Assembly (NCBI GenBank): GCA_021740785.1
Contig: JAIOZI010000015.1
Coordinates: 1 to 64,000, forward strand
Length of the DNA stretch: 64,000 bases
Source: Melioribacteraceae bacterium
GTDB lineage: Bacteria; Bacteroidota; Ignavibacteria; Ignavibacteriales; Melioribacteraceae
Reading direction: 5' to 3'
Below the pieces are notes generated by a model, which worked only from the letters and a program-made list of their open reading frames with translations, ran no database searches and was not told the DNA's origin. Of this stretch, positions 1 through 64,000 are shown piece by piece; positions within the stretch are counted from its first letter, which is position 1; every line of letters starts with the position of its first letter. The translations under genes and the position numbers were made by a program.

Positions 1-42
1 TTTCTGCCTGCCACGGCGAAGTCGGTTTTTGACGAACCTGTC

Positions 43-58
43 TACCGATAGGTAGAGA
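43..58. repeat. Short perfect inverted repeat
   Basis: TCTACC and GGTAGA flank a GATA loop, giving a 6-bp perfect stem. It sits in a GC-richer block (about 1-80) unlike the AT-rich surroundings, resembling the short palindromic repeats found many times in some environmental genomes. Whether it is multicopy cannot be seen in this window. Confidence 0.4.
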
Positions 59-139
59 CGGGCCTGCCCACCGAAGCTTGAATAAATCAAAATTTCATAC
101 ATAAATTTCAGCGTAGGTGGGGTTTTTGTGATTTATTTG

Positions 140-177
140 TCCGCAAAGCGAGATCTCGCCAAAGGCGGATTTTTTTT
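140..177 (+). terminator. Nested palindrome followed by a T tract
   Basis: TCCGC (140-144) pairs with GCGGA (165-169) around the self-complementary 12-mer GCGAGATCTCGC (148-159), and eight Ts follow. The shape fits a plus-strand terminator for a gene lying to the left of the window, or a REP-type element. The upstream gene is not visible. Confidence 0.4.
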
Positions 178-189
178 CTTTTATTTCTT

Positions 190-223
190 GCTACTTGATA
201 CTTGATACTTGCTACTTGTTATT
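190..223. repeat. Heptameric (TACTTGA/C) tandem repeat
   Basis: CTACTTG, ATACTTG, ATACTTG and CTACTTG occur head to tail, and diverged copies (TTATTTG, CTACTTG) continue to about 265. This is a short microsatellite-like array inside the pyrimidine-rich stretch. Confidence 0.6.
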
Positions 224-420
224 TGAGATTTATTAGTCCTTTGCTTTTTGTTTCTTGCTACTTGTTTTTGTTACCCGAGTTTTATTCCTTTGCTTTTCGC
301 CATTTGCTCTCTGCTCTATGTCCTAAGCTTTTTGCCTTTTGATATTTGTTTCTTGATCATTGAAAATTATTTGCTTTTTGTTCCTTGTAATTTGATATTT
401 ATTAGTTATTTTCCGCTTCC

Positions 421-470
421 CCCATTCCGCTTTACCCATTCCGCTTTACCCATCCCGCTTTACCCATTCC
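421..470. repeat. 14-bp tandem repeat, about 3.5 copies
   Basis: CCCATTCCGCTTTA is present at 421-434, 435-448 and 449-462 (one T to C change in the third copy), with a partial copy from 463. The period is not a multiple of three and there are no unique spacers, so it is neither coding nor CRISPR. Confidence 0.75.
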
Positions 471-586
471 ACCTTTCTCTCTTTCAAAAACAACTCTTCA
501 TCCTTCGCTTTTCTCTCTGCCCTCTGTGCTTTGCCCTAGACCCTTCAACGTTCACTCTTCACCTATCCCATGTTCAAAAACTAATA

Positions 587-1084
587 TCAATTTTTATGCA
601 GTTTCGGGTACTCAAAATATTGGGTTCTGCCGCTTTCAATTTTGATTTCTTTCCATGAGTCGATTTCGAATTCAATACACACAACACCGCATGTGGGGAT
701 GTTATCAATTCTTTGTGCGGATAGATAGTTGTTCAATAAAGTCAAGCCCGGGTTATGCCCGAACAACATTACGGAATTATGTTCGTCGTTAAATTTAAGT
801 GCAAGTCCCATTAATTCGTGGGCGCCGGCTTCATAAATATTTTCATCCATAATGAGTTTCTTCGGTTTGATATCAAGCTGCTTAGCAAATTCCCGGGCAG
901 TTGTATATGCTCTTAGTGCGGGACTTGAAATTAAAACATCAGGTTTTTCTCCCTTCTCGGCAATCAATTTTGCCATCAAAGGAGCATCCCTTTTACCGCG
1001 CTTATTCAGCGGTCTCTCAAAATCTGCCAGATCGGGATCTTTCCAACTCGATTTTGCATGTCTTACTAAAATTAATCTTTTCAT
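587..1084 (-). CDS. SixA-like histidine phosphatase family protein
   Basis: A 165-aa cytoplasmic member of the histidine phosphatase superfamily, closest in length and layout to SixA, which removes phosphate from phosphohistidine. The catalytic RHG-type motif is RHA at residues 8-10 (His9). The second conserved histidine is in GHNPG (His110), and the supporting arginine in SSPALRA lies near residue 58. The short length without inserts fits SixA rather than phosphoglycerate mutase. It follows the PycTM-like gene by 3 bp and is probably co-transcribed with it. The substrate cannot be told from sequence; small-molecule phosphatase activity is an alternative. Confidence 0.85.
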   Translation of the reverse strand: MKRLILVRHAKSSWKDPDLADFERPLNKRGKRDAPLMAKLIAEKGEKPDVLISSPALRAYTTAREFAKQLDIKPKKLIMDENIYEAGAHELMGLALKFNDEHNSVMLFGHNPGLTLLNNYLSAQRIDNIPTCGVVCIEFEIDSWKEIKIESGRTQYFEYPKLHKN

Positions 1085-1087
1085 ATA

Positions 1088-2326
1088 TTACTCAATTATT
1101 GGTCCCAACGAAGTGCCATAAGGATACAGTGCAATTGCAACAGCAAACGCCAGCACGGATAGAATTAAACCGTACATGAATAAACTGTAACAAACTCTAA
1201 GGTACTTATATTTCTTGCCGAGAACCTGTCCAAGGAAATAAAAATCTTTTATCATACTGTTGTAAAGATAATCCCGGTCATCCAGCATTTCCCACATCCC
1301 CCAGGAAAAGTCATCAAGATTCATATTATAAAAATTACCGAAGAACAGTAAGTTTGCCTTCTTATTTTGAATATCATCCTTGGTAAAAACTCCCGTATTT
1401 ATTTGCGGTCTGGTTACAAGAACGGCATAAATTAAAGTAGTTAAACTCACTACGGTAAGAATAATTGTCGGAATAATTAGATGTGGATTCGAATCAAGCT
1501 TTCTTGCAAGCACGGCAATAATGGCGGTAAGCAATAATGTATTTACGCTAATCATTATATTAGCCTTATTATCAGCCAGTGCGCTGAAACTTACATGAGT
1601 CCGCATCACATTACGGAACATGGTTTCAATTCCGCGTTCGGCTTTTTTACCGGTCTCTTTTTTATTCTCCAGCTTCTTTTTCTCTAAATCGATTTTCTTC
1701 TCTTTGATTAATAGATTCTTTTTCTTGCTAATTTTCTTCTTCAGCTTTTTTTGAATTTTAGAGAGATTAGCTAACCTTTGCTCCCCGTAGTTTTCTTTTG
1801 CAAATTTTGTGAAATATTTACTACTCGTGAATAAATTAATAATGTATTCCAGCCATTCGATATCAGGAAGAAATTTATTGTTTCGTTTTTCAAATTCCAG
1901 CAGGAGCAATTCACCACGCTCTTCAAACGATTTTTGTCCGAGATATTGACTGTCGATATCACAAATAATCTCTTCAAGTTTTGAAGCAGGTAATGCGGTT
2001 CTGCTTGCAGCAAGGACTGCTGATTTTACTTTATCAATTATTACGGAATCAACATTCTTATCCATTAAATATTTTTCTGCATAATCAGCGCTTTCTGAAT
2101 TTACATTTTCGGCTTTATCAAAATAACCCGTGTTCAGAAACCACGAGGAAATTAAAATTATTGTTTTATCATCGGCGGACAATTTCATTTTATCCGCAAA
2201 ATCCTTAGCGGTATCCACTTGTTCAAGAGTGTAAGCAAGATCGTGGAACACATTCTCCGCGGGGGACTTCTCTTTGAATAATTTTCTTACATGATCTTCT
2301 ACGCTTTGTATTAATTCATTTGACAT
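1088..2326 (-). CDS. HD-like domain fused to Pycsar-effector (PycTM/DUF5706) membrane domain
   Basis: A 412-aa protein in three parts. Residues 1-150 resemble an HD-superfamily phosphohydrolase domain (VFHD at 25-28, CDID at 112-115), but the defining His-Asp doublet is replaced by Leu64-Asn65 in WFLNTGY. Residues about 185-235 are a lysine-rich coiled coil. Residues 235-405 match the DUF5706/PycTM family, with membrane segments near 257-276, 284-305 and 380-402 and the conserved ADNKANI and NLLFFGNF stretches. PycTM domains are the membrane effectors of Pycsar anti-phage systems, where a cyclase makes the activating cCMP or cUMP. No cyclase gene lies nearby, so this is an orphan. Stand-alone HD-PycTM proteins occur across Bacteroidota and their role is not known to me. 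Confidence 0.8.
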   Translation of the reverse strand: MSNELIQSVEDHVRKLFKEKSPAENVFHDLAYTLEQVDTAKDFADKMKLSADDKTIILISSWFLNTGYFDKAENVNSESADYAEKYLMDKNVDSVIIDKVKSAVLAASRTALPASKLEEIICDIDSQYLGQKSFEERGELLLLEFEKRNNKFLPDIEWLEYIINLFTSSKYFTKFAKENYGEQRLANLSKIQKKLKKKISKKKNLLIKEKKIDLEKKKLENKKETGKKAERGIETMFRNVMRTHVSFSALADNKANIMISVNTLLLTAIIAVLARKLDSNPHLIIPTIILTVVSLTTLIYAVLVTRPQINTGVFTKDDIQNKKANLLFFGNFYNMNLDDFSWGMWEMLDDRDYLYNSMIKDFYFLGQVLGKKYKYLRVCYSLFMYGLILSVLAFAVAIALYPYGTSLGPIIE

Positions 2327-2411
2327 AACTAACTCAGCCGACTTATTAATTAATGTGAAATATAATAAAGAAAATGATATCGGGTTACCTTTAATTGTTT
2401 TTCCTGCATAT

Positions 2412-3242
2412 TCAATTCAACTTAATATTTAACGTGATACCGTTTGGGAAAGGAGAGATTAACAAAGCCGGTTCGTCTGCCGTAATTTTCAATCTTCTTC
2501 TTTCGCGTGTGATTACATGAACACCGCTTGAAATACCTATCAACGCACCGAAGACTACATCGGAAAACCAATGCTGATTATTCAACACCCGCGCATAAGC
2601 AGTTAATGCAGAAAGTGAATAAAATCCTAATCGCGACCAAAATGTATCGTAATATTCCGCAAGTACTGTTGTTACTGCGAAAGCGACGGTTGTATGTCCG
2701 GATGGAAATGATTGAATTTCATTATCCATCGTGAAACCGGTAAACATCCAGGGACCTTTCTCTGAATAAGGTCGTTCTCTTCCGGCGGCAATCCTTAATG
2801 CCATTACTGATAAACCTGAATAGGAAAGACTCTCGAATAATAATCTTCCAACGCGGCGTAATTCATCGTCACCGCTCAACAAGCCGGCTGTATAAAGACT
2901 CAAACTTCCGATGTTTGCATACTGAACAATTCCTAATCTTGTTGGATAATCCCAGAAATCATTGTTGAGAGTTTTAACAGTATTCCTGCCGATGGAATTT
3001 TTTATTCCCTGATCAGTATGCATTAGTAAATAAGTTCCACTGAAAATAACTCCCGGATAAAGCCACTCCCCGGCATCCATTTGAAGCGGATAGGTGAAGT
3101 AGGAAATGCCGTCTTCAAGAAAAATTTTGCCGTCTTCAGCTAGTTTTTCTCCGGTTGATCTTCCCGGTTGAGCTATTAGGATTTGCGTGCAAAGAATAAG
3201 AATGCAAGCAATGGATATTTTATGATTTATATCTTTGTACAT
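2412..3242 (-). CDS. PAP2-family phosphatase, exported
   Basis: A 276-aa type 2 phosphatidic acid phosphatase-like protein. An N-terminal hydrophobic segment (about 9-24) ends in a signal-peptide-like IAQ site. All three PAP2 signature motifs are visible: motif 1 as R-x6-RP (150-158, Arg in place of the usual Lys), motif 2 PSGH (180-183), and motif 3 R218 to H224 to D228. Family members dephosphorylate lipid phosphates such as undecaprenyl pyrophosphate or phosphatidylglycerophosphate; which one applies here cannot be told. It is transcribed divergently from the downstream-numbered NUDIX gene. Confidence 0.85.
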   Translation of the reverse strand: MYKDINHKISIACILILCTQILIAQPGRSTGEKLAEDGKIFLEDGISYFTYPLQMDAGEWLYPGVIFSGTYLLMHTDQGIKNSIGRNTVKTLNNDFWDYPTRLGIVQYANIGSLSLYTAGLLSGDDELRRVGRLLFESLSYSGLSVMALRIAAGRERPYSEKGPWMFTGFTMDNEIQSFPSGHTTVAFAVTTVLAEYYDTFWSRLGFYSLSALTAYARVLNNQHWFSDVVFGALIGISSGVHVITRERRRLKITADEPALLISPFPNGITLNIKLN

Positions 3243-3432
3243 AATTAATTGATTTTATGCGAGATCAAATTAAAGATAAGGTTCATAAATAACAATCATT
3301 ACAAATTCATCGGTACTTAATGAATTATTTTGAGTGCAATCTTTATTGTGATCTTCGATAAAACATCACAAAAATATAATTTGTATTAATCACACAAAGT
3401 TTATTATAATTCCCGAAATAATTGAGAAAAAA

Positions 3433-3852
3433 ATGAGTAAGAAACCGGATTATTTTTATAATCAATCGGCGGTAATTCCTTACAAGATTGAAAACAATGA
3501 GATATCAATATTGATTATCACGAGTGCAAAGAAGAAGAGATGGGTAATCCCAAAAGGAATAATTGAAGACGGGATGAAGCCTAGTGAATCGGCATTAAAA
3601 GAAGCAATTGAGGAAGCCGGGGTAAGCGGGAATGTTGCAAAACAACCGGTTGGTATTTACAAATATGATAAATGGGGCGGCACCTGTACTGTTGAAGTAT
3701 TTCCAATGGAAGTAAAAAAAGTATTTGAAAGATGGGATGAAGATTTCCGGGACCGGCTGTGGATAAAATTGAGTGAGGTCGAAAATTATATTGAAGAGAA
3801 TGATTTGTTGAAACTTATTCAAAAATTTTCAAATGAAATTAATGGCAGTTAA
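3433..3852 (+). CDS. NUDIX hydrolase with atypical Nudix box
   Basis: A 139-aa single-domain NUDIX protein. The box runs from Gly42 to Val64: the KEAIEEAG core (56-63) keeps the metal-binding glutamates, but the Glu of GX5E is Met48 and the Arg of REUXEE is Lys56. The WVIPKG approach to the box resembles diphosphoinositol/diadenosine polyphosphate hydrolases. Substrate unknown. Its 3' end overlaps the convergent safE-like gene by 14 bp. Confidence 0.8.
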   Translation: MSKKPDYFYNQSAVIPYKIENNEISILIITSAKKKRWVIPKGIIEDGMKPSESALKEAIEEAGVSGNVAKQPVGIYKYDKWGGTCTVEVFPMEVKKVFERWDEDFRDRLWIKLSEVENYIEENDLLKLIQKFSNEINGS

Positions 3853-4546
3853 TTTCTTGTTCCGCTGCCGGAAAATTTGAGAGTTTGGGACTTATATAAG
3901 GAATGCCGAGACTCAATCCTCGTAATATAAAAAGCATGGCAAGCAGAACTGCTAATGCAGGAATGAGCTTATTGATTTTCTGTCTGATTTTAACATTAAT
4001 AAATTTACCGGCAAGAGAAGCAGCAAGCATTATAGGGAAAGTACCGAAACCGAACAGCGCCATGAATCCAGCCCCGGATAAAAAATCCCCGGTTGTCATT
4101 GCTCCGGCTAATGCAACGTAAACAAACCCGCATGGAAGCAGTCCGTTTAGTAACCCAATTACAAAAAGAGAGGATGAAGATTTGTACTTCATTACTTTTT
4201 GAAATGAACCTTTTACAAAATCACTAACCGCTCTATAGATAATGGTTTTTGCAAATGCTGTTTTAATCTTTCGAGGAAGGATAACATAAAGAATTATTAC
4301 AACTCCGAAAAAAATTGATATATCCTGCTGAAAACCTGCAAGCGCCAATCGATTACCAAATAGACCGAACAACGCACCGATTGCTGCATAAGTAATAACT
4401 CGACCTAGATTATATAGAATGCGACTGTAAAGTAAAACCCATTTGGAATCAGTGAATACGGGGAGCGCAATTGCGATAGGACCGCACATCCCGACACAAT
4501 GAAAACTTCCGAAAAACCCTATTGCTAATCCTGCCCAAATATCCAT
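3839..4546 (-). CDS. SafE/TauE-like (COG2836) membrane protein, last gene of the cbb3 cluster
   Basis: A 235-aa polytopic membrane protein with about six hydrophobic segments and the N-terminal signature FHCVGMCGP (residues 15-23; His16, Cys17, Met20, Cys21). These potential copper ligands are typical of the COG2836 proteins often found at the end of cbb3 oxidase clusters. The family is named for sulfite export, but its place after ccoG-fixH suggests a role in oxidase biogenesis, possibly copper handling; that is inference from context. Start and stop overlap fixH by one base. Confidence 0.8.
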   Translation of the reverse strand: MDIWAGLAIGFFGSFHCVGMCGPIAIALPVFTDSKWVLLYSRILYNLGRVITYAAIGALFGLFGNRLALAGFQQDISIFFGVVIILYVILPRKIKTAFAKTIIYRAVSDFVKGSFQKVMKYKSSSSLFVIGLLNGLLPCGFVYVALAGAMTTGDFLSGAGFMALFGFGTFPIMLAASLAGKFINVKIRQKINKLIPALAVLLAMLFILRGLSLGIPYISPKLSNFPAAEQEINCH

Positions 4547-4983
4547 CAGTCTATCATTAATTTTTTTTCGTTAAAATATTCGATATCATTTACCGACCAA
4601 TCGACCTTAATTTTCCATAATCCTTTTGAAAAATCTCCACCATTCATTTTTAGCTCATGACTTTCTAATAATTTAATCGGGAACTGCTTATCCTCTCTTG
4701 CATCCGAAGGTCTGTAAAAATGTATATTGCCCTCAATCTGCGCAGGAATAAAAGTTTTGGGAAATGAAAAAAGGAGGCTGCTTCCGTCATAATTTATTGC
4801 TAACTGCTCAGACAATTCATTCGCCCTTGTCATTCTATCAATTTGATCCTGGTATTCAATTTCTTTTGCATAATAATCTTCCGTAACCAGGTCAACTCTT
4901 TGTGAACTTGCGATTGTAAATACAACAGCCACAAGTATAAAAAATAATATAAAGGCTATAACAATTCTTGTACCCCAGGACAA
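4546..4983 (-). CDS. FixH/CcoH family cbb3 oxidase assembly protein
   Basis: A 145-aa protein with one N-terminal membrane helix (about 7-28) followed by the conserved LVTEDYYAKEIEYQ stretch typical of FixH proteins, then a periplasmic beta-rich domain. FixH/CcoH is needed for stable assembly of cbb3 oxidase and works with the copper ATPase CcoI. It sits 1 bp from ccoG and overlaps the safE-like gene, so the operon is tightly coupled. Confidence 0.88.
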   Translation of the reverse strand: MSWGTRIVIAFILFFILVAVVFTIASSQRVDLVTEDYYAKEIEYQDQIDRMTRANELSEQLAINYDGSSLLFSFPKTFIPAQIEGNIHFYRPSDAREDKQFPIKLLESHELKMNGGDFSKGLWKIKVDWSVNDIEYFNEKKLMID

Positions 4984-4984
4984 T

Positions 4985-6406
4985 TTATTTCTCCTCTTTC
5001 TCTTTTTCTTTTAATTCAATTTTTCCTAAGAATGAAGTTCGAACGACATCAATCACCCTATCATCGGTAACCACCGCAATATTTAACGGTGTATTCATTC
5101 TTTTAATTTGATTCTTATTCAATATTATCATGAACTTTGCTTCTTCCACTTCCTGTGATTCAATCTTTAAATCGCTGCCGATAATTGTAATTTCGCCATC
5201 CATATTTTGAAGTTCCAACCTAACATCAAATTCATTGAAAGTTTTATTCACGATTTTTAAGTCATAAAGATTGCTTATTTTATTATCCGGCTGTTCCTGG
5301 TACATCAATCCAGGTGTACGAAGGATTGTCAATTCAACATCCGATCTTGTTACAAGTAAGAAAGAAGTCAATCCTAAAAGTAAAACGAGAACTATAGTAT
5401 AAGAGATTGACCGGGGCGTAAAGATTCTCCTAATTCTATTTTCAATTCCTTCTTTTGAATCGTATCTTATCAAACCACGCGGACGGTTAACTTTGTCCAT
5501 GACGGCATCACACTCATCGATGCATGCCGTACAGTTCACACATTCCAATTGAGTTCCGTTGCGGATGTCAATGCCAGTCGGACAAACATCAACGCACAGA
5601 CCGCATTCGATACAATCGCCTTTATCACTTTGGTCTATATCTTTTTTAATTTTAGCACGCGGTTCGCCGCGGATATGATCATAAGCAATAACGATCGAAT
5701 TCTGATCAAGCATAACACCCTGCAGTCTTCCGTAGGGACAAACTAGCGTGCAAACCTGTTCTCTGAATTTAGCGAAGACAAAATAGAAGACGCCTGAAAA
5801 TATCAGCATCGCAACAAAACCCCCGGTATGCTGAGATACCGGGTCGTTAATAATTTTAAATAACTCATCTTTCCCGATTATCCACGCCAGAAAAGTATTC
5901 GCAATTAAAACTGAGAGTGAAAAGAATACAATATGCTTGATTGATTTTTTTAGAAATTTTTCTGTATTCCATGGAGAGTTATTCAGCGCTTTCTGCCTGC
6001 CTGCATCCCCTTCAATAAAATATTCAATTTTTCTAAAAACCATTTCCATAAATATGGTTTGGGGACAAACCCAGCCGCAAAAAATTCTACCGTAAACTAC
6101 CGTAAAGAGAAAAATTGAAACAATTGTGGTGATCATTGCCAGTACGAATAAATGAAAATCATGCGGACCGAATGCAACGCCGAATAAAATGAATTTCCTT
6201 TCAAGAACATTCAGAAGCATAAAAGGATGACCGTTAAATTGAATAAACGGTGCGCCAAATAAAAATGCTAAAAGAATTACTGCAACAATTATCCGGGCAT
6301 TATAAAACTTACCCGAAGGCTTTTTAGGGTAGATCCAAATACGTTTCCCTTCCTTTGTAACTGTAGCTAGTGAATCCCTAAAAGTTTCATTTTTTTCTTC
6401 AACCAT
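4985..6406 (-). CDS. ccoG: Cytochrome c oxidase accessory protein CcoG (FixG)
   Basis: A 473-aa polyferredoxin-type membrane protein. It has several N-terminal helices, CGWVCP at 110-115, CTLVCPYG at 219-226, and two [4Fe-4S] ferredoxin motifs with cysteines at 265, 268, 271, 275 and 289, 292, 295, 299. A C-terminal Ig-like FixG domain follows the last helix (about 340-360). CcoG reduces or handles copper for cbb3 oxidase assembly. It follows ccoP by 16 bp in the same operon. Confidence 0.93.
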   Translation of the reverse strand: MVEEKNETFRDSLATVTKEGKRIWIYPKKPSGKFYNARIIVAVILLAFLFGAPFIQFNGHPFMLLNVLERKFILFGVAFGPHDFHLFVLAMITTIVSIFLFTVVYGRIFCGWVCPQTIFMEMVFRKIEYFIEGDAGRQKALNNSPWNTEKFLKKSIKHIVFFSLSVLIANTFLAWIIGKDELFKIINDPVSQHTGGFVAMLIFSGVFYFVFAKFREQVCTLVCPYGRLQGVMLDQNSIVIAYDHIRGEPRAKIKKDIDQSDKGDCIECGLCVDVCPTGIDIRNGTQLECVNCTACIDECDAVMDKVNRPRGLIRYDSKEGIENRIRRIFTPRSISYTIVLVLLLGLTSFLLVTRSDVELTILRTPGLMYQEQPDNKISNLYDLKIVNKTFNEFDVRLELQNMDGEITIIGSDLKIESQEVEEAKFMIILNKNQIKRMNTPLNIAVVTDDRVIDVVRTSFLGKIELKEKEKEEK

Positions 6407-6422
6407 AATATCCTATCTCAAA

Positions 6423-7271
6423 CTAACTTTGATCTAATTCAGATTGCTCGGAATTAGGTTCTTCCCATTTTTCACCTTCAGGCGGTTTGCCTCCGCTGGG
6501 ATTTGTTCCCTGAAGCGTTAAAATATAGCTGGCAACTTCCTGTATTTCTTTTGGACTTAGTTGGGATTCCCAACTAATCATACCTTTTTGCGGTACACCG
6601 TATTTGATGACCTTAAACACGTTTACGATTCCGCCCCCGTTAATCCAATATTCATCCGTTAGGTTCGGACCGACTAAACCGCCCCCGTTTTGTGCATGGC
6701 ATGCGGCACAATTTTTCATGAAGATATCTTTTCCGCTAAGTAAAGCGGCATCGTTTGTTTCCATTTTTACGGTTTCTTCATTAATGAAGGCTCCCGTTCT
6801 AATTAATATTTCCCGCTGTAATTGTGCTGCTTGAATTTCCTGCTGATATTCTTCCGCCTGCACATTCCCGCTTCCTATTATATGAAAATTGATCATATAT
6901 ATAATTCCAAACACAATTGTGCCGTAAAACAGAATACTGAACCACGGTGGAATTTTGTTATCCAATTCGCGGATTCCGTCATACTCATGCGCCATCAGAA
7001 TTTTTTCTTCATCTTCTATAGGTGTAGTTTTGGTCATGAAATTCTTGAATCTTACAAGAGGGGCAAGGAATATTTGTCCGGTTAAATCATTCTTCTCGGA
7101 ATAAACCAGCGCCAGCCAAAGAACAAGCAATACTAGAAGTATCGTAATTCCGATCATCCATTTCATCACTGCATAAAGCTGTGCTTCAGCATCTCCCGCA
7201 GCAAAAATATTTGATGATGAAAGTAATAACAGAACAAATGATAATACAAATAACTTTATTTTATTTTTCAT
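6423..7271 (-). CDS. ccoP: cbb3-type cytochrome c oxidase subunit III (CcoP), mono-heme form
   Basis: The start was set at the ATG at 7271, which begins a clear signal-like sequence (MKNKIKLFVLSF). The longer frame starting at 7304 adds 11 hydrophilic residues and overlaps ccoQ deeply. The product is about 282 aa: two hydrophobic segments, the PPWF stretch that precedes the second helix in CcoP, and a cytochrome c domain with one CAACH motif (188-192) and a likely Met ligand at 221. Proteobacterial CcoP normally carries two c-hemes; one is the Bacteroidota/Chlorobi arrangement. The gene overlaps the end of ccoQ by 11 bp. Confidence 0.92.
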   Translation of the reverse strand: MKNKIKLFVLSFVLLLLSSSNIFAAGDAEAQLYAVMKWMIGITILLVLLVLWLALVYSEKNDLTGQIFLAPLVRFKNFMTKTTPIEDEEKILMAHEYDGIRELDNKIPPWFSILFYGTIVFGIIYMINFHIIGSGNVQAEEYQQEIQAAQLQREILIRTGAFINEETVKMETNDAALLSGKDIFMKNCAACHAQNGGGLVGPNLTDEYWINGGGIVNVFKVIKYGVPQKGMISWESQLSPKEIQEVASYILTLQGTNPSGGKPPEGEKWEEPNSEQSELDQS

Positions 7272-7476
7272 TTTGCTTCTCTGAATTTTTTTCAAATTTA
7301 TCATTGTTTTTATTTCTTAACGATTCGAATGGAAGCATTTTCATTTTATTCAAATAATTTTTATCAATTTTCATTGTCCAGACTATCAGTCCGATAAAAA
7401 ATCCCATGAACAGAATTAAAGAAAAAATCGCGTAACCGGAAACACCTTCCATTGAACCTAAAACGTCACGTATCAT
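7261..7476 (-). CDS. ccoQ: CcoQ/FixQ-like small subunit
   Basis: A 71-aa protein with one membrane helix (about 16-35, YAIFSLILFMGFFIGLIVW) and a charged C-terminal tail, lying between ccoNO and ccoP. Length, topology and position match CcoQ, which stabilises the cbb3 complex. Sequence conservation in this family is low, so the call rests mainly on context. It starts 5 bp after the ccoNO stop. Confidence 0.78.
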   Translation of the reverse strand: MIRDVLGSMEGVSGYAIFSLILFMGFFIGLIVWTMKIDKNYLNKMKMLPFESLRNKNNDKFEKNSEKQNEK

Positions 7477-7481
7477 ATCAA

Positions 7482-9608
7482 TTAATTCCCTTGTACATTT
7501 TGAGCTTTGATGTCTGTCCCGAGTCTTTGAAGATAAGCGATCAAAGCAATGATATCTTTTGTGGGTTCAATAATAACCCCGCTATTCATCAAGTCATCGG
7601 AGATTGCCTCTGCTTGATCAATTAAATCTTTATTTGCAATTATTTCATACCCTTCATCGTACGGTACGCCGAGTGAACGCATAGCTGAAATTTTTGATGA
7701 AGTTGAAGCTGTGTCGAGATCATTTGTGAGCAGCCATGGATATCTCGGCATTATTGATCCGGGTGACATCTGCGTCGGATCTTCCATATGGAGATAATGC
7801 CAAACATTTGAGTATTTTCCGCCTACACGGTGAAGATCAGGACCCGTTCTTTTTGATCCCCATAAAAACGGATGATCATAAACAAACTCGCCCGCTTTTG
7901 AGTATTCACCGTATCTTTCTGTTTCGCTTCTGAATGGTCTTACCATTTGGGAGTGACATGAATTACAGCCTTCCCTTATGTAGATATCCCTTCCTTGTAA
8001 TTCTAACGGAGAATAAGGTTTAACGCTGGAAATTGTTGGGATGTTTGATTTAACCAAGTAAGTCGGAACCATTTCAACTAACCCGCCGATGAGAATTGCA
8101 ACCGTTGTGAGAAGAGCAAATTTAACCGGACGTTTTTCCAGCCAGCGGTGGAACATTCCCGGTTGAAGTTTATCATTTTCAATTTCACGTGCAGGCGCTT
8201 CATCTTCTTCTGTTGCAAGGAATGTACCCTTTTTCATTGTGACGAGTAAATTATAACCTGCCATTAATATTCCGATAAAATAAAGCGTTCCGCCGATCGA
8301 TCGGATGATATACATAGGAACAATTTGCAGCACAGTTTCTAAAAAGTTTGGGTATTGCAAAATTCCAAGTGGAGTAAACTCTTTCCACATTAATGACTGT
8401 GCGATACCCGCGAAGTACATAGACGCTGCGTAAATTACGATACCCAGTGTTCCCAGCCAAAAATGTGCGTTTGCCATTTTTTTGGAATATAATGTTGTGT
8501 TAAACATCTTCGGTACCATCCAGTAAAGCATACCGAATGTTAAAAATCCGTTCCAGCCCAATGCGCCCACATGCACATGACCGATAATATAATCGGTGTA
8601 ATGCGCAATAGCATTTATCGATTTAAGTGATAACATCGGACCTTCAAAAGTTGCCATTCCGTATGCGGTAATCGCAACAACCATAAATTTAAGAACAGGT
8701 TCATCTCTAACCTTATCCCATGCGCCGCGCAGTGTGAGGAGCCCGTTCAACATACCGCCCCAGGAAGGAGCAATCAGCATAATTGAAAATACAGTTCCTA
8801 AAGATTGAGCCCAATCCGGCAAAGCGGTATAAAGTAAATGATGAGGACCAGCCCAGATATAAATAAAAATCAATGCCCAGAAATGGAGAATAGATAATCT
8901 ATATGAGTAAACAGGTCTATTTGCAGCTTTGGGTAAATAGTAATACATCAATCCCAAATACGGCGTAGTTAAGAAAAACGCAACAGCATTATGACCGTAC
9001 CACCACTGGACCAATGCGTCCTGAACACCTGCATAAACAGGATAACTTTTCAAGAAAGAGACCGGGAGCTCGATAGAGTTTACCACATGCAGAACCGTAA
9101 CGGTAACAAATGTTGCGATATAAAACCAAAGCGCAACATACATGTGTTTTTCTCTTCTCTTAATGATTGTACCGATAAGATTAGTACCGAACGCAAGCCA
9201 AACTACTGCAATTGCAATATCAATCGGCCATTCCAACTCAGCATATTCTTTGCTGGTGGTCAATCCCAGTGGAAGAGTGATTGCCGCCGATACGATAATC
9301 GACTGCCATCCCCAAAAATGAAATTTGGCTAATAAATTGCTGAACGATGCCGATTTCGTTAATCTTGGTAATGAATAGTAGATGCCTGCAAAAATTGCAT
9401 TCCCGACAAATGCAAAAATAACCGCATTGGTGTGAAGCGGTCTTAGTCTTCCGAATGTTGTAAATGGAAGATCCAAATTAAGATCAGGTATATATAACTG
9501 TATCGCTATAATAATACCAACCAACATTCCAACCACGCCCCAAATCATGGTTGCCAATGTAAAGTTTCTTACGATGGTATTATCATAGCTGAACTTTTCA
9601 ACATTCAT
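7482..9608 (-). CDS. ccoNO: Fused cbb3-type cytochrome c oxidase subunits I and II (CcoN-CcoO)
   Basis: A 708-aa fusion of the catalytic subunit and the mono-heme cytochrome subunit. Residues 1-470 are the 12-helix haem-copper oxidase subunit I, with the early heme histidine in RPLHTNA, the GHNAVAFF loop, the CuB His-His in AGPHHLLY, and the IIGHVHVGALGWNG heme-ligand region. After a charged linker and one helix (about 495-515), the CcoO part carries CNSCHSQ, the c-heme site. The complex reduces O2 to water and pumps protons at low oxygen. The fusion replaces separate ccoN and ccoO genes and is common in Bacteroidota and relatives. Confidence 0.95.
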   Translation of the reverse strand: MNVEKFSYDNTIVRNFTLATMIWGVVGMLVGIIIAIQLYIPDLNLDLPFTTFGRLRPLHTNAVIFAFVGNAIFAGIYYSLPRLTKSASFSNLLAKFHFWGWQSIIVSAAITLPLGLTTSKEYAELEWPIDIAIAVVWLAFGTNLIGTIIKRREKHMYVALWFYIATFVTVTVLHVVNSIELPVSFLKSYPVYAGVQDALVQWWYGHNAVAFFLTTPYLGLMYYYLPKAANRPVYSYRLSILHFWALIFIYIWAGPHHLLYTALPDWAQSLGTVFSIMLIAPSWGGMLNGLLTLRGAWDKVRDEPVLKFMVVAITAYGMATFEGPMLSLKSINAIAHYTDYIIGHVHVGALGWNGFLTFGMLYWMVPKMFNTTLYSKKMANAHFWLGTLGIVIYAASMYFAGIAQSLMWKEFTPLGILQYPNFLETVLQIVPMYIIRSIGGTLYFIGILMAGYNLLVTMKKGTFLATEEDEAPAREIENDKLQPGMFHRWLEKRPVKFALLTTVAILIGGLVEMVPTYLVKSNIPTISSVKPYSPLELQGRDIYIREGCNSCHSQMVRPFRSETERYGEYSKAGEFVYDHPFLWGSKRTGPDLHRVGGKYSNVWHYLHMEDPTQMSPGSIMPRYPWLLTNDLDTASTSSKISAMRSLGVPYDEGYEIIANKDLIDQAEAISDDLMNSGVIIEPTKDIIALIAYLQRLGTDIKAQNVQGN

Positions 9609-9641
9609 ACTATAGCTCCCATATTGTATTGATTTACATAC

Positions 9642-9806
9642 TTATTTATCACTTACTTTTTTCTTTTTTATGTTATCAAAAAGGATGCGGATCGACGGTG
9701 TATATTTGTCATCGTACTGACCGGATTTCACCGACCACAGAAATGCGATTAAAAATATTATCGCAACAAATAAACTGAACCCTAATAAAACAAATATTGC
9801 CGACAC
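9642..9806 (-). CDS. ccoS: cbb3 oxidase maturation protein CcoS (54 aa)
   Basis: A small gene read directly from the minus strand: a GTG start at 9806 that shares its G with the TAG stop of ccoI, and a TAA at 9644-9642. The product begins MSAIFVLLGFSLFVAIIFLIAF, one membrane helix at about 3-23, then WSVKSGQYDDKYTPSIRILFD. The W-x-[VI]-K-[ST]-GQ[YF]DD signature is diagnostic of CcoS, needed to insert heme and copper into CcoN. The stop overlap implies translational coupling to ccoI. Context between ccoI and ccoNO is the usual one. Confidence 0.93.
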   Translation of the reverse strand: MSAIFVLLGFSLFVAIIFLIAFLWSVKSGQYDDKYTPSIRILFDNIKKKKVSDK

Positions 9807-12223
9807 TAAATCAATCCTTTTACTTTAGCAAAAATATTTGTTGTTACTGTTGTGAACACAACTACTGAAATTGAACTAAGCGGCATTAAAATCGCAGCTA
9901 CTAATGGAGATAAGTTTCCGCTGACTGCAAAACTAAGTCCAATTACATTATAAAGAAACGATATAACAAAACTTGCTATAACAATTTTTTTACTGGTCTT
10001 CGAAAATAAGATAAAATCACTTAATCTAATAAATGATTTTGCTTCCAGTATTCCGTCGCATGCAGGTGAAAAATTATTTGTGTTATCTGAAATTGTGATT
10101 CCGACATCACTAATTTTAAGTGCTCCTGCATCATTAAGTCCGTCACCTATCATCAACACCGATTTATTATTTCTCTGAAGTTTTTCTATATAGTTTAATT
10201 TATCATGCGGAGACTGCCTGAATAACATCCTGCTCTCCGCGGGAAAGAAGTTTTTCAACTGTTCCAACTCCCCGTCATTATCGCCAGAAAGAATTGAAAG
10301 GGAAAACTTATCTTTGATTTTTTCCACGGTTGATCTTAACCCGCTTCTATAGAAATTTTCAATTGAGAAAAATCCTTTTTGCTTATTATCTATTGACAAA
10401 TAAACTTTCGTGCTAAGATTTTTATCATCCTCATCAATACCTGTTTCACCGACAAAATTTGCAGAACCTACTTTTATTTGAACTCCGTCAACTATACCCG
10501 AAATACCCTTCCCGGGAATTTCAATGTAATTTGAAATTTTATCCGTTACTTCGGAATCCAGGTACATGAAAAGATTTTGACTAAGCGGATGCGATGAATT
10601 TCTTACAAGTGATTTAATCATGCTCTTTTCTGCTGCGGTTAAATTATCACCTGTAAATTTGATGTGTGATTTCCCGGATTCTGTTATCGTTCCGGTTTTA
10701 TCAAAAACAATTTCGTCTATCTTTGTCAGTTTCTCGATAACCGTTGTGTTCTTAACGTAAAATTTATTTCGCCCGAAGATTCTTAATGTATTCCCGAGAG
10801 TAAATGGAGTTGAAAGCGCAAGTGCGCACGGGCAGGCTACAATCAATATTGCAGTAAAGACATTCATGGCTGATGAAAAACTTTCAGGCATCCAGGCTAT
10901 TGCCGAGATTGATGCAATTGCCAAAATAATGAATGTAAAATATTTGCTTACAACATCAACCATGTTATCCATTCGGTTATCGTAATTTTTATCGAAAGCT
11001 TTGTTCTTCCACAATTGAGTCAGGTAACTTTGATTCACTTCTTTAACAATTTCCAATTCAATTGCACTTCCCGTTTGTTTCCCCCCGGCGTAAATTAAAT
11101 CACCGGTAGATCTTTGAACCGGTAATGACTCACCTGTAACGAAACTATAATCGATTGCCGCTTTTCCTTTAATCAAAACTGCATCTGCCGGAATAATTTC
11201 ATTGTTCTTTATTATAATCCTGTCGCCCGTATTTAATTTTGACACCGGTTTAGTTGTTTCCTTTTTATCTTTTCGAATGGTTACCGCAATTGGGAAATAA
11301 GATTTATAATTCCGTTCGAAATTTAATGCTTCATAAGTTTTGCTCTGGAATAACTTTCCAATCAATAAAAAGAAAACCAAACCGCTTAATGAATCAAGAT
11401 AACCGGCGCCGGTCTGGGTCAATATTTCGAATAAACTTCTGGTAAATAGTACAATGATTCCGAGTGAGATCGGAACATCAATGTTTACAATTTTTTTTCT
11501 CAGTCCTTTATAAGCCGATATAAAATATTCCGTACTGCTGTAAAAGAAAACAGGAAGTGAGAGAAGAATATTTAGAATACTAAAAACAGGTTTTATGTTA
11601 TCGATATCGGGTGCATTTAAAGATAAGTATTCGGGGAAACTTAACAGCATAATATTACCGAATGCAAATCCGGCAACCCCGATTTTATAATAAAGTTTTT
11701 TATTGGATTGATTATCTTTTCCCGCCGGTTTTTCATCGAGGTTGAGCAAAGGTTGATAACCTATTGAATCGAGCAGCAGAACTATTTGTTTTAGATGAGT
11801 ATGATCTTCTTTATACCGGACAGATAATTTTTTACTTAGGAAGTTAACTTGCGAGCCGAGAATTCCTTCATCAAGTTTATGCAAATTTTCCAATACCCAA
11901 ATACATGAACTGCAGTGAATTTGAGGAATGAAAAAAGTAACAGTGGTTGTTTGTCCGTCTGTAAAATCAATTAACCGCTGCTTTGTTTCGGTATCTTCCA
12001 GAAAATCATAATTTCTTTTTAGATCTTCTTTTTTATTAATACCGGGAGCTTCTTCGATATCGTAATAATTACAAAGATTATTTTGATTAAGAATTTCATA
12101 AACCGTTTTGCATCCGTTGCAGCAAAATAGTTTACCGTCAAGCTGAATTAAATCGTCAATACAATCTTCACCGCAGTGATAGCATTTCTGTGTGGTCTCA
12201 ATTATTTTATCTGTATTTATCAA
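9806..12223 (-). CDS. ccoI: Copper-translocating P-type ATPase CcoI
   Basis: An 805-aa P1B-type ATPase. The N-terminus has a cysteine-rich metal-binding region (CYHCG near 14-18, CCNGC near 34-38), then an HMA domain with CSSC. The catalytic part has the transmembrane CPC in ACPCALALSTPF, the phosphorylated Asp in DKTGTIT, an HP motif in SSHPLS, and GDGLNDAGALK. CcoI-type ATPases export copper for the CuB centre of cbb3 oxidase. It is the first gene of the oxidase operon, and a 200-bp gap upstream probably holds the promoter. Confidence 0.93.
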   Translation of the reverse strand: MINTDKIIETTQKCYHCGEDCIDDLIQLDGKLFCCNGCKTVYEILNQNNLCNYYDIEEAPGINKKEDLKRNYDFLEDTETKQRLIDFTDGQTTTVTFFIPQIHCSSCIWVLENLHKLDEGILGSQVNFLSKKLSVRYKEDHTHLKQIVLLLDSIGYQPLLNLDEKPAGKDNQSNKKLYYKIGVAGFAFGNIMLLSFPEYLSLNAPDIDNIKPVFSILNILLSLPVFFYSSTEYFISAYKGLRKKIVNIDVPISLGIIVLFTRSLFEILTQTGAGYLDSLSGLVFFLLIGKLFQSKTYEALNFERNYKSYFPIAVTIRKDKKETTKPVSKLNTGDRIIIKNNEIIPADAVLIKGKAAIDYSFVTGESLPVQRSTGDLIYAGGKQTGSAIELEIVKEVNQSYLTQLWKNKAFDKNYDNRMDNMVDVVSKYFTFIILAIASISAIAWMPESFSSAMNVFTAILIVACPCALALSTPFTLGNTLRIFGRNKFYVKNTTVIEKLTKIDEIVFDKTGTITESGKSHIKFTGDNLTAAEKSMIKSLVRNSSHPLSQNLFMYLDSEVTDKISNYIEIPGKGISGIVDGVQIKVGSANFVGETGIDEDDKNLSTKVYLSIDNKQKGFFSIENFYRSGLRSTVEKIKDKFSLSILSGDNDGELEQLKNFFPAESRMLFRQSPHDKLNYIEKLQRNNKSVLMIGDGLNDAGALKISDVGITISDNTNNFSPACDGILEAKSFIRLSDFILFSKTSKKIVIASFVISFLYNVIGLSFAVSGNLSPLVAAILMPLSSISVVVFTTVTTNIFAKVKGLI

Positions 12224-12423
12224 ATTCAGTTGGAGATTAATAGCTAAGAAAATTGAAAGAAAAGATTTTTTAATTACTAAAATATGACAAAAAGTACGAT
12301 AAAAAAATTAGTAAAAAAGATTCAAAAATAATAGAGGAATACATGATATCTTTTTTAATACAAGACACCGTATCTTAAATAGTTGATTACAAAGTAAGAA
12401 ACAAACTAAAAGAGTAATGCCGA
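12224..12423 (-). promoter_or_regulatory. Leader region upstream of the cbb3 operon
   Basis: This 200-bp AT-rich gap lies upstream of ccoI and downstream of the phosphate transporter on the same strand. It is the only sizeable gap before the eight-gene oxidase operon and presumably carries its promoter. I could not identify a convincing FNR/CRP-type palindrome or an exact TAnnTTTG element. Confidence 0.35.
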
Positions 12424-14676
12424 TCAAGATTCAGATAATTTCTTAGAAAAGTTATCCATATTTTTTCTGCAGACCTTTATTATACCTGTCAAGTGGTCTG
12501 ATATATTTTCGATATCTGATAAAATATCGAGGAACAAAATACTTGAACGAGTGCTTGCGAGTCCCGATTTTACCCTTATAATCTGATTTATATCAAACTT
12601 TTGCAGCGCATTTTGAAGATTTTCCACCGACTGATTATAAGCATCTAGCTGGGAGAAATCCTTCTCATCTAGAATCTTTTTAATTTCGCTTGTCTCTAAA
12701 ACGAAGAAGCTGTAGAGATTTTTCAAATCCTCAATCTGCACTTTTGACGGCTTATTGTGGTTATTATCTATATGGTCGAAACATCTCTGGTTTAGATTGC
12801 GCAGGTTGGTTGAGATATCCTGTATTGATCCGATAATTCTTCCGTATCTATGACTTTTCTTCAAATCTTCATCGCCGAGCATCTTAACTGATGTAAAAAT
12901 ATTATCAACAATTTTATTGCCGCTTTTTGCAATTTTTTTGGATTGCTTTTTAGTCGATTTCAGTATTTCTCTATCACCTTCATATAAACCGTTAAAAGTA
13001 TCGCCGACGTTAGTTGATACTAAATCCACAAATTTATGAACATCTTCCATGCATGCAGATATTGTATCTAAACCGCTGTCGGATTTTGTTATCTTTTCAG
13101 TTTCATACTCTACTTCTTCTTTCTCTCTCTTCTTATGCAGCACATGAGTTCTGAAAACAAAATAAGCAGCTAATCCCAATAGGACCAGTATTGCAGGTAA
13201 TTCGAAGAAATAAATTAAAGTTGCAAAAATTCCCGAAACGGTAAAGGCTAAAAATGCAGTAAAGAACCAGCCGCCGATAACCGTTAGAACTCCGTTGACC
13301 CTATAAACAGCACTGTCGCGTCCCCATGCTTTATCAGAAAGGGAAGTTCCCATGGCAACCATAAATGTTACGTAGGTTGTTGAAAGGGGAAGTTTTAATG
13401 AAGTTGCAAAAGAAATTAAAATACTTGAAACTACTAAATTTACCGAAGCGCGAATCAGATCGAAGGATGGTTTGTCTTTCCCTTTTGGATTTTTAACTCC
13501 CGAGTTATCGAATCTTGCTTTAAGAAAATCTCTTATTACTGCGGGGATAATTTTCTCATAAATTTCCTTTACCGATACACTCATACGAACAAGAGTTCTG
13601 GAAAGAAGAGATGATTCAAATCTTTCAAAACCTTCGAACTGGCGCCCGAGATTAACTTCGGTTTTGGTAACGGAATTTGCTTTTTTCGAAAACCAAAGAG
13701 TAACAGCCATAATTATCCCGGCAATCAGTAATAGCGTTGTGCTGGTTTTTACCGGGTTATTAAGTGCCTCCATTAAAAGATTAGCAGGATCAATACTATC
13801 CAGACCAATATTATAAGTTGCCAAACCCGCTAGAGGAACACCGATGAAGTTCACCAAATCGTTTGCGGCAAAAGCCAACGCAAGAGCGAAAGTGCCTAAT
13901 AGAACAATCGGCTTAAGTATATTTACTTTGAATAAAGTCATAAGCAATTGCAATATGATTGTCCAGAATCCAATGCTTACAAGGATTATAAGATTTGTAT
14001 TGTCGATTATCCATTCAGAAGTTTCTTTTGTGATAAAGGAAGCGCCTTTTGCACCTTTAATTAAAATAAAAAATGTGATGGCAGTAAGAGCTACCGCGCC
14101 CCAAATTGCTCCGTAACGTTTAATTCGCTTTTCATAATCAAAAGTGAAGATCATTCTTGTGATGAATTGAAAAATTGCTCCGACAGTAAAAGCGACAACT
14201 ACGGAAATCAATATTCCTGAAATGATTGCTAATGCTTTGCTTGTGTTTATATAATTAATTAGCTCGGATAGATTCTCTCCCGAATTTGACATTTTAATCA
14301 GAGATACTGCAACGGCAGAACCGAGTAACTCAAATACGATTGATACAGTTGTTGAGGTGGGAAGCGCAAAAGTATTATAAAGATCGAGAAGCATAACATC
14401 CGTAATCATAACAGCTAAAAAGATCACCATAATTTCAGGCAGTAAGAATTGATCGGGATTAAAAATTCCTTTACGCGCTACTTCCATCAAACCGCTTGAA
14501 AATGTTGTTCCGATTACAATTCCAATACTTGCGACAATCATTATTATATAACGCGGAGCAACTTTGGACCCGATTGCAGAATTCAAAAAATTTGCGGCAT
14601 CATTACTAACGCCAACCACGAGATCGGATATTGCTAAAACAAACAGAACAATAACTACTAATAAAAATAAATCCAT
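12424..14676 (-). CDS. PiT-family inorganic phosphate transporter with C-terminal PhoU-like domain
   Basis: A 750-aa protein. The first about 510 residues form the two-repeat PiT/Pho-4 transporter (GVSNDAANFLNSAIGS near 22-37; second copy with FAANDLVNFIGVPLAG near 270-285), separated by a hydrophilic segment. After the last helix (about 485-510) and a charged linker, residues about 535-750 form a helical PhoU-like domain. The transporter imports phosphate coupled to H+ or Na+. A PhoU-like tail on the same chain suggests built-in regulation; in many genomes this is a separate gene (DUF47). A stand-alone gene with its own divergent promoter region. Confidence 0.88.
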   Translation of the reverse strand: MDLFLLVVIVLFVLAISDLVVGVSNDAANFLNSAIGSKVAPRYIIMIVASIGIVIGTTFSSGLMEVARKGIFNPDQFLLPEIMVIFLAVMITDVMLLDLYNTFALPTSTTVSIVFELLGSAVAVSLIKMSNSGENLSELINYINTSKALAIISGILISVVVAFTVGAIFQFITRMIFTFDYEKRIKRYGAIWGAVALTAITFFILIKGAKGASFITKETSEWIIDNTNLIILVSIGFWTIILQLLMTLFKVNILKPIVLLGTFALALAFAANDLVNFIGVPLAGLATYNIGLDSIDPANLLMEALNNPVKTSTTLLLIAGIIMAVTLWFSKKANSVTKTEVNLGRQFEGFERFESSLLSRTLVRMSVSVKEIYEKIIPAVIRDFLKARFDNSGVKNPKGKDKPSFDLIRASVNLVVSSILISFATSLKLPLSTTYVTFMVAMGTSLSDKAWGRDSAVYRVNGVLTVIGGWFFTAFLAFTVSGIFATLIYFFELPAILVLLGLAAYFVFRTHVLHKKREKEEVEYETEKITKSDSGLDTISACMEDVHKFVDLVSTNVGDTFNGLYEGDREILKSTKKQSKKIAKSGNKIVDNIFTSVKMLGDEDLKKSHRYGRIIGSIQDISTNLRNLNQRCFDHIDNNHNKPSKVQIEDLKNLYSFFVLETSEIKKILDEKDFSQLDAYNQSVENLQNALQKFDINQIIRVKSGLASTRSSILFLDILSDIENISDHLTGIIKVCRKNMDNFSKKLSES

Positions 14677-14873
14677 TTACTTTCCTCTTTAGAGAATCTA
14701 TCTTCCAATTCGTATATTAATTTTATCAAAATATAATGTTATGAGTTTTTGACGGAATGTTAAAATTAAATTTGTGTTAAATCGATATAGAAACATGGAC
14801 AAAAAGTACTGATTTTTCACCAATGTGAATTCAGATTCCGTCTTAATTTATTCATTTTCAAGTTCATGAAAAA

Positions 14874-15386
14874 ATGAAAAATAAAAAAAATATCCTGCTT
14901 GGGTTTGTTTTTGGTCTGGTTACAATTCTAATATTTGGTGAGATATTGCAGGTGTTTTTTGCATCTTTATTTGGCGCCCCAGAGGCAAACATTGGTTTTT
15001 GGTTCGTTTTCCCGGTTTCGGAGATTATTCTCGGTCCCGGATTTTCAACATTTAGCACAACAATTATTTATCTGTTTCCTGTATTTTTTGCATTGTTTTT
15101 GATTGAAGCGGGAAAGATTTTTTTGTACCGTTCGATAATTGGGGATTTGAGATTCGCTATCCTATTTTTCATTTTCGCTGTTTTAGGCTATTTGATTTTG
15201 TACTCGATGTACGGCGCTTTGATGATAATTCTTCAGCCGTCGTATCAAAATGATTGGATTTATATCGCAAAATATTTTGAGTTGCAGGGAGTTGCAAAAT
15301 TTGTCGCAGCGTTTTTTATTATCATATTTATTCTAAGTTATTTGCAGCTTACTACCAGAAAAATTATGGAATTTATTAAAGTATAA
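14874..15386 (+). CDS. Hypothetical multi-pass membrane protein (170 aa)
   Basis: I do not recognise the family. The protein has about four hydrophobic segments (roughly 8-30, 60-80, 95-120 and 142-160) and few charged residues. A purine-rich ribosome-binding site is not obvious. It ends 10 bp before the SDR gene and probably shares its transcript. Membrane location is clear; function cannot be assigned. Confidence 0.65.
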   Translation: MKNKKNILLGFVFGLVTILIFGEILQVFFASLFGAPEANIGFWFVFPVSEIILGPGFSTFSTTIIYLFPVFFALFLIEAGKIFLYRSIIGDLRFAILFFIFAVLGYLILYSMYGALMIILQPSYQNDWIYIAKYFELQGVAKFVAAFFIIIFILSYLQLTTRKIMEFIKV

Positions 15387-15396
15387 GGAGAAGTGT

Positions 15397-16170
15397 ATGG
15401 AATCGTTAAACGGCAAAGTTGTTCTTATTACCGGGGCAACTGCAGGCATTGGCAAGTCATGTAGTTATGCATTTGCAGAAGAGGGAGCTAATTTAATTAT
15501 AACCGGTAGAAGACATCAAAAATTGATTGAGATTAGTAATGATTTGAAAACAAAATTTAACGTGAAAGTTCTCACTCAGGAATTGGATGTGAGAAATCGA
15601 ACAGCCATTGAAAGCTTTATCGAATCATTGGATGGTGTTTGGAAAAATATTGACATACTTGTAAATAATGCCGGATTAGGAAGGGGGCTGAACAGACTTT
15701 ACAAAGACAATCCGGAAGGTTGGGAAGAAATGATAGATACAAACATTAAGGGTCTGCTGTACATGACCGGAGCTGTTGTAAAAGGTATGGCGGAACGAAA
15801 ATCCGGTCATGTTATAAATATCGGGTCGATTGCCGGTCATGAAGCATATTCCGGCGGTGCGGTTTATTGTGCTACCAAACATGCTGTGAATGCAATTACT
15901 AAATCTCTCAGACTCGATACCCTCGATAAAAATATTAAAGTCAGCACAGTTGATCCCGGAATGGTCGAGACTGAATTCAGCAAGGTGAGATTTTACGGGG
16001 ATGAAGAAAAAGCAAATAACGTTTATAAGGGAATGACTCCGCTAACCGGAGATGATATTGCCGAGACGGTTATTTTCTGTGCGACTCGACCGAAACATGT
16101 GAACATAAATGAAATAATAGTTATGCCGAGTGCGCAAGCCAGTGCATTCTTCACATATCGAGGAGAATAA
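15397..16170 (+). CDS. Short-chain dehydrogenase/reductase, YdfG-like
   Basis: A 257-aa classical SDR. The nucleotide-binding motif TGATAGIG lies near residues 13-20, NNAG near 90-93, and the catalytic Ser in NIGSIAG is followed by YCATKHA (Tyr-x3-Lys). The closest well-known member by feel is E. coli YdfG, which reduces 3-hydroxy acids and malonic semialdehyde using NADP(H). AAGGAGAAG precedes the ATG. It sits 4 bp before the MscS-type gene. Confidence 0.85.
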   Translation: MESLNGKVVLITGATAGIGKSCSYAFAEEGANLIITGRRHQKLIEISNDLKTKFNVKVLTQELDVRNRTAIESFIESLDGVWKNIDILVNNAGLGRGLNRLYKDNPEGWEEMIDTNIKGLLYMTGAVVKGMAERKSGHVINIGSIAGHEAYSGGAVYCATKHAVNAITKSLRLDTLDKNIKVSTVDPGMVETEFSKVRFYGDEEKANNVYKGMTPLTGDDIAETVIFCATRPKHVNINEIIVMPSAQASAFFTYRGE

Positions 16171-16174
16171 TTCA

Positions 16175-17014
16175 ATGGATATCAATCATCTTATTGAAAA
16201 TAATACCGTTAGATTTTTTGTGACACTGGTTTTGATTTTATTGATATACTTTGTACGAAGTATCGTTAATAGAATCATTAACTCGAAAGTTGAAAAACTG
16301 AGAAAGAAATATATACTCAGACAGATCTACAATTATATTTTCCTTTTAATTTCAATATCATTTATCAGCATTTTATGGATGAACTTTGTTGAATCGTTTT
16401 TCACATTGCTTAGTATTGCTGTTGCAGCATTCATAATTGTTTCGAAAGAGTTAATATTAAACGTAGTTGCACACGGAGTAATAATAACAAGGGGATTATT
16501 TGAAGCGGGTGATAGAATACAAATCGGACAGTTTGCAGGCGATGTAATGGAAACCGGTCCCGTATTTTTTACAATTTCCGAAATTGGGAATTGGATTGAC
16601 GGAGATGAAGCTACGGGCAGGTCAATTAAAATTCCCAACAGTATGGTGTTAACAAATGCTGTTGCTAATTATTCCCGCGGACTTTATTTAATTTGGGAGG
16701 AATTAGATTTTGATTTATCCGTTGAAAGCAATTTTCAAAAAGCGAAAAAAATAGCCCTTGATCAGGCAGAGGAAGTTGCCTACAAATTTTCGGAAAGAGA
16801 TATCAAAGAGATTTCCAATAATTATGAAGAGATGATGTTCACATCAAAAGATCCTTCAGTGAATACCCGGTTACATGATGGGGTTTTAAAATTATCGGTT
16901 AGATTCCCTTGCAAACTTTATAAACGACGATCAAGCGCACAGGAATTGTTTGAAAGAATTTATAATGAATTCAAAAATTCGGATGATATTAAATTAATAG
17001 CGAGAGTAATTTAA
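16175..17014 (+). CDS. MscS-family mechanosensitive ion channel protein
   Basis: The start was set at 16175 (MDINHLIENN) because AGGAGAA lies just upstream and the longer frame overlaps the SDR gene. The product is about 279 aa: three N-terminal helices, the third being the pore helix (LLSIAVAAFIIVSKELILNV), then the beta domain with the FEAGDRIQIG stretch (V-GD-I/V motif) typical of MscS, and a mixed C-terminal domain. Such channels open under membrane tension and release solutes. Confidence 0.85.
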   Translation: MDINHLIENNTVRFFVTLVLILLIYFVRSIVNRIINSKVEKLRKKYILRQIYNYIFLLISISFISILWMNFVESFFTLLSIAVAAFIIVSKELILNVVAHGVIITRGLFEAGDRIQIGQFAGDVMETGPVFFTISEIGNWIDGDEATGRSIKIPNSMVLTNAVANYSRGLYLIWEELDFDLSVESNFQKAKKIALDQAEEVAYKFSERDIKEISNNYEEMMFTSKDPSVNTRLHDGVLKLSVRFPCKLYKRRSSAQELFERIYNEFKNSDDIKLIARVI

Positions 17015-17022
17015 CTCCCGCT
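16999..17022. terminator. Probable bidirectional terminator
   Basis: AGCGAGAGT and ACTCCCGCT form a 9-bp stem with one mismatch around a 6-nt loop, between two convergent genes. An AT-rich tail follows on both sides. The stem overlaps the end of the MscS-type gene. Confidence 0.45.
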
Positions 17023-17029
17023 CTTAATT

Positions 17030-17641
17030 TTAATACAGAAATGTTGTTTCGCCGGCGCCCTCACGTAAGATTTCTGCCGGTTCTGCGCTTAGATCAATTA
17101 TGGTAGAAGGTTTTCCTTCAAGATGCCCGGAGGAAAGCATTAAATCAACCTGCAAATTGAAATTTAACCTGATGTCCTTCGGAGAAAAATAATTTTTGCC
17201 CTTCCGGTTTGTTACACTTGTGCTTATAATCGGGTTGCCGAGTTCTTGTGCAAGTGTTTGAGCAATCTTATGATCAGGCACCCGGATTCCGACCGTTTTT
17301 CTTTTCGTCCATAATTTTTTGGGGACTTCTTTTGCGGCAGGAAGAACAAAAGTATAAGGACCCGGCAAAGCTTTCTTCATTACCTTGTAAGCATAATCGG
17401 AAACTTTAGCATATTTCGATATGTCTTTCAAGTCGGGTATAATAAAACTAAAAAGTTTTGACGGAGCCTCATTTTTTATCATATAAATTCTTTCAAGCGC
17501 TTCTCTGTTAAAAATATCGCAGCCGAGTCCGTAAACAGTATCTGTAGGATAAATAATAACACCGCCGTTCTTGAGAACCTCAATAGCTTTATTGATGAAG
17601 CGTAACTGCGGGTCTACAGGATGTAACTCATAAAATTCCAT
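17030..17641 (-). CDS. YrdC/Sua5/YciO-family threonylcarbamoyl-AMP synthase-like protein
   Basis: Start set at 17641 (MEFYELHP): GGAGGAG lies 6 bp upstream of that ATG, so the 6-residue longer frame is unlikely. The product of about 203 aa has the YrdC-domain signatures PTDTVYGLGCD, the SKLFSFI region (K-R/S binding loop) and STSVTNRKG. Family members make threonylcarbamoyl-AMP for tRNA t6A; the related YciO proteins may not. Length and the SKLFSF form lean toward the YciO subgroup, so the t6A role is probable but not certain. Confidence 0.82.
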   Translation of the reverse strand: MEFYELHPVDPQLRFINKAIEVLKNGGVIIYPTDTVYGLGCDIFNREALERIYMIKNEAPSKLFSFIIPDLKDISKYAKVSDYAYKVMKKALPGPYTFVLPAAKEVPKKLWTKRKTVGIRVPDHKIAQTLAQELGNPIISTSVTNRKGKNYFSPKDIRLNFNLQVDLMLSSGHLEGKPSTIIDLSAEPAEILREGAGETTFLY

Positions 17642-17786
17642 TGTGCTCCTCCGTCTCAATTTTTTGATTTCGGAAAAAATCAGGCTGGCTTATTAACCTG
17701 TAATTTTACTTACCACCTTAAAATAAAACTTGTTTTGAAATTGTCAATGAAAAATAACTAGATTAGTACCGAAAAAGGATAAAAAT

Positions 17787-18959
17787 ATGTTTAAAAAAAT
17801 TCCGAAGCAGGTATTCATACTCGGGATGGTGAGTTTTTTTACCGATTTCGCGAGTGAAATGCTGTACCCGGTTACTCCAATATTCTTGACTGCGGCGCTT
17901 GGAGCATCGATGGCTGTTGTTGGGACAATAGAGGGAATTGCTGAAATTACTGCCGGTATTCTCAAAGGATATTTCGGCGCTCTTTCCGATAAGCTGCAAA
18001 AACGCTCCATTTTTGTCGTTATCGGTTACGGATTTTCAGCACTGGTTAAACCTTTACCGGGATTTTTCCCTAATATTTTTACCGTGCTTTTTTCACGAAC
18101 TACTGACAGAATAGGCAAGGGAGTAAGAACAGCGCCTAGGGACGCATTGCTGGCATCTTATGCAAACGGAAATACCGGCGCCATTTTCGGGTTTCACCGC
18201 AGCATGGATACACTGGGCGCCGTGGTCGGACCTTTGGTAGCTTTGATTCTGCTCTCGTTTTATCCCGGTCAATACACATTGATTTTTTTCGCAGTGATCG
18301 TTCCGTCAATTTTTTCAATTGGATTTACTCTGCTTGTAAAAGATCGTCCGGTTAAAACCGGAGAAGTTAAAAGGGATAGAAATTACAAAACATTTTGGAA
18401 AACGGCTCCCAAAGAATACAAGCATCTGATTGTTTTGTTGACGCTATTCTCAATTGTTAACAGCAGCGATGTCTTTTTGATTCTAAAATCTCTCGATGTT
18501 GCTAAATCGGATACAACCGCAATTCTTAGTTACGTATTCTACAATTTTATTTATGCAATATTCTCTTATCCTCTCGGTATCCTGGCTGATAAATTCGGTA
18601 AGAAGAAGGTTTTTATTTCCGGGTTATTAGTTTTCTCAATTGTGTATTTCGGATTCGCTTTCAATTCAGAATTGATGTACATCTGGATATTATTCGCCTT
18701 CTACGGAATTTATACAGCCGCAACAGAAGGTACAACAAAAGCCTGGGTTTCGGATTTAATACCTGATCATTTCAGAGCTTCGGCAATCGGATTGATGACA
18801 ACGCTGATGAGTTTCGGGCTGCTGCTGGGATCGATTATAGCAGGATTTCTTTGGGATCAATTTGGTTCTCATGTCCCGTTTCTTTTGTCAGCCGTTGTAA
18901 GTCTGATTATAGCAGTTTTACTCTTTTTTGTTAAGGAGGAAAATCCGTCGCGTGACTAA
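17787..18959 (+). CDS. MFS transporter
   Basis: A 390-aa twelve-helix major facilitator protein with the loop 2-3 motif GALSDKLQKRS and a second GILADKFGKKKV in the C-terminal half. The N-terminal FFTDFASEMLYPVTPIFL and RTDRIGKGVRTAPRDAL-like stretch is characteristic of a subgroup of uncharacterised bacterial MFS proteins. Substrate unknown; drug or metabolite efflux is possible. Confidence 0.85.
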   Translation: MFKKIPKQVFILGMVSFFTDFASEMLYPVTPIFLTAALGASMAVVGTIEGIAEITAGILKGYFGALSDKLQKRSIFVVIGYGFSALVKPLPGFFPNIFTVLFSRTTDRIGKGVRTAPRDALLASYANGNTGAIFGFHRSMDTLGAVVGPLVALILLSFYPGQYTLIFFAVIVPSIFSIGFTLLVKDRPVKTGEVKRDRNYKTFWKTAPKEYKHLIVLLTLFSIVNSSDVFLILKSLDVAKSDTTAILSYVFYNFIYAIFSYPLGILADKFGKKKVFISGLLVFSIVYFGFAFNSELMYIWILFAFYGIYTAATEGTTKAWVSDLIPDHFRASAIGLMTTLMSFGLLLGSIIAGFLWDQFGSHVPFLLSAVVSLIIAVLLFFVKEENPSRD

Positions 18960-19031
18960 TTTTACTGCACATTGTTCTTTTTAATTCAGCAATTTACTAT
19001 CTTTTATTTTGATTTAAAGTAGTGTGAGTAT

Positions 19032-19721
19032 ATGTCGGAACGCAAATTAGCAATAGTCGCATTGAGCGGGGGAATGGATAGCTGTGTAACTGCAGCCATT
19101 GCTAAAGAAGAATATGATTTAGCATTTTTACATATTAATTACGGTCAGCGAACCGAGAACCGCGAGCTGCAGGCTTTTCATGAAATCGTAGATTATTTTG
19201 ATGTTGAAAAACGGACAATCATTGATTTTACTCATTTTAAAAAGATCGGCGGTTCGTCCCTTACTGATCAGAATATTGAAGTATCAAAAGCAGACCTGAA
19301 TAATATAAATGTCCCATCTTCTTATGTACCTTTCCGCAATGCGAATATATTGTCGGTCTGCGGAAGCTTAGCTGAAGTTATCGGCGCTTCTGCAATTTTT
19401 ATTGGTGCGGTGCATGAAGATTCATCAGGTTACCCGGATTGCCGTCCGGATTTCTTCAAAGCTTTTGAGCGTGTGCTTAATCTTGGTACAAAACCCGAAA
19501 CTAAAATAGAAATTATTACTCCAATAATTCAGCTTTCTAAAGAAGAGATAATTAAAAAGGGTGTTGAATTGTCGGCTCCGCTTCATTTAACCTGGTCTTG
19601 TTATAAAAGTGAGGATAAAGCTTGCGGAGTATGCGACAGTTGTGCATTAAGACTACGCGGATTTCAAAAAGCCGGAATTGAAGATCCGATTGAGTATGAA
19701 AATAAACCAGTGTATGATTAA
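19032..19721 (+). CDS. queC: 7-cyano-7-deazaguanine synthase QueC
   Basis: A 229-aa enzyme that converts 7-carboxy-7-deazaguanine to preQ0 with ATP and ammonia, in queuosine biosynthesis. The ATP-pyrophosphatase motif SGGMDS is at residues 12-17, and the zinc-binding cysteines are C190, C198, C201 and C204 near the C-terminus. It is followed 19 bp later by queF, the next step. queD and queE are not in this window. Confidence 0.95.
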   Translation: MSERKLAIVALSGGMDSCVTAAIAKEEYDLAFLHINYGQRTENRELQAFHEIVDYFDVEKRTIIDFTHFKKIGGSSLTDQNIEVSKADLNNINVPSSYVPFRNANILSVCGSLAEVIGASAIFIGAVHEDSSGYPDCRPDFFKAFERVLNLGTKPETKIEIITPIIQLSKEEIIKKGVELSAPLHLTWSCYKSEDKACGVCDSCALRLRGFQKAGIEDPIEYENKPVYD

Positions 19722-19740
19722 TAAATCATAAGGAGCAGTT

Positions 19741-20115
19741 ATGGAAGACAAAACAAAACTTCTCGAGACTTTCGAAAACGAATATAAGAATAGGGATTAT
19801 ATTATTACGCACACTGCCCCGGAATTTACATCCGTATGCCCAAAAACTGGTCAGCCTGATTTTGCGGAAATAATTCTTGAATACATTCCGGATGAATTAT
19901 GCTTGGAATTAAAATCTCTAAAAATTTATTTCAACTCGTTCAGAAACGACGGTATTTATTTTGAAAGCGTTACTAATAAAATTTTAGAAGATCTTGTAAA
20001 AGTAGCACAGCCGCGTTACATGAGAATAATTGCAAAATTTAATGTAAGAGGCGGAATTGCCTCGGTTATTGAAACCGATTACGAGAAAAAACGGGATTCT
20101 GAAAAAGAAAAATAA
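19741..20115 (+). CDS. queF: NADPH-dependent preQ0 reductase QueF (short type)
   Basis: A 124-aa enzyme reducing preQ0 to preQ1. It has the catalytic Cys33 in EFTSVCPKTGQPD with Asp40, the ELKSLKIY segment and the QueF SFRNDGIYFE motif. The length fits the unimodular (YkvM-like) class. AAGGAGCAG precedes the start, and the gene is coupled to queC. Confidence 0.95.
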   Translation: MEDKTKLLETFENEYKNRDYIITHTAPEFTSVCPKTGQPDFAEIILEYIPDELCLELKSLKIYFNSFRNDGIYFESVTNKILEDLVKVAQPRYMRIIAKFNVRGGIASVIETDYEKKRDSEKEK

Positions 20116-20146
20116 ATTCCACTTCTCATAAAACTATGGAGAAATT

Positions 20147-21538
20147 ATGGCAAAGAAGAAAGCAATTAAACAAAGCTGGGCGGAACCGTTTAAAATAAAG
20201 GTTGTTGAGCCCATCAAAATGACTGATCGAAAGCATCGTGAAAAATGTGCTAAGGAAGCAGGGTACAATACTTTTTTATTGAAGTCTGCTGATGTTTATA
20301 TCGACCTGTTAACAGACAGCGGTACAAATGCAATGAGTGATTACCAATGGGCGGGAATGATGCTCGGTGACGAAGCTTATGCCGGCAGCAAAAATTTCTA
20401 TCACCTCTGGGATAATGTGAAGAAGTATTACGGAATGCCTTATTTTGTTCCTACACATCAAGGTAGAGCCGCCGAACACATGATCTCAAAAATATTAATT
20501 AAAGAAGGTGATTACATTCCCGGCAATATGTATTTTACAACAACACGGCTGCATCAGGAATTAGCCGGCGGAACATTTGTCGATGTAATTATTGATGAAG
20601 CACATGACCCTGCAAGTGAACATCCTTTTAAGGGAAATATTGATCTAAAGAAACTTGAAAAGCTGGTAAAGGAAGTCGGGGCTAAAAAAATTCCTTATGT
20701 TTCGATGGCAGGTCCAGTTAACATGGCAGGCGGTCAGCCGTTCTCAATGAAAAATCTGCAGGAAGTAAGAGATTTCACAAAGAAACATAAAATCAAATTA
20801 TGGTTTGATGCAACACGTGCATGTGAAAATGCATTCTTTGTAAAAGAGCGTGAAAAAGGATACCAGGATAAAACCATTGCTCAAATACTAAAAGAAATGT
20901 GTAAATATTTTGATGGTCTTTGGGTAAGTGCAAAAAAAGATTTATTGGTAAACATCGGCGGATTTCTGGCAACAAGAGATAGAAAGGTTTACCAGGAAGC
21001 TCGTAATATGGTTGTTGTTTACGAAGGACTTCACACGTACGGCGGATTAGCCGGTCGTGATATGGAAGCAATGGCACGTGGAATTGAAGAGATGGTGGAA
21101 TATGAAAATATTCGTATGCGTGTTAAACAAGTTGAATACGCGGGAATGCAATTGGCGAAATATAAAATCCCAATGGTGCAGCCGTACGGCGGGCATGCTA
21201 TCTTCCTCGATGCAAAGAAATTTTTACGTCATATTCCGCAGGATCAATTCCCGGCTCAAACATTAGCTTCCGAAATTTATATTGATTCGGGAGTACGCGG
21301 TATGGAGCGTGGAATAGTTTCTGCAGGCAGAGATCCCGAGACAGGTGAAAATCGTAAACCTAAACTTGAATTAGTTAGATTAACCTTCCCGCGGCGTGTT
21401 TATACGCAGTCGCATATCGATGTAATGGTTGAATCTATTGCCAGTGTTTATGAAGAAAGGAAATCGATAAAAGGATTAAAATTCGTTTACGAACCGAAAT
21501 ATCTCAGATTTTTCCAAGGGAAGTTCGAGAAATTATAA
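20147..21538 (+). CDS. Tyrosine phenol-lyase (beta-tyrosinase)
   Basis: A 463-aa PLP enzyme of the tryptophanase/tyrosine phenol-lyase family. With a constant offset of seven from the Citrobacter freundii enzyme, the key tyrosine phenol-lyase residues are all kept: Tyr78 (Tyr71), Thr131 (Thr124), PLP-lysine Lys264 (Lys257), Arg388 (Arg381) and Phe455-Phe456 (448-449). Arg381 fixes tyrosine specificity; tryptophanase has Ile there. The predicted reaction is tyrosine to phenol, pyruvate and ammonia, and it is reversible. The correspondence is from memory of the reference sequences. It follows queF by 31 bp and ends at a strong terminator. Confidence 0.88.
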   Translation: MAKKKAIKQSWAEPFKIKVVEPIKMTDRKHREKCAKEAGYNTFLLKSADVYIDLLTDSGTNAMSDYQWAGMMLGDEAYAGSKNFYHLWDNVKKYYGMPYFVPTHQGRAAEHMISKILIKEGDYIPGNMYFTTTRLHQELAGGTFVDVIIDEAHDPASEHPFKGNIDLKKLEKLVKEVGAKKIPYVSMAGPVNMAGGQPFSMKNLQEVRDFTKKHKIKLWFDATRACENAFFVKEREKGYQDKTIAQILKEMCKYFDGLWVSAKKDLLVNIGGFLATRDRKVYQEARNMVVVYEGLHTYGGLAGRDMEAMARGIEEMVEYENIRMRVKQVEYAGMQLAKYKIPMVQPYGGHAIFLDAKKFLRHIPQDQFPAQTLASEIYIDSGVRGMERGIVSAGRDPETGENRKPKLELVRLTFPRRVYTQSHIDVMVESIASVYEERKSIKGLKFVYEPKYLRFFQGKFEKL

Positions 21539-21565
21539 ATTTTATTATTTGCTGAATAGGATTTC

Positions 21566-21594
21566 ACAACCCCGGTCGTATTGGTCGGGGTTGT
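21566..21594 (+). terminator. Rho-independent terminator after the tyrosine phenol-lyase gene
   Basis: ACAACCCCG and CGGGGTTGT form a perfect 9-bp GC-rich stem around an 11-nt loop, followed by TTTTAC. It separates the queC-queF-lyase unit from glnD. Confidence 0.85.
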
Positions 21595-21609
21595 TTTACA
21601 TTAAGAATT

Positions 21610-24177
21610 ATGAAAATGCATGCAAAATTAGAAATAAAGAAACAATTTTCGGAAGACAGGAAAAAACTCTTTTCCGATGCGTCGCTGCTGAAAAACTCAT
21701 TTAAGTTTTGCGTCAGTTATAGTATTCTTGTAGAAGAATATATACTTCGCGTACTCGAGGGACAAAAACTTGAATTTGCACTCTGTTCGGCAGGAAGTTT
21801 CAGCAGAAGAGAACTTTCACCTTATTCGGATATTGATTTGATGTTCATCGTTCCTTCCGTTGAATCACAAAAGGAAGTTATTAATGATATAGTTACTACC
21901 TTTTGGGATTGCGGAATTGAAGTTTCTCATACAGTTAGAGAATTCTCAGACATTGAAAAATTTCTTGATACCGATCTGCATGCATTCACCCAGTTTTTTG
22001 AAACAAGGTTGATTCTCGGAAACGATAGAGTTTATAATGACTGGAATATTAAATTATTTCAATCGATTACGGAAGAATACCGGGAAAAATTATTAAAACA
22101 GTTTTTTGAGGATGTTCGTCAGAGACATAAAAAATTTGGCGACTCACCCAAGGTTTTGGAACCGAATATAAAATATTCAGCCGGCGGATTGCGAGACCTG
22201 CATTCAATCGAATGGATGTATGCACTCGAAAATAAAATGCTGCTCACAGATCAAAATGAAATTACACAAACCGAATCATTTCTATATTTATTACAGAATG
22301 CGAAAATTATAAATCCAAGAGAAATCAAAGAATTATTGGAAAGCTATAAATTAATTCTCCGGGTTAGAAATTTACTGCACTTGGAAGTTGACGGTAAGAA
22401 CGACAGGCTGGAGTTTGTTAAACAAGAAGCAATCGGTAAAACACTTGATGACCTTGAGAATGACTGGTACGTGTTTATGCGAAAATATTTTGAAGCTACC
22501 AGTACAATCCATCGGTTCAGCAAAACGATGATTAAAAAGTTTGAGGAGATATTAACAGAACCGGTCTCCGATTATCTAGCAATTAAATTGGATGATGATT
22601 TTATTCTTAAGGATAATATCATTTCCGTCAGAATCGATAAAGAGCTTACATCATCAAGCATATTCCGTGTATTTTATTACCGCGGTTTATATGATGCGCG
22701 TTTCGATGAACACCTTCGGTCAATTATAATTGAATTTGTCCGCGATTTAAAAGAGCATCCTGTTCCAACTCTTAATTCATCTGTCTTTTTCAGAGAAATA
22801 TTAAAATTACCGCGTAACGTTGGAAAGACACTTGCAGTTATGAATGAATTGGAGGTGCTGGGGGCGTTTCTTCCGGAGTTTCGAGATTTAGTCGGTTTCA
22901 TGCAGCCGGGTGTATATCATTGTTACACTGCGGATGAACACACAATTGTTGCAATGGAAAATGTTGAAGGATTACAGGGAAAGTCCTCACGCCTGGGTAA
23001 ATTATTCGATAGTATTGAAGGTAAGGATATTTTATATCTCGCAGTTTTGTTTCATGATATTGCCAAACCTATTAGTATTTCGGGACACGAAATTATCGGC
23101 GGCGAAATAGCAAGTACCGTAATGGAACGCCTGGGCTTTGACCAAAGTGAAATTACACTTGTTCAGTTTTTAGTTAAACATCACCTTACAATGGAACAGG
23201 TTGCATTCAGAAGAAATTTGAACGATCCCTCAACGCTTAATAATTTCGCATATTTATTTAACAGCACCGAACAACTTGACTATCTTTACATTCTTACTTA
23301 CGGCGATCTATCGGCTGTTAGTCCTGTTATATGGACTCAATGGAAAGCCGATCTTTTATTTGAGCTATACAGAAAAACCCGCACATTAATTGAAGAAAGA
23401 ATTTCTGGCGAAGAACTGCTGGAAACCGAAAACTTGGAGCTGGTCAACGGTTCGTTCCCGAAGGCTAAAAAAGAGAATATTCGTAATCATATTGAATCAA
23501 TTGATGATCTTGGATATTTACAAAATTATAGTCAAGATGAAATTGAACAGCATGTTGACGAAATTGAACGCGGCTTGAAAGAATCAGTATTCTACAAAGA
23601 AGAAGGCGGTTATACGAATATCACCGTAATTACTAGGGATTCGGAGAACTTACTCACAAAACTGTGCGGCGCTCTCTCAATTAATGATGTTAACATTCAT
23701 GATGCGAAAATCTATACGCGTAAAGACGGAATAGTAATCGATAATTTTAATGTCACCGATTTCCGTACACAAAAGCCGGTAGAAGTTTCACGATATGAAA
23801 AAATCAGAGAAGACTTGATAAAAGCAATTGAAAACGAATTGGCAATTGCAAAAGAATTTAACCGTGTTAAGTCAAAATGGTGGCGTATCGAAAATAAGTT
23901 TTTCAAGAGGAAGGGAAGGATTTCTATCGATTTTGAAAAACATGAAAAGTATACTATCATTGATGTCTTTTCACCGGACAGGCTGGGACTGCTTTATCAA
24001 ATATCTAAAAAGATGCATGATCTTGGACTTTCAATTTACTTTGCGAAGATATCAACTAAAGGTGATGATGTTGTAGACTCATTTTATACTCTGAAGAAAA
24101 GCGGTAAAAAAGTTGCTCCGATAGAATACGAGTTGATAATCCAGGAACTCACTACCACTATAGAAGAAATGTTATAA
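21610..24177 (+). CDS. glnD: GlnD-type bifunctional PII uridylyltransferase/uridylyl-removing enzyme
   Basis: An 855-aa protein with the full GlnD layout. The nucleotidyltransferase domain has GSFSRRELSPYSDIDL (62-77; Asp74 and Asp76 as metal ligands). An HD domain follows, with VYHCYTADEH and FHDIAKP (His482-Asp483). Two C-terminal ACT domains lie at about 690-760 and 790-855. GlnD senses glutamine and adds or removes UMP on PII. No glnB/glnK is in this window. The usual GGYGRGE start of the transferase motif reads GSFSRRE here. Translation starts 13 bp after the terminator T-run, so the promoter may overlap it. Confidence 0.9.
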   Translation: MKMHAKLEIKKQFSEDRKKLFSDASLLKNSFKFCVSYSILVEEYILRVLEGQKLEFALCSAGSFSRRELSPYSDIDLMFIVPSVESQKEVINDIVTTFWDCGIEVSHTVREFSDIEKFLDTDLHAFTQFFETRLILGNDRVYNDWNIKLFQSITEEYREKLLKQFFEDVRQRHKKFGDSPKVLEPNIKYSAGGLRDLHSIEWMYALENKMLLTDQNEITQTESFLYLLQNAKIINPREIKELLESYKLILRVRNLLHLEVDGKNDRLEFVKQEAIGKTLDDLENDWYVFMRKYFEATSTIHRFSKTMIKKFEEILTEPVSDYLAIKLDDDFILKDNIISVRIDKELTSSSIFRVFYYRGLYDARFDEHLRSIIIEFVRDLKEHPVPTLNSSVFFREILKLPRNVGKTLAVMNELEVLGAFLPEFRDLVGFMQPGVYHCYTADEHTIVAMENVEGLQGKSSRLGKLFDSIEGKDILYLAVLFHDIAKPISISGHEIIGGEIASTVMERLGFDQSEITLVQFLVKHHLTMEQVAFRRNLNDPSTLNNFAYLFNSTEQLDYLYILTYGDLSAVSPVIWTQWKADLLFELYRKTRTLIEERISGEELLETENLELVNGSFPKAKKENIRNHIESIDDLGYLQNYSQDEIEQHVDEIERGLKESVFYKEEGGYTNITVITRDSENLLTKLCGALSINDVNIHDAKIYTRKDGIVIDNFNVTDFRTQKPVEVSRYEKIREDLIKAIENELAIAKEFNRVKSKWWRIENKFFKRKGRISIDFEKHEKYTIIDVFSPDRLGLLYQISKKMHDLGLSIYFAKISTKGDDVVDSFYTLKKSGKKVAPIEYELIIQELTTTIEEML

Positions 24178-24186
24178 GGAGAAGAA

Positions 24187-25026
24187 TTGAATTTTTTTAA
24201 TAGATCAAACCCGATAGGAATATTCGATTCCGGAATTGGCGGATTAACAGTCGTAAAAAAAATTGCAAGTTACCTTCCAAGTGAAAGTATAGTTTATTTC
24301 GGTGATACCGCACGTGTACCTTACGGATCTAAATCGAATGATACGGTTATCGAGTATTCACTTCAGGATGCACGATTTTTATTGAGCAAAAATGTTAAAC
24401 TGATTGTGGTCGCATGCAACACTGCATCTTCGGTTGCTATTGATGCTCTGCGTAACGAATTGGAAATTCCCGTGATTGGAATGATTGAACCGGGCGCAAA
24501 AATGGCATTGGAAACGACAAAAAACGAACGAATCGGTGTTATCGGTACTTATGCAACGATCAATAATAAAGCTTATTCCAACCAGTTACAGCAGTTGAAT
24601 AATAAAGTTGAGGTGTTTGAAAAAGCTTGTCCCTTATTTGTTCCGCTGGCTGAAGAAGGTTGGACTGATCACAAAGCAACTTATGAAATTGCAGAAGAGT
24701 ATCTGAAAGAATTACGTGATAAGAAAATCGATACTTTGATTTTGGGATGTACACACTACCCGATTTTATCCAAAGTTATTCAAGAAGTGATTGGGAATGA
24801 TGTAACATTAATCGATTCGGGAACGGCTGCTTCGGGAATTGTAGAAAATCATCTTGAAGGAAGAAATCTGAAAACTCATTACAACGGGTTGGGAAGACAT
24901 GATTTTTATGTAAGTGATATTCAAACAAAGTTCAAAGATATCGCCGAGAGGTTTTTAGGTCGCCCTTTAGATTACCTGCAAAAAATTGATCTTGAAGAAT
25001 TAAAGAGTCATTCCGGCAGTAACTGA
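24187..25026 (+). CDS. murI: Glutamate racemase MurI
   Basis: A 279-aa enzyme making D-glutamate for peptidoglycan. It shows the GIFDSGIGGLTV motif (Asp14, Ser15), the first catalytic cysteine in ACNTASS (Cys77) and the second in GCTHYP (Cys188). The start is TTG, chosen because AAGGAGAAG lies upstream and the N-terminus then aligns with the family. It begins 9 bp after glnD. Confidence 0.94.
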   Translation: MNFFNRSNPIGIFDSGIGGLTVVKKIASYLPSESIVYFGDTARVPYGSKSNDTVIEYSLQDARFLLSKNVKLIVVACNTASSVAIDALRNELEIPVIGMIEPGAKMALETTKNERIGVIGTYATINNKAYSNQLQQLNNKVEVFEKACPLFVPLAEEGWTDHKATYEIAEEYLKELRDKKIDTLILGCTHYPILSKVIQEVIGNDVTLIDSGTAASGIVENHLEGRNLKTHYNGLGRHDFYVSDIQTKFKDIAERFLGRPLDYLQKIDLEELKSHSGSN

Positions 25027-25097
25027 TTAGTAAAAAAAAAAATTAATGATGTGAGAGTGAAAAAATAATTTAATTATTTCCGTTACTCTTTCTTAGT

Positions 25098-25646
25098 TCA
25101 CTCAAGCGTGTTTGCAGAGTTACTGTAATAAAAAATACCGGCGATTGTTTTGGCATCTATTATTTCCCCGGATTGTATTTTTGCAGTAATCTCATCGAGT
25201 TTAAATTTATAAATTTCCATTCCGTATTCACCCTCTTCACGACTGTGGTTCCCGGGCTTCAAATCCTTAGCAAGGTAAATATGAAGAACTTCCGTGCAGA
25301 ACCCGGGAGTGGTTGCAATCTTACCGAGTTTAGTTATGTTCTCAGTTGAATAACCGGTCTCTTCAGTTAGTTCTCTTTGCGCACATTTGATAGGATCTTC
25401 ACCTGGATCCAATTTGCCGGCAGGCAGCTCCATTAAAAATTTTTGGAATGGATAACGAAATTGTTTTACAAGAAGAATTTTTCCGTCATCTAATATTGGT
25501 ACAACGACTGCTCCTCCGGGATGTACAGCAACTTCTCGTATTCCATGGTTGCCGCTCTCGTGATATTCAATTTCATCTACTTTTAGATCGAATACTTTTC
25601 CGCTGAATAATATTTTGCTATTCTTTACATTAAAGTTCATCATCAA
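25098..25646 (-). CDS. NUDIX hydrolase, ADP-ribose pyrophosphatase type
   Basis: A 182-aa NUDIX enzyme with an intact box: Gly77, Glu83 and RELTEETGY (91-99). The upstream QFRYP and ELPAG (GGxxE-like) stretches and the proline-containing TTPGFCTE segment after the box are typical of ADP-ribose pyrophosphatases, which hydrolyse ADP-ribose to AMP and ribose 5-phosphate. Three consecutive ATGs make the exact start uncertain by two codons. Confidence 0.88.
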   Translation of the reverse strand: MMMNFNVKNSKILFSGKVFDLKVDEIEYHESGNHGIREVAVHPGGAVVVPILDDGKILLVKQFRYPFQKFLMELPAGKLDPGEDPIKCAQRELTEETGYSTENITKLGKIATTPGFCTEVLHIYLAKDLKPGNHSREEGEYGMEIYKFKLDEITAKIQSGEIIDAKTIAGIFYYSNSANTLE

Positions 25647-25880
25647 TTTCCTTTTGATTACTACCCCGGGATTTATAGAAAAATTCAGAGTTAGTTTATA
25701 ATTTTTTGCGGCTCTTAAATATACTTACCTAAATAGAATTTCTTAACAACTCTAATTTCTTGTGAGATCACTAATAGAAATATTATCACAAAGTTTTGCA
25801 AGCCGTTAAGATTTTTTTTTCGATTTTCTAATTCAACTAACGATAACCGGTATCAGTACTATTCGCTCTCTTTAGATGAA

Positions 25881-26243
25881 TTAATCGTTGTAATATGGAA
25901 TCAATTCGCTTCCGAGATATTTAAGTACAGCCGTTATAACACCGAGATCATCAAGATAACCAAACAATGGCGCGAGATCCGGTATCGTATCAATTGGTGA
26001 AATGAAGTAAATTAATGCACCGACTACAATTGATTTTCTGTACCATGCAACGCTTTCGTCTGTCATATATGAATAAAGAGCAGCAATGTCTTTCGTAAAT
26101 GAAATTTTCTTCCCGATTCTTTCGAGTTTTTCCCAAAGCCGCTCATCAACACGTTCTGAGCCAATTTTATAATTTTCTTCAGATTCATAACCGGAAGCAA
26201 TTTCGTTAATATCGGTTGTATCAAATTTCTCGTCCATATTCAC
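25881..26243 (-). CDS. YkvA family (DUF1232) protein
   Basis: A 120-aa protein whose C-terminal half contains the DUF1232 core ALIYFISPIDTIPDLAPLFGYLDDLGV (about 77-103). The N-terminal 45 residues are acidic and variable. The family is found widely as small, probably membrane-associated proteins with no established function. It lies 21 bp downstream of the S9 peptidase gene on the same strand and could share its transcript. Confidence 0.82.
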   Translation of the reverse strand: MNMDEKFDTTDINEIASGYESEENYKIGSERVDERLWEKLERIGKKISFTKDIAALYSYMTDESVAWYRKSIVVGALIYFISPIDTIPDLAPLFGYLDDLGVITAVLKYLGSELIPYYND

Positions 26244-26264
26244 CTCAATTTTTTATGCCAATTT

Positions 26265-28295
26265 TCACTTTTTATATTTCATAAACCAGTCAAAAATTGA
26301 ATTCCACCAGAATTTAGCATTCTGCGGTTTCAATACAAAATGTGTTTCATATGGGAAATATATAAATTTACTTTCAACACCAATTCTCTGCAGCGAACTG
26401 AATAGTTCAAACGCCTGTGATTCCGGTACGCGGAAATCCTTACCGCCGTGAATAACCAGCATTGGGGTTTTGAAATTTTGAACGTACATATGCGGTGACC
26501 ATTTTTGATAAATATCACGACTCTCCCATGGCGTTCCGCCGAATTCCCATTCCGGGAACCATAATTCTTCCGTACTTCCCCACATACTTTCCGTATTAAA
26601 TACTCCGTCGTGATTAACCAATGCATTAAAACGGTCTGTATGTCCTTCGATCCACGCAATCATATAACCGCCGTAAGATGCTCCGGCAGCAAATGTGTTG
26701 TTCCCGTCAATATAGTTATATTCATCCAATGCATAATCGTAAACATTCATCAGATCGGTGTAAACCCTTCCTCCCCAATCCTGTGAAATCTCGTCTGTAA
26801 ATTGCTGTCCGTAACCAACACTTCCTCGTGGATTTGGTGCAACCACTATATACCCGCGAGAAGCAAACATTTGTAAATTCCAACGGTAATGGAAATCGTC
26901 AGTCCAATGCCCCTGAGGTCCGCCGTGAATTAAAAAAATCAAAGGATACTTTTTTCCTTCTTCAAAGTACGGCGGTTTCACAAGTATAGATTGAACTTTA
27001 GCTCCTTCGGCTCCTTCACTCCAAAACGTTTCAACAGTATTCCATTCGATTTTCGATAAGATATCTTTGTTGATATAAGTGATTTGATTCAATTCCTTGG
27101 TTTCCAAATCGAAAGAGAAAATTTCGTAGGGAAGAGTCGATTCCTGTTTTTTGAAATAGAGAAATTTACCGTCATTACAAATTGCCAGACCTGAACTAAC
27201 AACATCTTCAAGAATTACTTTCACTTCTGCGTTACTGATATCAACCGAATAGATCGAATTATAAATTTCATTCGGAGCATTAAAATAAATTGTTTTTGAA
27301 TCAGGAGACCAGACTAGTTCATTTGCCGACCGGTCAAGAGTTTCAGTGAGATTTGTAATTGATTTTGATTCTCTATTATAAAGCATTACAGATTTCTTAT
27401 CCGCTTCAAAACCTGCGCGAGCCATTGAGCAGAAAGCGATATATTTTCCATCCGGAGAGTAAATGGGATGATTGTCATTTCCGTCGCTTACGGATATTTT
27501 TTCAGCAACGGTTTCACCGCCAAGTTTTTGATTCAAATCGATAATAAAAATATCATTGTTTGTGCTTGCTGCCAGAAAGTCGGATCGGTTCATTGTAAAA
27601 GCCGCTTCGTTTCCATCGGGCGATATGTCATAATCATGACTGCTGCCAAGCGCTATAGGTGGCACATCATATGGACTTCCCATAACGAGATCAAAATATT
27701 TATCGTTTTGTTCATTCATTAAAAATAGATGAGAACGTTTTGGTCCGCGCCAATCGTTCCAATGTCTATACATCAGCTCTGTAAATACTTCAGCTTCAAC
27801 AGGGTTTTCTTCTATTTCCTTATCTTTTAATTCATTGCATTCTTGATTTTCACATTCCGCATAAACATTAGAGGTAAAAAGGAATTTGTTTCCATTCTTA
27901 TTCCATTTGATTCCGCCTGCCCCCGTGTAAAGATTGGTGATTTGTACTTCGTTTGAACCGTCGAGATCGCACTGCCAAATTTGTCCGCCCCGGGAAAAGG
28001 TTATATGTTTTCCGTCAGGAGTAAAATTAGGACTGGATTCATTTTTATCGCTGTTCTTAACTACAGTTAATCCCGAACCGTCTTTGTTGATTAACCAAAT
28101 GTCGGTATCGCCGGAGTTTTTCTCCATATCATAATTTGTAACACTGAAAGTGAGCTTGCTGCCGTCAGGTGATAAATCAAAGCTACCGATTCGATTCATC
28201 GACCATAAATCTTCAACAGTAACCGGATGTTTAGCTTGAGAAAAAATTAATGAGCTTGAAAGTAAAACAACGAGTAAAAGAATATTCCTTTTCAT
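26265..28295 (-). CDS. S9 family (prolyl oligopeptidase/acylaminoacyl-type) peptidase, exported
   Basis: Start set at 28295 (MKRNILLLVV), which gives a clean signal peptide ending near residue 21 and has GGTGAT upstream; the frame from 28322 adds nine residues. The product is about 676 aa. Residues about 25-390 are a TolB/WD40-like beta-propeller with repeated SPDG-K motifs. Residues about 430-676 are the alpha/beta hydrolase domain with the nucleophile Ser540 in GASYGGYM, the Asp in HGGKDFRVP and the His in ETHFVL. It cleaves short peptides, probably in the periplasm. Confidence 0.92.
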   Translation of the reverse strand: MKRNILLLVVLLSSSLIFSQAKHPVTVEDLWSMNRIGSFDLSPDGSKLTFSVTNYDMEKNSGDTDIWLINKDGSGLTVVKNSDKNESSPNFTPDGKHITFSRGGQIWQCDLDGSNEVQITNLYTGAGGIKWNKNGNKFLFTSNVYAECENQECNELKDKEIEENPVEAEVFTELMYRHWNDWRGPKRSHLFLMNEQNDKYFDLVMGSPYDVPPIALGSSHDYDISPDGNEAAFTMNRSDFLAASTNNDIFIIDLNQKLGGETVAEKISVSDGNDNHPIYSPDGKYIAFCSMARAGFEADKKSVMLYNRESKSITNLTETLDRSANELVWSPDSKTIYFNAPNEIYNSIYSVDISNAEVKVILEDVVSSGLAICNDGKFLYFKKQESTLPYEIFSFDLETKELNQITYINKDILSKIEWNTVETFWSEGAEGAKVQSILVKPPYFEEGKKYPLIFLIHGGPQGHWTDDFHYRWNLQMFASRGYIVVAPNPRGSVGYGQQFTDEISQDWGGRVYTDLMNVYDYALDEYNYIDGNNTFAAGASYGGYMIAWIEGHTDRFNALVNHDGVFNTESMWGSTEELWFPEWEFGGTPWESRDIYQKWSPHMYVQNFKTPMLVIHGGKDFRVPESQAFELFSSLQRIGVESKFIYFPYETHFVLKPQNAKFWWNSIFDWFMKYKK

Positions 28296-28650
28296 AATAT
28301 CACCGGTATTTGGTTTGTTCAATTTTGATTATCAATTTAGCGATATTGATTTTTATATTAAAGAGGGAATCGAACAACACAAAATTTTATGAGGGAGAAG
28401 TTATTTATTCAAAATAATATACTAACTGCATTTCGCGCTGACAAATTGTCATTGCCGTGTGGTAAAAAAATATTAGATGAAAAAAGCTTCAATTTAACAT
28501 CAATGTTTGCATTGATTGTTTTTGACAGTTTTTTGTTTTATCTTTTTTGCATAAGTATCTTGTTTTCAAAGTGCATGGTTTCTAAAATTAAGCATAAAGA
28601 AGTTCAGCTATTACCGGGATGATTAGTTATCTAAAGACGTGGAGACTTAT
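28296..28650. other. Intergenic region, 355 bp
   Basis: The region separates the minus-strand S9 peptidase from a plus-strand small membrane protein, so it should hold divergent promoters. TTGATTATCAA at 28325-28335 is a perfect inverted repeat. A 77-codon frame (28389-28622) has one hydrophobic stretch but no family resemblance and no clear ribosome-binding site; I do not support it as a gene. Confidence 0.5.
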
Positions 28651-28995
28651 ATGGACTTTCTAGTATACATCCTAACTGAATTGGGATTTAACGGTATTGC
28701 CTTAGCATACAAAGACAAAAAATTGCCGGCGAAAATTAAACATGTTTTCAAATTATTGTTGTTGAGTTTTGCCGCCGGAATAATCAGTCTATTTCTATAT
28801 CCTTCGCCCATCATAAGAAATGAATTATTTAGATTAATTGCGATGTTTATTTTCCCGGTTGTTTCAGCGGCGGCAGCGGAATTTATAAGGAAGAACATAT
28901 CCGCACTGAGAATGAGATTTAATTCCGGGATAGCTGTTAATGTTGTAGTATTCATATTTGTTGTTATGTTCGTGAGATTTTTGTGGGCTGTTTGA
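28651..28995 (+). CDS. Small hypothetical membrane protein (114 aa)
   Basis: Start taken at the ATG at 28651 (MDFLVYILTEL); a GTG at 28639 is an alternative giving four more residues. The protein has about three hydrophobic segments (roughly 1-15, 33-50 and 60-77, with a fourth near 91-112) and a basic short loop. I do not recognise a family. Its length and amino-acid make-up are consistent with a real membrane protein. Confidence 0.55.
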   Translation: MDFLVYILTELGFNGIALAYKDKKLPAKIKHVFKLLLLSFAAGIISLFLYPSPIIRNELFRLIAMFIFPVVSAAAAEFIRKNISALRMRFNSGIAVNVVVFIFVVMFVRFLWAV

Positions 28996-29048
28996 TGAAA
29001 TTTTATTATTGTTTCTGATAAAAATAATATGGATTGCATTTTAAATTT

Positions 29049-29927
29049 ATGAACAGCATAAAAACCAAGTTACTTTTAATCCTACTTCCTTTTTTATTGC
29101 TTAACTGCACTGAACAAAATAAGACATCGCAAATTCCCAGCTCCGAAAACAACAGTCGGATTGTTTTCCCTGAACATACCAAGTTTTGTAAACATGTTAT
29201 TAATAGTATTCCCGGCAAAGTGAAAATGAGCAAGCGGAAGGAATATATCGTTTATTATTCGGGTGAAAGTTATACGGAACAAAACCTGGAATATCTATTA
29301 TCAATCGCTGATTCGGCAGTGCAAAGAGTGAAAGATGTCTTGAATATTGACGATTATTCAAAAGGTTTTTATTTGATTATGCTTGACTCTCGAGACGAAA
29401 TGGAACAGGCAATAGGCGAAAGATACAAAGGATTGGCTTCCGGTAATAATAACCTGGGAATTTTTGTTTTTAACCAGGAGATAAGACCTTATTTCAAACA
29501 CGAGTTGTTCCATCTTTTTGCATTTAATGTTTGGGGTGAACCGGCAAGCAGACTTCTTGATGAAGGCGGCGCAATGTATTCAGATAATGAGTGTCTCTAT
29601 TACAAAGATCCTATATCAACAATAAATAAATATTTATACGCTCAAGGTAAGTGGTTCGATTTAGATATATTAATAAATAATTTTAACAGTGCCGCCAGTG
29701 AAAATGATTTGATCGCATATTTGGAATCGGCGTTTATATTTAGATTTTTATTCGAAAAATTTGGTATGGAAAAAATAAAAAAATTGTGGGTCGGTGGTTT
29801 TCAACAGTTTGAAGAAATTTACGGTTTTAGTATTCCGCAGCTAAATTCCTACATAAGTAAGGAAATGAAAAATATTGAAAACCAAGAAGTTAACTGGGAA
29901 GAATTAATGAATAAAGGCTGTGGATGA
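29049..29927 (+). CDS. Putative lipoprotein zinc metallopeptidase (HExxH...E)
   Basis: Start set at the ATG at 29049, which places the lipobox LLNC with Cys20 directly after the hydrophobic signal; a TTG at 29034 is the alternative. The product is about 292 aa. It contains HELFH (151-155) and, 17 residues later, DEGGA (Glu172). This is the His-Glu...Glu pattern of gluzincin (peptidase MA-like) metallopeptidases. The rest is not recognisable. Expected to be anchored to the outer or inner membrane; substrate unknown. Confidence 0.7.
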   Translation: MNSIKTKLLLILLPFLLLNCTEQNKTSQIPSSENNSRIVFPEHTKFCKHVINSIPGKVKMSKRKEYIVYYSGESYTEQNLEYLLSIADSAVQRVKDVLNIDDYSKGFYLIMLDSRDEMEQAIGERYKGLASGNNNLGIFVFNQEIRPYFKHELFHLFAFNVWGEPASRLLDEGGAMYSDNECLYYKDPISTINKYLYAQGKWFDLDILINNFNSAASENDLIAYLESAFIFRFLFEKFGMEKIKKLWVGGFQQFEEIYGFSIPQLNSYISKEMKNIENQEVNWEELMNKGCG

Positions 29928-29959
29928 TACCATTTATTTAATTAGAGAAAGAGAAAATT

Positions 29960-30532
29960 ATGAGCGGTGAATATTTTTTAGACGAGCAATTTAACAATAT
30001 TGATTTCACTAAAAAGCAGTTAAAACAAGGTGATTACGAAAACTGTAAATTCAGAGGCTGCAACTTTACAAATGGCAGATTGTTCGAAATTAATTTTATA
30101 GAATGTGAGTTTGTTGATTGCGATTTCAGTATGGCAAATCTTTCAGCTTCCTCGTTTAGAGATGTGAAATTTAGCGGATGCAAATTAGTCGGGATACATT
30201 TTGATGATTGCAGCACACTCTTAATGTCCATGGAATTTGAAAACTGCCAGTTGAATCTTTCTTCATTTTATAAACTTGATTTAAGGAACGTAAGTTTTGA
30301 TGCATGCACAATGCAGGAAGTTGATTTAACCGGGGCTGACTTATCCGGGACAATGATTAACAATTGCGATCTTAAGGGTGCAATATTTGAAAACACAACA
30401 ATGATTAAAGCCGATCTCCGGAATTCATTTAATTACTCAATTGATCCTGAGCTGAATCGTATAAGTAAAGCGAAGTTTTCGCTGCAATCAATTGCAGGTC
30501 TGCTTACAAAATATGATATCGAAATTGAGTGA
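29960..30532 (+). CDS. Pentapeptide-repeat protein
   Basis: A 190-aa protein made largely of A(D/N)LXX-type repeats (CKFRGCNFTNG, ECEFVDCDFSMANLS, ADLSGTMINNCDLKGAIF). This predicts a right-handed quadrilateral beta-helix. Length and the central non-repeat kink (about 75-95) resemble the Qnr/MfpA-like group, some of which protect DNA gyrase. A gyrase-protection role is only a possibility. It starts 32 bp after the metallopeptidase gene. Confidence 0.85.
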   Translation: MSGEYFLDEQFNNIDFTKKQLKQGDYENCKFRGCNFTNGRLFEINFIECEFVDCDFSMANLSASSFRDVKFSGCKLVGIHFDDCSTLLMSMEFENCQLNLSSFYKLDLRNVSFDACTMQEVDLTGADLSGTMINNCDLKGAIFENTTMIKADLRNSFNYSIDPELNRISKAKFSLQSIAGLLTKYDIEIE

Positions 30533-30564
30533 CATTTTCTAATTAAATTAATAAGAATAGCCAA

Positions 30565-31191
30565 ATGGAAATAAAAGATGCTTATAATAATTGGTCGTCC
30601 ACTTATGATGATGACAAAAATTTAACCCGCGACCTGGATGAGAAGGTTACGAGAAAAATTCTTAATCCTTTAAAAGTGAAATCTACTCTAGAAATCGGGT
30701 GCGGAACGGGTAAAAATACAGAGATGCTTGCTAAAATTTCAGGTAAGGTATTGGCGATTGATTTTTCCGAAAGAATGATTGAACGAGCTAAAGAGAAAAT
30801 CAAGTCCGGCAATGTTGAATTCAAAACTGCGGATATCACTAACAAATGGGATGTGCCGGACGATTCATTCGAATTGATTACATGCAATCTTGTTTTGGAG
30901 CATATTGAAAATCTTGATTTTATATTTGCCGAAGCATCTCGTTCGCTGGTAAAGGGCGGCAATTTGTTTGTAAGTGAATTGCATCCTTTTAGACAGTATG
31001 TTGGTAAAAAAGCAAATTTCGAACGTGAGGGTGAAAAGAATGAAATACACTCTTTGGTTCATAATATTTCCGATTTTCTTAATTCTGCAGCTCGAAATGG
31101 TTTTACATTAGTTAAACTTGATGAGTGGCATAATGATAATAATGAAATAAAATTACCCCGGTTAATAACATTCTTATTTAATAAGAAATGA
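30565..31191 (+). CDS. Class I SAM-dependent methyltransferase
   Basis: A 208-aa protein with motif I LEIGCGTGK (42-50), an acidic residue ending strand 2 (VLAIDFS), and the later motif LITCNLVLEHIEN. The fold fits the Methyltransf_11/25 group. The substrate cannot be inferred. It follows the pentapeptide-repeat gene by 32 bp. Confidence 0.85.
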   Translation: MEIKDAYNNWSSTYDDDKNLTRDLDEKVTRKILNPLKVKSTLEIGCGTGKNTEMLAKISGKVLAIDFSERMIERAKEKIKSGNVEFKTADITNKWDVPDDSFELITCNLVLEHIENLDFIFAEASRSLVKGGNLFVSELHPFRQYVGKKANFEREGEKNEIHSLVHNISDFLNSAARNGFTLVKLDEWHNDNNEIKLPRLITFLFNKK

Positions 31192-31280
31192 TAATCAGTC
31201 ATAAGTATAATCCTAGTTTACAATATTGATTTCAAGTTGTTTGATGAAACCTGTTGAAATCAACTAATCACATTCCGAAT

Positions 31281-31319
31281 TTTAAGCGAATTTTAAGAAT
31301 TCATTTAAGTTGGTTTAAG
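31281..31319. promoter_or_regulatory. Four TTTAAG repeats at about 11-bp period: probable response-regulator operator (site A)
   Basis: TTTAAG occurs at 31281, 31292, 31304 and 31314, on one face of the helix. Direct repeats at 11 bp are how OmpR/PhoB-type regulators bind. The last copy starts 16 bp before a TAAATTTG element. The same array stands before the rubrerythrin gene (site B). Likely bound by the response regulator encoded two genes downstream. Confidence 0.75.
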
Positions 31320-31329
31320 GTGCTGCGTA

Positions 31330-31337
31330 TAAATTTG
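31330..31337 (+). promoter_or_regulatory. TAnnTTTG -7 promoter element
   Basis: TAAATTTG matches the Bacteroidota housekeeping -7 consensus exactly. It lies 22 bp before the ATG of the DUF2231 gene, just downstream of the repeat array. Confidence 0.65.
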
Positions 31338-31359
31338 AACATAAAAAAGGAGAAATATT

Positions 31360-31866
31360 ATGTTCGATTTATCTCACATACACCCAATGATAGTACACTT
31401 CCCGATTGCTTTATTAATTATAGGATTCTTAGCTGATTTAACAGGAGCCGTAACAAAAAAAGAATTTTTCAACAAAGCTGGTTTTTATCTTTTGATTTTA
31501 GGAACTTTAGGAGTTGTTGCAGGATATATTTCAGGAGATTATGCCGGTGATGGCGTAACGGAAGCGGGCGCTTTAGGGCAGGCTCTAGAATTACACGAGC
31601 ACGCTGCCGAGTTAACGCTTTGGCTGATGCTGGGAACTGCGTTGGTTAGAATTGCTGCCGTGTCATTTAAAAAATATACCGGAGTAATTAAAATAATTGC
31701 GATGGTTTTATTTTTCGCCGGCGTGCTTTCAATTGCAAGAACCGGTTATTACGGCGGAGAACTTGTGTTTAAACATGCCGCCGGAGTTCAATTAAACCTT
31801 GGACTGGATTTTAATTCATTAAATAATAATAGTGATATAAAAGTTGAAGATGACGATGATGATTAA
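31360..31866 (+). CDS. DUF2231 family membrane protein
   Basis: A 168-aa four-helix membrane protein. Histidines sit at the helix ends in HIHPMIVHFPI (near residue 6), LELHEHAAEL (near 79) and FKHAAGVQ (near 138), the usual DUF2231 pattern; histidine pairs of this kind could bind heme, which is inference. The C-terminus ends in an acidic EDDDDD tail. AAGGAGAAA precedes the start. It is the first gene of an operon with a response regulator and histidine kinase, so it may be a redox or metal component of that signalling unit. Confidence 0.85.
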   Translation: MFDLSHIHPMIVHFPIALLIIGFLADLTGAVTKKEFFNKAGFYLLILGTLGVVAGYISGDYAGDGVTEAGALGQALELHEHAAELTLWLMLGTALVRIAAVSFKKYTGVIKIIAMVLFFAGVLSIARTGYYGGELVFKHAAGVQLNLGLDFNSLNNNSDIKVEDDDDD

Positions 31867-31889
31867 GGAAAAATTCAACAGGTGAAAAA

Positions 31890-32558
31890 ATGCGCGTTCT
31901 TATTGTAGAAGATGAAAAAGGAATTCTCAATTTTTTAAGAGACGGACTAAAGGAAGAAAATTTTGCTGTTGATACCGCACAGGATGGGAACACAGGCTTA
32001 GAACTTGCGCTGGTAAATGATTACGATGTGGTGCTTTTGGATTGGATGATTCCCGGTATAAGCGGCATCGAAGTTTGCCGGCAGATTAAAAAAGAGAAAC
32101 GTTCTGTTCCGATTATTTTTCTTACTGCCAAAGATACAGTCCAGGATACTGTGTTCGGATTGGAAGCCGGCGCTAATGATTATATCAGGAAACCTTTTCA
32201 GTTCGAGGAACTTCTTGCTCGCATACGTGTGCAATTGCGTTCGACTAATGAGGAGGATTCGGCGCTCACTTTCGAAGATATTTATCTCAATCTCGATACC
32301 CGCCAGGTGTTTAAAGGTAAAAGAGAAATTCAGTTAACCCAAAAGGAATTTGCACTGCTTGAGTTTCTTATTCGAAATAAGGGTAAGGTTTGTACACGTA
32401 CAAGAATAATTGAACATGTTTGGGATATTCATTTTGATTCCGATACTTCTGTAATTGATGTTTATATAAACTTCCTTCGTAAAAAACTGGATGAAGATGG
32501 GAAGGAAAGTTGTATAAATACGGTTAGGGGAGTCGGTTACATTATGCGCGAAGTTTAG
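31890..32558 (+). CDS. OmpR/PhoB-family response regulator
   Basis: A 222-aa two-domain regulator. The receiver domain has the acidic pocket Glu7-Asp8, phosphoacceptor Asp51 in LLDWMIPG, Thr79 and Lys101. The C-terminal winged-helix domain (about 128-222) has the usual LTQKEFALLEFL and RGVGYIM stretches. Its predicted binding sites are the 11-bp TTTAAG repeats before its own operon and before the rubrerythrin gene. The stop is followed after one base by the kinase start. Confidence 0.95.
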   Translation: MRVLIVEDEKGILNFLRDGLKEENFAVDTAQDGNTGLELALVNDYDVVLLDWMIPGISGIEVCRQIKKEKRSVPIIFLTAKDTVQDTVFGLEAGANDYIRKPFQFEELLARIRVQLRSTNEEDSALTFEDIYLNLDTRQVFKGKREIQLTQKEFALLEFLIRNKGKVCTRTRIIEHVWDIHFDSDTSVIDVYINFLRKKLDEDGKESCINTVRGVGYIMREV

Positions 32559-32559
32559 T

Positions 32560-33936
32560 ATGAGCTTAAGGAATAGAATAGCGTTTTACTTTATGGCGGT
32601 AACAGCCTTGTTTACTTCCATTTTGTTTTTTGTTATTTACAGTATCGTTTTCAATACTGTATATAATCATCTTGATGAAGATCTTGAAGCAGAAACCTCT
32701 GAAGTAACCAACAGTATTATCTTTATTAAAGATGAGATGATCTTTACAAATGAATATGAATGGACAGAGAAAGAACACGGGCAGGTTGAGGTAAATCCTA
32801 CATTTATTCAAGTAGTAGATTCAAACGAAAATATCATTAGAAAGACAAATAATTTAAGAGACAGCAGCCTCACATTTCACCGCGGCATATTTAAAAAACA
32901 ATTCTATGATTTGAATGTTGCCGGGTCATCGGTAAGACAAATTCAAGCTCCGATCTTTTCTGATGATGGTAAAATTAAAGCATTTATATTGATTGCAATT
33001 CCACTAGAGGAATCTGCAATAGTATTATCAAATCTTAAAACCGTTTTGTTTGTTTCATTCCCTGTTGTACTTTTGTTGTTGTTTTCTGTTTCACGAGCAA
33101 TTGCCGGAAGAATAATATCACCGGTAAACAACATCATAAAAACCGCTGAAAAAATTACCCGGGAAAATCTTAATGAAAGAATTGCCTATCCGCCAAGGAA
33201 AGATGAACTTTTTGTATTAACGGATACAATCAATAATTTATTGGACCGGCTTCAAGAAACTGTGCTGCGCGAAAAACAATTTACAGCAGATGCATCTCAC
33301 GAGCTCCGAACTCCTATCTCAATTATAAAAGGAACTCTCGAAGTATTGATTCGCAAAGAAAGAAATACGGAACAATATAAAGAAAAAATAAAGTATGTAA
33401 TCGGAGAAGTTGATAGAATGGCTGAACTGGTAGAGCAGCTTCTTTCGCTTGCCAGGTATGAAAGCGGTAAAATTAAACCGATGATAGGTGATATCAAACT
33501 TCCTTCGATTATTGATATGGCGATTGCGAGATTCGAAAAAAATATATCCGCTAAAAAGGTAAAAGTAGTTAAAGAGTATGTTGATGGAACAACTGTAATC
33601 GCTGATGCATCAATGATGGAAATTATTATAGAAAACCTAATTTCAAATTCGGTTAAATATTCATTTGAAGAAAGTAAAGTTTATATAAAACTATTCCCGG
33701 ATAATGGCAAAACAATTTTGTCTATTACTAATTACGGCAAACCTATTTCTCAAGAACAATTAACAAATATATTTGATCGATTTTATCGTGTAGATACCAG
33801 CCGCACATCCGATATTGCCGGCAGCGGTCTTGGTTTGGCGATTGTAAAAAGATTAATTGAATTACAAAATCTTTCAATTAAAGCCGAAAGCAGCAAACAG
33901 AAAGGCACTACCTTCAGTGTGATTTTCACATCATAA
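32560..33936 (+). CDS. Sensor histidine kinase (CusS/QseC-like layout)
   Basis: A 458-aa membrane kinase. TM1 lies at about 11-33, a periplasmic sensor of about 125 residues follows, TM2 is at about 160-180, and a HAMP domain is at about 181-235. The HisKA domain carries His247 in ADASHELRTPI. The ATPase domain has the N box (Asn363 in NLISNSVKYS) and the G box GSGLGLAIVKR. The overall plan matches kinases for metals and envelope stress. The signal is unknown; the linked rubrerythrin suggests oxidative stress or iron/peroxide. Confidence 0.94.
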   Translation: MSLRNRIAFYFMAVTALFTSILFFVIYSIVFNTVYNHLDEDLEAETSEVTNSIIFIKDEMIFTNEYEWTEKEHGQVEVNPTFIQVVDSNENIIRKTNNLRDSSLTFHRGIFKKQFYDLNVAGSSVRQIQAPIFSDDGKIKAFILIAIPLEESAIVLSNLKTVLFVSFPVVLLLLFSVSRAIAGRIISPVNNIIKTAEKITRENLNERIAYPPRKDELFVLTDTINNLLDRLQETVLREKQFTADASHELRTPISIIKGTLEVLIRKERNTEQYKEKIKYVIGEVDRMAELVEQLLSLARYESGKIKPMIGDIKLPSIIDMAIARFEKNISAKKVKVVKEYVDGTTVIADASMMEIIIENLISNSVKYSFEESKVYIKLFPDNGKTILSITNYGKPISQEQLTNIFDRFYRVDTSRTSDIAGSGLGLAIVKRLIELQNLSIKAESSKQKGTTFSVIFTS

Positions 33937-33949
33937 AGCTTCCAAACAT

Positions 33950-33988
33950 TTTAAGCAAATTTTAAGATTCACTTAAGTGTAGTTTTAG
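33950..33988. promoter_or_regulatory. Four-copy 11-bp repeat array before rubrerythrin (site B)
   Basis: TTTAAG, TTTAAG, CTTAAG and TTTTAG start at 33950, 33961, 33972 and 33983, an exact 11-bp period. A TAAATTG element begins at 33999, 16 bp after the start of the last copy, exactly as at site A. The array lies in the 108-bp gap between the kinase and rubrerythrin genes. Confidence 0.75.
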
Positions 33989-34044
33989 GAATACACATTA
34001 AATTGCGTACAGAAATTATCAATCAAAAAAGAAAGGTGTCTAAA

Positions 34045-34659
34045 ATGAAACTAAGATCGATTCTTATAAGTGTTTTCTTGTTTGCATTTGTTAACCTGTC
34101 ATTTGCAGGATCGGAATTGGCAACTGTTCAAAATATAAAAGCGGCAATTAAAGGCGAAACAACTGCGAGCGCTAAATATGCTTCTTATGCTGAAAAAGCA
34201 AAAGAAGAAGGTTTTGAAAAAGTTGCATTATTGTTTGAAGCCGCTTCAAAAGCAGAGGCTGTGCATGCAAACAATCACAGGGCGGTACTTTCGCAGCTTG
34301 GTGAAAGCATGAATGATTTTGAACCTGAATTCACAGTCAAGTCAACAAAAGAAAACCTTGCTGATGCTATAAACGGTGAAAGTTATGAGGTGGCGACAAT
34401 GTATCCCGATTTCTTATCGGCGGCACAAACAGATAATGTTAATCTTGCGCTAATCTCGTTTAATTATGCTTATCAAACTGAAAAGAAGCATGCTGAATTT
34501 TATAAGAAAGCTTTGGCACAATTGGAAGCTGGAAATGAAAAGCAGCTTCCGTCGGTTTACTATGTTTGCAGCACCTGCGGAAATACATATGAAAATGAAG
34601 CCCCGGAAAGATGCGGTATTTCAATGACCCCGAACGACAGGTTTATTACAATTAAATAA
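34045..34659 (+). CDS. Exported rubrerythrin with altered rubredoxin site
   Basis: Start set at 34045 (MKLRSILISV), with GAAAGGTG upstream; the frame from 34003 would bury the signal. The 204-aa product has a signal peptide (1 to about 21), then a ferritin-like diiron domain with ligands in GETTAS (Glu38), EAVHANNH, NGESYE and TEKKHAEFY. The C-terminal rubredoxin-like domain has Cys165, Cys168 and Cys180, but the fourth position is Ser183 (ERCGIS instead of the usual C-x-x-C). Rubrerythrins reduce peroxide and are usually cytoplasmic, so export is notable. Probably controlled by the upstream two-component system. Confidence 0.88.
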   Translation: MKLRSILISVFLFAFVNLSFAGSELATVQNIKAAIKGETTASAKYASYAEKAKEEGFEKVALLFEAASKAEAVHANNHRAVLSQLGESMNDFEPEFTVKSTKENLADAINGESYEVATMYPDFLSAAQTDNVNLALISFNYAYQTEKKHAEFYKKALAQLEAGNEKQLPSVYYVCSTCGNTYENEAPERCGISMTPNDRFITIK

Positions 34660-34903
34660 TTTCCTGATCTGATATTACTACAGAGGCTGATTCAAAAATA
34701 TTGCACCCGATATCCCACTAATCTAAAGAATTTGAATCGGTCTCTTGTTGTATTTCAAGTCGCCAGAAATTCCTTCCCAATTAATGAATTCTTCCGATTT
34801 ATAAATGAAAAATTCCCTGCTGGATTTTCTTTATATCGATTCTTTATATATTTTTACAATTCTTATTTATAAACATTTTGCCATCCTTAATAAAGGTTAT
34901 TAG

Positions 34904-35295
34904 ATGAATATTAATATTGGTAGAATCGTAATTCTTGTTAATGATTACGATAAAGCATTCGAGTTTTATAAGCAGATTTTTTTTGCTAAAAAATTATATG
35001 ATGAAACAACACCGGAGGGACAAAGATTTTTACATATTTCATTTTCAGGTAATAACGGTATTGGTATTTGGTTTCTTAAAACCGATTCGGATAATCAGAA
35101 AGATAAAGTCGGTAAACAAACAGCCGGTCAACCTACAATAGTTTTTTACACAGACGATATAGAACCACTTTACGAACGTCTTCAAAAGATAACGTGGAGA
35201 TTATCGAAAAATTAGTATCTTCGCCGGGTAATAAATTTTTTCATTGTCTTGATCTTTACGGAAATAGAATTACGGTAGTTCAATTAACCGGATAA
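34904..35295 (+). pseudogene. VOC (glyoxalase) family gene with a single-base frameshift
   Basis: The first frame (34904 to about 35185) encodes a glyoxalase/bleomycin-resistance-like domain ending TDDIEPLYERLQ and would stop at 35215. Reading on in the next frame gives DNVEIIEKLVSSPGNKFFHCLDLYGN and RITVVQLTG up to a TAA at 35293-35295, exactly the expected end of a VOC domain. One A lost from the run after CTTC near 35184-35187 explains it. The gene is either freshly broken or carries a sequencing error. Restored, it would encode about 130 aa. Confidence 0.8.
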
Positions 35296-35297
35296 CA

Positions 35298-36623
<1,326 letters not shown>

Positions 36624-37241
36624 AAAATGGTTAGAAAAAAATCATAATAAATTATCCGAACAGTGGATCGGGTATTATAAAAAACATACCGGGAAGCCGA
36701 GTATAACTTGGTCGGAGTCGGTTGATCAAGCAATTTGTTTCGGCTGGATTGACGGATTGAGAAAATCGATTGATGACGAAAGCTATATGATTCGTTTTAC
36801 TCCGCGGAAGCCTGAAAGCAATTGGAGCGCGGTCAATATTGAAAAAGTGAAGAAGCTCACCAAGCTCGGTTTAATGAAACCGGAAGGGATTGCAGCCTAT
36901 CAAAAAAGGAAAGAACACAAATCAAAAGTTTACAGCTACGAACAGAAGGAAGTAAAGCTGGATAAAAAATTTATAGATATGATTAAAGCGAACAAAAAAG
37001 CGTGGCAGTATTTCAATAAGCTACTTGCTCCCTCGGCAAAAAAAGTTTCGATTAGATGGGTGATGAGCGCCAAACAAGAAAAGACACGGTTAAAAAGATT
37101 GAAAATCTTGATCGATTCATGTGCGAAAGAAGAAAAAATACCGGCATTGACCAAGTATAAAAAGTAGTACTTACTATCCAATATCAGTATCCGAAAATCT
37201 CCGAAATACAAATAATTCATGCAGCTTGAAAATATACTTGC

Positions 37242-37257
37242 GTAACTAAAATGTTAC
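37242..37257. promoter_or_regulatory. Palindromic operator candidate 1 for ArsR-type regulator
   Basis: GTAAC and GTTAC arms flank a 6-bp spacer. It shares the GTAACTA half-site with the second palindrome 28 bp away, upstream of the ArsR-family gene. Confidence 0.55.
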
Positions 37258-37269
37258 ACATATATTCGT

Positions 37270-37285
37270 GTAACTATTTAGTTAC
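37270..37285. promoter_or_regulatory. Palindromic operator candidate 2 for ArsR-type regulator
   Basis: GTAACTA-TT-TAGTTAC is a perfect 7-bp inverted repeat. Two related palindromes upstream of an ArsR-family gene are best explained as autoregulatory operators. Confidence 0.6.
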
Positions 37286-37413
37286 ATATTGAAAACGTAG
37301 TCATATATTATGAATAGAGACATAAAGTAAAATTGGTACATCTCTCATCACGTTGAAACGGTTTGGAAAGCGCAATAAAACAAAGATTTATAGAAATATT
37401 GGATAACCATAAA

Positions 37414-37770
37414 ATGAAACAGCAAACAGTTGATCCGTTTCAGGCAATTGCAGATCCGAGCCGCCGGCAGATTTTGCATTTACTTTCAAAAGAAAAGCTG
37501 ACGATAAACTCACTTGCCGAAAATTTTGAAATGAGCAGACCTGCGGTTTCGAAGCACGTTAAAATTTTAAACTCAGCGGGATTAATCTCCGTTGAATCAG
37601 CCGGACGAGAACGGCTGTGCACTCTTAAACAAGAAGGATTTAACCAACTTCATCAGTGGCTGGAGTACTATGAAAAATTCTGGACTATGAAATTAAACGC
37701 ACTCGAACAATTTTTATCCGGAACTCAACCATCAAGCAGGAAAAACAATAAAGGAAGGAAGGCAAAATGA
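37414..37770 (+). CDS. ArsR-family winged-helix transcriptional regulator
   Basis: Start taken at the ATG at 37414 (MKQQTVDPFQ), giving 118 aa and the usual family N-terminus FQAIADPSRRQIL; a TTG at 37363 would add 17 residues. The helix-turn-helix is ENFEMSRPAVSKHVKIL (about 43-59). The metal-binding cysteine motifs of true ArsR proteins are absent; this is the subgroup paired with SRPBCC (AHSA1) proteins. It overlaps the next gene by 4 bp. The two palindromes upstream are likely its operators. Confidence 0.88.
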   Translation: MKQQTVDPFQAIADPSRRQILHLLSKEKLTINSLAENFEMSRPAVSKHVKILNSAGLISVESAGRERLCTLKQEGFNQLHQWLEYYEKFWTMKLNALEQFLSGTQPSSRKNNKGRKAK

Positions 37771-38192
37771 AAAACGAACCTTTTGTAATTGAAAGAGAAT
37801 ATGACGCGCCAATAGATAAAGTGTGGGAGGCACTTACCGATAATTCTCAAATAAAACAATGGTATTTCGATATTGCGGAGTTCAAACCCGAAGTCGGCTT
37901 TGAATTTCAATTCGAAGGCGGGAAAGATGACAGGCGTTACATTCACTTGTGTAAAGTAACCGAAGTAATACCAACGAAGAAATTGTCGTATACATGGCGT
38001 TATGACGGTTATCCCGGCAGCAGTCATGTAATATGGGAGCTTTTTGATGCGAACGGTAAAACGAAGGTAAGATTAACACACGAAAATCTCGAAAGCTTCG
38101 GTACCGGTAATCCTGATTTCGCAAAAGAGAATTTTGTACAGGGCTGGAATGCTATTCTCGGTGAATTGTTAAAAGATTTTTTGGAGAATTAA
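37767..38192 (+). CDS. SRPBCC/AHSA1-domain protein
   Basis: A 141-aa START-like protein, beginning with the typical EREYDAPIDKVWEALTD and ending GWNAILGELLKDFL. The fold has a large hydrophobic ligand pocket; ligands are usually unknown. The ATGA overlap with the ArsR-family gene marks the common ArsR-SRPBCC pair, in which the SRPBCC protein may act on the same signal. Confidence 0.88.
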   Translation: MKNEPFVIEREYDAPIDKVWEALTDNSQIKQWYFDIAEFKPEVGFEFQFEGGKDDRRYIHLCKVTEVIPTKKLSYTWRYDGYPGSSHVIWELFDANGKTKVRLTHENLESFGTGNPDFAKENFVQGWNAILGELLKDFLEN

Positions 38193-38261
38193 CATGGCTG
38201 GAAAAATATAAACCAAAAATAACTCGTCTATTTTTCGGTTGAGAACATAAATTGGAGATAA

Positions 38262-38289
38262 TACTTTTGTCCAATATTAAACAAAAGTA
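38262..38289. promoter_or_regulatory. Perfect 9-bp inverted repeat upstream of ada
   Basis: TACTTTTGT and ACAAAAGTA are separated by 10 bp, ending 12 bp before the ada start codon. It could be an operator or a leader hairpin. It does not resemble the E. coli Ada box. Confidence 0.5.
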
Positions 38290-38301
38290 CCGGGTAAAAA
38301 A

Positions 38302-39366
38302 ATGCAAATTACAAATAGAAGCGAGATTCAAAAATATTATACGGCTCTGCTTGAAAGAGATTCAAATTTTATAGGCACATTTTTCGTGGGAGTAAAAACA
38401 ACAGGTGTTTTTTGCATTCCGACTTGCAGAGCTAGAAAACCGAAACTCGAAAACGTCGAATTCTTTACCGAAGTAAAGGATGTATTAAGAAACGGTTACA
38501 GACCTTGTAAAATTTGTAAACCTACACAAAATGCTTATCAACCCCCGGCTGATGTGTCTCAAGCATTGAACATGGTAAAAAGTAAACCGAAAGAGAAAAT
38601 CAATGATTATCAATTAAGGAAGTCGGGCATGAGTCCCGAAAAAATTAGAAGATGGTTTAAGCAGCATTACGGTATAACTTTTCAAGCATACCAAAGGATG
38701 CTGCGGATCAACACGGCATTTCAAGAGCTGCAAAACGGGAATAAAGTAATTGATTCTGCATATGAATCAGGATACGAATCGTTGAGCGGGTTCAATTATA
38801 CATTTAAGAAAATGCTTGGCAATTCACCCAACCAAATTAAAAATAAAAATATAATCTTGATAACAAGGCTTACCACACCACTCGGACCAATGTACGCATG
38901 TGCCACGAACAAAGGTATCTGTTTATTGGAATTTACCGATAGGAGAATGCTCGAGACGGAATTCCACGATCTGCAAAACAAATTAAACGCCACCATAATT
39001 GCCGGTGAGAATGAACATCTAATTAAATTGAAAAAAGAACTGGCAGAATATTTTGACGGAGCGAGAAAAGAATTTACCGTTCAACTTCAAACACCCGGTT
39101 CTGATTTTCAACAGTTAGTCTGGAATGGATTACACAATATAGAGTATGGAAAAACTAGTTCTTACCAACAGCAGGCGGAGTCACTGAAAAAACCGAATGC
39201 TGTGAGAGCTGTCGCATCAGCAAACGGGCAGAATAGAATTTCGATAGTGATTCCTTGTCACAGGGTAATAGGGAAGAACGGAAACTTAACAGGTTACGGC
39301 GGCGGACTTGAAAGGAAGAAATGGCTGCTTGAGCATGAAAAGAAATTTTCTAATGTCAATTATTGA
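38302..39366 (+). CDS. ada: Bifunctional Ada: DNA-methylphosphotriester/O6-methylguanine repair protein and regulator
   Basis: A 354-aa full-length Ada. The N-terminal zinc site has Cys38, Cys42, Cys69 and Cys72, the same numbers as in E. coli, with Cys38 accepting methyl groups from phosphotriesters. An AraC-type helix-turn-helix domain occupies about 85-180. The C-terminal methyltransferase has the acceptor Cys319 in IPCHRVIG. Methylated Ada activates alkylation-repair genes. Its neighbour, the YcaQ-type glycosylase, also repairs alkylated DNA. Confidence 0.95.
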   Translation: MQITNRSEIQKYYTALLERDSNFIGTFFVGVKTTGVFCIPTCRARKPKLENVEFFTEVKDVLRNGYRPCKICKPTQNAYQPPADVSQALNMVKSKPKEKINDYQLRKSGMSPEKIRRWFKQHYGITFQAYQRMLRINTAFQELQNGNKVIDSAYESGYESLSGFNYTFKKMLGNSPNQIKNKNIILITRLTTPLGPMYACATNKGICLLEFTDRRMLETEFHDLQNKLNATIIAGENEHLIKLKKELAEYFDGARKEFTVQLQTPGSDFQQLVWNGLHNIEYGKTSSYQQQAESLKKPNAVRAVASANGQNRISIVIPCHRVIGKNGNLTGYGGGLERKKWLLEHEKKFSNVNY

Positions 39367-39474
39367 TTCCTTGAATGAGAAGTTCAATTATACCTTTTGC
39401 TAAATTAATTTGTATCCAACTTTTTAAACGATTGCAAGAAATTTTAATACAGAAAAGTCGGAATGAAATTTTCT

Positions 39475-40455
39475 TTACGCTGCAAACTCCCTGTTATATT
39501 TATTTCGGTATTGAAAAGGCGATAACCCGGTTATTTTTTTAAACGTATTACGGAATGCCTTCGGATCGGTATAACCGACTTTATACATAGCATCGGTAAC
39601 GTTTTCCCGTGATGATTCGAGACTCATTTTTGCAGCTTCCACTTTTACTCGTTGAATATATTCCGTAATCGTATTCGCAGTAGCTTTTTTAAAGCGGCGC
39701 TCGAGATTTCTTCTGCTCAATGCAAACATAGAAGCTAATTGACTAACCGTAATTTTATTCTGATAATTGCTTTCAATAAATTCTTGAGCTTTTTTAACCT
39801 GTTCGTCGTTGTGTTCTTTTTGACCTCTGAACATTATAAACTGTGATTGGCTTTGTTTATTAATATCGATCATAAATGACTTGGCTGTTAAAAGAGCGAT
39901 TTCTCTACCGGTAAATTTTTCAATTAAATACAAAATTAAGTTCAAGTAAGAGTATGCTCCCCCGCTGGTATAAATACCTGCATCCTCAGTCATAATTTTA
40001 TCATCGAGTAAAATAATATCAGGATACATTTTCCTAAACTCAGCAGAAAAACGCCAATGAGTCGTAGCACGTTTACCGTTCAACAATCCGGTAGCCGCCA
40101 GAAAGAACGAACCCAAACAAAAACTTACAATCTCGGCACCGTTCCTATACTGATCAATTATCCACGGAATGAACTCCTTGTTGCGCTCGGCAGCTTTATC
40201 CTGCTCGCCGTGGATAGCGGGAATAATAATTATATCAGTTTTGTTTACTTCATCAATTAATAGCTCAGGATTTACCACGAATAAACCGGTGCTTTGTTCA
40301 GTTACTTTTGATAATCCTACTAATTGAACTTTGAAAACCGGTGGATTTCCGCTATCAATAAGCATTTCATTTACATTTGAGAAAATTTGATGAGTTCCTT
40401 CGATATTAACTAGGCTAGTATGTCCATGCGGAATTAAAATAGAGATATGTTTCAT
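39475..40455 (-). CDS. GlxA-family transcriptional regulator (DJ-1/PfpI plus AraC domain)
   Basis: Start set at 40455 (MKHISILIPHGHTSL), where the PfpI-like domain begins; the frame from 40515 adds a hydrophobic 20-residue stretch with no family match. The 326-aa product has an N-terminal DJ-1/PfpI domain (nucleophile-elbow-like VSFCLGSFFLAATGLL; Cys present) and a C-terminal AraC domain (ALSRRNLERRFKKAT and second HTH near YKVGYTDPKAFRNTFKK). Such regulators sense small metabolites. Divergent from the PhnB gene, which may be a target. Confidence 0.9.
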   Translation of the reverse strand: MKHISILIPHGHTSLVNIEGTHQIFSNVNEMLIDSGNPPVFKVQLVGLSKVTEQSTGLFVVNPELLIDEVNKTDIIIIPAIHGEQDKAAERNKEFIPWIIDQYRNGAEIVSFCLGSFFLAATGLLNGKRATTHWRFSAEFRKMYPDIILLDDKIMTEDAGIYTSGGAYSYLNLILYLIEKFTGREIALLTAKSFMIDINKQSQSQFIMFRGQKEHNDEQVKKAQEFIESNYQNKITVSQLASMFALSRRNLERRFKKATANTITEYIQRVKVEAAKMSLESSRENVTDAMYKVGYTDPKAFRNTFKKITGLSPFQYRNKYNREFAA

Positions 40456-40627
40456 TTTGTTTCCCACTTCAAATTGTAACTTAAGAAATATAAAAAGACA
40501 AAATGTCGGAATCAACCCTAAAAATTGCCGTAATTGACCCTCTCAAATAGAAATTCATTAGAGTAAATTAGATCTGTTATGAATTTTTATGAGCAAACTT
40601 ATTAATATCAAAAAAGGAGATGCAATT

Positions 40628-41065
40628 ATGAAATCAGTAAACCCATATTTAAATTTCCAGGGAAATACGGAAGAAGCGTTCAACTTTTACAAAAAAGTTT
40701 TCGGTGGTGAATTCCCGGGAGGAATAATTCGTTTCAATAGCGCTAAAATGGGGGAAAAACTTAGCGAGGAAGAGCAGCAGAAAGTTATGCACGTCGGTTT
40801 GCCAATGGGTAACCAAAATTATTTGATGGCAACGGATGCTCTTGAATCGCTAGAACAGAAGGTGAAATTCGGGAACAATTTTTATATAGCAATTGATGCC
40901 GAAAGTAAAGATGAAGCCGATATGTTGTTCGAAGGACTTTCTGATGGGGGCAAGGTTGAAATGCCGATGGCTGATCAATTTTGGGGTGACTACTTTGGTT
41001 CATTAACGGATCAATTCGGCGTGCAGTGGATGGTTATTTACTCACATCTAAAAACTGAAAACTAA
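40628..41065 (+). CDS. PhnB-type VOC family protein
   Basis: Start set at 40628 (MKSVNPYLNF), preceded by AAAGGAGATG; an upstream ATG at 40589 is possible. The 145-aa product has the PhnB pattern NPYLNFQGNTEEAFNFYKKVFGGEF and the C-terminal MPMADQFWGDYFGSLTDQFGVQWMV. Vicinal-oxygen-chelate fold; the activity of PhnB proteins is not established. It begins a run of six same-strand genes with short gaps. Confidence 0.88.
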   Translation: MKSVNPYLNFQGNTEEAFNFYKKVFGGEFPGGIIRFNSAKMGEKLSEEEQQKVMHVGLPMGNQNYLMATDALESLEQKVKFGNNFYIAIDAESKDEADMLFEGLSDGGKVEMPMADQFWGDYFGSLTDQFGVQWMVIYSHLKTEN

Positions 41066-41104
41066 TTTACATTATATGATTCTTATTTTAACTTCTATTG
41101 TTAT

Positions 41105-41416
41105 ATGACAGCATCAAAACGAAAACTAAAAATCTGTGATCGCGGACATAAATTTTATAAAAGCAGTGATTGCCCTACTTGTCCGGTTTGTGAAAGAGAA
41201 AGAAAACCAAAGCAAGGGTTCCTTTCTTCACTTAGCGCCCCGGCAAGAAGAGCACTTGAGAATATAGGAATAACAACCGTTAATGAACTTTCTAATTATA
41301 CTGAGAAAGAAATATTGAATTTGCACGGTATGGGTCCGAGTTCAATTCCAAAATTAAAAAATGTGATGGAACAGAATGGATTATCATTTAAAAACTCTGC
41401 CGGCGATGCAAAATAA
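41105..41416 (+). CDS. Small protein with zinc-ribbon-like cysteines and an RNA polymerase alpha-CTD-like helix-hairpin-helix
   Basis: A 103-aa protein. The N-terminal part has CDRGHKFYKSSDCPTCPVCE, a cysteine/histidine cluster like a zinc knuckle. The C-terminal part (about 40-95) reads LSAPARRALENIGI, TTVNELSNYTEKEIL, LHGMGPSSIPKLKNVM, the helix-hairpin-helix pattern of the RNA polymerase alpha C-terminal domain. It is not the genuine RpoA. Similar small proteins occur in Bacteroidota; function unknown, nucleic-acid binding likely. Confidence 0.75.
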   Translation: MTASKRKLKICDRGHKFYKSSDCPTCPVCERERKPKQGFLSSLSAPARRALENIGITTVNELSNYTEKEILNLHGMGPSSIPKLKNVMEQNGLSFKNSAGDAK

Positions 41417-41429
41417 CGGAGGAGAAACA

Positions 41430-41996
41430 ATGAGAAAATTAAAATTGCAAATGCAGATGACACTTGACGGATTTGTTTCAACAGGCCCAAGAGATGAACA
41501 AAAATGGGTTACCTGGGCTTGGGACGAAATAAAACATGATGTACTTGACCTGGCTAACAGTTGCGACACAGAACTAATAGGTCGAAAATTAGCTGTCGAT
41601 TATATTCCATTTTGGACAGAAACTTTATCGCAACCTGAATCAATGATGTATGAAGCAGCCAAAATCAAAGCCGGTCAGAAGAAAATCGTTTTCTCAAAGA
41701 CATTAAACAAATCTATTTGGGAAAATACTGAGGTTGCAAAAGGCGACTTAGTAGAAGAAATAAGAAAACTTAAGAATCAGAATGGGAAAGATATAATTGT
41801 TTACGGCGGAACTTCGTTTGTAGCATCATTAATAAAAGAAGGGTTAATTGATGAGTTGAATCTTTTTCTTAATCCTGTTGCAATAGGTAAAGGAGAATCA
41901 ATCTTCAGTAGTTTGGAGGAATTCAGGAAACTGCAACTTAAAAAAACAATTACTTATGATAGCGGAATTGTGCTTTTGAAATATGAAGCTAAATAA
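41430..41996 (+). CDS. Dihydrofolate reductase-like (RibD C-terminal) family protein 1
   Basis: Start set at 41430 (MRKLKLQMQM), with CGGAGGAG upstream. The 188-aa product has the family pattern: MTLDGFVSTG near the start, ELIGRKLAVDYIPFW in the middle, and DIIVYGGTSFVASLIKEGLIDELNLFLNPVAIGKGESIF near the end. The fold binds NADPH; biological substrates of these stand-alone proteins are unknown. It is the first of three such paralogues in this stretch. Confidence 0.88.
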   Translation: MRKLKLQMQMTLDGFVSTGPRDEQKWVTWAWDEIKHDVLDLANSCDTELIGRKLAVDYIPFWTETLSQPESMMYEAAKIKAGQKKIVFSKTLNKSIWENTEVAKGDLVEEIRKLKNQNGKDIIVYGGTSFVASLIKEGLIDELNLFLNPVAIGKGESIFSSLEEFRKLQLKKTITYDSGIVLLKYEAK

Positions 41997-42023
41997 AAAT
42001 TTTATTAATTGGGAGTGAGTTAT

Positions 42024-42668
42024 ATGCAAAAGTTACGTGTAGAAAGTTTCACAATATCAATAGACGGTTTTGGATCAGGTCCTAATCAAAGCCTTGAAAA
42101 TCCCTTAGGTATTGGCGGTACGAATTTACATCAATGGTTTTATCCTACAGAGATTTTTCAAAAAAACGTGATGGGCAAAAATGAAGGTACAACCGGAATT
42201 GATAATGACTTTGCCAAACGAGGATTTAATAATATCGGCGCGTGGATTTTAGGTAGAAATATGTTTGCTCCAAGTCGCGGACCTTGGTTAGATGATAATT
42301 GGAAAGGCTGGTGGGGTGATAATCCTCCGTATCACGTACCGGTTTTTGTTTTAACAAATCATGCACGCGATCCTATTAAAATGGAAGGGGGGACTGTTTT
42401 TAATTTTGTAACTGAAGGAATTCATACCGCTCTCGAACATGCTTTTGATTCAGCCGAAGGGAAAGATGTACGAATCGGTGGGGGAGTTAATGTAATTCGC
42501 CAGTATCTTAACGAAAAATTAATAGATGAAATGCATCTTGCCGTTTCACCTGTTCTTTTGGGATCCGGGGAAAATCTTTTCGCAAATATTGATTTGATTT
42601 CTTTGGGATATAAATGCACCGAGCATGTGACTACGGAAAATGCAGCACATATAATTATAAAAAAATGA
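42024..42668 (+). CDS. Dihydrofolate reductase-like (RibD C-terminal) family protein 2
   Basis: Start set at 42024 (MQKLRVESFT), preceded by GGGAGTGAG; a TTG at 42009 is an alternative. The 214-aa product belongs to the longer DHFR-like subgroup: SIDGFGSGPNQSLENPLGIGG near the start, GAWILGRNMF, and VRIGGGVNVIRQYLNEKLIDEMHLAVSPVLLGSGENLF. Probably an NAD(P)H-dependent reductase of unknown substrate. Confidence 0.88.
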   Translation: MQKLRVESFTISIDGFGSGPNQSLENPLGIGGTNLHQWFYPTEIFQKNVMGKNEGTTGIDNDFAKRGFNNIGAWILGRNMFAPSRGPWLDDNWKGWWGDNPPYHVPVFVLTNHARDPIKMEGGTVFNFVTEGIHTALEHAFDSAEGKDVRIGGGVNVIRQYLNEKLIDEMHLAVSPVLLGSGENLFANIDLISLGYKCTEHVTTENAAHIIIKK

Positions 42669-42697
42669 AATTTGAGTAAAAAGGATTGGAGTTTATC

Positions 42698-43624
42698 ATG
42701 CAGAAAATAACACCTTGCTTGTGGTTCGATACGCAAGCAGAAGAAGCAGCATTATTTTACACATCTCTTTTTGATAATTCGAAGATTGGAAAAACAGCCC
42801 ATCATGATGAATCATCTGCACAAGCCTCGGGTCAGTCCGTAGGAAGCGCTCTCACAATTGAATTTGAGATTAACGGGTATAAATTTTTGGGCCTCAACGG
42901 CGGACCTCATTTTAAGCTAAATCCCTCGGTGTCTTTCTTTCTCAATTTCGATCCCTCAAAAGATAATAAAGCAAAGGAGAAACTGGATTCTGTATGGGAA
43001 AAGTTATCTAAGGACGGTGAAGTGCTGATGCCGCTGGATAAATACCCGTTCAGCGAGCATTACGGTTGGGTACAGGATAAATATGGAGTTTCATGGCAAT
43101 TAATTCTAACCAACCCCGATGGCGACGACAAACCGTTTATTGTTCCTTCATTTTTGTTTGTCGGGAATGTTTGCGGTAAGGCGGAAGAAGCGGGTGATTT
43201 TTATATCTCCGTTTTTAAGGATTCAAAAAGGGGACAAATAGCACGATATCCCGCTGGTATGGAACCTGATACTGAAGGCACTATTATGTTCACAGACTTT
43301 TTAATTGAAAAACAATGGTTTGCTGCAATGGACAGCGCGCGTGAACATAATTTTAATTTCAGTGAAGGAATTTCATTCATAGTAAATTGCGGCACTCAAG
43401 AGGAAGTTAATTATTACTGGAACAACCTTTCATCGGTTCCTGAAGCCGAACAATGCGGATGGCTAAAGGATAAGTACGGAGTTTCGTGGCAGATTATTCC
43501 TGATGCTTTGCCTAAACTGCTTACCGATCCGGATAAAGAAAAAGCCGGGAGAGCAATGCAGGCAATGCTGCAAATGAAAAAAATTGAAATTGCAGATTTG
43601 GAAAAGGCATACAACGGTGAATAA
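42698..43624 (+). CDS. Two-domain PhnB/3-demethylubiquinone-methyltransferase-like VOC protein
   Basis: Start set at the ATG at 42698; the TTG at 42686 would add four residues. The 308-aa product contains two PhnB-type VOC domains in tandem. The first (about 1-140) has CLWFDTQAEEAALFYTSLF and ends at YGVSWQLILTNP. The second (about 150-308) has FLFVGNVCGKAEEAGDFYISVF and ends at YGVSWQIIPDALP. Duplication of the single-domain form explains the length. Role unknown. Confidence 0.9.
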   Translation: MQKITPCLWFDTQAEEAALFYTSLFDNSKIGKTAHHDESSAQASGQSVGSALTIEFEINGYKFLGLNGGPHFKLNPSVSFFLNFDPSKDNKAKEKLDSVWEKLSKDGEVLMPLDKYPFSEHYGWVQDKYGVSWQLILTNPDGDDKPFIVPSFLFVGNVCGKAEEAGDFYISVFKDSKRGQIARYPAGMEPDTEGTIMFTDFLIEKQWFAAMDSAREHNFNFSEGISFIVNCGTQEEVNYYWNNLSSVPEAEQCGWLKDKYGVSWQIIPDALPKLLTDPDKEKAGRAMQAMLQMKKIEIADLEKAYNGE

Positions 43625-43697
43625 CGACACTTATATTCTTACACCGATTGTAAATTATACAAAGTCAATAGAATAATATCATAAACTTGGAGTCGAG

Positions 43698-44129
43698 ATG
43701 GAAACACAACTGAATCCCTATCTTAACTTTTCGAGTAACTGCGAAGAAGCATTCAATTTTTACAAGTCTGCTTTCGGCGGAGAGTTTTCAAATATAACCC
43801 GTTTTAAGGATATGGAAATGCCCGATGCGCCGCCCACACCAAAGGAAGTTGAAAACAAAATTATGCATGTATCTCTCCCAATTGGCAGCAGCATTCTAAT
43901 GGGCAGTGATGCCCCTGAAGAAATGGGATTTAAAGTTAACATCGGGAACAACAACTACATCTGTATTGCCCCTGAAAGCAGAGATGAAGCAACGCGACTG
44001 TTTAATGTACTCTCGAATGGCGGTCAGGTTGAAATGCCTATCGCCGATCAGCCCTGGGGAGACTACTGGGGTTCTTTCAAGGATAAATACGGCGTAATGT
44101 GGATGATTAATTATCACGAAGAGCAGTAA
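43698..44129 (+). CDS. PhnB-type VOC family protein
   Basis: A 143-aa single-domain VOC protein clearly paralogous to the one at 40628: LNPYLNFSSNCEEAFNFYKSAFGGEF at the start and MPIADQPWGDYWGSFKDKYGVMWMINY at the end. It ends the same-strand run that begins at 40628. Confidence 0.9.
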   Translation: METQLNPYLNFSSNCEEAFNFYKSAFGGEFSNITRFKDMEMPDAPPTPKEVENKIMHVSLPIGSSILMGSDAPEEMGFKVNIGNNNYICIAPESRDEATRLFNVLSNGGQVEMPIADQPWGDYWGSFKDKYGVMWMINYHEEQ

Positions 44130-44506
44130 TATAAAATGCAGAATTTATTCTTTATCCTAATCGTAACATGCTGGATATTTTGATCCTGTTGCACAACTGT
44201 CATTCTGAATGGAGCGAAACGGAATGAAGAATCTCAAGACAAGTTTTAAGTTGATAAGTATTTTACGTTAGATTCTTCAACCCGATAAAAACCATCGGGT
44301 TTCAGAATGACAATCTTTGAGATGTGCACATACTGAGTATTTGGGCAAGCTTCACTCCAATTCGTTCCACTTGCCACAGTGATAGACGGCTTAAGAATGG
44401 CGATTGTTCAACATGCTCTCGCTTTAGCAGGTCTTACTTGATTTAAGACGATTAAGGTTACAACGCTTTGCAAAATAAAATTTCATAATTCAGAAGGAGA
44501 AAGACT
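44130..44506. other. Intergenic region, 377 bp, with a MITE-like repeat
   Basis: No open frame of note. The centre (44198-44312) is a palindromic element described separately. The remaining sequence on each side shows no clear promoter or RNA gene. Confidence 0.6.
44198..44312. repeat. MITE/REP-like palindromic element
   Basis: The ends are perfect 12-bp terminal inverted repeats, TGTCATTCTGAA (44198-44209) and TTCAGAATGACA (44301-44312). Inside, GAAGAATCT (44226-44234) pairs with AGATTCTTC (44270-44278), and CCCGAT/ATCGGG form a hairpin (about 44281-44299). The CATTCTGA...GAAGAATCT wording recurs as a dispersed repeat in many bacterial genomes. No coding capacity. Confidence 0.75.
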
Positions 44507-44947
44507 ATGTCAACAATAAAACTTCACCGCGTTTTTAAAGCATCACCGGAAAAAATGTATAAGGCTTTACTTGATGCCGATGCCCAGGCAAAATGGCTTC
44601 CGCCTAATGGGTTTACTTGCAAAGTACACCATATGGATGCAAAAGTCGGAGGTACATATAAAATGTCATTCACAAATTTTTCAACAGGTAAGAGCAATTC
44701 ATTCGGCGGTAAGTATCTTGAACTAGTACCGAACGAACTGGTTCGTTATTCCGATAAATTTGACGATCCCAATTTACCCGGAGAAATGATAACTACAGTA
44801 ACAATCAAACAGGTCTCTTGCGGCTCGGATGTATCAATTGTGCAGGAAGGGGTACCGGATGTTATTCCACCGGAGATGTGTTATCTCGGATGGCAGGAAT
44901 CACTTGACCAATTAACTAAACTTATTGAAACTGATATACAGGATTGA
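44507..44947 (+). CDS. SRPBCC/AHSA1-domain protein
   Basis: A 146-aa START-like protein: LHRVFKASPEKMYKALLDADAQAKWLPPNGF at the start and CYLGWQESLDQLTKLIE at the end. AGAAGGAGAAAG precedes the ATG. Ligand unknown. It is the second of three SRPBCC genes in this stretch. Confidence 0.88.
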   Translation: MSTIKLHRVFKASPEKMYKALLDADAQAKWLPPNGFTCKVHHMDAKVGGTYKMSFTNFSTGKSNSFGGKYLELVPNELVRYSDKFDDPNLPGEMITTVTIKQVSCGSDVSIVQEGVPDVIPPEMCYLGWQESLDQLTKLIETDIQD

Positions 44948-45101
44948 CATTAAATTCTTTTTGTAAGTTGTTGAAAACGAGAACATTCAAAAATGAAATG
45001 TGCTGCTGTGTTATGCATGTTCCCTTTTAGACTTTATAGTTATTGGGAGAAATACAGAAAGTAAATACCAATATATTAATTACATATAAGAGAAAAATAA
45101 C

Positions 45102-45695
45102 ATGAGAAAAATAATCGTCATATCAATGATTACATTAGATGGAGTTATGCAAGCGGTTGGCGGACAGAATGAAGATACATCAGGCGGTTTTAAATACGGC
45201 GGCTGGTCAGCTCCGTATGATGACGAAGTCCTTGTTAAGATCATGCAAAAACAAATGAAGCCTGCGGACCTTCTTTTGGGCAGAAAAACATTTGAAATTT
45301 TTGCTTCTTACTGGCCGGAACATGCTGACCATTGGCAGGGCATCAATGATGTCACAAAATACGTTGTGTCCAAATCCGTGAAAAAATCAGATTGGAAAAA
45401 CTCAATTTTTCTCGAAAACCTTGCAGATATCGAAAAGCTCAAAAAGTCCGAAGGTTCCGATATTAAAGTTTGGGGCAGCGGTAAGCTAATCCAAACACTA
45501 CTCAAGAATGATTTAGTAGACGAACTTCGACTCCAAATTCACCCTTTGATTCTAGGCTCAGGAAAAAAATTGTTTACAGAGGGTACAGTCCCGACTGCAT
45601 TTACATTAATAGAGAGTATTGCTACACCAAGCGGAGTGATTATTGCCAATTACAAGCGAGCGGGGGAAGTCAAGACAGGTACTGTCGTAGCTTAG
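45102..45695 (+). CDS. Dihydrofolate reductase-like (RibD C-terminal) family protein 3
   Basis: A 197-aa member: ISMITLDGVMQAVGGQNED at the start, LLLGRKTFEIFASYWPE in the middle, and DIKVWGSGKLIQTLLKNDLVDELRLQIHPLILGSGKKLF near the end. This YyaP/YwjB-like form is often annotated as dihydrofolate reductase, but folate reduction has not been shown for most. It is flanked by SRPBCC genes on both sides. Confidence 0.88.
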   Translation: MRKIIVISMITLDGVMQAVGGQNEDTSGGFKYGGWSAPYDDEVLVKIMQKQMKPADLLLGRKTFEIFASYWPEHADHWQGINDVTKYVVSKSVKKSDWKNSIFLENLADIEKLKKSEGSDIKVWGSGKLIQTLLKNDLVDELRLQIHPLILGSGKKLFTEGTVPTAFTLIESIATPSGVIIANYKRAGEVKTGTVVA

Positions 45696-45813
45696 GACAA
45701 TTTACCTGTTATTTATTCCCAGGATAAGCTGAATATCTTCACTATAAGTTTAGCTTATAATCATTGGTGACATTGATAGCTGTTATTTAAAAAAATAAAA
45801 AAGGAGAAAACTT

Positions 45814-46260
45814 ATGCAAAAACTAAATTTTTCAATCGTTATAAATGCATCCAAAGAAAAGGTGTGGGATACAATGCTTGAAGATGCAACTTACAGGCAA
45901 TGGACAGAAGCATTTGCACCCGGTTCTTATTATAAAGGAGACTGGAATCAAGGAAGTAAAATACTTTTTCTAGCCCCGGGTGAAAAAGGTGAAATGGGTA
46001 TGGTCAGCCGTATAAAAGAAAACAGGAAGTTTGAATATATTTCTATAGAACATCTTGGTTTTGTACAAGATGGGAAAGAAGATTCTGAAAGTGAAGGGGC
46101 GAAGTCTATGGCAGGCGCGCTTGAGAACTATACATTTAATGAAAACAACGGCAAGACGGAAGTTTTGGTAGATATGGATTCAAATGAAGAATATGCTGAA
46201 ATGTTTAGTGGTATGTGGCCGAAAGCTTTACAGAAGCTTAAAGAGATGGCTGAAAAGTAA
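45814..46260 (+). CDS. SRPBCC domain protein
   Basis: A 148-aa START-like protein beginning LNFSIVINASKEKVWDTMLEDATYRQWTEAFAPGSY and ending WPKALQKLKEMAE. AAAAAGGAGAAAA precedes the ATG. Ligand unknown; third SRPBCC member in this stretch. Confidence 0.85.
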   Translation: MQKLNFSIVINASKEKVWDTMLEDATYRQWTEAFAPGSYYKGDWNQGSKILFLAPGEKGEMGMVSRIKENRKFEYISIEHLGFVQDGKEDSESEGAKSMAGALENYTFNENNGKTEVLVDMDSNEEYAEMFSGMWPKALQKLKEMAEK

Positions 46261-46271
46261 AATTGTAGATA

Positions 46272-46306
46272 ACTATCGAGGTCACTATTTTTATGACATC
46301 GATGGT
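46272..46306. terminator. Probable bidirectional terminator hairpin
   Basis: ACTATCGAGGTCA and TGACATCGATGGT form a 13-bp stem with two mismatches around a 9-nt T-rich loop, between the convergent SRPBCC and higA genes. Confidence 0.5.
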
Positions 46307-46331
46307 TGCCTAATTTCGTTCTTTGAAATAC

Positions 46332-46619
46332 TTAAGCTGTTATACGGTTAATTCGAGGGAGCTTTTTGCTTTTCTTTAGTCTCCAAAGATCGTATTTCGA
46401 TTGGAGATCAAGCCAAAATTGTGCATCAATACCAAAAGCTTTTTCTAATCGTAAAGCCATCTCGGCACTAATACCAACCGACTCATTTGTTATTTCGGAA
46501 AGATGCTTGCGGCTAACTTTTAAACGTTCGGCGGTTTTGGTGATGGTGAGATTCATCTCTTTTAGAATATCTTCACGTAATATTGCTCCCGGATGGACCG
46601 GTTTCATATGATTTTTCAT
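46332..46619 (-). CDS. higA: HigA-family antitoxin
   Basis: A 95-aa XRE-type DNA-binding antitoxin: MKPVHPGAILREDILKEMNLTITKTAERLKVSRKHLSEI is the classic HigA N-terminus, and the AFGIDAQFWLDLQSKYDLW stretch is the family's second signature. Met5 is a possible alternative start. It follows higB by 12 bp and should neutralise it and repress the pair. Confidence 0.93.
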   Translation of the reverse strand: MKNHMKPVHPGAILREDILKEMNLTITKTAERLKVSRKHLSEITNESVGISAEMALRLEKAFGIDAQFWLDLQSKYDLWRLKKSKKLPRINRITA

Positions 46620-46631
46620 AAATATAATCCT

Positions 46632-46913
46632 TTAATGATAATCTGTGTAATCAACATCATAAACATTTTCTTTTTCAAATCGGAAAATAATACGATAATT
46701 CCCGGTGACCGTTACTGACCAAAAACCTTTTAATTTGCCTATTAGTGCATGAAGCTTATATCCCGGAAATTGCCTTAATGGTTCCAATGTTTTAATTGTA
46801 TCCAAGACTGTTAGTATACGTCTGATTTTATCTATTTGCTTATTGGGTAATTTTGACGGATCATCTTTTTCCCATAAAAGCAGTAGTCCTTTATGCATAA
46901 TAGATTGAATCAT
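46632..46913 (-). CDS. higB: HigB-family (RelE superfamily) toxin
   Basis: A 93-aa toxin of the HigB type, with LRQFPGYKLHALIGKLKGFWSVTVTGNYRIIFRFE and the terminal VDYTDYH. Such toxins cut mRNA on the ribosome. Toxin before antitoxin is the HigBA order. AGGATT lies before the ATG. Confidence 0.93.
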   Translation of the reverse strand: MIQSIMHKGLLLLWEKDDPSKLPNKQIDKIRRILTVLDTIKTLEPLRQFPGYKLHALIGKLKGFWSVTVTGNYRIIFRFEKENVYDVDYTDYH

Positions 46914-46928
46914 AATCCTAATATAATA

Positions 46929-46947
46929 TGTAACCTTGTCGGTTACA
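46929..46947. promoter_or_regulatory. Palindromic operator upstream of higBA
   Basis: TGTAACC and GGTTACA form a perfect 7-bp inverted repeat around 5 bp, 16 bp upstream of the higB start. HigA-type antitoxins autoregulate through such palindromes. Confidence 0.65.
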
Positions 46948-46990
46948 AGTATTTTCTATTATGAATTGTTTTTTTAAAAAAGGTAAATAA

Positions 46991-47122
46991 ATGACTGAAC
47001 AAATTGCAAAATCAAAACTGTGGACAGCCCGCATTATGAGCTGGATAGTAATTCTTTTTATGTTGTTGGACGGGAAATACCAATATGGAAATATCCGAAG
47101 TTTTTTTGAGGGAACTATCTAA
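46991..47122 (+). pseudogene. N-terminal remnant of a DoxX-like membrane protein
   Basis: A 43-codon frame beginning MTEQIAKSKLWTARIMSWIVILFMLLDG. This resembles the first helix of DoxX-like proteins, then runs into unrelated sequence (KYQYGNIRSFF) and stops. A typical DoxX-like protein is about 120-140 aa, so most of the gene is missing. The following bases encode, in another frame, the end of a different gene, suggesting a deletion joining two genes near 47070. Confidence 0.55.
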
Positions 47123-47276
47123 GATTCCCGAAGCAATAATTTTCTTTAATAAACTTAACAATACGAACAAATATTCTATAGCATGGGGATTGGATACTGC
47201 AAAGAAGCCAAAAACACATCAAAAAAGGATGAAGTTAATTATTGAAATGATGAAACAAGAAAAAAAATTCAATTAA
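47085..47276 (+). pseudogene. C-terminal remnant of a YdeI/OmdA-family protein
   Basis: A 63-codon frame reading LRELSKIPEAIIFFNKL, NKYSIAWGLDTAKKPKTHQKR, MKLIIEMM. This is the OmdA C-terminal domain found at the end of YdeI-like proteins (compare the intact YdeI gene at 36586). The N-terminal part is absent, and the sequence overlaps the DoxX-like remnant. Translation as a small protein from the ATG at 47085 is possible but has no good ribosome-binding site. Confidence 0.6.
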
Positions 47277-47362
47277 ATTTATTACCCAAAAGTCAACTCC
47301 CGAATGAATAATTTGTGAGTGTTATCTTTGTAAAATAATTTTGACAGATAATCGGTTCAAAA

Positions 47363-47707
47363 ATGAAAAAATTAATTCAAGTAGAAGAAATTTTCCTATT
47401 CCTCTTTTCAATATATCTTTTCACGCTAGAAGATTTTGCATGGTGGGTATTCCCGCTGTTCTTACTTGCGCCGGATATTGCAATGATCGGCTATCTAAAA
47501 AACACAAAAGTCGGAGCAGTTGTTTATAATTTATTTCACCATAGAGCAATTTCGATTGCATTATATATTACCGGTGTCTATTTAATCTCACCATATCTCA
47601 GATTAATCGCGATAATTCTTTTTGCTCATTCATCAATTGATAGGGTTTTTGGATTCGGGTTGAAATATTTTGACGATTTTAAGCATACTCATTTAGATGA
47701 AAGTTAA
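47363..47707 (+). CDS. DUF4260 family membrane protein
   Basis: A 114-aa protein with three to four hydrophobic segments and the DUF4260 features VYNLFHHRAISI (about 53-64) and HSSIDRVFGFGLKYFDDFKHTHL at the C-terminus. Family function unknown. Confidence 0.82.
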   Translation: MKKLIQVEEIFLFLFSIYLFTLEDFAWWVFPLFLLAPDIAMIGYLKNTKVGAVVYNLFHHRAISIALYITGVYLISPYLRLIAIILFAHSSIDRVFGFGLKYFDDFKHTHLDES

Positions 47708-47724
47708 TGTGAAAAATCATTGAA

Positions 47725-47743
47725 CCGGGTATTAATTACCCGG
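47725..47743. other. Hairpin and short direct repeats upstream of leuS
   Basis: CCGGGTA-TTAAT-TACCCGG is a perfect 7-bp stem. Directly after it GCGATAAAC, CGATAAA and GCGATAAAC follow in tandem. There is no T tract, so it is not a standard terminator; it could mark the end of the DUF4260 transcript or the leuS leader. Confidence 0.4.
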
Positions 47744-47844
47744 AAGCGATAAACCGATAAAGCGATAAACTAGATTCTTGCTATACGAACTCCTTTTTGA
47801 TAACTTTCTTGATTAATTTTTTTAGAATATTAGAACGAGTGGAA

Positions 47845-50313
47845 ATGAAATATCCTTTTGCCGAAGTTGAAAAAAAATGGCAGAGTTACTGGGAAAACAA
47901 TCAAGTTTTTAAGACAGATTTAGCTGATTTAGAAAAAAAACTTTACTGCCTGGTGATGTTTATCTATCCTTCCGGATCCAAATTGCATTGCGGACATTGG
48001 TACAATTACGGTCCAACCGATTCATGGGCACGATTCAAAAAATTACAGGGCTATAATGTGTTCGAACCTATGGGTTATGATGCCTTCGGTCTGCCTGCCG
48101 AAAATTATGCGATTAAAACGGGAATACATCCTCAGGATAGTACTTTTACTAATATCGATGATATCAGAAATCAACTTAAACATATGGGTTGTATGTACGA
48201 TTGGAGCGCCGAACTTATGACCTGTGTGCCTGAATATTATAAATGGAATCAATGGTTGTTCTTGCAGCTTTATAAGAGAGGACTGGCTTACAGAAAAAAA
48301 GCACCGGTCAATTGGTGCCCTTCATGCCAGACAGTTTTGGCAAATGAACAGGTTCAGCAGGACGGTTCATGCGAGCGATGCGGAACGATGGTGGAACATA
48401 AAAATCTTACTCAATGGTTCTTTAAAATCACAGATTATGCCGATGAACTTCTTGACGGTTTAAACAAAATTGACTGGCCGGATAAAACCAAACTGATGCA
48501 GACAAACTGGATCGGGAAAAGTGTCGGTACCGAAGTTAAATTTAGAGTTGAAGGACATGATGAAACGATAACCGTTTTTACTACACGTCCGGATACTTTG
48601 TTCGGAGTTACTTACGCAGTTTTAGCTCCGGAATCTGAATTGGTTGAGAAATTAACCACTGATGAATACAAAGAAACAGTACAGAAGTATGTTGATTCGG
48701 TTAAGAGCTTAACGGAGATCGAACGGACTTCAACCGTTAAGGAAAAAACCGGGGTGCCGACAGGCGCCTTTGCAATTAATCCGGTGAACGGAGAAAAGGT
48801 CCCGATCTGGGTAGCCGATTATGTACTGGCAAGTTACGGAACGGGAAGCGTAATGGCTGTTCCGGGTCATGACGAAAGAGATTTTGAGTTTGCTGAAAAA
48901 TTTGGTTTACCAATAAGAAAAGTAATACTTGAACCGGGTAAAAATCCCGAAGATAAACTTGAAGAGGCATACACGGATGCAGGTACAATGATAAACTCCG
49001 GTGAATTTAGCGGATTGAATTCGGATGACGGGATTGAAAAAGTTTCGGATTGGCTGGAAGAAAAAAGTTTAGGAAACAGAAAGACTAATTTTCGATTGAG
49101 GGATTGGCTGATTTCGCGTCAAAGGTACTGGGGAACCCCGATACCGGTAGTTTACTGCGATAAATGCGGCGAGGTACCGATTCCGGAAGATCAGCTCCCT
49201 GTTACACTCCCTTATGATGTTAATATTAAATCCGACGGCGGTTCACCATTAGCGAAAAATGAAGAGTTCATAAATACTGCGTGTCCGCAATGCGGAGGCG
49301 CTGCCAAACGGGATGCTGATACAATGGATACATTTGTTGATTCATCATGGTATTACCTTCGTTATCTAAATCCTAATTTTAATGATGGAATGTTCGATAC
49401 AAAATTGGCGAATGAGTGGACTCCGGTTGATATGTATGTGGGAGGAGCCGAACATGCGACAATGCATTTATTATATGCACGCTTCATTCATAAGTTCCTT
49501 CGTGATATCGGAATGGTTAACAGCGATGAACCATTTGCAAAACTTGTGCATCAGGGAACAATCACCAATCAAGGTGCAAAGATGTCGAAATCGAAAGGGA
49601 ATGTTGTCAATCCGGATTCATTTATTAATGATTACGGCTCAGATGTTTTCAGAATGTATTTGATGTTTATGGGTCCTTATGAACTCGGAGGCGATTGGAG
49701 CGATAAGGGAATTGTGGGTGTCGATAGATTTGTTCAGCGTACATATTCGTTGTTTAAAAAGTATGAAGGTATTTCAAAAGAAAGTGAATCAAAAGATGCA
49801 TATGAACTTTCCGATTTAAATGAAAATGAAAAGAGTGTGTACCGGAAGGTCAATCATACATTAAATAAGTTTAGTGAAGAAATTGAACATTTTCGTTTTA
49901 ATACAGCAGTTGCCTTGCTGATGGAATTATTAAATGAACTAAACAAAAATTTTGAACAGTGCAGAATAGATTTAATTGTCTATTCGCTAGAAAGATTTTC
50001 CGCATTGTTGTCTCCGCTTGCACCTCATCTCGGAGAAGAGTGCTGGGGTTTAATCGGCAGGGAAAAATCAATGTATGAAGACCCGGTTTGGTTCGAAATT
50101 GATACAAAAGCGCTTACGGTTGATAATGTTACAATCGCAGTTCAGGTTAACGGAAAATTACGAGCCAAAATTGATATGCCCGTAGATACTCCTCAGGATG
50201 AGGTTAAGAGTGCGGTCTTTAATGATGATAAAGTTAAAAGTCATACAGACGGTAAAACAGTTGTAAAAGAAATTTACGTACCCAATAAAATATATAACAT
50301 AGTTGTAAAGTAA
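47845..50313 (+). CDS. leuS: Leucyl-tRNA synthetase
   Basis: Start set at 47845 (MKYPFAEVEKKWQ), the family N-terminus, with GAGTGG upstream; the frame from 47797 adds a non-conserved 16 residues. The 822-aa class I synthetase has the HIGH-type motif as HCGH (48-51), zinc-type cysteines in CPSCQ/CERCG, the editing domain with TTRPDTLFGVTY, and KMSKS at 579-583. It charges tRNA-Leu. Confidence 0.95.
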   Translation: MKYPFAEVEKKWQSYWENNQVFKTDLADLEKKLYCLVMFIYPSGSKLHCGHWYNYGPTDSWARFKKLQGYNVFEPMGYDAFGLPAENYAIKTGIHPQDSTFTNIDDIRNQLKHMGCMYDWSAELMTCVPEYYKWNQWLFLQLYKRGLAYRKKAPVNWCPSCQTVLANEQVQQDGSCERCGTMVEHKNLTQWFFKITDYADELLDGLNKIDWPDKTKLMQTNWIGKSVGTEVKFRVEGHDETITVFTTRPDTLFGVTYAVLAPESELVEKLTTDEYKETVQKYVDSVKSLTEIERTSTVKEKTGVPTGAFAINPVNGEKVPIWVADYVLASYGTGSVMAVPGHDERDFEFAEKFGLPIRKVILEPGKNPEDKLEEAYTDAGTMINSGEFSGLNSDDGIEKVSDWLEEKSLGNRKTNFRLRDWLISRQRYWGTPIPVVYCDKCGEVPIPEDQLPVTLPYDVNIKSDGGSPLAKNEEFINTACPQCGGAAKRDADTMDTFVDSSWYYLRYLNPNFNDGMFDTKLANEWTPVDMYVGGAEHATMHLLYARFIHKFLRDIGMVNSDEPFAKLVHQGTITNQGAKMSKSKGNVVNPDSFINDYGSDVFRMYLMFMGPYELGGDWSDKGIVGVDRFVQRTYSLFKKYEGISKESESKDAYELSDLNENEKSVYRKVNHTLNKFSEEIEHFRFNTAVALLMELLNELNKNFEQCRIDLIVYSLERFSALLSPLAPHLGEECWGLIGREKSMYEDPVWFEIDTKALTVDNVTIAVQVNGKLRAKIDMPVDTPQDEVKSAVFNDDKVKSHTDGKTVVKEIYVPNKIYNIVVK

Positions 50314-50364
50314 TACATAGACCATTTTTACAGAGATGTATTAAAAACAAAAGAGAACAACAAT

Positions 50365-51642
50365 ATGCTTGATTTAAAATATGTAAGAGAAAATCCCGAG
50401 TTGGTAAAAGCGGGTGTTGAAAACAAAAACGAAAAAAATACTGTTGATGAAATTCTAAAAATTGATTCGGAGCGAAGAGAAATTCTTCACGAAGTTGAGG
50501 AATTAAAGGCAAAGAGAAACAAGGTATCTCAGGAAATAGCTCAAAAAAAGAAAGCCGGCGAAGATGCTGAAGATATTATTAAGGAGATGCGTGAAGTTTC
50601 GGATAAGGTAAAAGAATTGGATGAGACAGTCCGCCGGTTAAGTGATGAACTGAATGAATTATTGATTTGGATTCCGAATTTGCCTAACAGCAGTGTGCCT
50701 GTCGGAAAATCAGCAGATGAGAATATTGAAACAACTAAATGGCATCCTAAGGATTTTAGTTTTGAAAATGAATTCAAACCGCTTGATCATGTTGAATTGG
50801 GAAAGAAACATAACATTCTGGATTTTGAGCGTGGGGCAAAAATCAGCGGATCAGGTTTCCCGGTATACGTCGGGAAAGGCGCAACTCTTGAAAGAGCCTT
50901 GATTAATTTTATGCTTGATTATCATTTGCAGCATCACGGATATACCGAGGTATTTCCACCGTTCTTGGTTAACCGTGCATCGATGATGGGAACAGGTCAG
51001 ATTCCTAAGCTCGAAGAAGATATGTATTATATGGAGAAAGATGATCTTTTTACAATTCCAACTGCCGAAGTTCCTATCACTAATCTTTTCCGTAATGAGA
51101 TATTAAATGAAGAGGAACTTCCGAAAAATTTTGTCGGCTACTCGGCATGTTTTAGAAGAGAAGCAGGTTCTTACGGAAAGGAATCCAAAGGATTCCTGAG
51201 AGTTCATCAATTCAACAAAGTTGAGATGGTGAAACTCGTTAAACCGGAAAACTCATATGTAGAATTGGAATCATTGGTTGAAGATGCCGAAGATATTCTC
51301 CGTGCTCTTGAAATTCCTTATAGAATTCTTCTGCTTTGCACCGGGGACTTGAGCTTTTCTGCTGCAAAATGTTATGATATTGAAACATGGTCGCCTGCTG
51401 AAAATAAATATCTCGAAGCTTCATCCTGCAGTAATTTTGAAAATTTCCAGGCAAGAAGAGCTAATATTCGGTACCGGCGCTCGGAAGATAAAAAAGTGGA
51501 ATTTGTACATACATTAAACGGCTCTGGTTTGGCAACAAGCCGGTTGATGGTTTCCATTTTGGAAAATAATCAAACTTCCGACGGTAAAATTAAAGTACCG
51601 GAAGTTCTTCGGAAATATACCGGTTTTGAGATTATCGGTTAG
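50365..51642 (+). CDS. serS: Seryl-tRNA synthetase
   Basis: A 425-aa class II synthetase. The N-terminal tRNA-binding coiled coil spans about 30-105 (rich in Lys/Glu). Motif 2 is in [23 protein letters not shown] and motif 3 in [17 protein letters not shown]. It charges tRNA-Ser and selenocysteine tRNA. It follows leuS by 51 bp and probably shares its transcript. Confidence 0.96.
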
Positions 51643-51855
51643 TAATTTTGATGAATATAAGGCGCAATATCTCTTCCGATTTAACCGGAAGTTAGAGGTG
51701 TTCAATTTCTTTGATTGTTAATATTTTTTCATCGTTTAAAATCAATAGGAATTGGAATGATGCTTTGTTGTAACGGTTTTATTCCCGGCGTGAACTTAAT
51801 TGCTCCGTTGCCGTGTTTATAATTTAGATATATTGTCTGAAAATAATTGTGAGTT

Positions 51856-53604
51856 ATGGGAAATCTTGGTTCGTTAAAGAAATATTTTGTGCGATATAAA
51901 AGAAAGCTGGGTTTAGGAATTCTGTTTATATTGATTTCAAATTCCGCACAGGTTTACATCCCGTTGGTTTTGAAACAAGGAATTGATTCAATACAAAATG
52001 AAATTGATTATTCAGCGATTGCTCAATATGCTCTTTTAATATTGGGGGCATCCATCGTTGCCGGTGTGTTTCGATTTTTAATCCGCGAGACAATTATTGT
52101 TGTATCTCGTGAAATTGAATTTGATCTTCGACAGGATTTTTGGGCGCATATTCAACGATTATCACTCCGGTACTTCCAAAATAATTCAACCGGGAATATT
52201 ATGGCGCATGCAACAAATGATATCAGCGCAGTGCGGATGTTTGTAGGTCCCGCAGTAATGTATTCGGTTGATACAGTAACAAAGTTTGTAATAATAATCG
52301 CAATAATTATTTCGATGAGTCCATCTCTAACACTATATGCATTAATTCCGCTGCCGTTCCTTTCATATTTAGTATATAAGCTGAGTAAAAAGATTCACAA
52401 ACTCTTTACCAAAATTCAAGAAAAATTTTCCGAACTAACGACCAAAGCACAAGAAAATTTTGCGGGTATAAGGGTGATTAAATCTTACGTCCGCGAAGAC
52501 AGTGAAATAAATTCGTTCACAAAATTGAGCAGAGAATACTTGGATCGCAACATGGATAAGGTACGTGTTCAAGCTTTATTCATGCCGATATTATTCATGA
52601 TTACCGGCATTTCGGTTATCATTGTAATATGGCTCGGCGGCACAATGGTAATGGAAAATACACTTACGCTCGGAGAATTATCGGCGTTTGTTGTTTATCT
52701 TGGAATGTTAATCTGGCCCGTGATTGCATTCGGATGGGTAATTAACATCATTCAACAGGGTGATGCAAGTATGAAACGTTTGAATAGAATTCTGCATGAA
52801 GAAACTGATATCAAAGATTCGCAGAGAACAAAATATTCAATAAATTCAGTGCGGGGCAACATCGAGTTCAAAGATGTTACATTCAGGTATAAAGATGGTT
52901 TGCCGGAAGTATTAAACAAACTGAATTTTGGAATCCCGAGCGGTTCAACTGTTGCGATAATAGGGAAGACCGGAACCGGTAAAACATCTTTGGTCAACTT
53001 GATTCCCAGATTGTATGATGTAACAGAAGGCAGTGTTAAGATTGACGGTACCGATGTGCGTGATATTCCGTTGAAAGTTTTAAGGCAGAGTATCGGACTA
53101 GTTACACAGGAGACATTCCTTTTCTCAGATACGCTGACGAACAACATCCTTTACGCTGCTAAAAATGCATCCGGCGAAATGGTATCAAAAGTTTCCGATA
53201 TATCGCGCTTGTCCAAAGATGTCGAGGATTTTCCTAAAGGTTATGATACGATTCTGGGTGAACGGGGAATTACGTTATCGGGTGGACAAAAACAACGCAC
53301 ATGTTTAGCTCGTGCATTGGCAATAGATCCCAAAATCTTAATTCTCGATGATTCCTTTTCCGCTGTTGATACTAATACCGAAGAGGAGATACTCAGGGGA
53401 TTAAAAGAATTTATGAAAGATAGAACGAGTATAATTATAAGTCATAGAATTTCTACGGTAAAAGATGCCGACCAAATACTTGTCCTTGACGAAGGTATAA
53501 TTAAAGAGAAAGGTACGCATGAAGAACTTGTTTCATTAGGCGGAATCTATGCCGAGTTGCATTACAAACAATTACTTGAAGAAGAGTTGAAAGAATTAAA
53601 CTAA
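51856..53604 (+). CDS. ABC exporter half, degenerate-site subunit
   Basis: A 582-aa type IV ABC exporter half with six helices and one nucleotide-binding domain. Walker A is GKTGTGKT (370-377), the signature is canonical LSGGQ (474-478), and Walker B ends in Asp498-Asp499 with Asp in place of the catalytic Glu. In heterodimeric exporters such as TM287/288 and BmrCD this marks the non-hydrolysing site. The next gene, 7 bp downstream, encodes the partner. Substrate unknown; lipids or drugs are usual. Confidence 0.93.
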   Translation: MGNLGSLKKYFVRYKRKLGLGILFILISNSAQVYIPLVLKQGIDSIQNEIDYSAIAQYALLILGASIVAGVFRFLIRETIIVVSREIEFDLRQDFWAHIQRLSLRYFQNNSTGNIMAHATNDISAVRMFVGPAVMYSVDTVTKFVIIIAIIISMSPSLTLYALIPLPFLSYLVYKLSKKIHKLFTKIQEKFSELTTKAQENFAGIRVIKSYVREDSEINSFTKLSREYLDRNMDKVRVQALFMPILFMITGISVIIVIWLGGTMVMENTLTLGELSAFVVYLGMLIWPVIAFGWVINIIQQGDASMKRLNRILHEETDIKDSQRTKYSINSVRGNIEFKDVTFRYKDGLPEVLNKLNFGIPSGSTVAIIGKTGTGKTSLVNLIPRLYDVTEGSVKIDGTDVRDIPLKVLRQSIGLVTQETFLFSDTLTNNILYAAKNASGEMVSKVSDISRLSKDVEDFPKGYDTILGERGITLSGGQKQRTCLARALAIDPKILILDDSFSAVDTNTEEEILRGLKEFMKDRTSIIISHRISTVKDADQILVLDEGIIKEKGTHEELVSLGGIYAELHYKQLLEEELKELN

Positions 53605-53611
53605 GTTCAAT

Positions 53612-55396
53612 ATGAGTAAGATGCCCGAAGAAGAAATACTAGGTAAAGCGTACGATTCAAAATTGATGAAACGGCTGCTCGGATATGTAAAACCATATAC
53701 CAAGTATGTTGTTATTGCCATACTGTTGAATATTGTTGTCGCAGCGCTCGGTCCTTTACGCCCGTATTTAACAAAGATTGCAATAGATGATAGTATTGTA
53801 AATAAAGATTATGATGGATTAGCATTGATAGTTGCGCTTCTATTCGGTTCATTGCTGTTTCAATCTGTGATTCAATATTTTCTTACTTACTTTACTCAAT
53901 TAATGGGACAAAAAATAATTTTTGATCTTCGAGTAAAGCTATTTGCTCATGTTGAAAGACTGTCTTTAAAGTTTTTTGATAAAACTCCTGTCGGGAGATT
54001 AGTTACTCGTGTAACAAATGATGTTGAAGCATTGAACGAGCTATTCGCTTCCGGTATCGTGATGGTGTTCAGCGATATCTTTATCATTGTGTGGATATTA
54101 ATATTTATGTTTTCGATGTCATGGGATCTTTCACTTGTAACAATGTCAGTCCTGCCGTTTTTGGTTTACGGTACATTTCTATTCCGCAAAAAAGTTAGAG
54201 AAGCTTACCGTGATGTACGTTATCATCTCGCCCGTTTAAATTCCTACATGCAGGAACACATTACGGGGATGAATATTGTGCAGGTCTTTTCTAAAGAAGA
54301 TGATGAATTAAAAAAGTTTTCGGGAATAAATGCCGATCATAAAAAGGCAAATGTTGATTCAATTTTTTATTATGCTATATTTTTCCCATCAGTTGAGATC
54401 CTTAGTTCTGCTGCCTTTGCATTAATCATTTGGTATGGCGGCGGGCAGGTTATTCAAGAATCGATGACGATTGGTGTTCTCTTTGCATTTATTCAATTTA
54501 CAGAAATGTTCTTCCGTCCTATTCGAGACCTTTCAGAAAAATATAATATTATGCAGACGGCAATGGCTTCATCGGAAAGGATATTTAAGCTGTTGGATAA
54601 CAAATCAATAATTGAAGAACCTGAAGTGCCGAAGAGACCTTCGGAAATTAATGGTGAAGTTGAGTTTGTAAATGTTTGGCATGAATATAACCAAGATGAG
54701 CCGGTACTTAAAAATGTTTCATTCAAGATCAATCCCGGGGAAACCGTTGCTATTGTTGGCGCAACGGGCGCAGGTAAAACTTCTATGATAAATATTTTGT
54801 CACGGTTTTATGATATAAAATCCGGAACAATTAAAGTTGATGGAGTTGATATCAAAGAAATGGACACTGCAGAACTTCGTGAAAAAATATCTATCGTGCT
54901 GCAGGACGTCGTTTTATTTTCCGGAACAATCAGATCGAATATCAATCTTGATAATGAACAAATCACCGATGATGTTGTAATGAAATCAGCTCATACAGTT
55001 GGAGCGGATGTATTTATAGACAAACTTCCAGCAAAATATTCTGAGAGAGTGCAGGAAAAAGGATCCACTTTAAGTGTAGGACAGAAGCAGTTGATTTCAT
55101 TCGCAAGAGCTCTTGCTTATAATCCGCAAATTCTTATTTTAGATGAAGCAACTTCAAGCGTGGATACGGAAACTGAAATTCTAATTCAGCAGGCAATTGA
55201 AAAGCTGCTGGTTGGGCGTACATCAATTGTAATAGCACATAGATTATCAACAATACAAAATGCCGATAAAATTATTGTGATGCACAAAGGAGAAATTAGG
55301 GAAACGGGAACCCACCAAGAACTTCTGGCTAAGAAGGGCATCTATTTTAAACTGTACCAACTTCAATATAAAGACCAGGAAATTACAACTCCATAA
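53612..55396 (+). CDS. ABC exporter half, catalytic subunit
   Basis: A 594-aa ABC exporter half. Walker A is GATGAGKT (383-390), Walker B ends Asp511-Glu512 with the catalytic Glu present, and the signature is altered to LSVGQ (487-491). In a heterodimer its altered signature faces the Asp-type Walker B of the upstream protein, giving one degenerate site, while its own Walker motifs face the normal LSGGQ, giving one active site. It ends 16 bp before fbp. Confidence 0.93.
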   Translation: MSKMPEEEILGKAYDSKLMKRLLGYVKPYTKYVVIAILLNIVVAALGPLRPYLTKIAIDDSIVNKDYDGLALIVALLFGSLLFQSVIQYFLTYFTQLMGQKIIFDLRVKLFAHVERLSLKFFDKTPVGRLVTRVTNDVEALNELFASGIVMVFSDIFIIVWILIFMFSMSWDLSLVTMSVLPFLVYGTFLFRKKVREAYRDVRYHLARLNSYMQEHITGMNIVQVFSKEDDELKKFSGINADHKKANVDSIFYYAIFFPSVEILSSAAFALIIWYGGGQVIQESMTIGVLFAFIQFTEMFFRPIRDLSEKYNIMQTAMASSERIFKLLDNKSIIEEPEVPKRPSEINGEVEFVNVWHEYNQDEPVLKNVSFKINPGETVAIVGATGAGKTSMINILSRFYDIKSGTIKVDGVDIKEMDTAELREKISIVLQDVVLFSGTIRSNINLDNEQITDDVVMKSAHTVGADVFIDKLPAKYSERVQEKGSTLSVGQKQLISFARALAYNPQILILDEATSSVDTETEILIQQAIEKLLVGRTSIVIAHRLSTIQNADKIIVMHKGEIRETGTHQELLAKKGIYFKLYQLQYKDQEITTP

Positions 55397-55412
55397 AATA
55401 AGGAGCACCGTT

Positions 55413-56438
55413 ATGCAAAGACGATTTATGACCCTGCCCCGGCATATTCAAGAAGGTGAGAAACTTCATCCGGAGGCAACGGGCGAACTATCTGCAATTC
55501 TTAATCAAATGGGACTTGCAGCAAAAGTAATCTCTTTGGAAGTTAATAAAGCCGGACTTGTTGATATAATCGGGTTTACGGGCGATAAAAATGTTCATGG
55601 CGAACAGGTAAAAAAACTTGATATGTTTGCTCATGATATTATCATCCGTGCACTTGATCATACAGGTCACTTCTGTGTTATGGCATCCGAAGAAGAAGAG
55701 GATATTATTCACATCCCGGAGAAACATAAAATCGGGAAGTATGTGATTTTATTCGATCCGCTGGATGGTTCGTCAAATATTGATGCAAACGTAAGCATCG
55801 GGACAATTTTTTCAGTATATAAACGTATTACTCCTGATGACGGACAACCGGGCACTTTAGAAGATTGTCTGCAGCCGGGAGTTAAACAAGTAGCCGCGGG
55901 TTATATTGTTTACGGGTCGAGTACAATTTTTGTTTACACTGCCGGTCACGGAGTTCACGGTTTTACTCTCGATCCTGCATTCGGTGAATTTCTACTTTCA
56001 CATGAAAATATTGAGAGTCCCCCGGTTGGAAATATCTATAGTCTCAATGAAGGAAATTATAAATACTGGCACCCGGGACTAAAAAAATACATTAAACATC
56101 TTCAGGCGTGGGATAATTCCAAAAAACCGTATAAAGCAAGATACATCGGTTCGATGGTTGCCGATATTCATCGCAATTTATTTTACGGAGGTATATTCAT
56201 GTATCCTGGTGATAAAAGAAATCCCAACGGTAAATTGAGATTAATGTACGAATGCAATCCGATGGCATTTATTGTTGAATCTGCGGGAGGGAAAGCAACC
56301 GATGGAAATGGTAAAAGAATTCTTGAATATCAACCTAATGATCTGCATCAAAGAGTTCCGATTTATATCGGAAGTAAAGAGGATGTAGAATTGGTTGAAA
56401 AATTTATTAGCGAAGAAGAAGTGGTAGAGAAAGATTAA
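55413..56438 (+). CDS. fbp: Class 1 fructose-1,6-bisphosphatase
   Basis: A 341-aa enzyme hydrolysing fructose 1,6-bisphosphate in gluconeogenesis. The metal site is DPLDGSSN (115-122), with the acidic SEEEED before it, the substrate region YIGSMVADIHRNLFYGG, and the C-terminal ECNPMAFIVESAGGKA. Full length. AAGGAGCACC precedes the start. A terminator follows. Confidence 0.96.
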   Translation: MQRRFMTLPRHIQEGEKLHPEATGELSAILNQMGLAAKVISLEVNKAGLVDIIGFTGDKNVHGEQVKKLDMFAHDIIIRALDHTGHFCVMASEEEEDIIHIPEKHKIGKYVILFDPLDGSSNIDANVSIGTIFSVYKRITPDDGQPGTLEDCLQPGVKQVAAGYIVYGSSTIFVYTAGHGVHGFTLDPAFGEFLLSHENIESPPVGNIYSLNEGNYKYWHPGLKKYIKHLQAWDNSKKPYKARYIGSMVADIHRNLFYGGIFMYPGDKRNPNGKLRLMYECNPMAFIVESAGGKATDGNGKRILEYQPNDLHQRVPIYIGSKEDVELVEKFISEEEVVEKD

Positions 56439-56445
56439 TTTTTTT

Positions 56446-56473
56446 CGGAGGTGAATCAATTGGTTCGCCTCCG
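56446..56473 (+). terminator. Rho-independent terminator after fbp
   Basis: CGGAGGTGAA and TTCGCCTCCG form a 10-bp stem with one G-T pair around an 8-nt loop, followed by TTTATTT. Confidence 0.85.
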
Positions 56474-56627
56474 TTTATTTGTCTCTACTAGCCGACTAAA
56501 TTATATGTCCCTTGTCTCTCCCCACAGACAGTTCCTAAAGTAATTTTTGATTTTTTATCCAAATCAACAGTTTTTCTAATGGCACCCTTTTTGTCAAAAA
56601 TCTATATTACTTCATAAGGGGACTGAC

Positions 56628-57890
56628 ATGAAAAAGATTCTATTAATACTAATTTCGTTATTTGTTTTTACCGGTATCAATGCGCAATGGACGCAAGTGA
56701 ACACCGGCTTATCAAATCTTCAAGTTACATCTATGTTTGCCTACCTCGATACAATTATGATTGGAACTAACGGAGGAGGAATATTTAAATCTCTTGACAA
56801 TGGTAATTCATGGAGTAGTATTAACGGTGATTTACCGAATACCAACATAAAAGATATCCGCGGAGGTGGAGGCAGTAAAGTTATTTGGGTGTCGACTTCT
56901 GACGGCGCCTATTTTACAACTGATCATTCGAGTTATACTCAAGCTTCTGCGGGTCTGCCAACAACCGATATTAATTATTACTGGATTGGAAGCGGCGACG
57001 GTGACACTGATTGGGCAATCGGAACAAACGGGAATGGTGTGTTTACCTCCGACGATTTATATGGACCATGGGCGGAAAGAAATACTGGACTTAGCGGTGA
57101 TGCACTTATCATCAATGATATAACCGGCTACAATGACGACGATGTTGATTATGCTGCTATCGCTACAAATAATGGAGTTTTTTATTCGACTGATTCAATG
57201 CGGACCTGGGTAGACATATCAGGCAGCCTAACTGGCGGTCAGCTTAAGGTAAACAGATTGATGGTGATTAGCTTTTTTATACTAGCTGCTACAGATGATG
57301 GATACTATGCAACAACGAATTACGGTGAAACCTGGATTGACGGAATCACGGGTGAACAGATGAATTTAATCGGAGTTTCTTATCCCGGTCCGGGCGGATT
57401 CTATTACCTGATGGGAGAAAATGCATACTATTCACTCGATCTTTCTACTTGGAGCCCGATTGACTTAACCGGAGTTTCAGGCGGATACATTACAGCAACT
57501 GCCGTATCTTCCAATTATTTGTATATAGGCACGGAAACCGGGGGAGCCTTTAGAAGAGAACTGGATCAAATAACTGACGTAAAAGAAATCGTAGATAATA
57601 CTCTACCTGAGAATTTTATATTGAAACAGAATTATCCCAATCCATTCAATCCATCAACAAAAATTGAATTTAGTATAGCTCCGAATAAACATAATAAAAA
57701 AGGTGTTCAAACCTTGCTTGTTGTATATGATATCCTGGGCAAAAAAATAAAAACACTTATAAATAAGAATTTGCAGCCCGGAAATTATTCAATAGATTTT
57801 GATGCTGCCGGATTAACAAGCGGAGTTTATTTCTACACACTTTATGCAGGTGATTTTTCTCAATCGAACAAAATGATTTTAACTAAATAA
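56628..57890 (+). CDS. Secreted beta-propeller protein with T9SS type A sorting domain
   Basis: A 420-aa protein. The signal peptide covers about 1-19 (ending NAQ). Residues 20-310 contain repeated BNR/sortilin-like units (GGGIFKSLDNGNSWSS, GAYFTTD, GVFYSTDSMRTWVD, GYYATTNYGETWID), predicting a beta-propeller. Residues about 325-420 are a type A sorting domain: LPENFILKQNYPNPFNPSTKI, then YDILGKKIKTL and SGVYFYTL. It should be exported by Sec, then through the type IX system to the cell surface. A single gene with terminators on both sides. Confidence 0.92.
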   Translation: MKKILLILISLFVFTGINAQWTQVNTGLSNLQVTSMFAYLDTIMIGTNGGGIFKSLDNGNSWSSINGDLPNTNIKDIRGGGGSKVIWVSTSDGAYFTTDHSSYTQASAGLPTTDINYYWIGSGDGDTDWAIGTNGNGVFTSDDLYGPWAERNTGLSGDALIINDITGYNDDDVDYAAIATNNGVFYSTDSMRTWVDISGSLTGGQLKVNRLMVISFFILAATDDGYYATTNYGETWIDGITGEQMNLIGVSYPGPGGFYYLMGENAYYSLDLSTWSPIDLTGVSGGYITATAVSSNYLYIGTETGGAFRRELDQITDVKEIVDNTLPENFILKQNYPNPFNPSTKIEFSIAPNKHNKKGVQTLLVVYDILGKKIKTLINKNLQPGNYSIDFDAAGLTSGVYFYTLYAGDFSQSNKMILTK

Positions 57891-57895
57891 ACTGT

Positions 57896-57922
57896 CGGAG
57901 AGTATTTTCTGAATACTCTCCG
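57896..57922. terminator. Bidirectional terminator between the T9SS protein gene and panD
   Basis: CGGAGAGTATT and AATACTCTCCG form a perfect 11-bp stem around TTCTG, with T-rich sequence on the plus-strand 3' side. It lies between convergent genes. Confidence 0.85.
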
Positions 57923-57923
57923 C

Positions 57924-58274
57924 TTATTTTATTTCCATTTTCGAGTTTTCTTTATTAACAAATACCAAAACCGGTTTGTGTTGTTTTGCTTCATCAGGAG
58001 TATAGTTTGCATAACTTGCAATTATTACCAAATCACCCTTATGAACCAATCTCGCAGCAGCTCCATTTAAACTCATCTCTCCTTTTTTACCGGGTATTAC
58101 ATAAGTCGAAAATCTTTCACCATTATTGATATTATAAATATCTACCTTCTCAAATTCGTGAAGACTGGCTTCTTTTATCAATTCTGTATCAATTGCAATT
58201 GATCCTTCATAATTCAAATCAGAATCTGTTACAGTTGCCCTGTGAATTTTTGATTTAAGCAAAGTAACCTGCAT
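57924..58274 (-). CDS. panD: Aspartate 1-decarboxylase PanD
   Basis: A 116-aa pyruvoyl enzyme making beta-alanine for pantothenate. The self-cleavage site is Gly24-Ser25 in YEGSIAID, with Lys9 and the NGAAARL stretch conserved. It is the last gene of the pantothenate/CoA operon and starts directly after the coaX stop. Confidence 0.96.
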
Positions 58275-59063
58275 TTAAACCTCTATTACTTGTTTTACAT
58301 TCATATTTATTGCAAGATTAAGTCCCTGCAGAACTAAGGTTGGAATTATTACATCAAATAATCCGGCATCTTCGAATAATCTTGAAAACCCGCCTGTTCC
58401 GATTATCAAAGGTTTTTCATCGTTGAAAGCTTCATCAGTAATTCTTTTTTCAAGTTCTTTAATCATTCCTATCTGTCCATAATATAAACCCGATTGTATT
58501 GATTCAACAGTTGATCTGCCGACTACTTCATCAACTCTTTTTATTTCAACGACAGGTAATTGCGATGTGCTTTTCTCAAGTGTCTCCATTGAAATTCTAA
58601 TGCCGGGTAGAATGATGCCTCCCAGATATTCCTTTTGTTTTGAAATCACACAGAAAGTAGTAGCTGTCCCGAAATCGACAACTATTAAATTTTTGTCCGG
58701 GTATAGATTAGTCGCTGCAATTGCATTTGCAATCCTATCGGTTCCAACCTCAAGCGGATTCCGGTATTTAATTTTCAACCCGGTCTTTACTCCCGGTTTT
58801 AAAATAAAGGGATCGATATTAAAATATTTCAAACAACCATTTCGTAAAGAATGCACTTTGTCGGGAACAACACTGCAGATTGATACCTGCTTAATTGATA
58901 CCGGGTCGACTCCATTTTCCCTTAATACACTTTTTAAGAAAATTCCAATTTCATCTGATGAAAACTGCTCGCGGGATGTTTTTCTAAATTGCAGAGTTAA
59001 CTTATTTGCATTAAATACGCCGCCGTAAATTTGTGTGTTGCCTACATCAAGACATAAAATCAT
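58275..59063 (-). CDS. coaX: Type III pantothenate kinase CoaX
   Basis: A 262-aa ASKHA-fold kinase phosphorylating pantothenate, the first step to CoA. It shows LDVGNTQI (5-12), [22 protein letters not shown] and [15 protein letters not shown]. No biotin-ligase domain is fused. It lies 28 bp after coaBC. Confidence 0.95.
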
Positions 59064-59091
59064 TTCGTTTTCCTCTTTGCTAAAATTCGCT

Positions 59092-60312
59092 TCATTTATT
59101 TTTTTGTATTAGTCCAACTATTTTATTACCCAGCTCTCCGGATGTTTTAACGGTATCTATTAAAAATTTTTCCTTGTAGATTCCGAAAGATGTTTGTGTG
59201 TTATTCATCCTGCTTTTTAAGTCATTATGAATTATATAATCGGATTTGGATTGCCGGAACTGTTTTTCGATAACCGGTTCAATATTACCGCCGTTAGTAA
59301 ACTTGAATGAGAACAGCAATAGATTTTTATTAATCGAATAATCTTTAATGCGATCAACTATTTTATAATTCGGTTTCATAACTAAAGAAATTTCTTCAAC
59401 TGAGGATGTTATTTTTTCTTTAAGCGGTATCGATTTTGTTTCTCCATTTAGTATTAGCTGGGACACGGAAAAATCGCTTACTGCTGCGAGATGAATAACT
59501 GCATTAAAATTATTTTTCAGTTCACTTTGAATGAGTGAGTCAAGGTTTCTAAAATCAGAAAACTCAATTTTTCTGCAAACTCCGGCGGGTAAAGCAGCAT
59601 CAATGGAGTGGAGATAAGTAATATCATAACCGGATTTAATCAGAGCATCCGCAATCACAGCGCCTGTTTTGCCTGTACTTAAGTTCGATAAATACCTGAC
59701 ACCATCAATATTTTCCCTGGTTCCCCCGGATGTAATTAACACTTTGATTCCGTTTGAATGCAGCATTGTATTTTGTTTTAACAGTGATTCAATCCGCTCG
59801 AAAATCATATCAGGATCAAGTAGTTTACCTTTACCTATATCTCCGCATGCCAAATGTCCTGAAGCAGTAGGTAAAATTATAACTCCCCAAGATCTTAGTT
59901 TATTCAGAGCATCAGTCGTAGCCGGATGTTGATACATATTTGTATTCATTGCCGGTGCGATCAAATATGGTTTGCTCCAATCATGTGCAAGGAACAATGA
60001 AGTCAATAAATTATCGCCAATGCCGGCTGATAATTTATTAATTGTATTTGCTGAAGCAGGCGCTAGCACAACAATATCAGCCCACTTTACCAGGTTAATA
60101 TGACTCATCATTTCGCCATCGGCAAATGAATCTGTCATGACAGGTTTCCCGGTTAATCCTTCCAAAGTTGCCTTCCCGATAAATCTCAGGGCGGATTCTG
60201 TTGCAACAGTTTGCACTTCAAAACCGTTTTGAACTAATTTCGAAATTAGATATGCGCTTTTATAAGCAGCGATCGATCCGCTGATTTTTAATAGGATTTT
60301 ATTTTTTAACAT
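59092..60312 (-). CDS. coaBC: Bifunctional CoaBC (phosphopantothenoylcysteine synthetase/decarboxylase)
   Basis: A 406-aa fusion. The N-terminal flavin decarboxylase CoaC has SGSIAAYKS, the active-site His in [12 protein letters not shown], and [13 protein letters not shown]. The C-terminal CoaB synthetase has [23 protein letters not shown]. It converts 4'-phosphopantothenate plus cysteine to 4'-phosphopantetheine in two steps. Its start overlaps the panC end by 14 bp. Confidence 0.95.
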
Positions 60313-61060
60313 TATCTATCAACCTCACTCTACCAAGGTGAACAGCGCCGAATCTCCTTCCGTTCATATCTTCGATGTAATCAACCTTGAAGCCGGCATA
60401 ATTTAATTCACTCTTGATCTCTTCTATTGGAAAATCCGATTTTAACAACTCCGGAAATTTTACCGCAATTTTTCTTTCTTCCGGGGTCAACATTTCATTT
60501 CGCGAACTGTGTGCAAGTCCGTCTGCAGCACGAATAGTTTGACAAGGAATTATTTCCGTTTTTATAAAAAATGCTTCCGCCATTCCTTTAATCAAAAGAT
60601 ATTGCTGGTAGTCCTTCTCACCGAAATATGCATTATCCGCTTCAATAATATTCAGCAGTTTCATTACCACAGTAAGTACGCCGTCAAAGTGCCCTGGTCG
60701 GTGCTTACCGCAAAGTTTCCCGCTCAAATTATTCTCAATAACTTTATAGTTATAATTATCGTTATAAATTTCTTCATAGCCGGGATAAAATATGAAATCA
60801 ACATTACGGCTTTTCAACAATTCTAAATCCTTATCAAATGTTTTCGGATAATTCTGCAAATCACTTTTATCGTTGAATTGTGTTGGATTGATAAAAATGC
60901 TGAACACTGTAATTCTATTTTCGAGTACACTTCGTTCCACAAGTGAAAGATGACCTTCATGGAGCGCGCCCATTGTCGGAACAAATCCAATGGTTGTTTC
61001 CTTAAGATCATTCTTTAATAATGATTTCCATTCCGGAACATTCTTGATAATCTGAATCAT
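60299..61060 (-). CDS. panC: Pantothenate synthetase PanC
   Basis: A 253-aa ligase joining pantoate and beta-alanine with ATP. The HIGH-type motif is in MGALHEGH (30-37), with FINPTQF, the KLCGKHRPGHFDGV stretch, GEKDYQQ, and SSRNEMLTPEER as the KMSKS-like segment. It begins immediately after the panB stop. Confidence 0.96.
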   Translation of the reverse strand: MIQIIKNVPEWKSLLKNDLKETTIGFVPTMGALHEGHLSLVERSVLENRITVFSIFINPTQFNDKSDLQNYPKTFDKDLELLKSRNVDFIFYPGYEEIYNDNYNYKVIENNLSGKLCGKHRPGHFDGVLTVVMKLLNIIEADNAYFGEKDYQQYLLIKGMAEAFFIKTEIIPCQTIRAADGLAHSSRNEMLTPEERKIAVKFPELLKSDFPIEEIKSELNYAGFKVDYIEDMNGRRFGAVHLGRVRLIDNVKK

Positions 61061-61849
61061 TTAATAACTCTCTTTACCATTAGGAAATTTTGAATTTTTC
61101 ACATCATCATCATATTGATTAACAGCATCTTTTATTAATTGAAATCCATTGAGATATTTTCTCAGGAATTTCGGTTTAAATTCGTCATCCATTCCCAGCA
61201 AATCATGTAATACCAGAACCTGGCCTGACGTATGCGGTCCCGCCCCGATTCCAATTGTTGGAATCGATATTATTTCCGTAATATTTCTTGCCAACTCCGC
61301 CGGTACGAGTTCAAGAACAACTGAAAAACAACCGGCTTCCTCCAATAGCTTGGCGTCATTTATAATTTTCTGTGCCGCACCATTTTCTTTACCCTGCAGT
61401 TTGAATCCCCCAAGCTGATTCACCGATTGCGGGGTTAATCCGAGATGTCCCATAACCGGAACACCCGATTTCACCAGGTATTCAATCGATTCCAGGTTTC
61501 CATCGGCTCCTTCGATTTTAACGGCGTTTGCTCCCGCTTTCATGATTGTATCAACATTTTCAACTAGTTGATCGATTCCTTTTTTATGCGCGAGAAACGG
61601 CATATCCCCGATTATCAGTTTGTTTTTTATTCCGCGTTTTACTGCATTAATGTGGAAAGCCATCATTTCAATATCTGCGTTAACTGTTGTTTCATAGCCA
61701 TGCATCACCATTGCTGCGCTGTCGCCGACAAGCACAGCATCGATGTTTGTTTTATCAAGAATTTTTGCCGACCAATAATCATAACAGGTTACCACCGAAA
61801 TTTTCTTATTGTCATTCTTCATTTTTGCAAATTCTTTTACACTGTTCAT
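61061..61849 (-). CDS. panB: Ketopantoate hydroxymethyltransferase PanB
   Basis: Start set at 61849 (MNSVKEFAKM) because its ATG forms an ATGA overlap with the stop of the upstream DUF2520 gene; 61861 is the alternative. The 262-aa product has VTCYDYWSAKI, LVGDSAAMVMHGYETT, IGDMPFLA, VKIEGA, GHLGLTPQ and IGIGAGPHTSGQVLVLHDLLG. It adds a hydroxymethyl group to ketoisovalerate, giving ketopantoate. Confidence 0.96.
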   Translation of the reverse strand: MNSVKEFAKMKNDNKKISVVTCYDYWSAKILDKTNIDAVLVGDSAAMVMHGYETTVNADIEMMAFHINAVKRGIKNKLIIGDMPFLAHKKGIDQLVENVDTIMKAGANAVKIEGADGNLESIEYLVKSGVPVMGHLGLTPQSVNQLGGFKLQGKENGAAQKIINDAKLLEEAGCFSVVLELVPAELARNITEIISIPTIGIGAGPHTSGQVLVLHDLLGMDDEFKPKFLRKYLNGFQLIKDAVNQYDDDVKNSKFPNGKESY

Positions 61850-62562
61850 CGCTTCTTCCAATCTTTGTATTGTATATCCTGTGTTTCCAAAAATGCTTCG
61901 TATACATTTTTGAACGCATCATCATTCAAAGTATTTAAATGCTTTTCAATCGTTTCTATATCTCCCCGGGTTATTGGTCCGGTTACATGATTTGAATTAT
62001 CAAAGGAATTGCGCAGAATATTTTCCAAATATAGATGTGAAATTGATGCCGGTAACCCTATTTCATTTTCCAGAACGTCATAATACTTTTTAAGTAAAAT
62101 GGATGTGAAGTTACCGCTCATGCTCGTCCATGTATGATACAACTGCCGTTTATTACCGTCAATTTCAAAGTGCGGATTTTGTAATTCCGGGAATAGTTGA
62201 TTAAAAGGGATTCTGCCCTTATCTGTAATGAACGGGACCTTTTTATAAGTATCAAGATCATAAAGGTTATGAGAAAATGTCATTAATGGATGAGCACATT
62301 CGGCGATGGCGGTTGATAAAATTCCTGAACAATGAATCCATGTGGTGTTTGTGTTATAATGTTGATTAATGAACGGAATGATTTGTGCATCGTTAATAAG
62401 CAGTAATGTCTTAATTGATTTGCTGATTAATTCATCAACTGAAAAATTGAGTGTTCTGTACCAATGAACATACTCTACATCAAGTAATTCAAAATAATAT
62501 TTGAAATGTTTTGCTAATCTTCCGTTACCGATAATGAGGTAAGGAAATTTACGGTTTTGCAT
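61846..62562 (-). CDS. Rossmann/DUF2520 oxidoreductase-like protein, candidate ketopantoate reductase
   Basis: A 238-aa protein. The N-terminal part has a nucleotide-binding start (YLIIGNGRLAKHFKYYFE, about 8-25). The C-terminal part (about 115-220) resembles the DUF2520 helical domain, with the HTWTSMSGNFTSILL segment and the NHVTGPITRGD signature. It is the first gene of the operon and overlaps panB by ATGA. Every other pantothenate enzyme is present, but panE is not, so this protein stands where the ketopantoate-to-pantoate reductase would be. The overall fold is that of 6-phosphogluconate-dehydrogenase-like reductases, as in PanE. The enzymatic role is inference. Confidence 0.8.
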   Translation of the reverse strand: MQNRKFPYLIIGNGRLAKHFKYYFELLDVEYVHWYRTLNFSVDELISKSIKTLLLINDAQIIPFINQHYNTNTTWIHCSGILSTAIAECAHPLMTFSHNLYDLDTYKKVPFITDKGRIPFNQLFPELQNPHFEIDGNKRQLYHTWTSMSGNFTSILLKKYYDVLENEIGLPASISHLYLENILRNSFDNSNHVTGPITRGDIETIEKHLNTLNDDAFKNVYEAFLETQDIQYKDWKKR

Positions 62563-62741
62563 CGGTACCTGTCCTTTGGATCAAGTCCTATCAATTAAAG
62601 AATTATTGTGATGAATTAAGTAACCTTTCCCAAAGGGAATCGATTCAAAATTCAATGCAAATATACTAATTTGATATAACGTAATGAAAGTCAAATATTT
62701 TATTCGTAACTTTAACCCGCTATAACGTTAATAACAAAAAA

Positions 62742-63152
62742 ATGATAAAAATAATTTCATATTTCACACTATTTTCAGTTAGTCTGATAATTTTGAACTG
62801 CACAAACTCTGAGAGGGTCGATTCAAATAAATTTAGGATTCTTGAAGAAACTGCAGTTGAAAAAATTTCAGGAAATTATATTCTGCTGTTTAATTCGGAT
62901 TCATCATTTGCTGTCTGTCATAACGAGCAAATACCGACTCCGGAAATTGTTCATCCCGTGTTAAATTTTTTTGTATTTGATATTTCCGCAGGAGAGATTA
63001 TCTTTAATGAATCTTTGCAGAATGGAACAATTGAATGGATCAACGATACACAAGTGAAAGTTTCATACACACCTACGGTGATAAGAGGAGATCAGGAAGA
63101 TGAATCTTATTACTTTATATACGATATTCAAAAAAGAGAAAAGCTTAATTAG
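62742..63152 (+). CDS. Hypothetical lipoprotein
   Basis: A 136-aa protein with a lipoprotein signal (hydrophobic 2-18, lipobox ILNC with Cys20). The rest is unrecognised, with a predicted beta-rich pattern. Expected to be membrane-anchored. Divergent from the pantothenate operon. Confidence 0.7.
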   Translation: MIKIISYFTLFSVSLIILNCTNSERVDSNKFRILEETAVEKISGNYILLFNSDSSFAVCHNEQIPTPEIVHPVLNFFVFDISAGEIIFNESLQNGTIEWINDTQVKVSYTPTVIRGDQEDESYYFIYDIQKREKLN

Positions 63153-63251
63153 AAGCCAATCAATAATACTTGCATCTTATTAGGAAAGAATAATTATTTT
63201 CGTTTTTGTTCAAAGAAGAAATAAATCATATCAATATCATTAGGAGTTACA

Positions 63252-64000
63252 ATGTATAAAAAAGTACTACCTATTGTCGTATTTCTGATTTCGTTTGGAA
63301 TAATGTTTACTACTCTCAATTTTATTTCAGATGATGCAGTGAAACCGGCTAAATCAAATTCAGGCGAACCTGAATTAATGAGTCAGAAAAAACAGTTTGT
63401 TAAGGGATATTTGAAGCAAGACAGCCCTGATCTTTTTGAAGAATATCATTTTAAGATTCGGACGAGAGACGGGGAGGATGCTCCTTCCTATCAAACAAAC
63501 TATCAAATAAAGGAATTGCTGAAAGCTAAGGGTGTTTCTTCTATCCGGGAGCTTTATGAAGTTTCGGGAATCAAGGAATTTAATACTGCTACTTCTGCGG
63601 TATTTAAAGAAAGAGGTCCCGGCAATATAGGCGGGCGTTCGCGGGGAGTTGCAATTGATCCTGACGATCCGAATTTCGATACTTGGTTTGTTGCTTCTGT
63701 TGGCGGAGGTGTTTGGAAAACAACTGATGCAGGAAATACGTGGAGACATCTGACAAAAAATATTACGAACCTTGCAACCAGTACAATTGCAATGGCAAAT
63801 TCGAACCCGGATGTTATTTATGTGGGGACCGGTGAAGGTTTTGGAAATGTTGACCAGATGGATGGAACCGGAATGTGGAAAACGACCGATAGAGGAGAAA
63901 CGTGGTTCCAGTTAGAATCGACTACTATTAAAGATTTTCAAAATATAATGAGAATTGTTGTTGATCCTGCGAATGAAAATATTGTAATAGCGGCAACAAC
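63252..64000 (+). CDS. Secreted BNR/sortilin-like beta-propeller protein, 3' end outside the window
   Basis: A frame that opens at 63252 (TAGGAG upstream) and runs to the window edge without a stop. The first 249 residues have a signal or anchor segment (about 5-28), a charged region of about 90 residues, then GPGNIGGRSRGVAIDPDDPN, GGGVWKTTDAGNTW and GTGEGFGN...GMWKTTDRGETW. These are the sortilin/VPS10-type BNR repeats common in large T9SS-secreted proteins. The C-terminal sorting domain, if present, lies beyond this window. Confidence 0.85.
   Translation, partial: MYKKVLPIVVFLISFGIMFTTLNFISDDAVKPAKSNSGEPELMSQKKQFVKGYLKQDSPDLFEEYHFKIRTRDGEDAPSYQTNYQIKELLKAKGVSSIRELYEVSGIKEFNTATSAVFKERGPGNIGGRSRGVAIDPDDPNFDTWFVASVGGGVWKTTDAGNTWRHLTKNITNLATSTIAMANSNPDVIYVGTGEGFGNVDQMDGTGMWKTTDRGETWFQLESTTIKDFQNIMRIVVDPANENIVIAAT

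Follow-up and report, generated by a model that had tools for sequence, protein, structure and literature searches.

A pantothenate operon headed by a DUF2520 gene

Ketopantoate reductase shows up as a pathway hole in many genomes, and the locus described here raises the question of which protein performs this step where the surrounding pathway genes are in place. The window, by which we mean the whole analysed stretch of 64,000 nt from a Melioribacteraceae bacterium, carries a six-gene run on the minus strand from 62562 to 57924, in the order DUF2520-panB-panC-coaBC-coaX-panD, without any PanE-type gene. A preliminary description had listed these pantothenate and coenzyme A genes, observed that a gene for ketopantoate reduction was missing and proposed the leading DUF2520 protein in its place. 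NCBIfam equivalogs confirmed the gene content, namely panB (ketopantoate hydroxymethyltransferase; 61061–61849; TIGR00222, 318.6 bits), panC (pantoate--beta-alanine ligase, 253 aa; 60299–61060; TIGR00018, 251.3 bits), coaBC (59092–60312; TIGR00521, 289.5 bits), coaX (type III pantothenate kinase; 58275–59063; NF009855, 327.9 bits) and panD (aspartate 1-decarboxylase; 57924–58274; TIGR00223, 151.6 bits). The first gene (61846–62562) begins with ATG and encodes 238 aa. Its position at the head of the operon was upheld by the open reading frames, as was its ATGA overlap with panB (61849–61846), in which a possible panB ATG (61849–61847) meets the DUF2520 stop codon. The panC and coaBC genes also overlap, and the remaining junctions are tight.

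The only Pfam match in the 238-aa protein was PF10728 (DUF2520) at residues 120–223 (E=1.2e-15; 57.8 bits against a cut-off of 25). The Rossmann half had no Pfam match and was recognized through its predicted fold and alignment to the structure 3d1l. No NCBIfam model matched any of the five short-type DUF2520 proteins scanned, a group defined below, and PHROGs matches for DUF2520 were below significance. Considering the reading frame, the Pfam domain, the AlphaFold2 model and the adjacency to panB together with the results below, we regard this gene as a PanG-type (DUF2520) ketopantoate reductase, with a probability of roughly 0.86.

PanE and IlvC in the genome

The whole genome was searched (4.85 Mb, 99.88 % complete, 115 contigs, not closed). 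Two circumstances named in the preliminary description as counting against its proposal, a true panE elsewhere in the genome and coverage of the step by IlvC, found no support: neither ApbA_C (the PanE C-domain) nor KARI_C (the IlvC C-domain) was detected anywhere in the genome, and the same models gave matches in 8 (ApbA_C) and 14 (KARI_C) of 14 control genomes. DUF2520 was present in a single copy. Four weak ApbA N-domain matches were rejected as PanE candidates, their reading frames being tentatively identified, by reading the sequences rather than by family search, as GpsA, a UDP-glucose dehydrogenase, a 3-hydroxybutyryl-CoA dehydrogenase and a FadJ-like protein. Since the genome has no IlvC, ketoisovalerate would have to be drawn from valine in this organism.

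Relationship to known ketopantoate reductases

A DUF2520 protein of Corynebacterium ulceribovis has been described as homologous to EF1861 of E. faecalis and FTT1388 of Francisella, the latter being the Francisella PanG of Miller et al. 2013 (PMC4572677), and genome reconstructions give PanE and PanG as alternatives (PMC6593275). Francisella PanG, with homologues in EF1861 and in Clostridioides difficile, is a DUF2520-type oxidoreductase that replaces PanE (PMC4572677), as the protein studied here probably does. The 238-aa protein has the C-terminal DUF2520 domain and an N-terminal Rossmann NAD(P) domain (by predicted fold, with G12xG14 invariant), and it occurs where ketopantoate reduction is otherwise missing, both in this genome and in the relatives counted below. 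The short lineage to which it belongs is therefore probably part of the PanG family, an assignment resting on the shared domain and the published statement (PMC4572677). As DUF2520 and PanG have been equated in print, the replacement is of a known kind and not a new reductase class. We would class the enzyme as a short-type branch of the DUF2520/PanG reductases already known; what is newer is the conserved cassette with its leader, described below. What separates the short lineage from Francisella PanG is its tie by genomic context to panB and to a leader RNA. The name itself is used in two senses: B. subtilis YkpB, for which the same reaction is proposed, is also called PanG, but it is a PanE paralogue in the orthologous group of YlbQ and not a DUF2520 protein (PMC11487621), so that this usage clashes with that for the Francisella enzyme (PMC4572677).

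PanE/ApbA proteins (TIGR00745, PF02558 + PF08546) share the proposed reaction and the plan of a Rossmann domain followed by a helical domain, but we rejected membership of the 238-aa protein in this family. Pfam gave no ApbA_C match up to E=10 in the protein, and none was found in 42 members of its lineage. Whole-chain homology was absent, as hhalign against PanE aligned only 30 columns, covering the nucleotide motif, with a probability of 21 %; within this profile alignment, which spans 30 residues, the invariant W-x-K and the Ser/Asp/Glu signature of PanE had no counterpart.

AlphaFold2, run with 42 sequences, produced a confident two-domain model (pLDDT 94.4). The best fold matches were the DUF2520 structures 3d1l (Z 16.7) and 2i76 (Z 15.9), followed by prephenate dehydrogenases and imine reductases (IRED), and Foldseek also ranked ketol-acid reductoisomerases (KARI) and pyrroline-5-carboxylate reductases (P5CR) highly. 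PDB matches past the DUF2520 structures indicate the superfamily only, and the absence of PanE among the matches listed is no evidence either way. By its fold, the protein would thus fall in the broad 6-phosphogluconate-dehydrogenase-like class of NAD(P)-dependent reductases. DUF2520 was the sole curated domain found in all members of the lineage (42/42).

Long-type DUF2520 proteins, represented by those of Bacteroidota (3d1l, BF3122) and by TM1727 (2i76), have most of the same residues. Invariant or nearly so in both types are G12, G14, D58, H77, S79, G80, H91, P92, Y142, H143, N151, T194-G195-P196, R199 and D201, and the motifs D58, H77-x-S-G, H91-P, Y142-H143, N151 and TGPxxRxD are common to most of the long proteins. 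The long type differs in its length (about 300 aa against about 240 aa), in its separate branch, with the two types on opposite sides of one branch of the tree (SH-aLRT 96), and in lacking both the leader RNA and a pan neighbourhood, as pan genes occurred within about 6 kb at 0 of 19 long-type loci (L092–L111 minus L096, for which the region had been cut around panB instead of DUF2520).

In the proposed reaction, 2-dehydropantoate, the product of PanB, would be reduced to D-pantoate with NADPH through the N-terminal Rossmann domain and the helical DUF2520 domain, and pantoate would pass to PanC. Residues H77, H91, Y142, H143, N151 and T194-G-P-x-x-R199 belong to a putative catalytic cluster. 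R36, an arginine after strand 2 that 95 % of short-type proteins share, would fit a preference for NADPH. H143 and N151 lie on one helix, eight residues apart. In E. coli PanE, the Lys and an Asn are likewise placed on one helix eight residues apart, a likeness that we take as a lead only.

A pantothenate cassette found across phyla

The preliminary description had called for a comparison of gene neighbourhoods. We built a profile from eight short-type proteins, taking no account of context, and scanned 84,980 species genomes, which yielded 45 loci. At all 44 loci with readable downstream DNA, the short-type DUF2520 gene stood directly before panB on the same strand. The next gene was panC wherever the contig allowed, except at locus L064, where a panC-coaBC-coaX-panD group is divergent and upstream of DUF2520. 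Carriage of coaX, panD and coaBC varied between cassettes, leaving panB and panC as the constant partners. Going by the names of the MAG records, the hosts belong to at least eight phyla: Ignavibacteriota, Bacteroidota, Fidelibacterota (Neomarinimicrobiota), Acidobacteriota, Myxococcota, Bdellovibrionota, Pseudomonadota and Lentisphaerota. One such record, titled Rickettsia typhi (L074), carries the cassette, and its protein groups with that of a Kapaibacterium MAG (SH-aLRT 98); from this grouping, the label is probably wrong. The PanC of the window is compact, with 253 aa against a model of 283 positions and a shortened C-terminal part, and cassette PanC genes at other loci also encode about 250 aa.

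PanB proteins from cassettes, together with those from loci that have the leader but no DUF2520 gene, formed one clade, distinct from the PanB otherwise usual in the class (SH-aLRT 100). This clade, the split between short and long types and the constant adjacency suggest that the cassette has been inherited as a unit and has probably also been transferred between lineages as one.

Among 273 genomes of the same class, 12 had a leader of the cassette type immediately followed by panB, the DUF2520 gene that would separate them being absent (L113, L117–L121, L123–L125, L127, L128, L130, L132). All 12 encode IlvC, and one also encodes PanE. As they are scattered over the PanB tree in several distinct branches, DUF2520 has probably been lost from the cassette lineage more than once. 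As IlvC is able to reduce ketopantoate (PMC11487621), the losses fit replacement by IlvC, a pattern that is weak and not significant alone because most relatives have IlvC.

Co-occurrence with panB

The 273 genomes, each at least 95 % complete, also served for phylogenetic profiles. With one very weak match discounted, panB was present in 242. Of these, 221 carried DUF2520, compared with 4 of the 31 genomes that lack panB (odds ratio 71, Fisher p 3e-20, uncorrected for descent). Where panB was present and both PanE and IlvC were absent, 124 of 129 genomes carried DUF2520 (counts uncorrected for phylogeny). Conversely, IlvC was found in 16 of the 21 panB genomes without DUF2520 versus 64 of the 221 with it (Fisher p 3e-5). 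The five panB genomes in which DUF2520, PanE and IlvC were all absent remained so when re-searched at E<=10; for four of them, DUF2520 is present in other sampled genomes of the genus, which makes assembly gaps a likely cause.

Contrasts within genera agreed with the tie between DUF2520 and panB in g2, g32, g36 and g130 and disagreed in g77, where two genomes keep DUF2520 but have no panB. In the window's own family, panB is present in all 12 genomes with DUF2520, IlvC in each of the 11 genomes that have panB but not DUF2520, and the 17 genomes that lack panB lack DUF2520 as well. The phylogenetic profiles fit a role for DUF2520 as ketopantoate reductase. It would fill 124 of 129 such holes in this one class, and confirmation of its activity could lead to the re-annotation of a large family that as yet has no name.

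Alternative explanations

The proposal that the DUF2520 protein is the missing reductase thus gains support from the absence of PanE and IlvC, the invariable adjacency to panB and the profiles, and three other explanations were weighed against it. The protein might instead be an NAD(P)-binding accessory or regulator, for example one that binds the leader RNA, with pantoate made by an unrelated promiscuous reductase. Its gene is indeed linked to a leader of a plan that has been suggested to bind a dimeric protein (Weinberg et al., PMC2864571); however, the leader persists in 12 genomes without the DUF2520 gene, where the RNA must play its role without this protein, and long-type DUF2520 tracks panB without linkage or leader. 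We consider this explanation very unlikely, and the two that follow slightly less likely still. One is that a true PanE or IlvC lies in an assembly gap or has diverged too far for detection. An unclosed assembly of 115 contigs leaves room for this, but the genome is 99.88 % complete, the models that found nothing here match the controls as well as PanE or IlvC in many relatives, and the adjacency of the cassette genes across phyla is independent of this one assembly.

The other is that the protein reduces a different alpha-keto or imine compound of a neighbouring pathway and owes its place in the operon to some other reason. Its fold class is broad enough for prephenate dehydrogenase, imine reductase, P5C reductase and ketol-acid reductoisomerase all to score, yet its constant partners are panB and panC, and not coaBC, coaX or panD, and it is absent from the cassette lineage only in IlvC-positive genomes.

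A pan-like leader RNA

Upstream of the DUF2520 gene, the string GGACUUGAUC-N-GACAGGUACC is conserved across phyla irrespective of any coding role. It belongs to a leader with two hairpins in tandem, which in the window occupies 62564–62653 on the minus strand (71.4 bits with our RNA model R1, whose training set includes the window). The string forms the 3' hairpin (62564–62588, minus strand; GGACUUG-A-UCC-AAA-GGA-CAGGU-A-CC), whose general fold is GG-ACUUG-A-UC(C)...(G)GA-CAGGU-A-CC, with two adenosines bulging from the stem. This hairpin was found in 41 of the 44 leaders examined, the window included. In its main helix, 99 % of alignment cells pair (33 distinct sequences), with compensatory change in two pairs. 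About 30 bases further upstream, the 5' hairpin (62620–62646, minus strand) repeats this plan with two bulged As and shows compensatory, both-side changes in 8 of 10 pairs (24 sequences). Over both hairpins, 95 % of cells pair, versus 31–44 % when the alignment is slid (24 sequences). Folded as a single sequence, the window leader has no exceptional energy (z -1.39), and the case for structure rests on covariation.

Of 20 held-out cassette leaders, R1 found 16 at their proper position, and it gave no match in the 20 regions L092–L111. It matched in 20 of the 273 genomes, 19 times directly before DUF2520-panB or panB. Re-searching of 16 loci (17 matches) gave 94.5 % of cells paired and 12 pairs compensated, in an alignment fitted to the model; most of these 17 matches are leader-only loci, at which the conserved string no longer heads a long ORF. 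In the locus collection, leaders are represented by the window, L047–L090 and L112–L132. Among them, R1 matches L131 (genome G170) weakly (E 0.0026), and no pan gene was detected in the 3 kb around this match.

Tandem stems with two bulged As each, upstream of panB operons, are the plan of the pan motif (Weinberg et al., PMC2864571; RF01749). At E<=10, however, the Rfam model RF01749 matched neither the genome nor any of four leaders tested individually, and at the gathering threshold it matched none of 11 loci, with a B. subtilis control matching. We therefore call the leader pan-like, as it has the plan of the pan motif yet is not matched by the pan model. It differs from pan RNA in its taxa and in a start codon that often lies within a hairpin loop, and it extends pan-type RNA to phyla where Rfam finds none.

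The apical loop (hairpin position 10–13) holds the first usable start codon in about 30 of 41 leaders. A UGA in the 5' strand of the hairpin usually closes the upstream frame, which leaves few alternative starts. The remaining ten or so, the window among them, have no start in the loop but an ATG within about ten bases past the hairpin; the start codon of the window (62562–62560) comes one base after the 3' hairpin. Folding of the hairpin, perhaps together with a protein or ligand bound to it, may hide the start or the ribosome site and so repress the reductase and the operon behind it; the leader would then exert its control on translation. Since the leader shows covariation and mostly holds the start codon in its hairpin, regulation of coenzyme A synthesis can be tested directly. 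To the broadest proposal, that of a mobile, phylum-crossing pantothenate cassette under translational control by a previously unmodelled leader with the start usually in its loop, and of short and long DUF2520 proteins as the main unannotated ketopantoate reductases of the class, we would give somewhat less than even odds. One genome of the collection (G264) carries two panB-panC loci (L132 and L118), each with its own leader.
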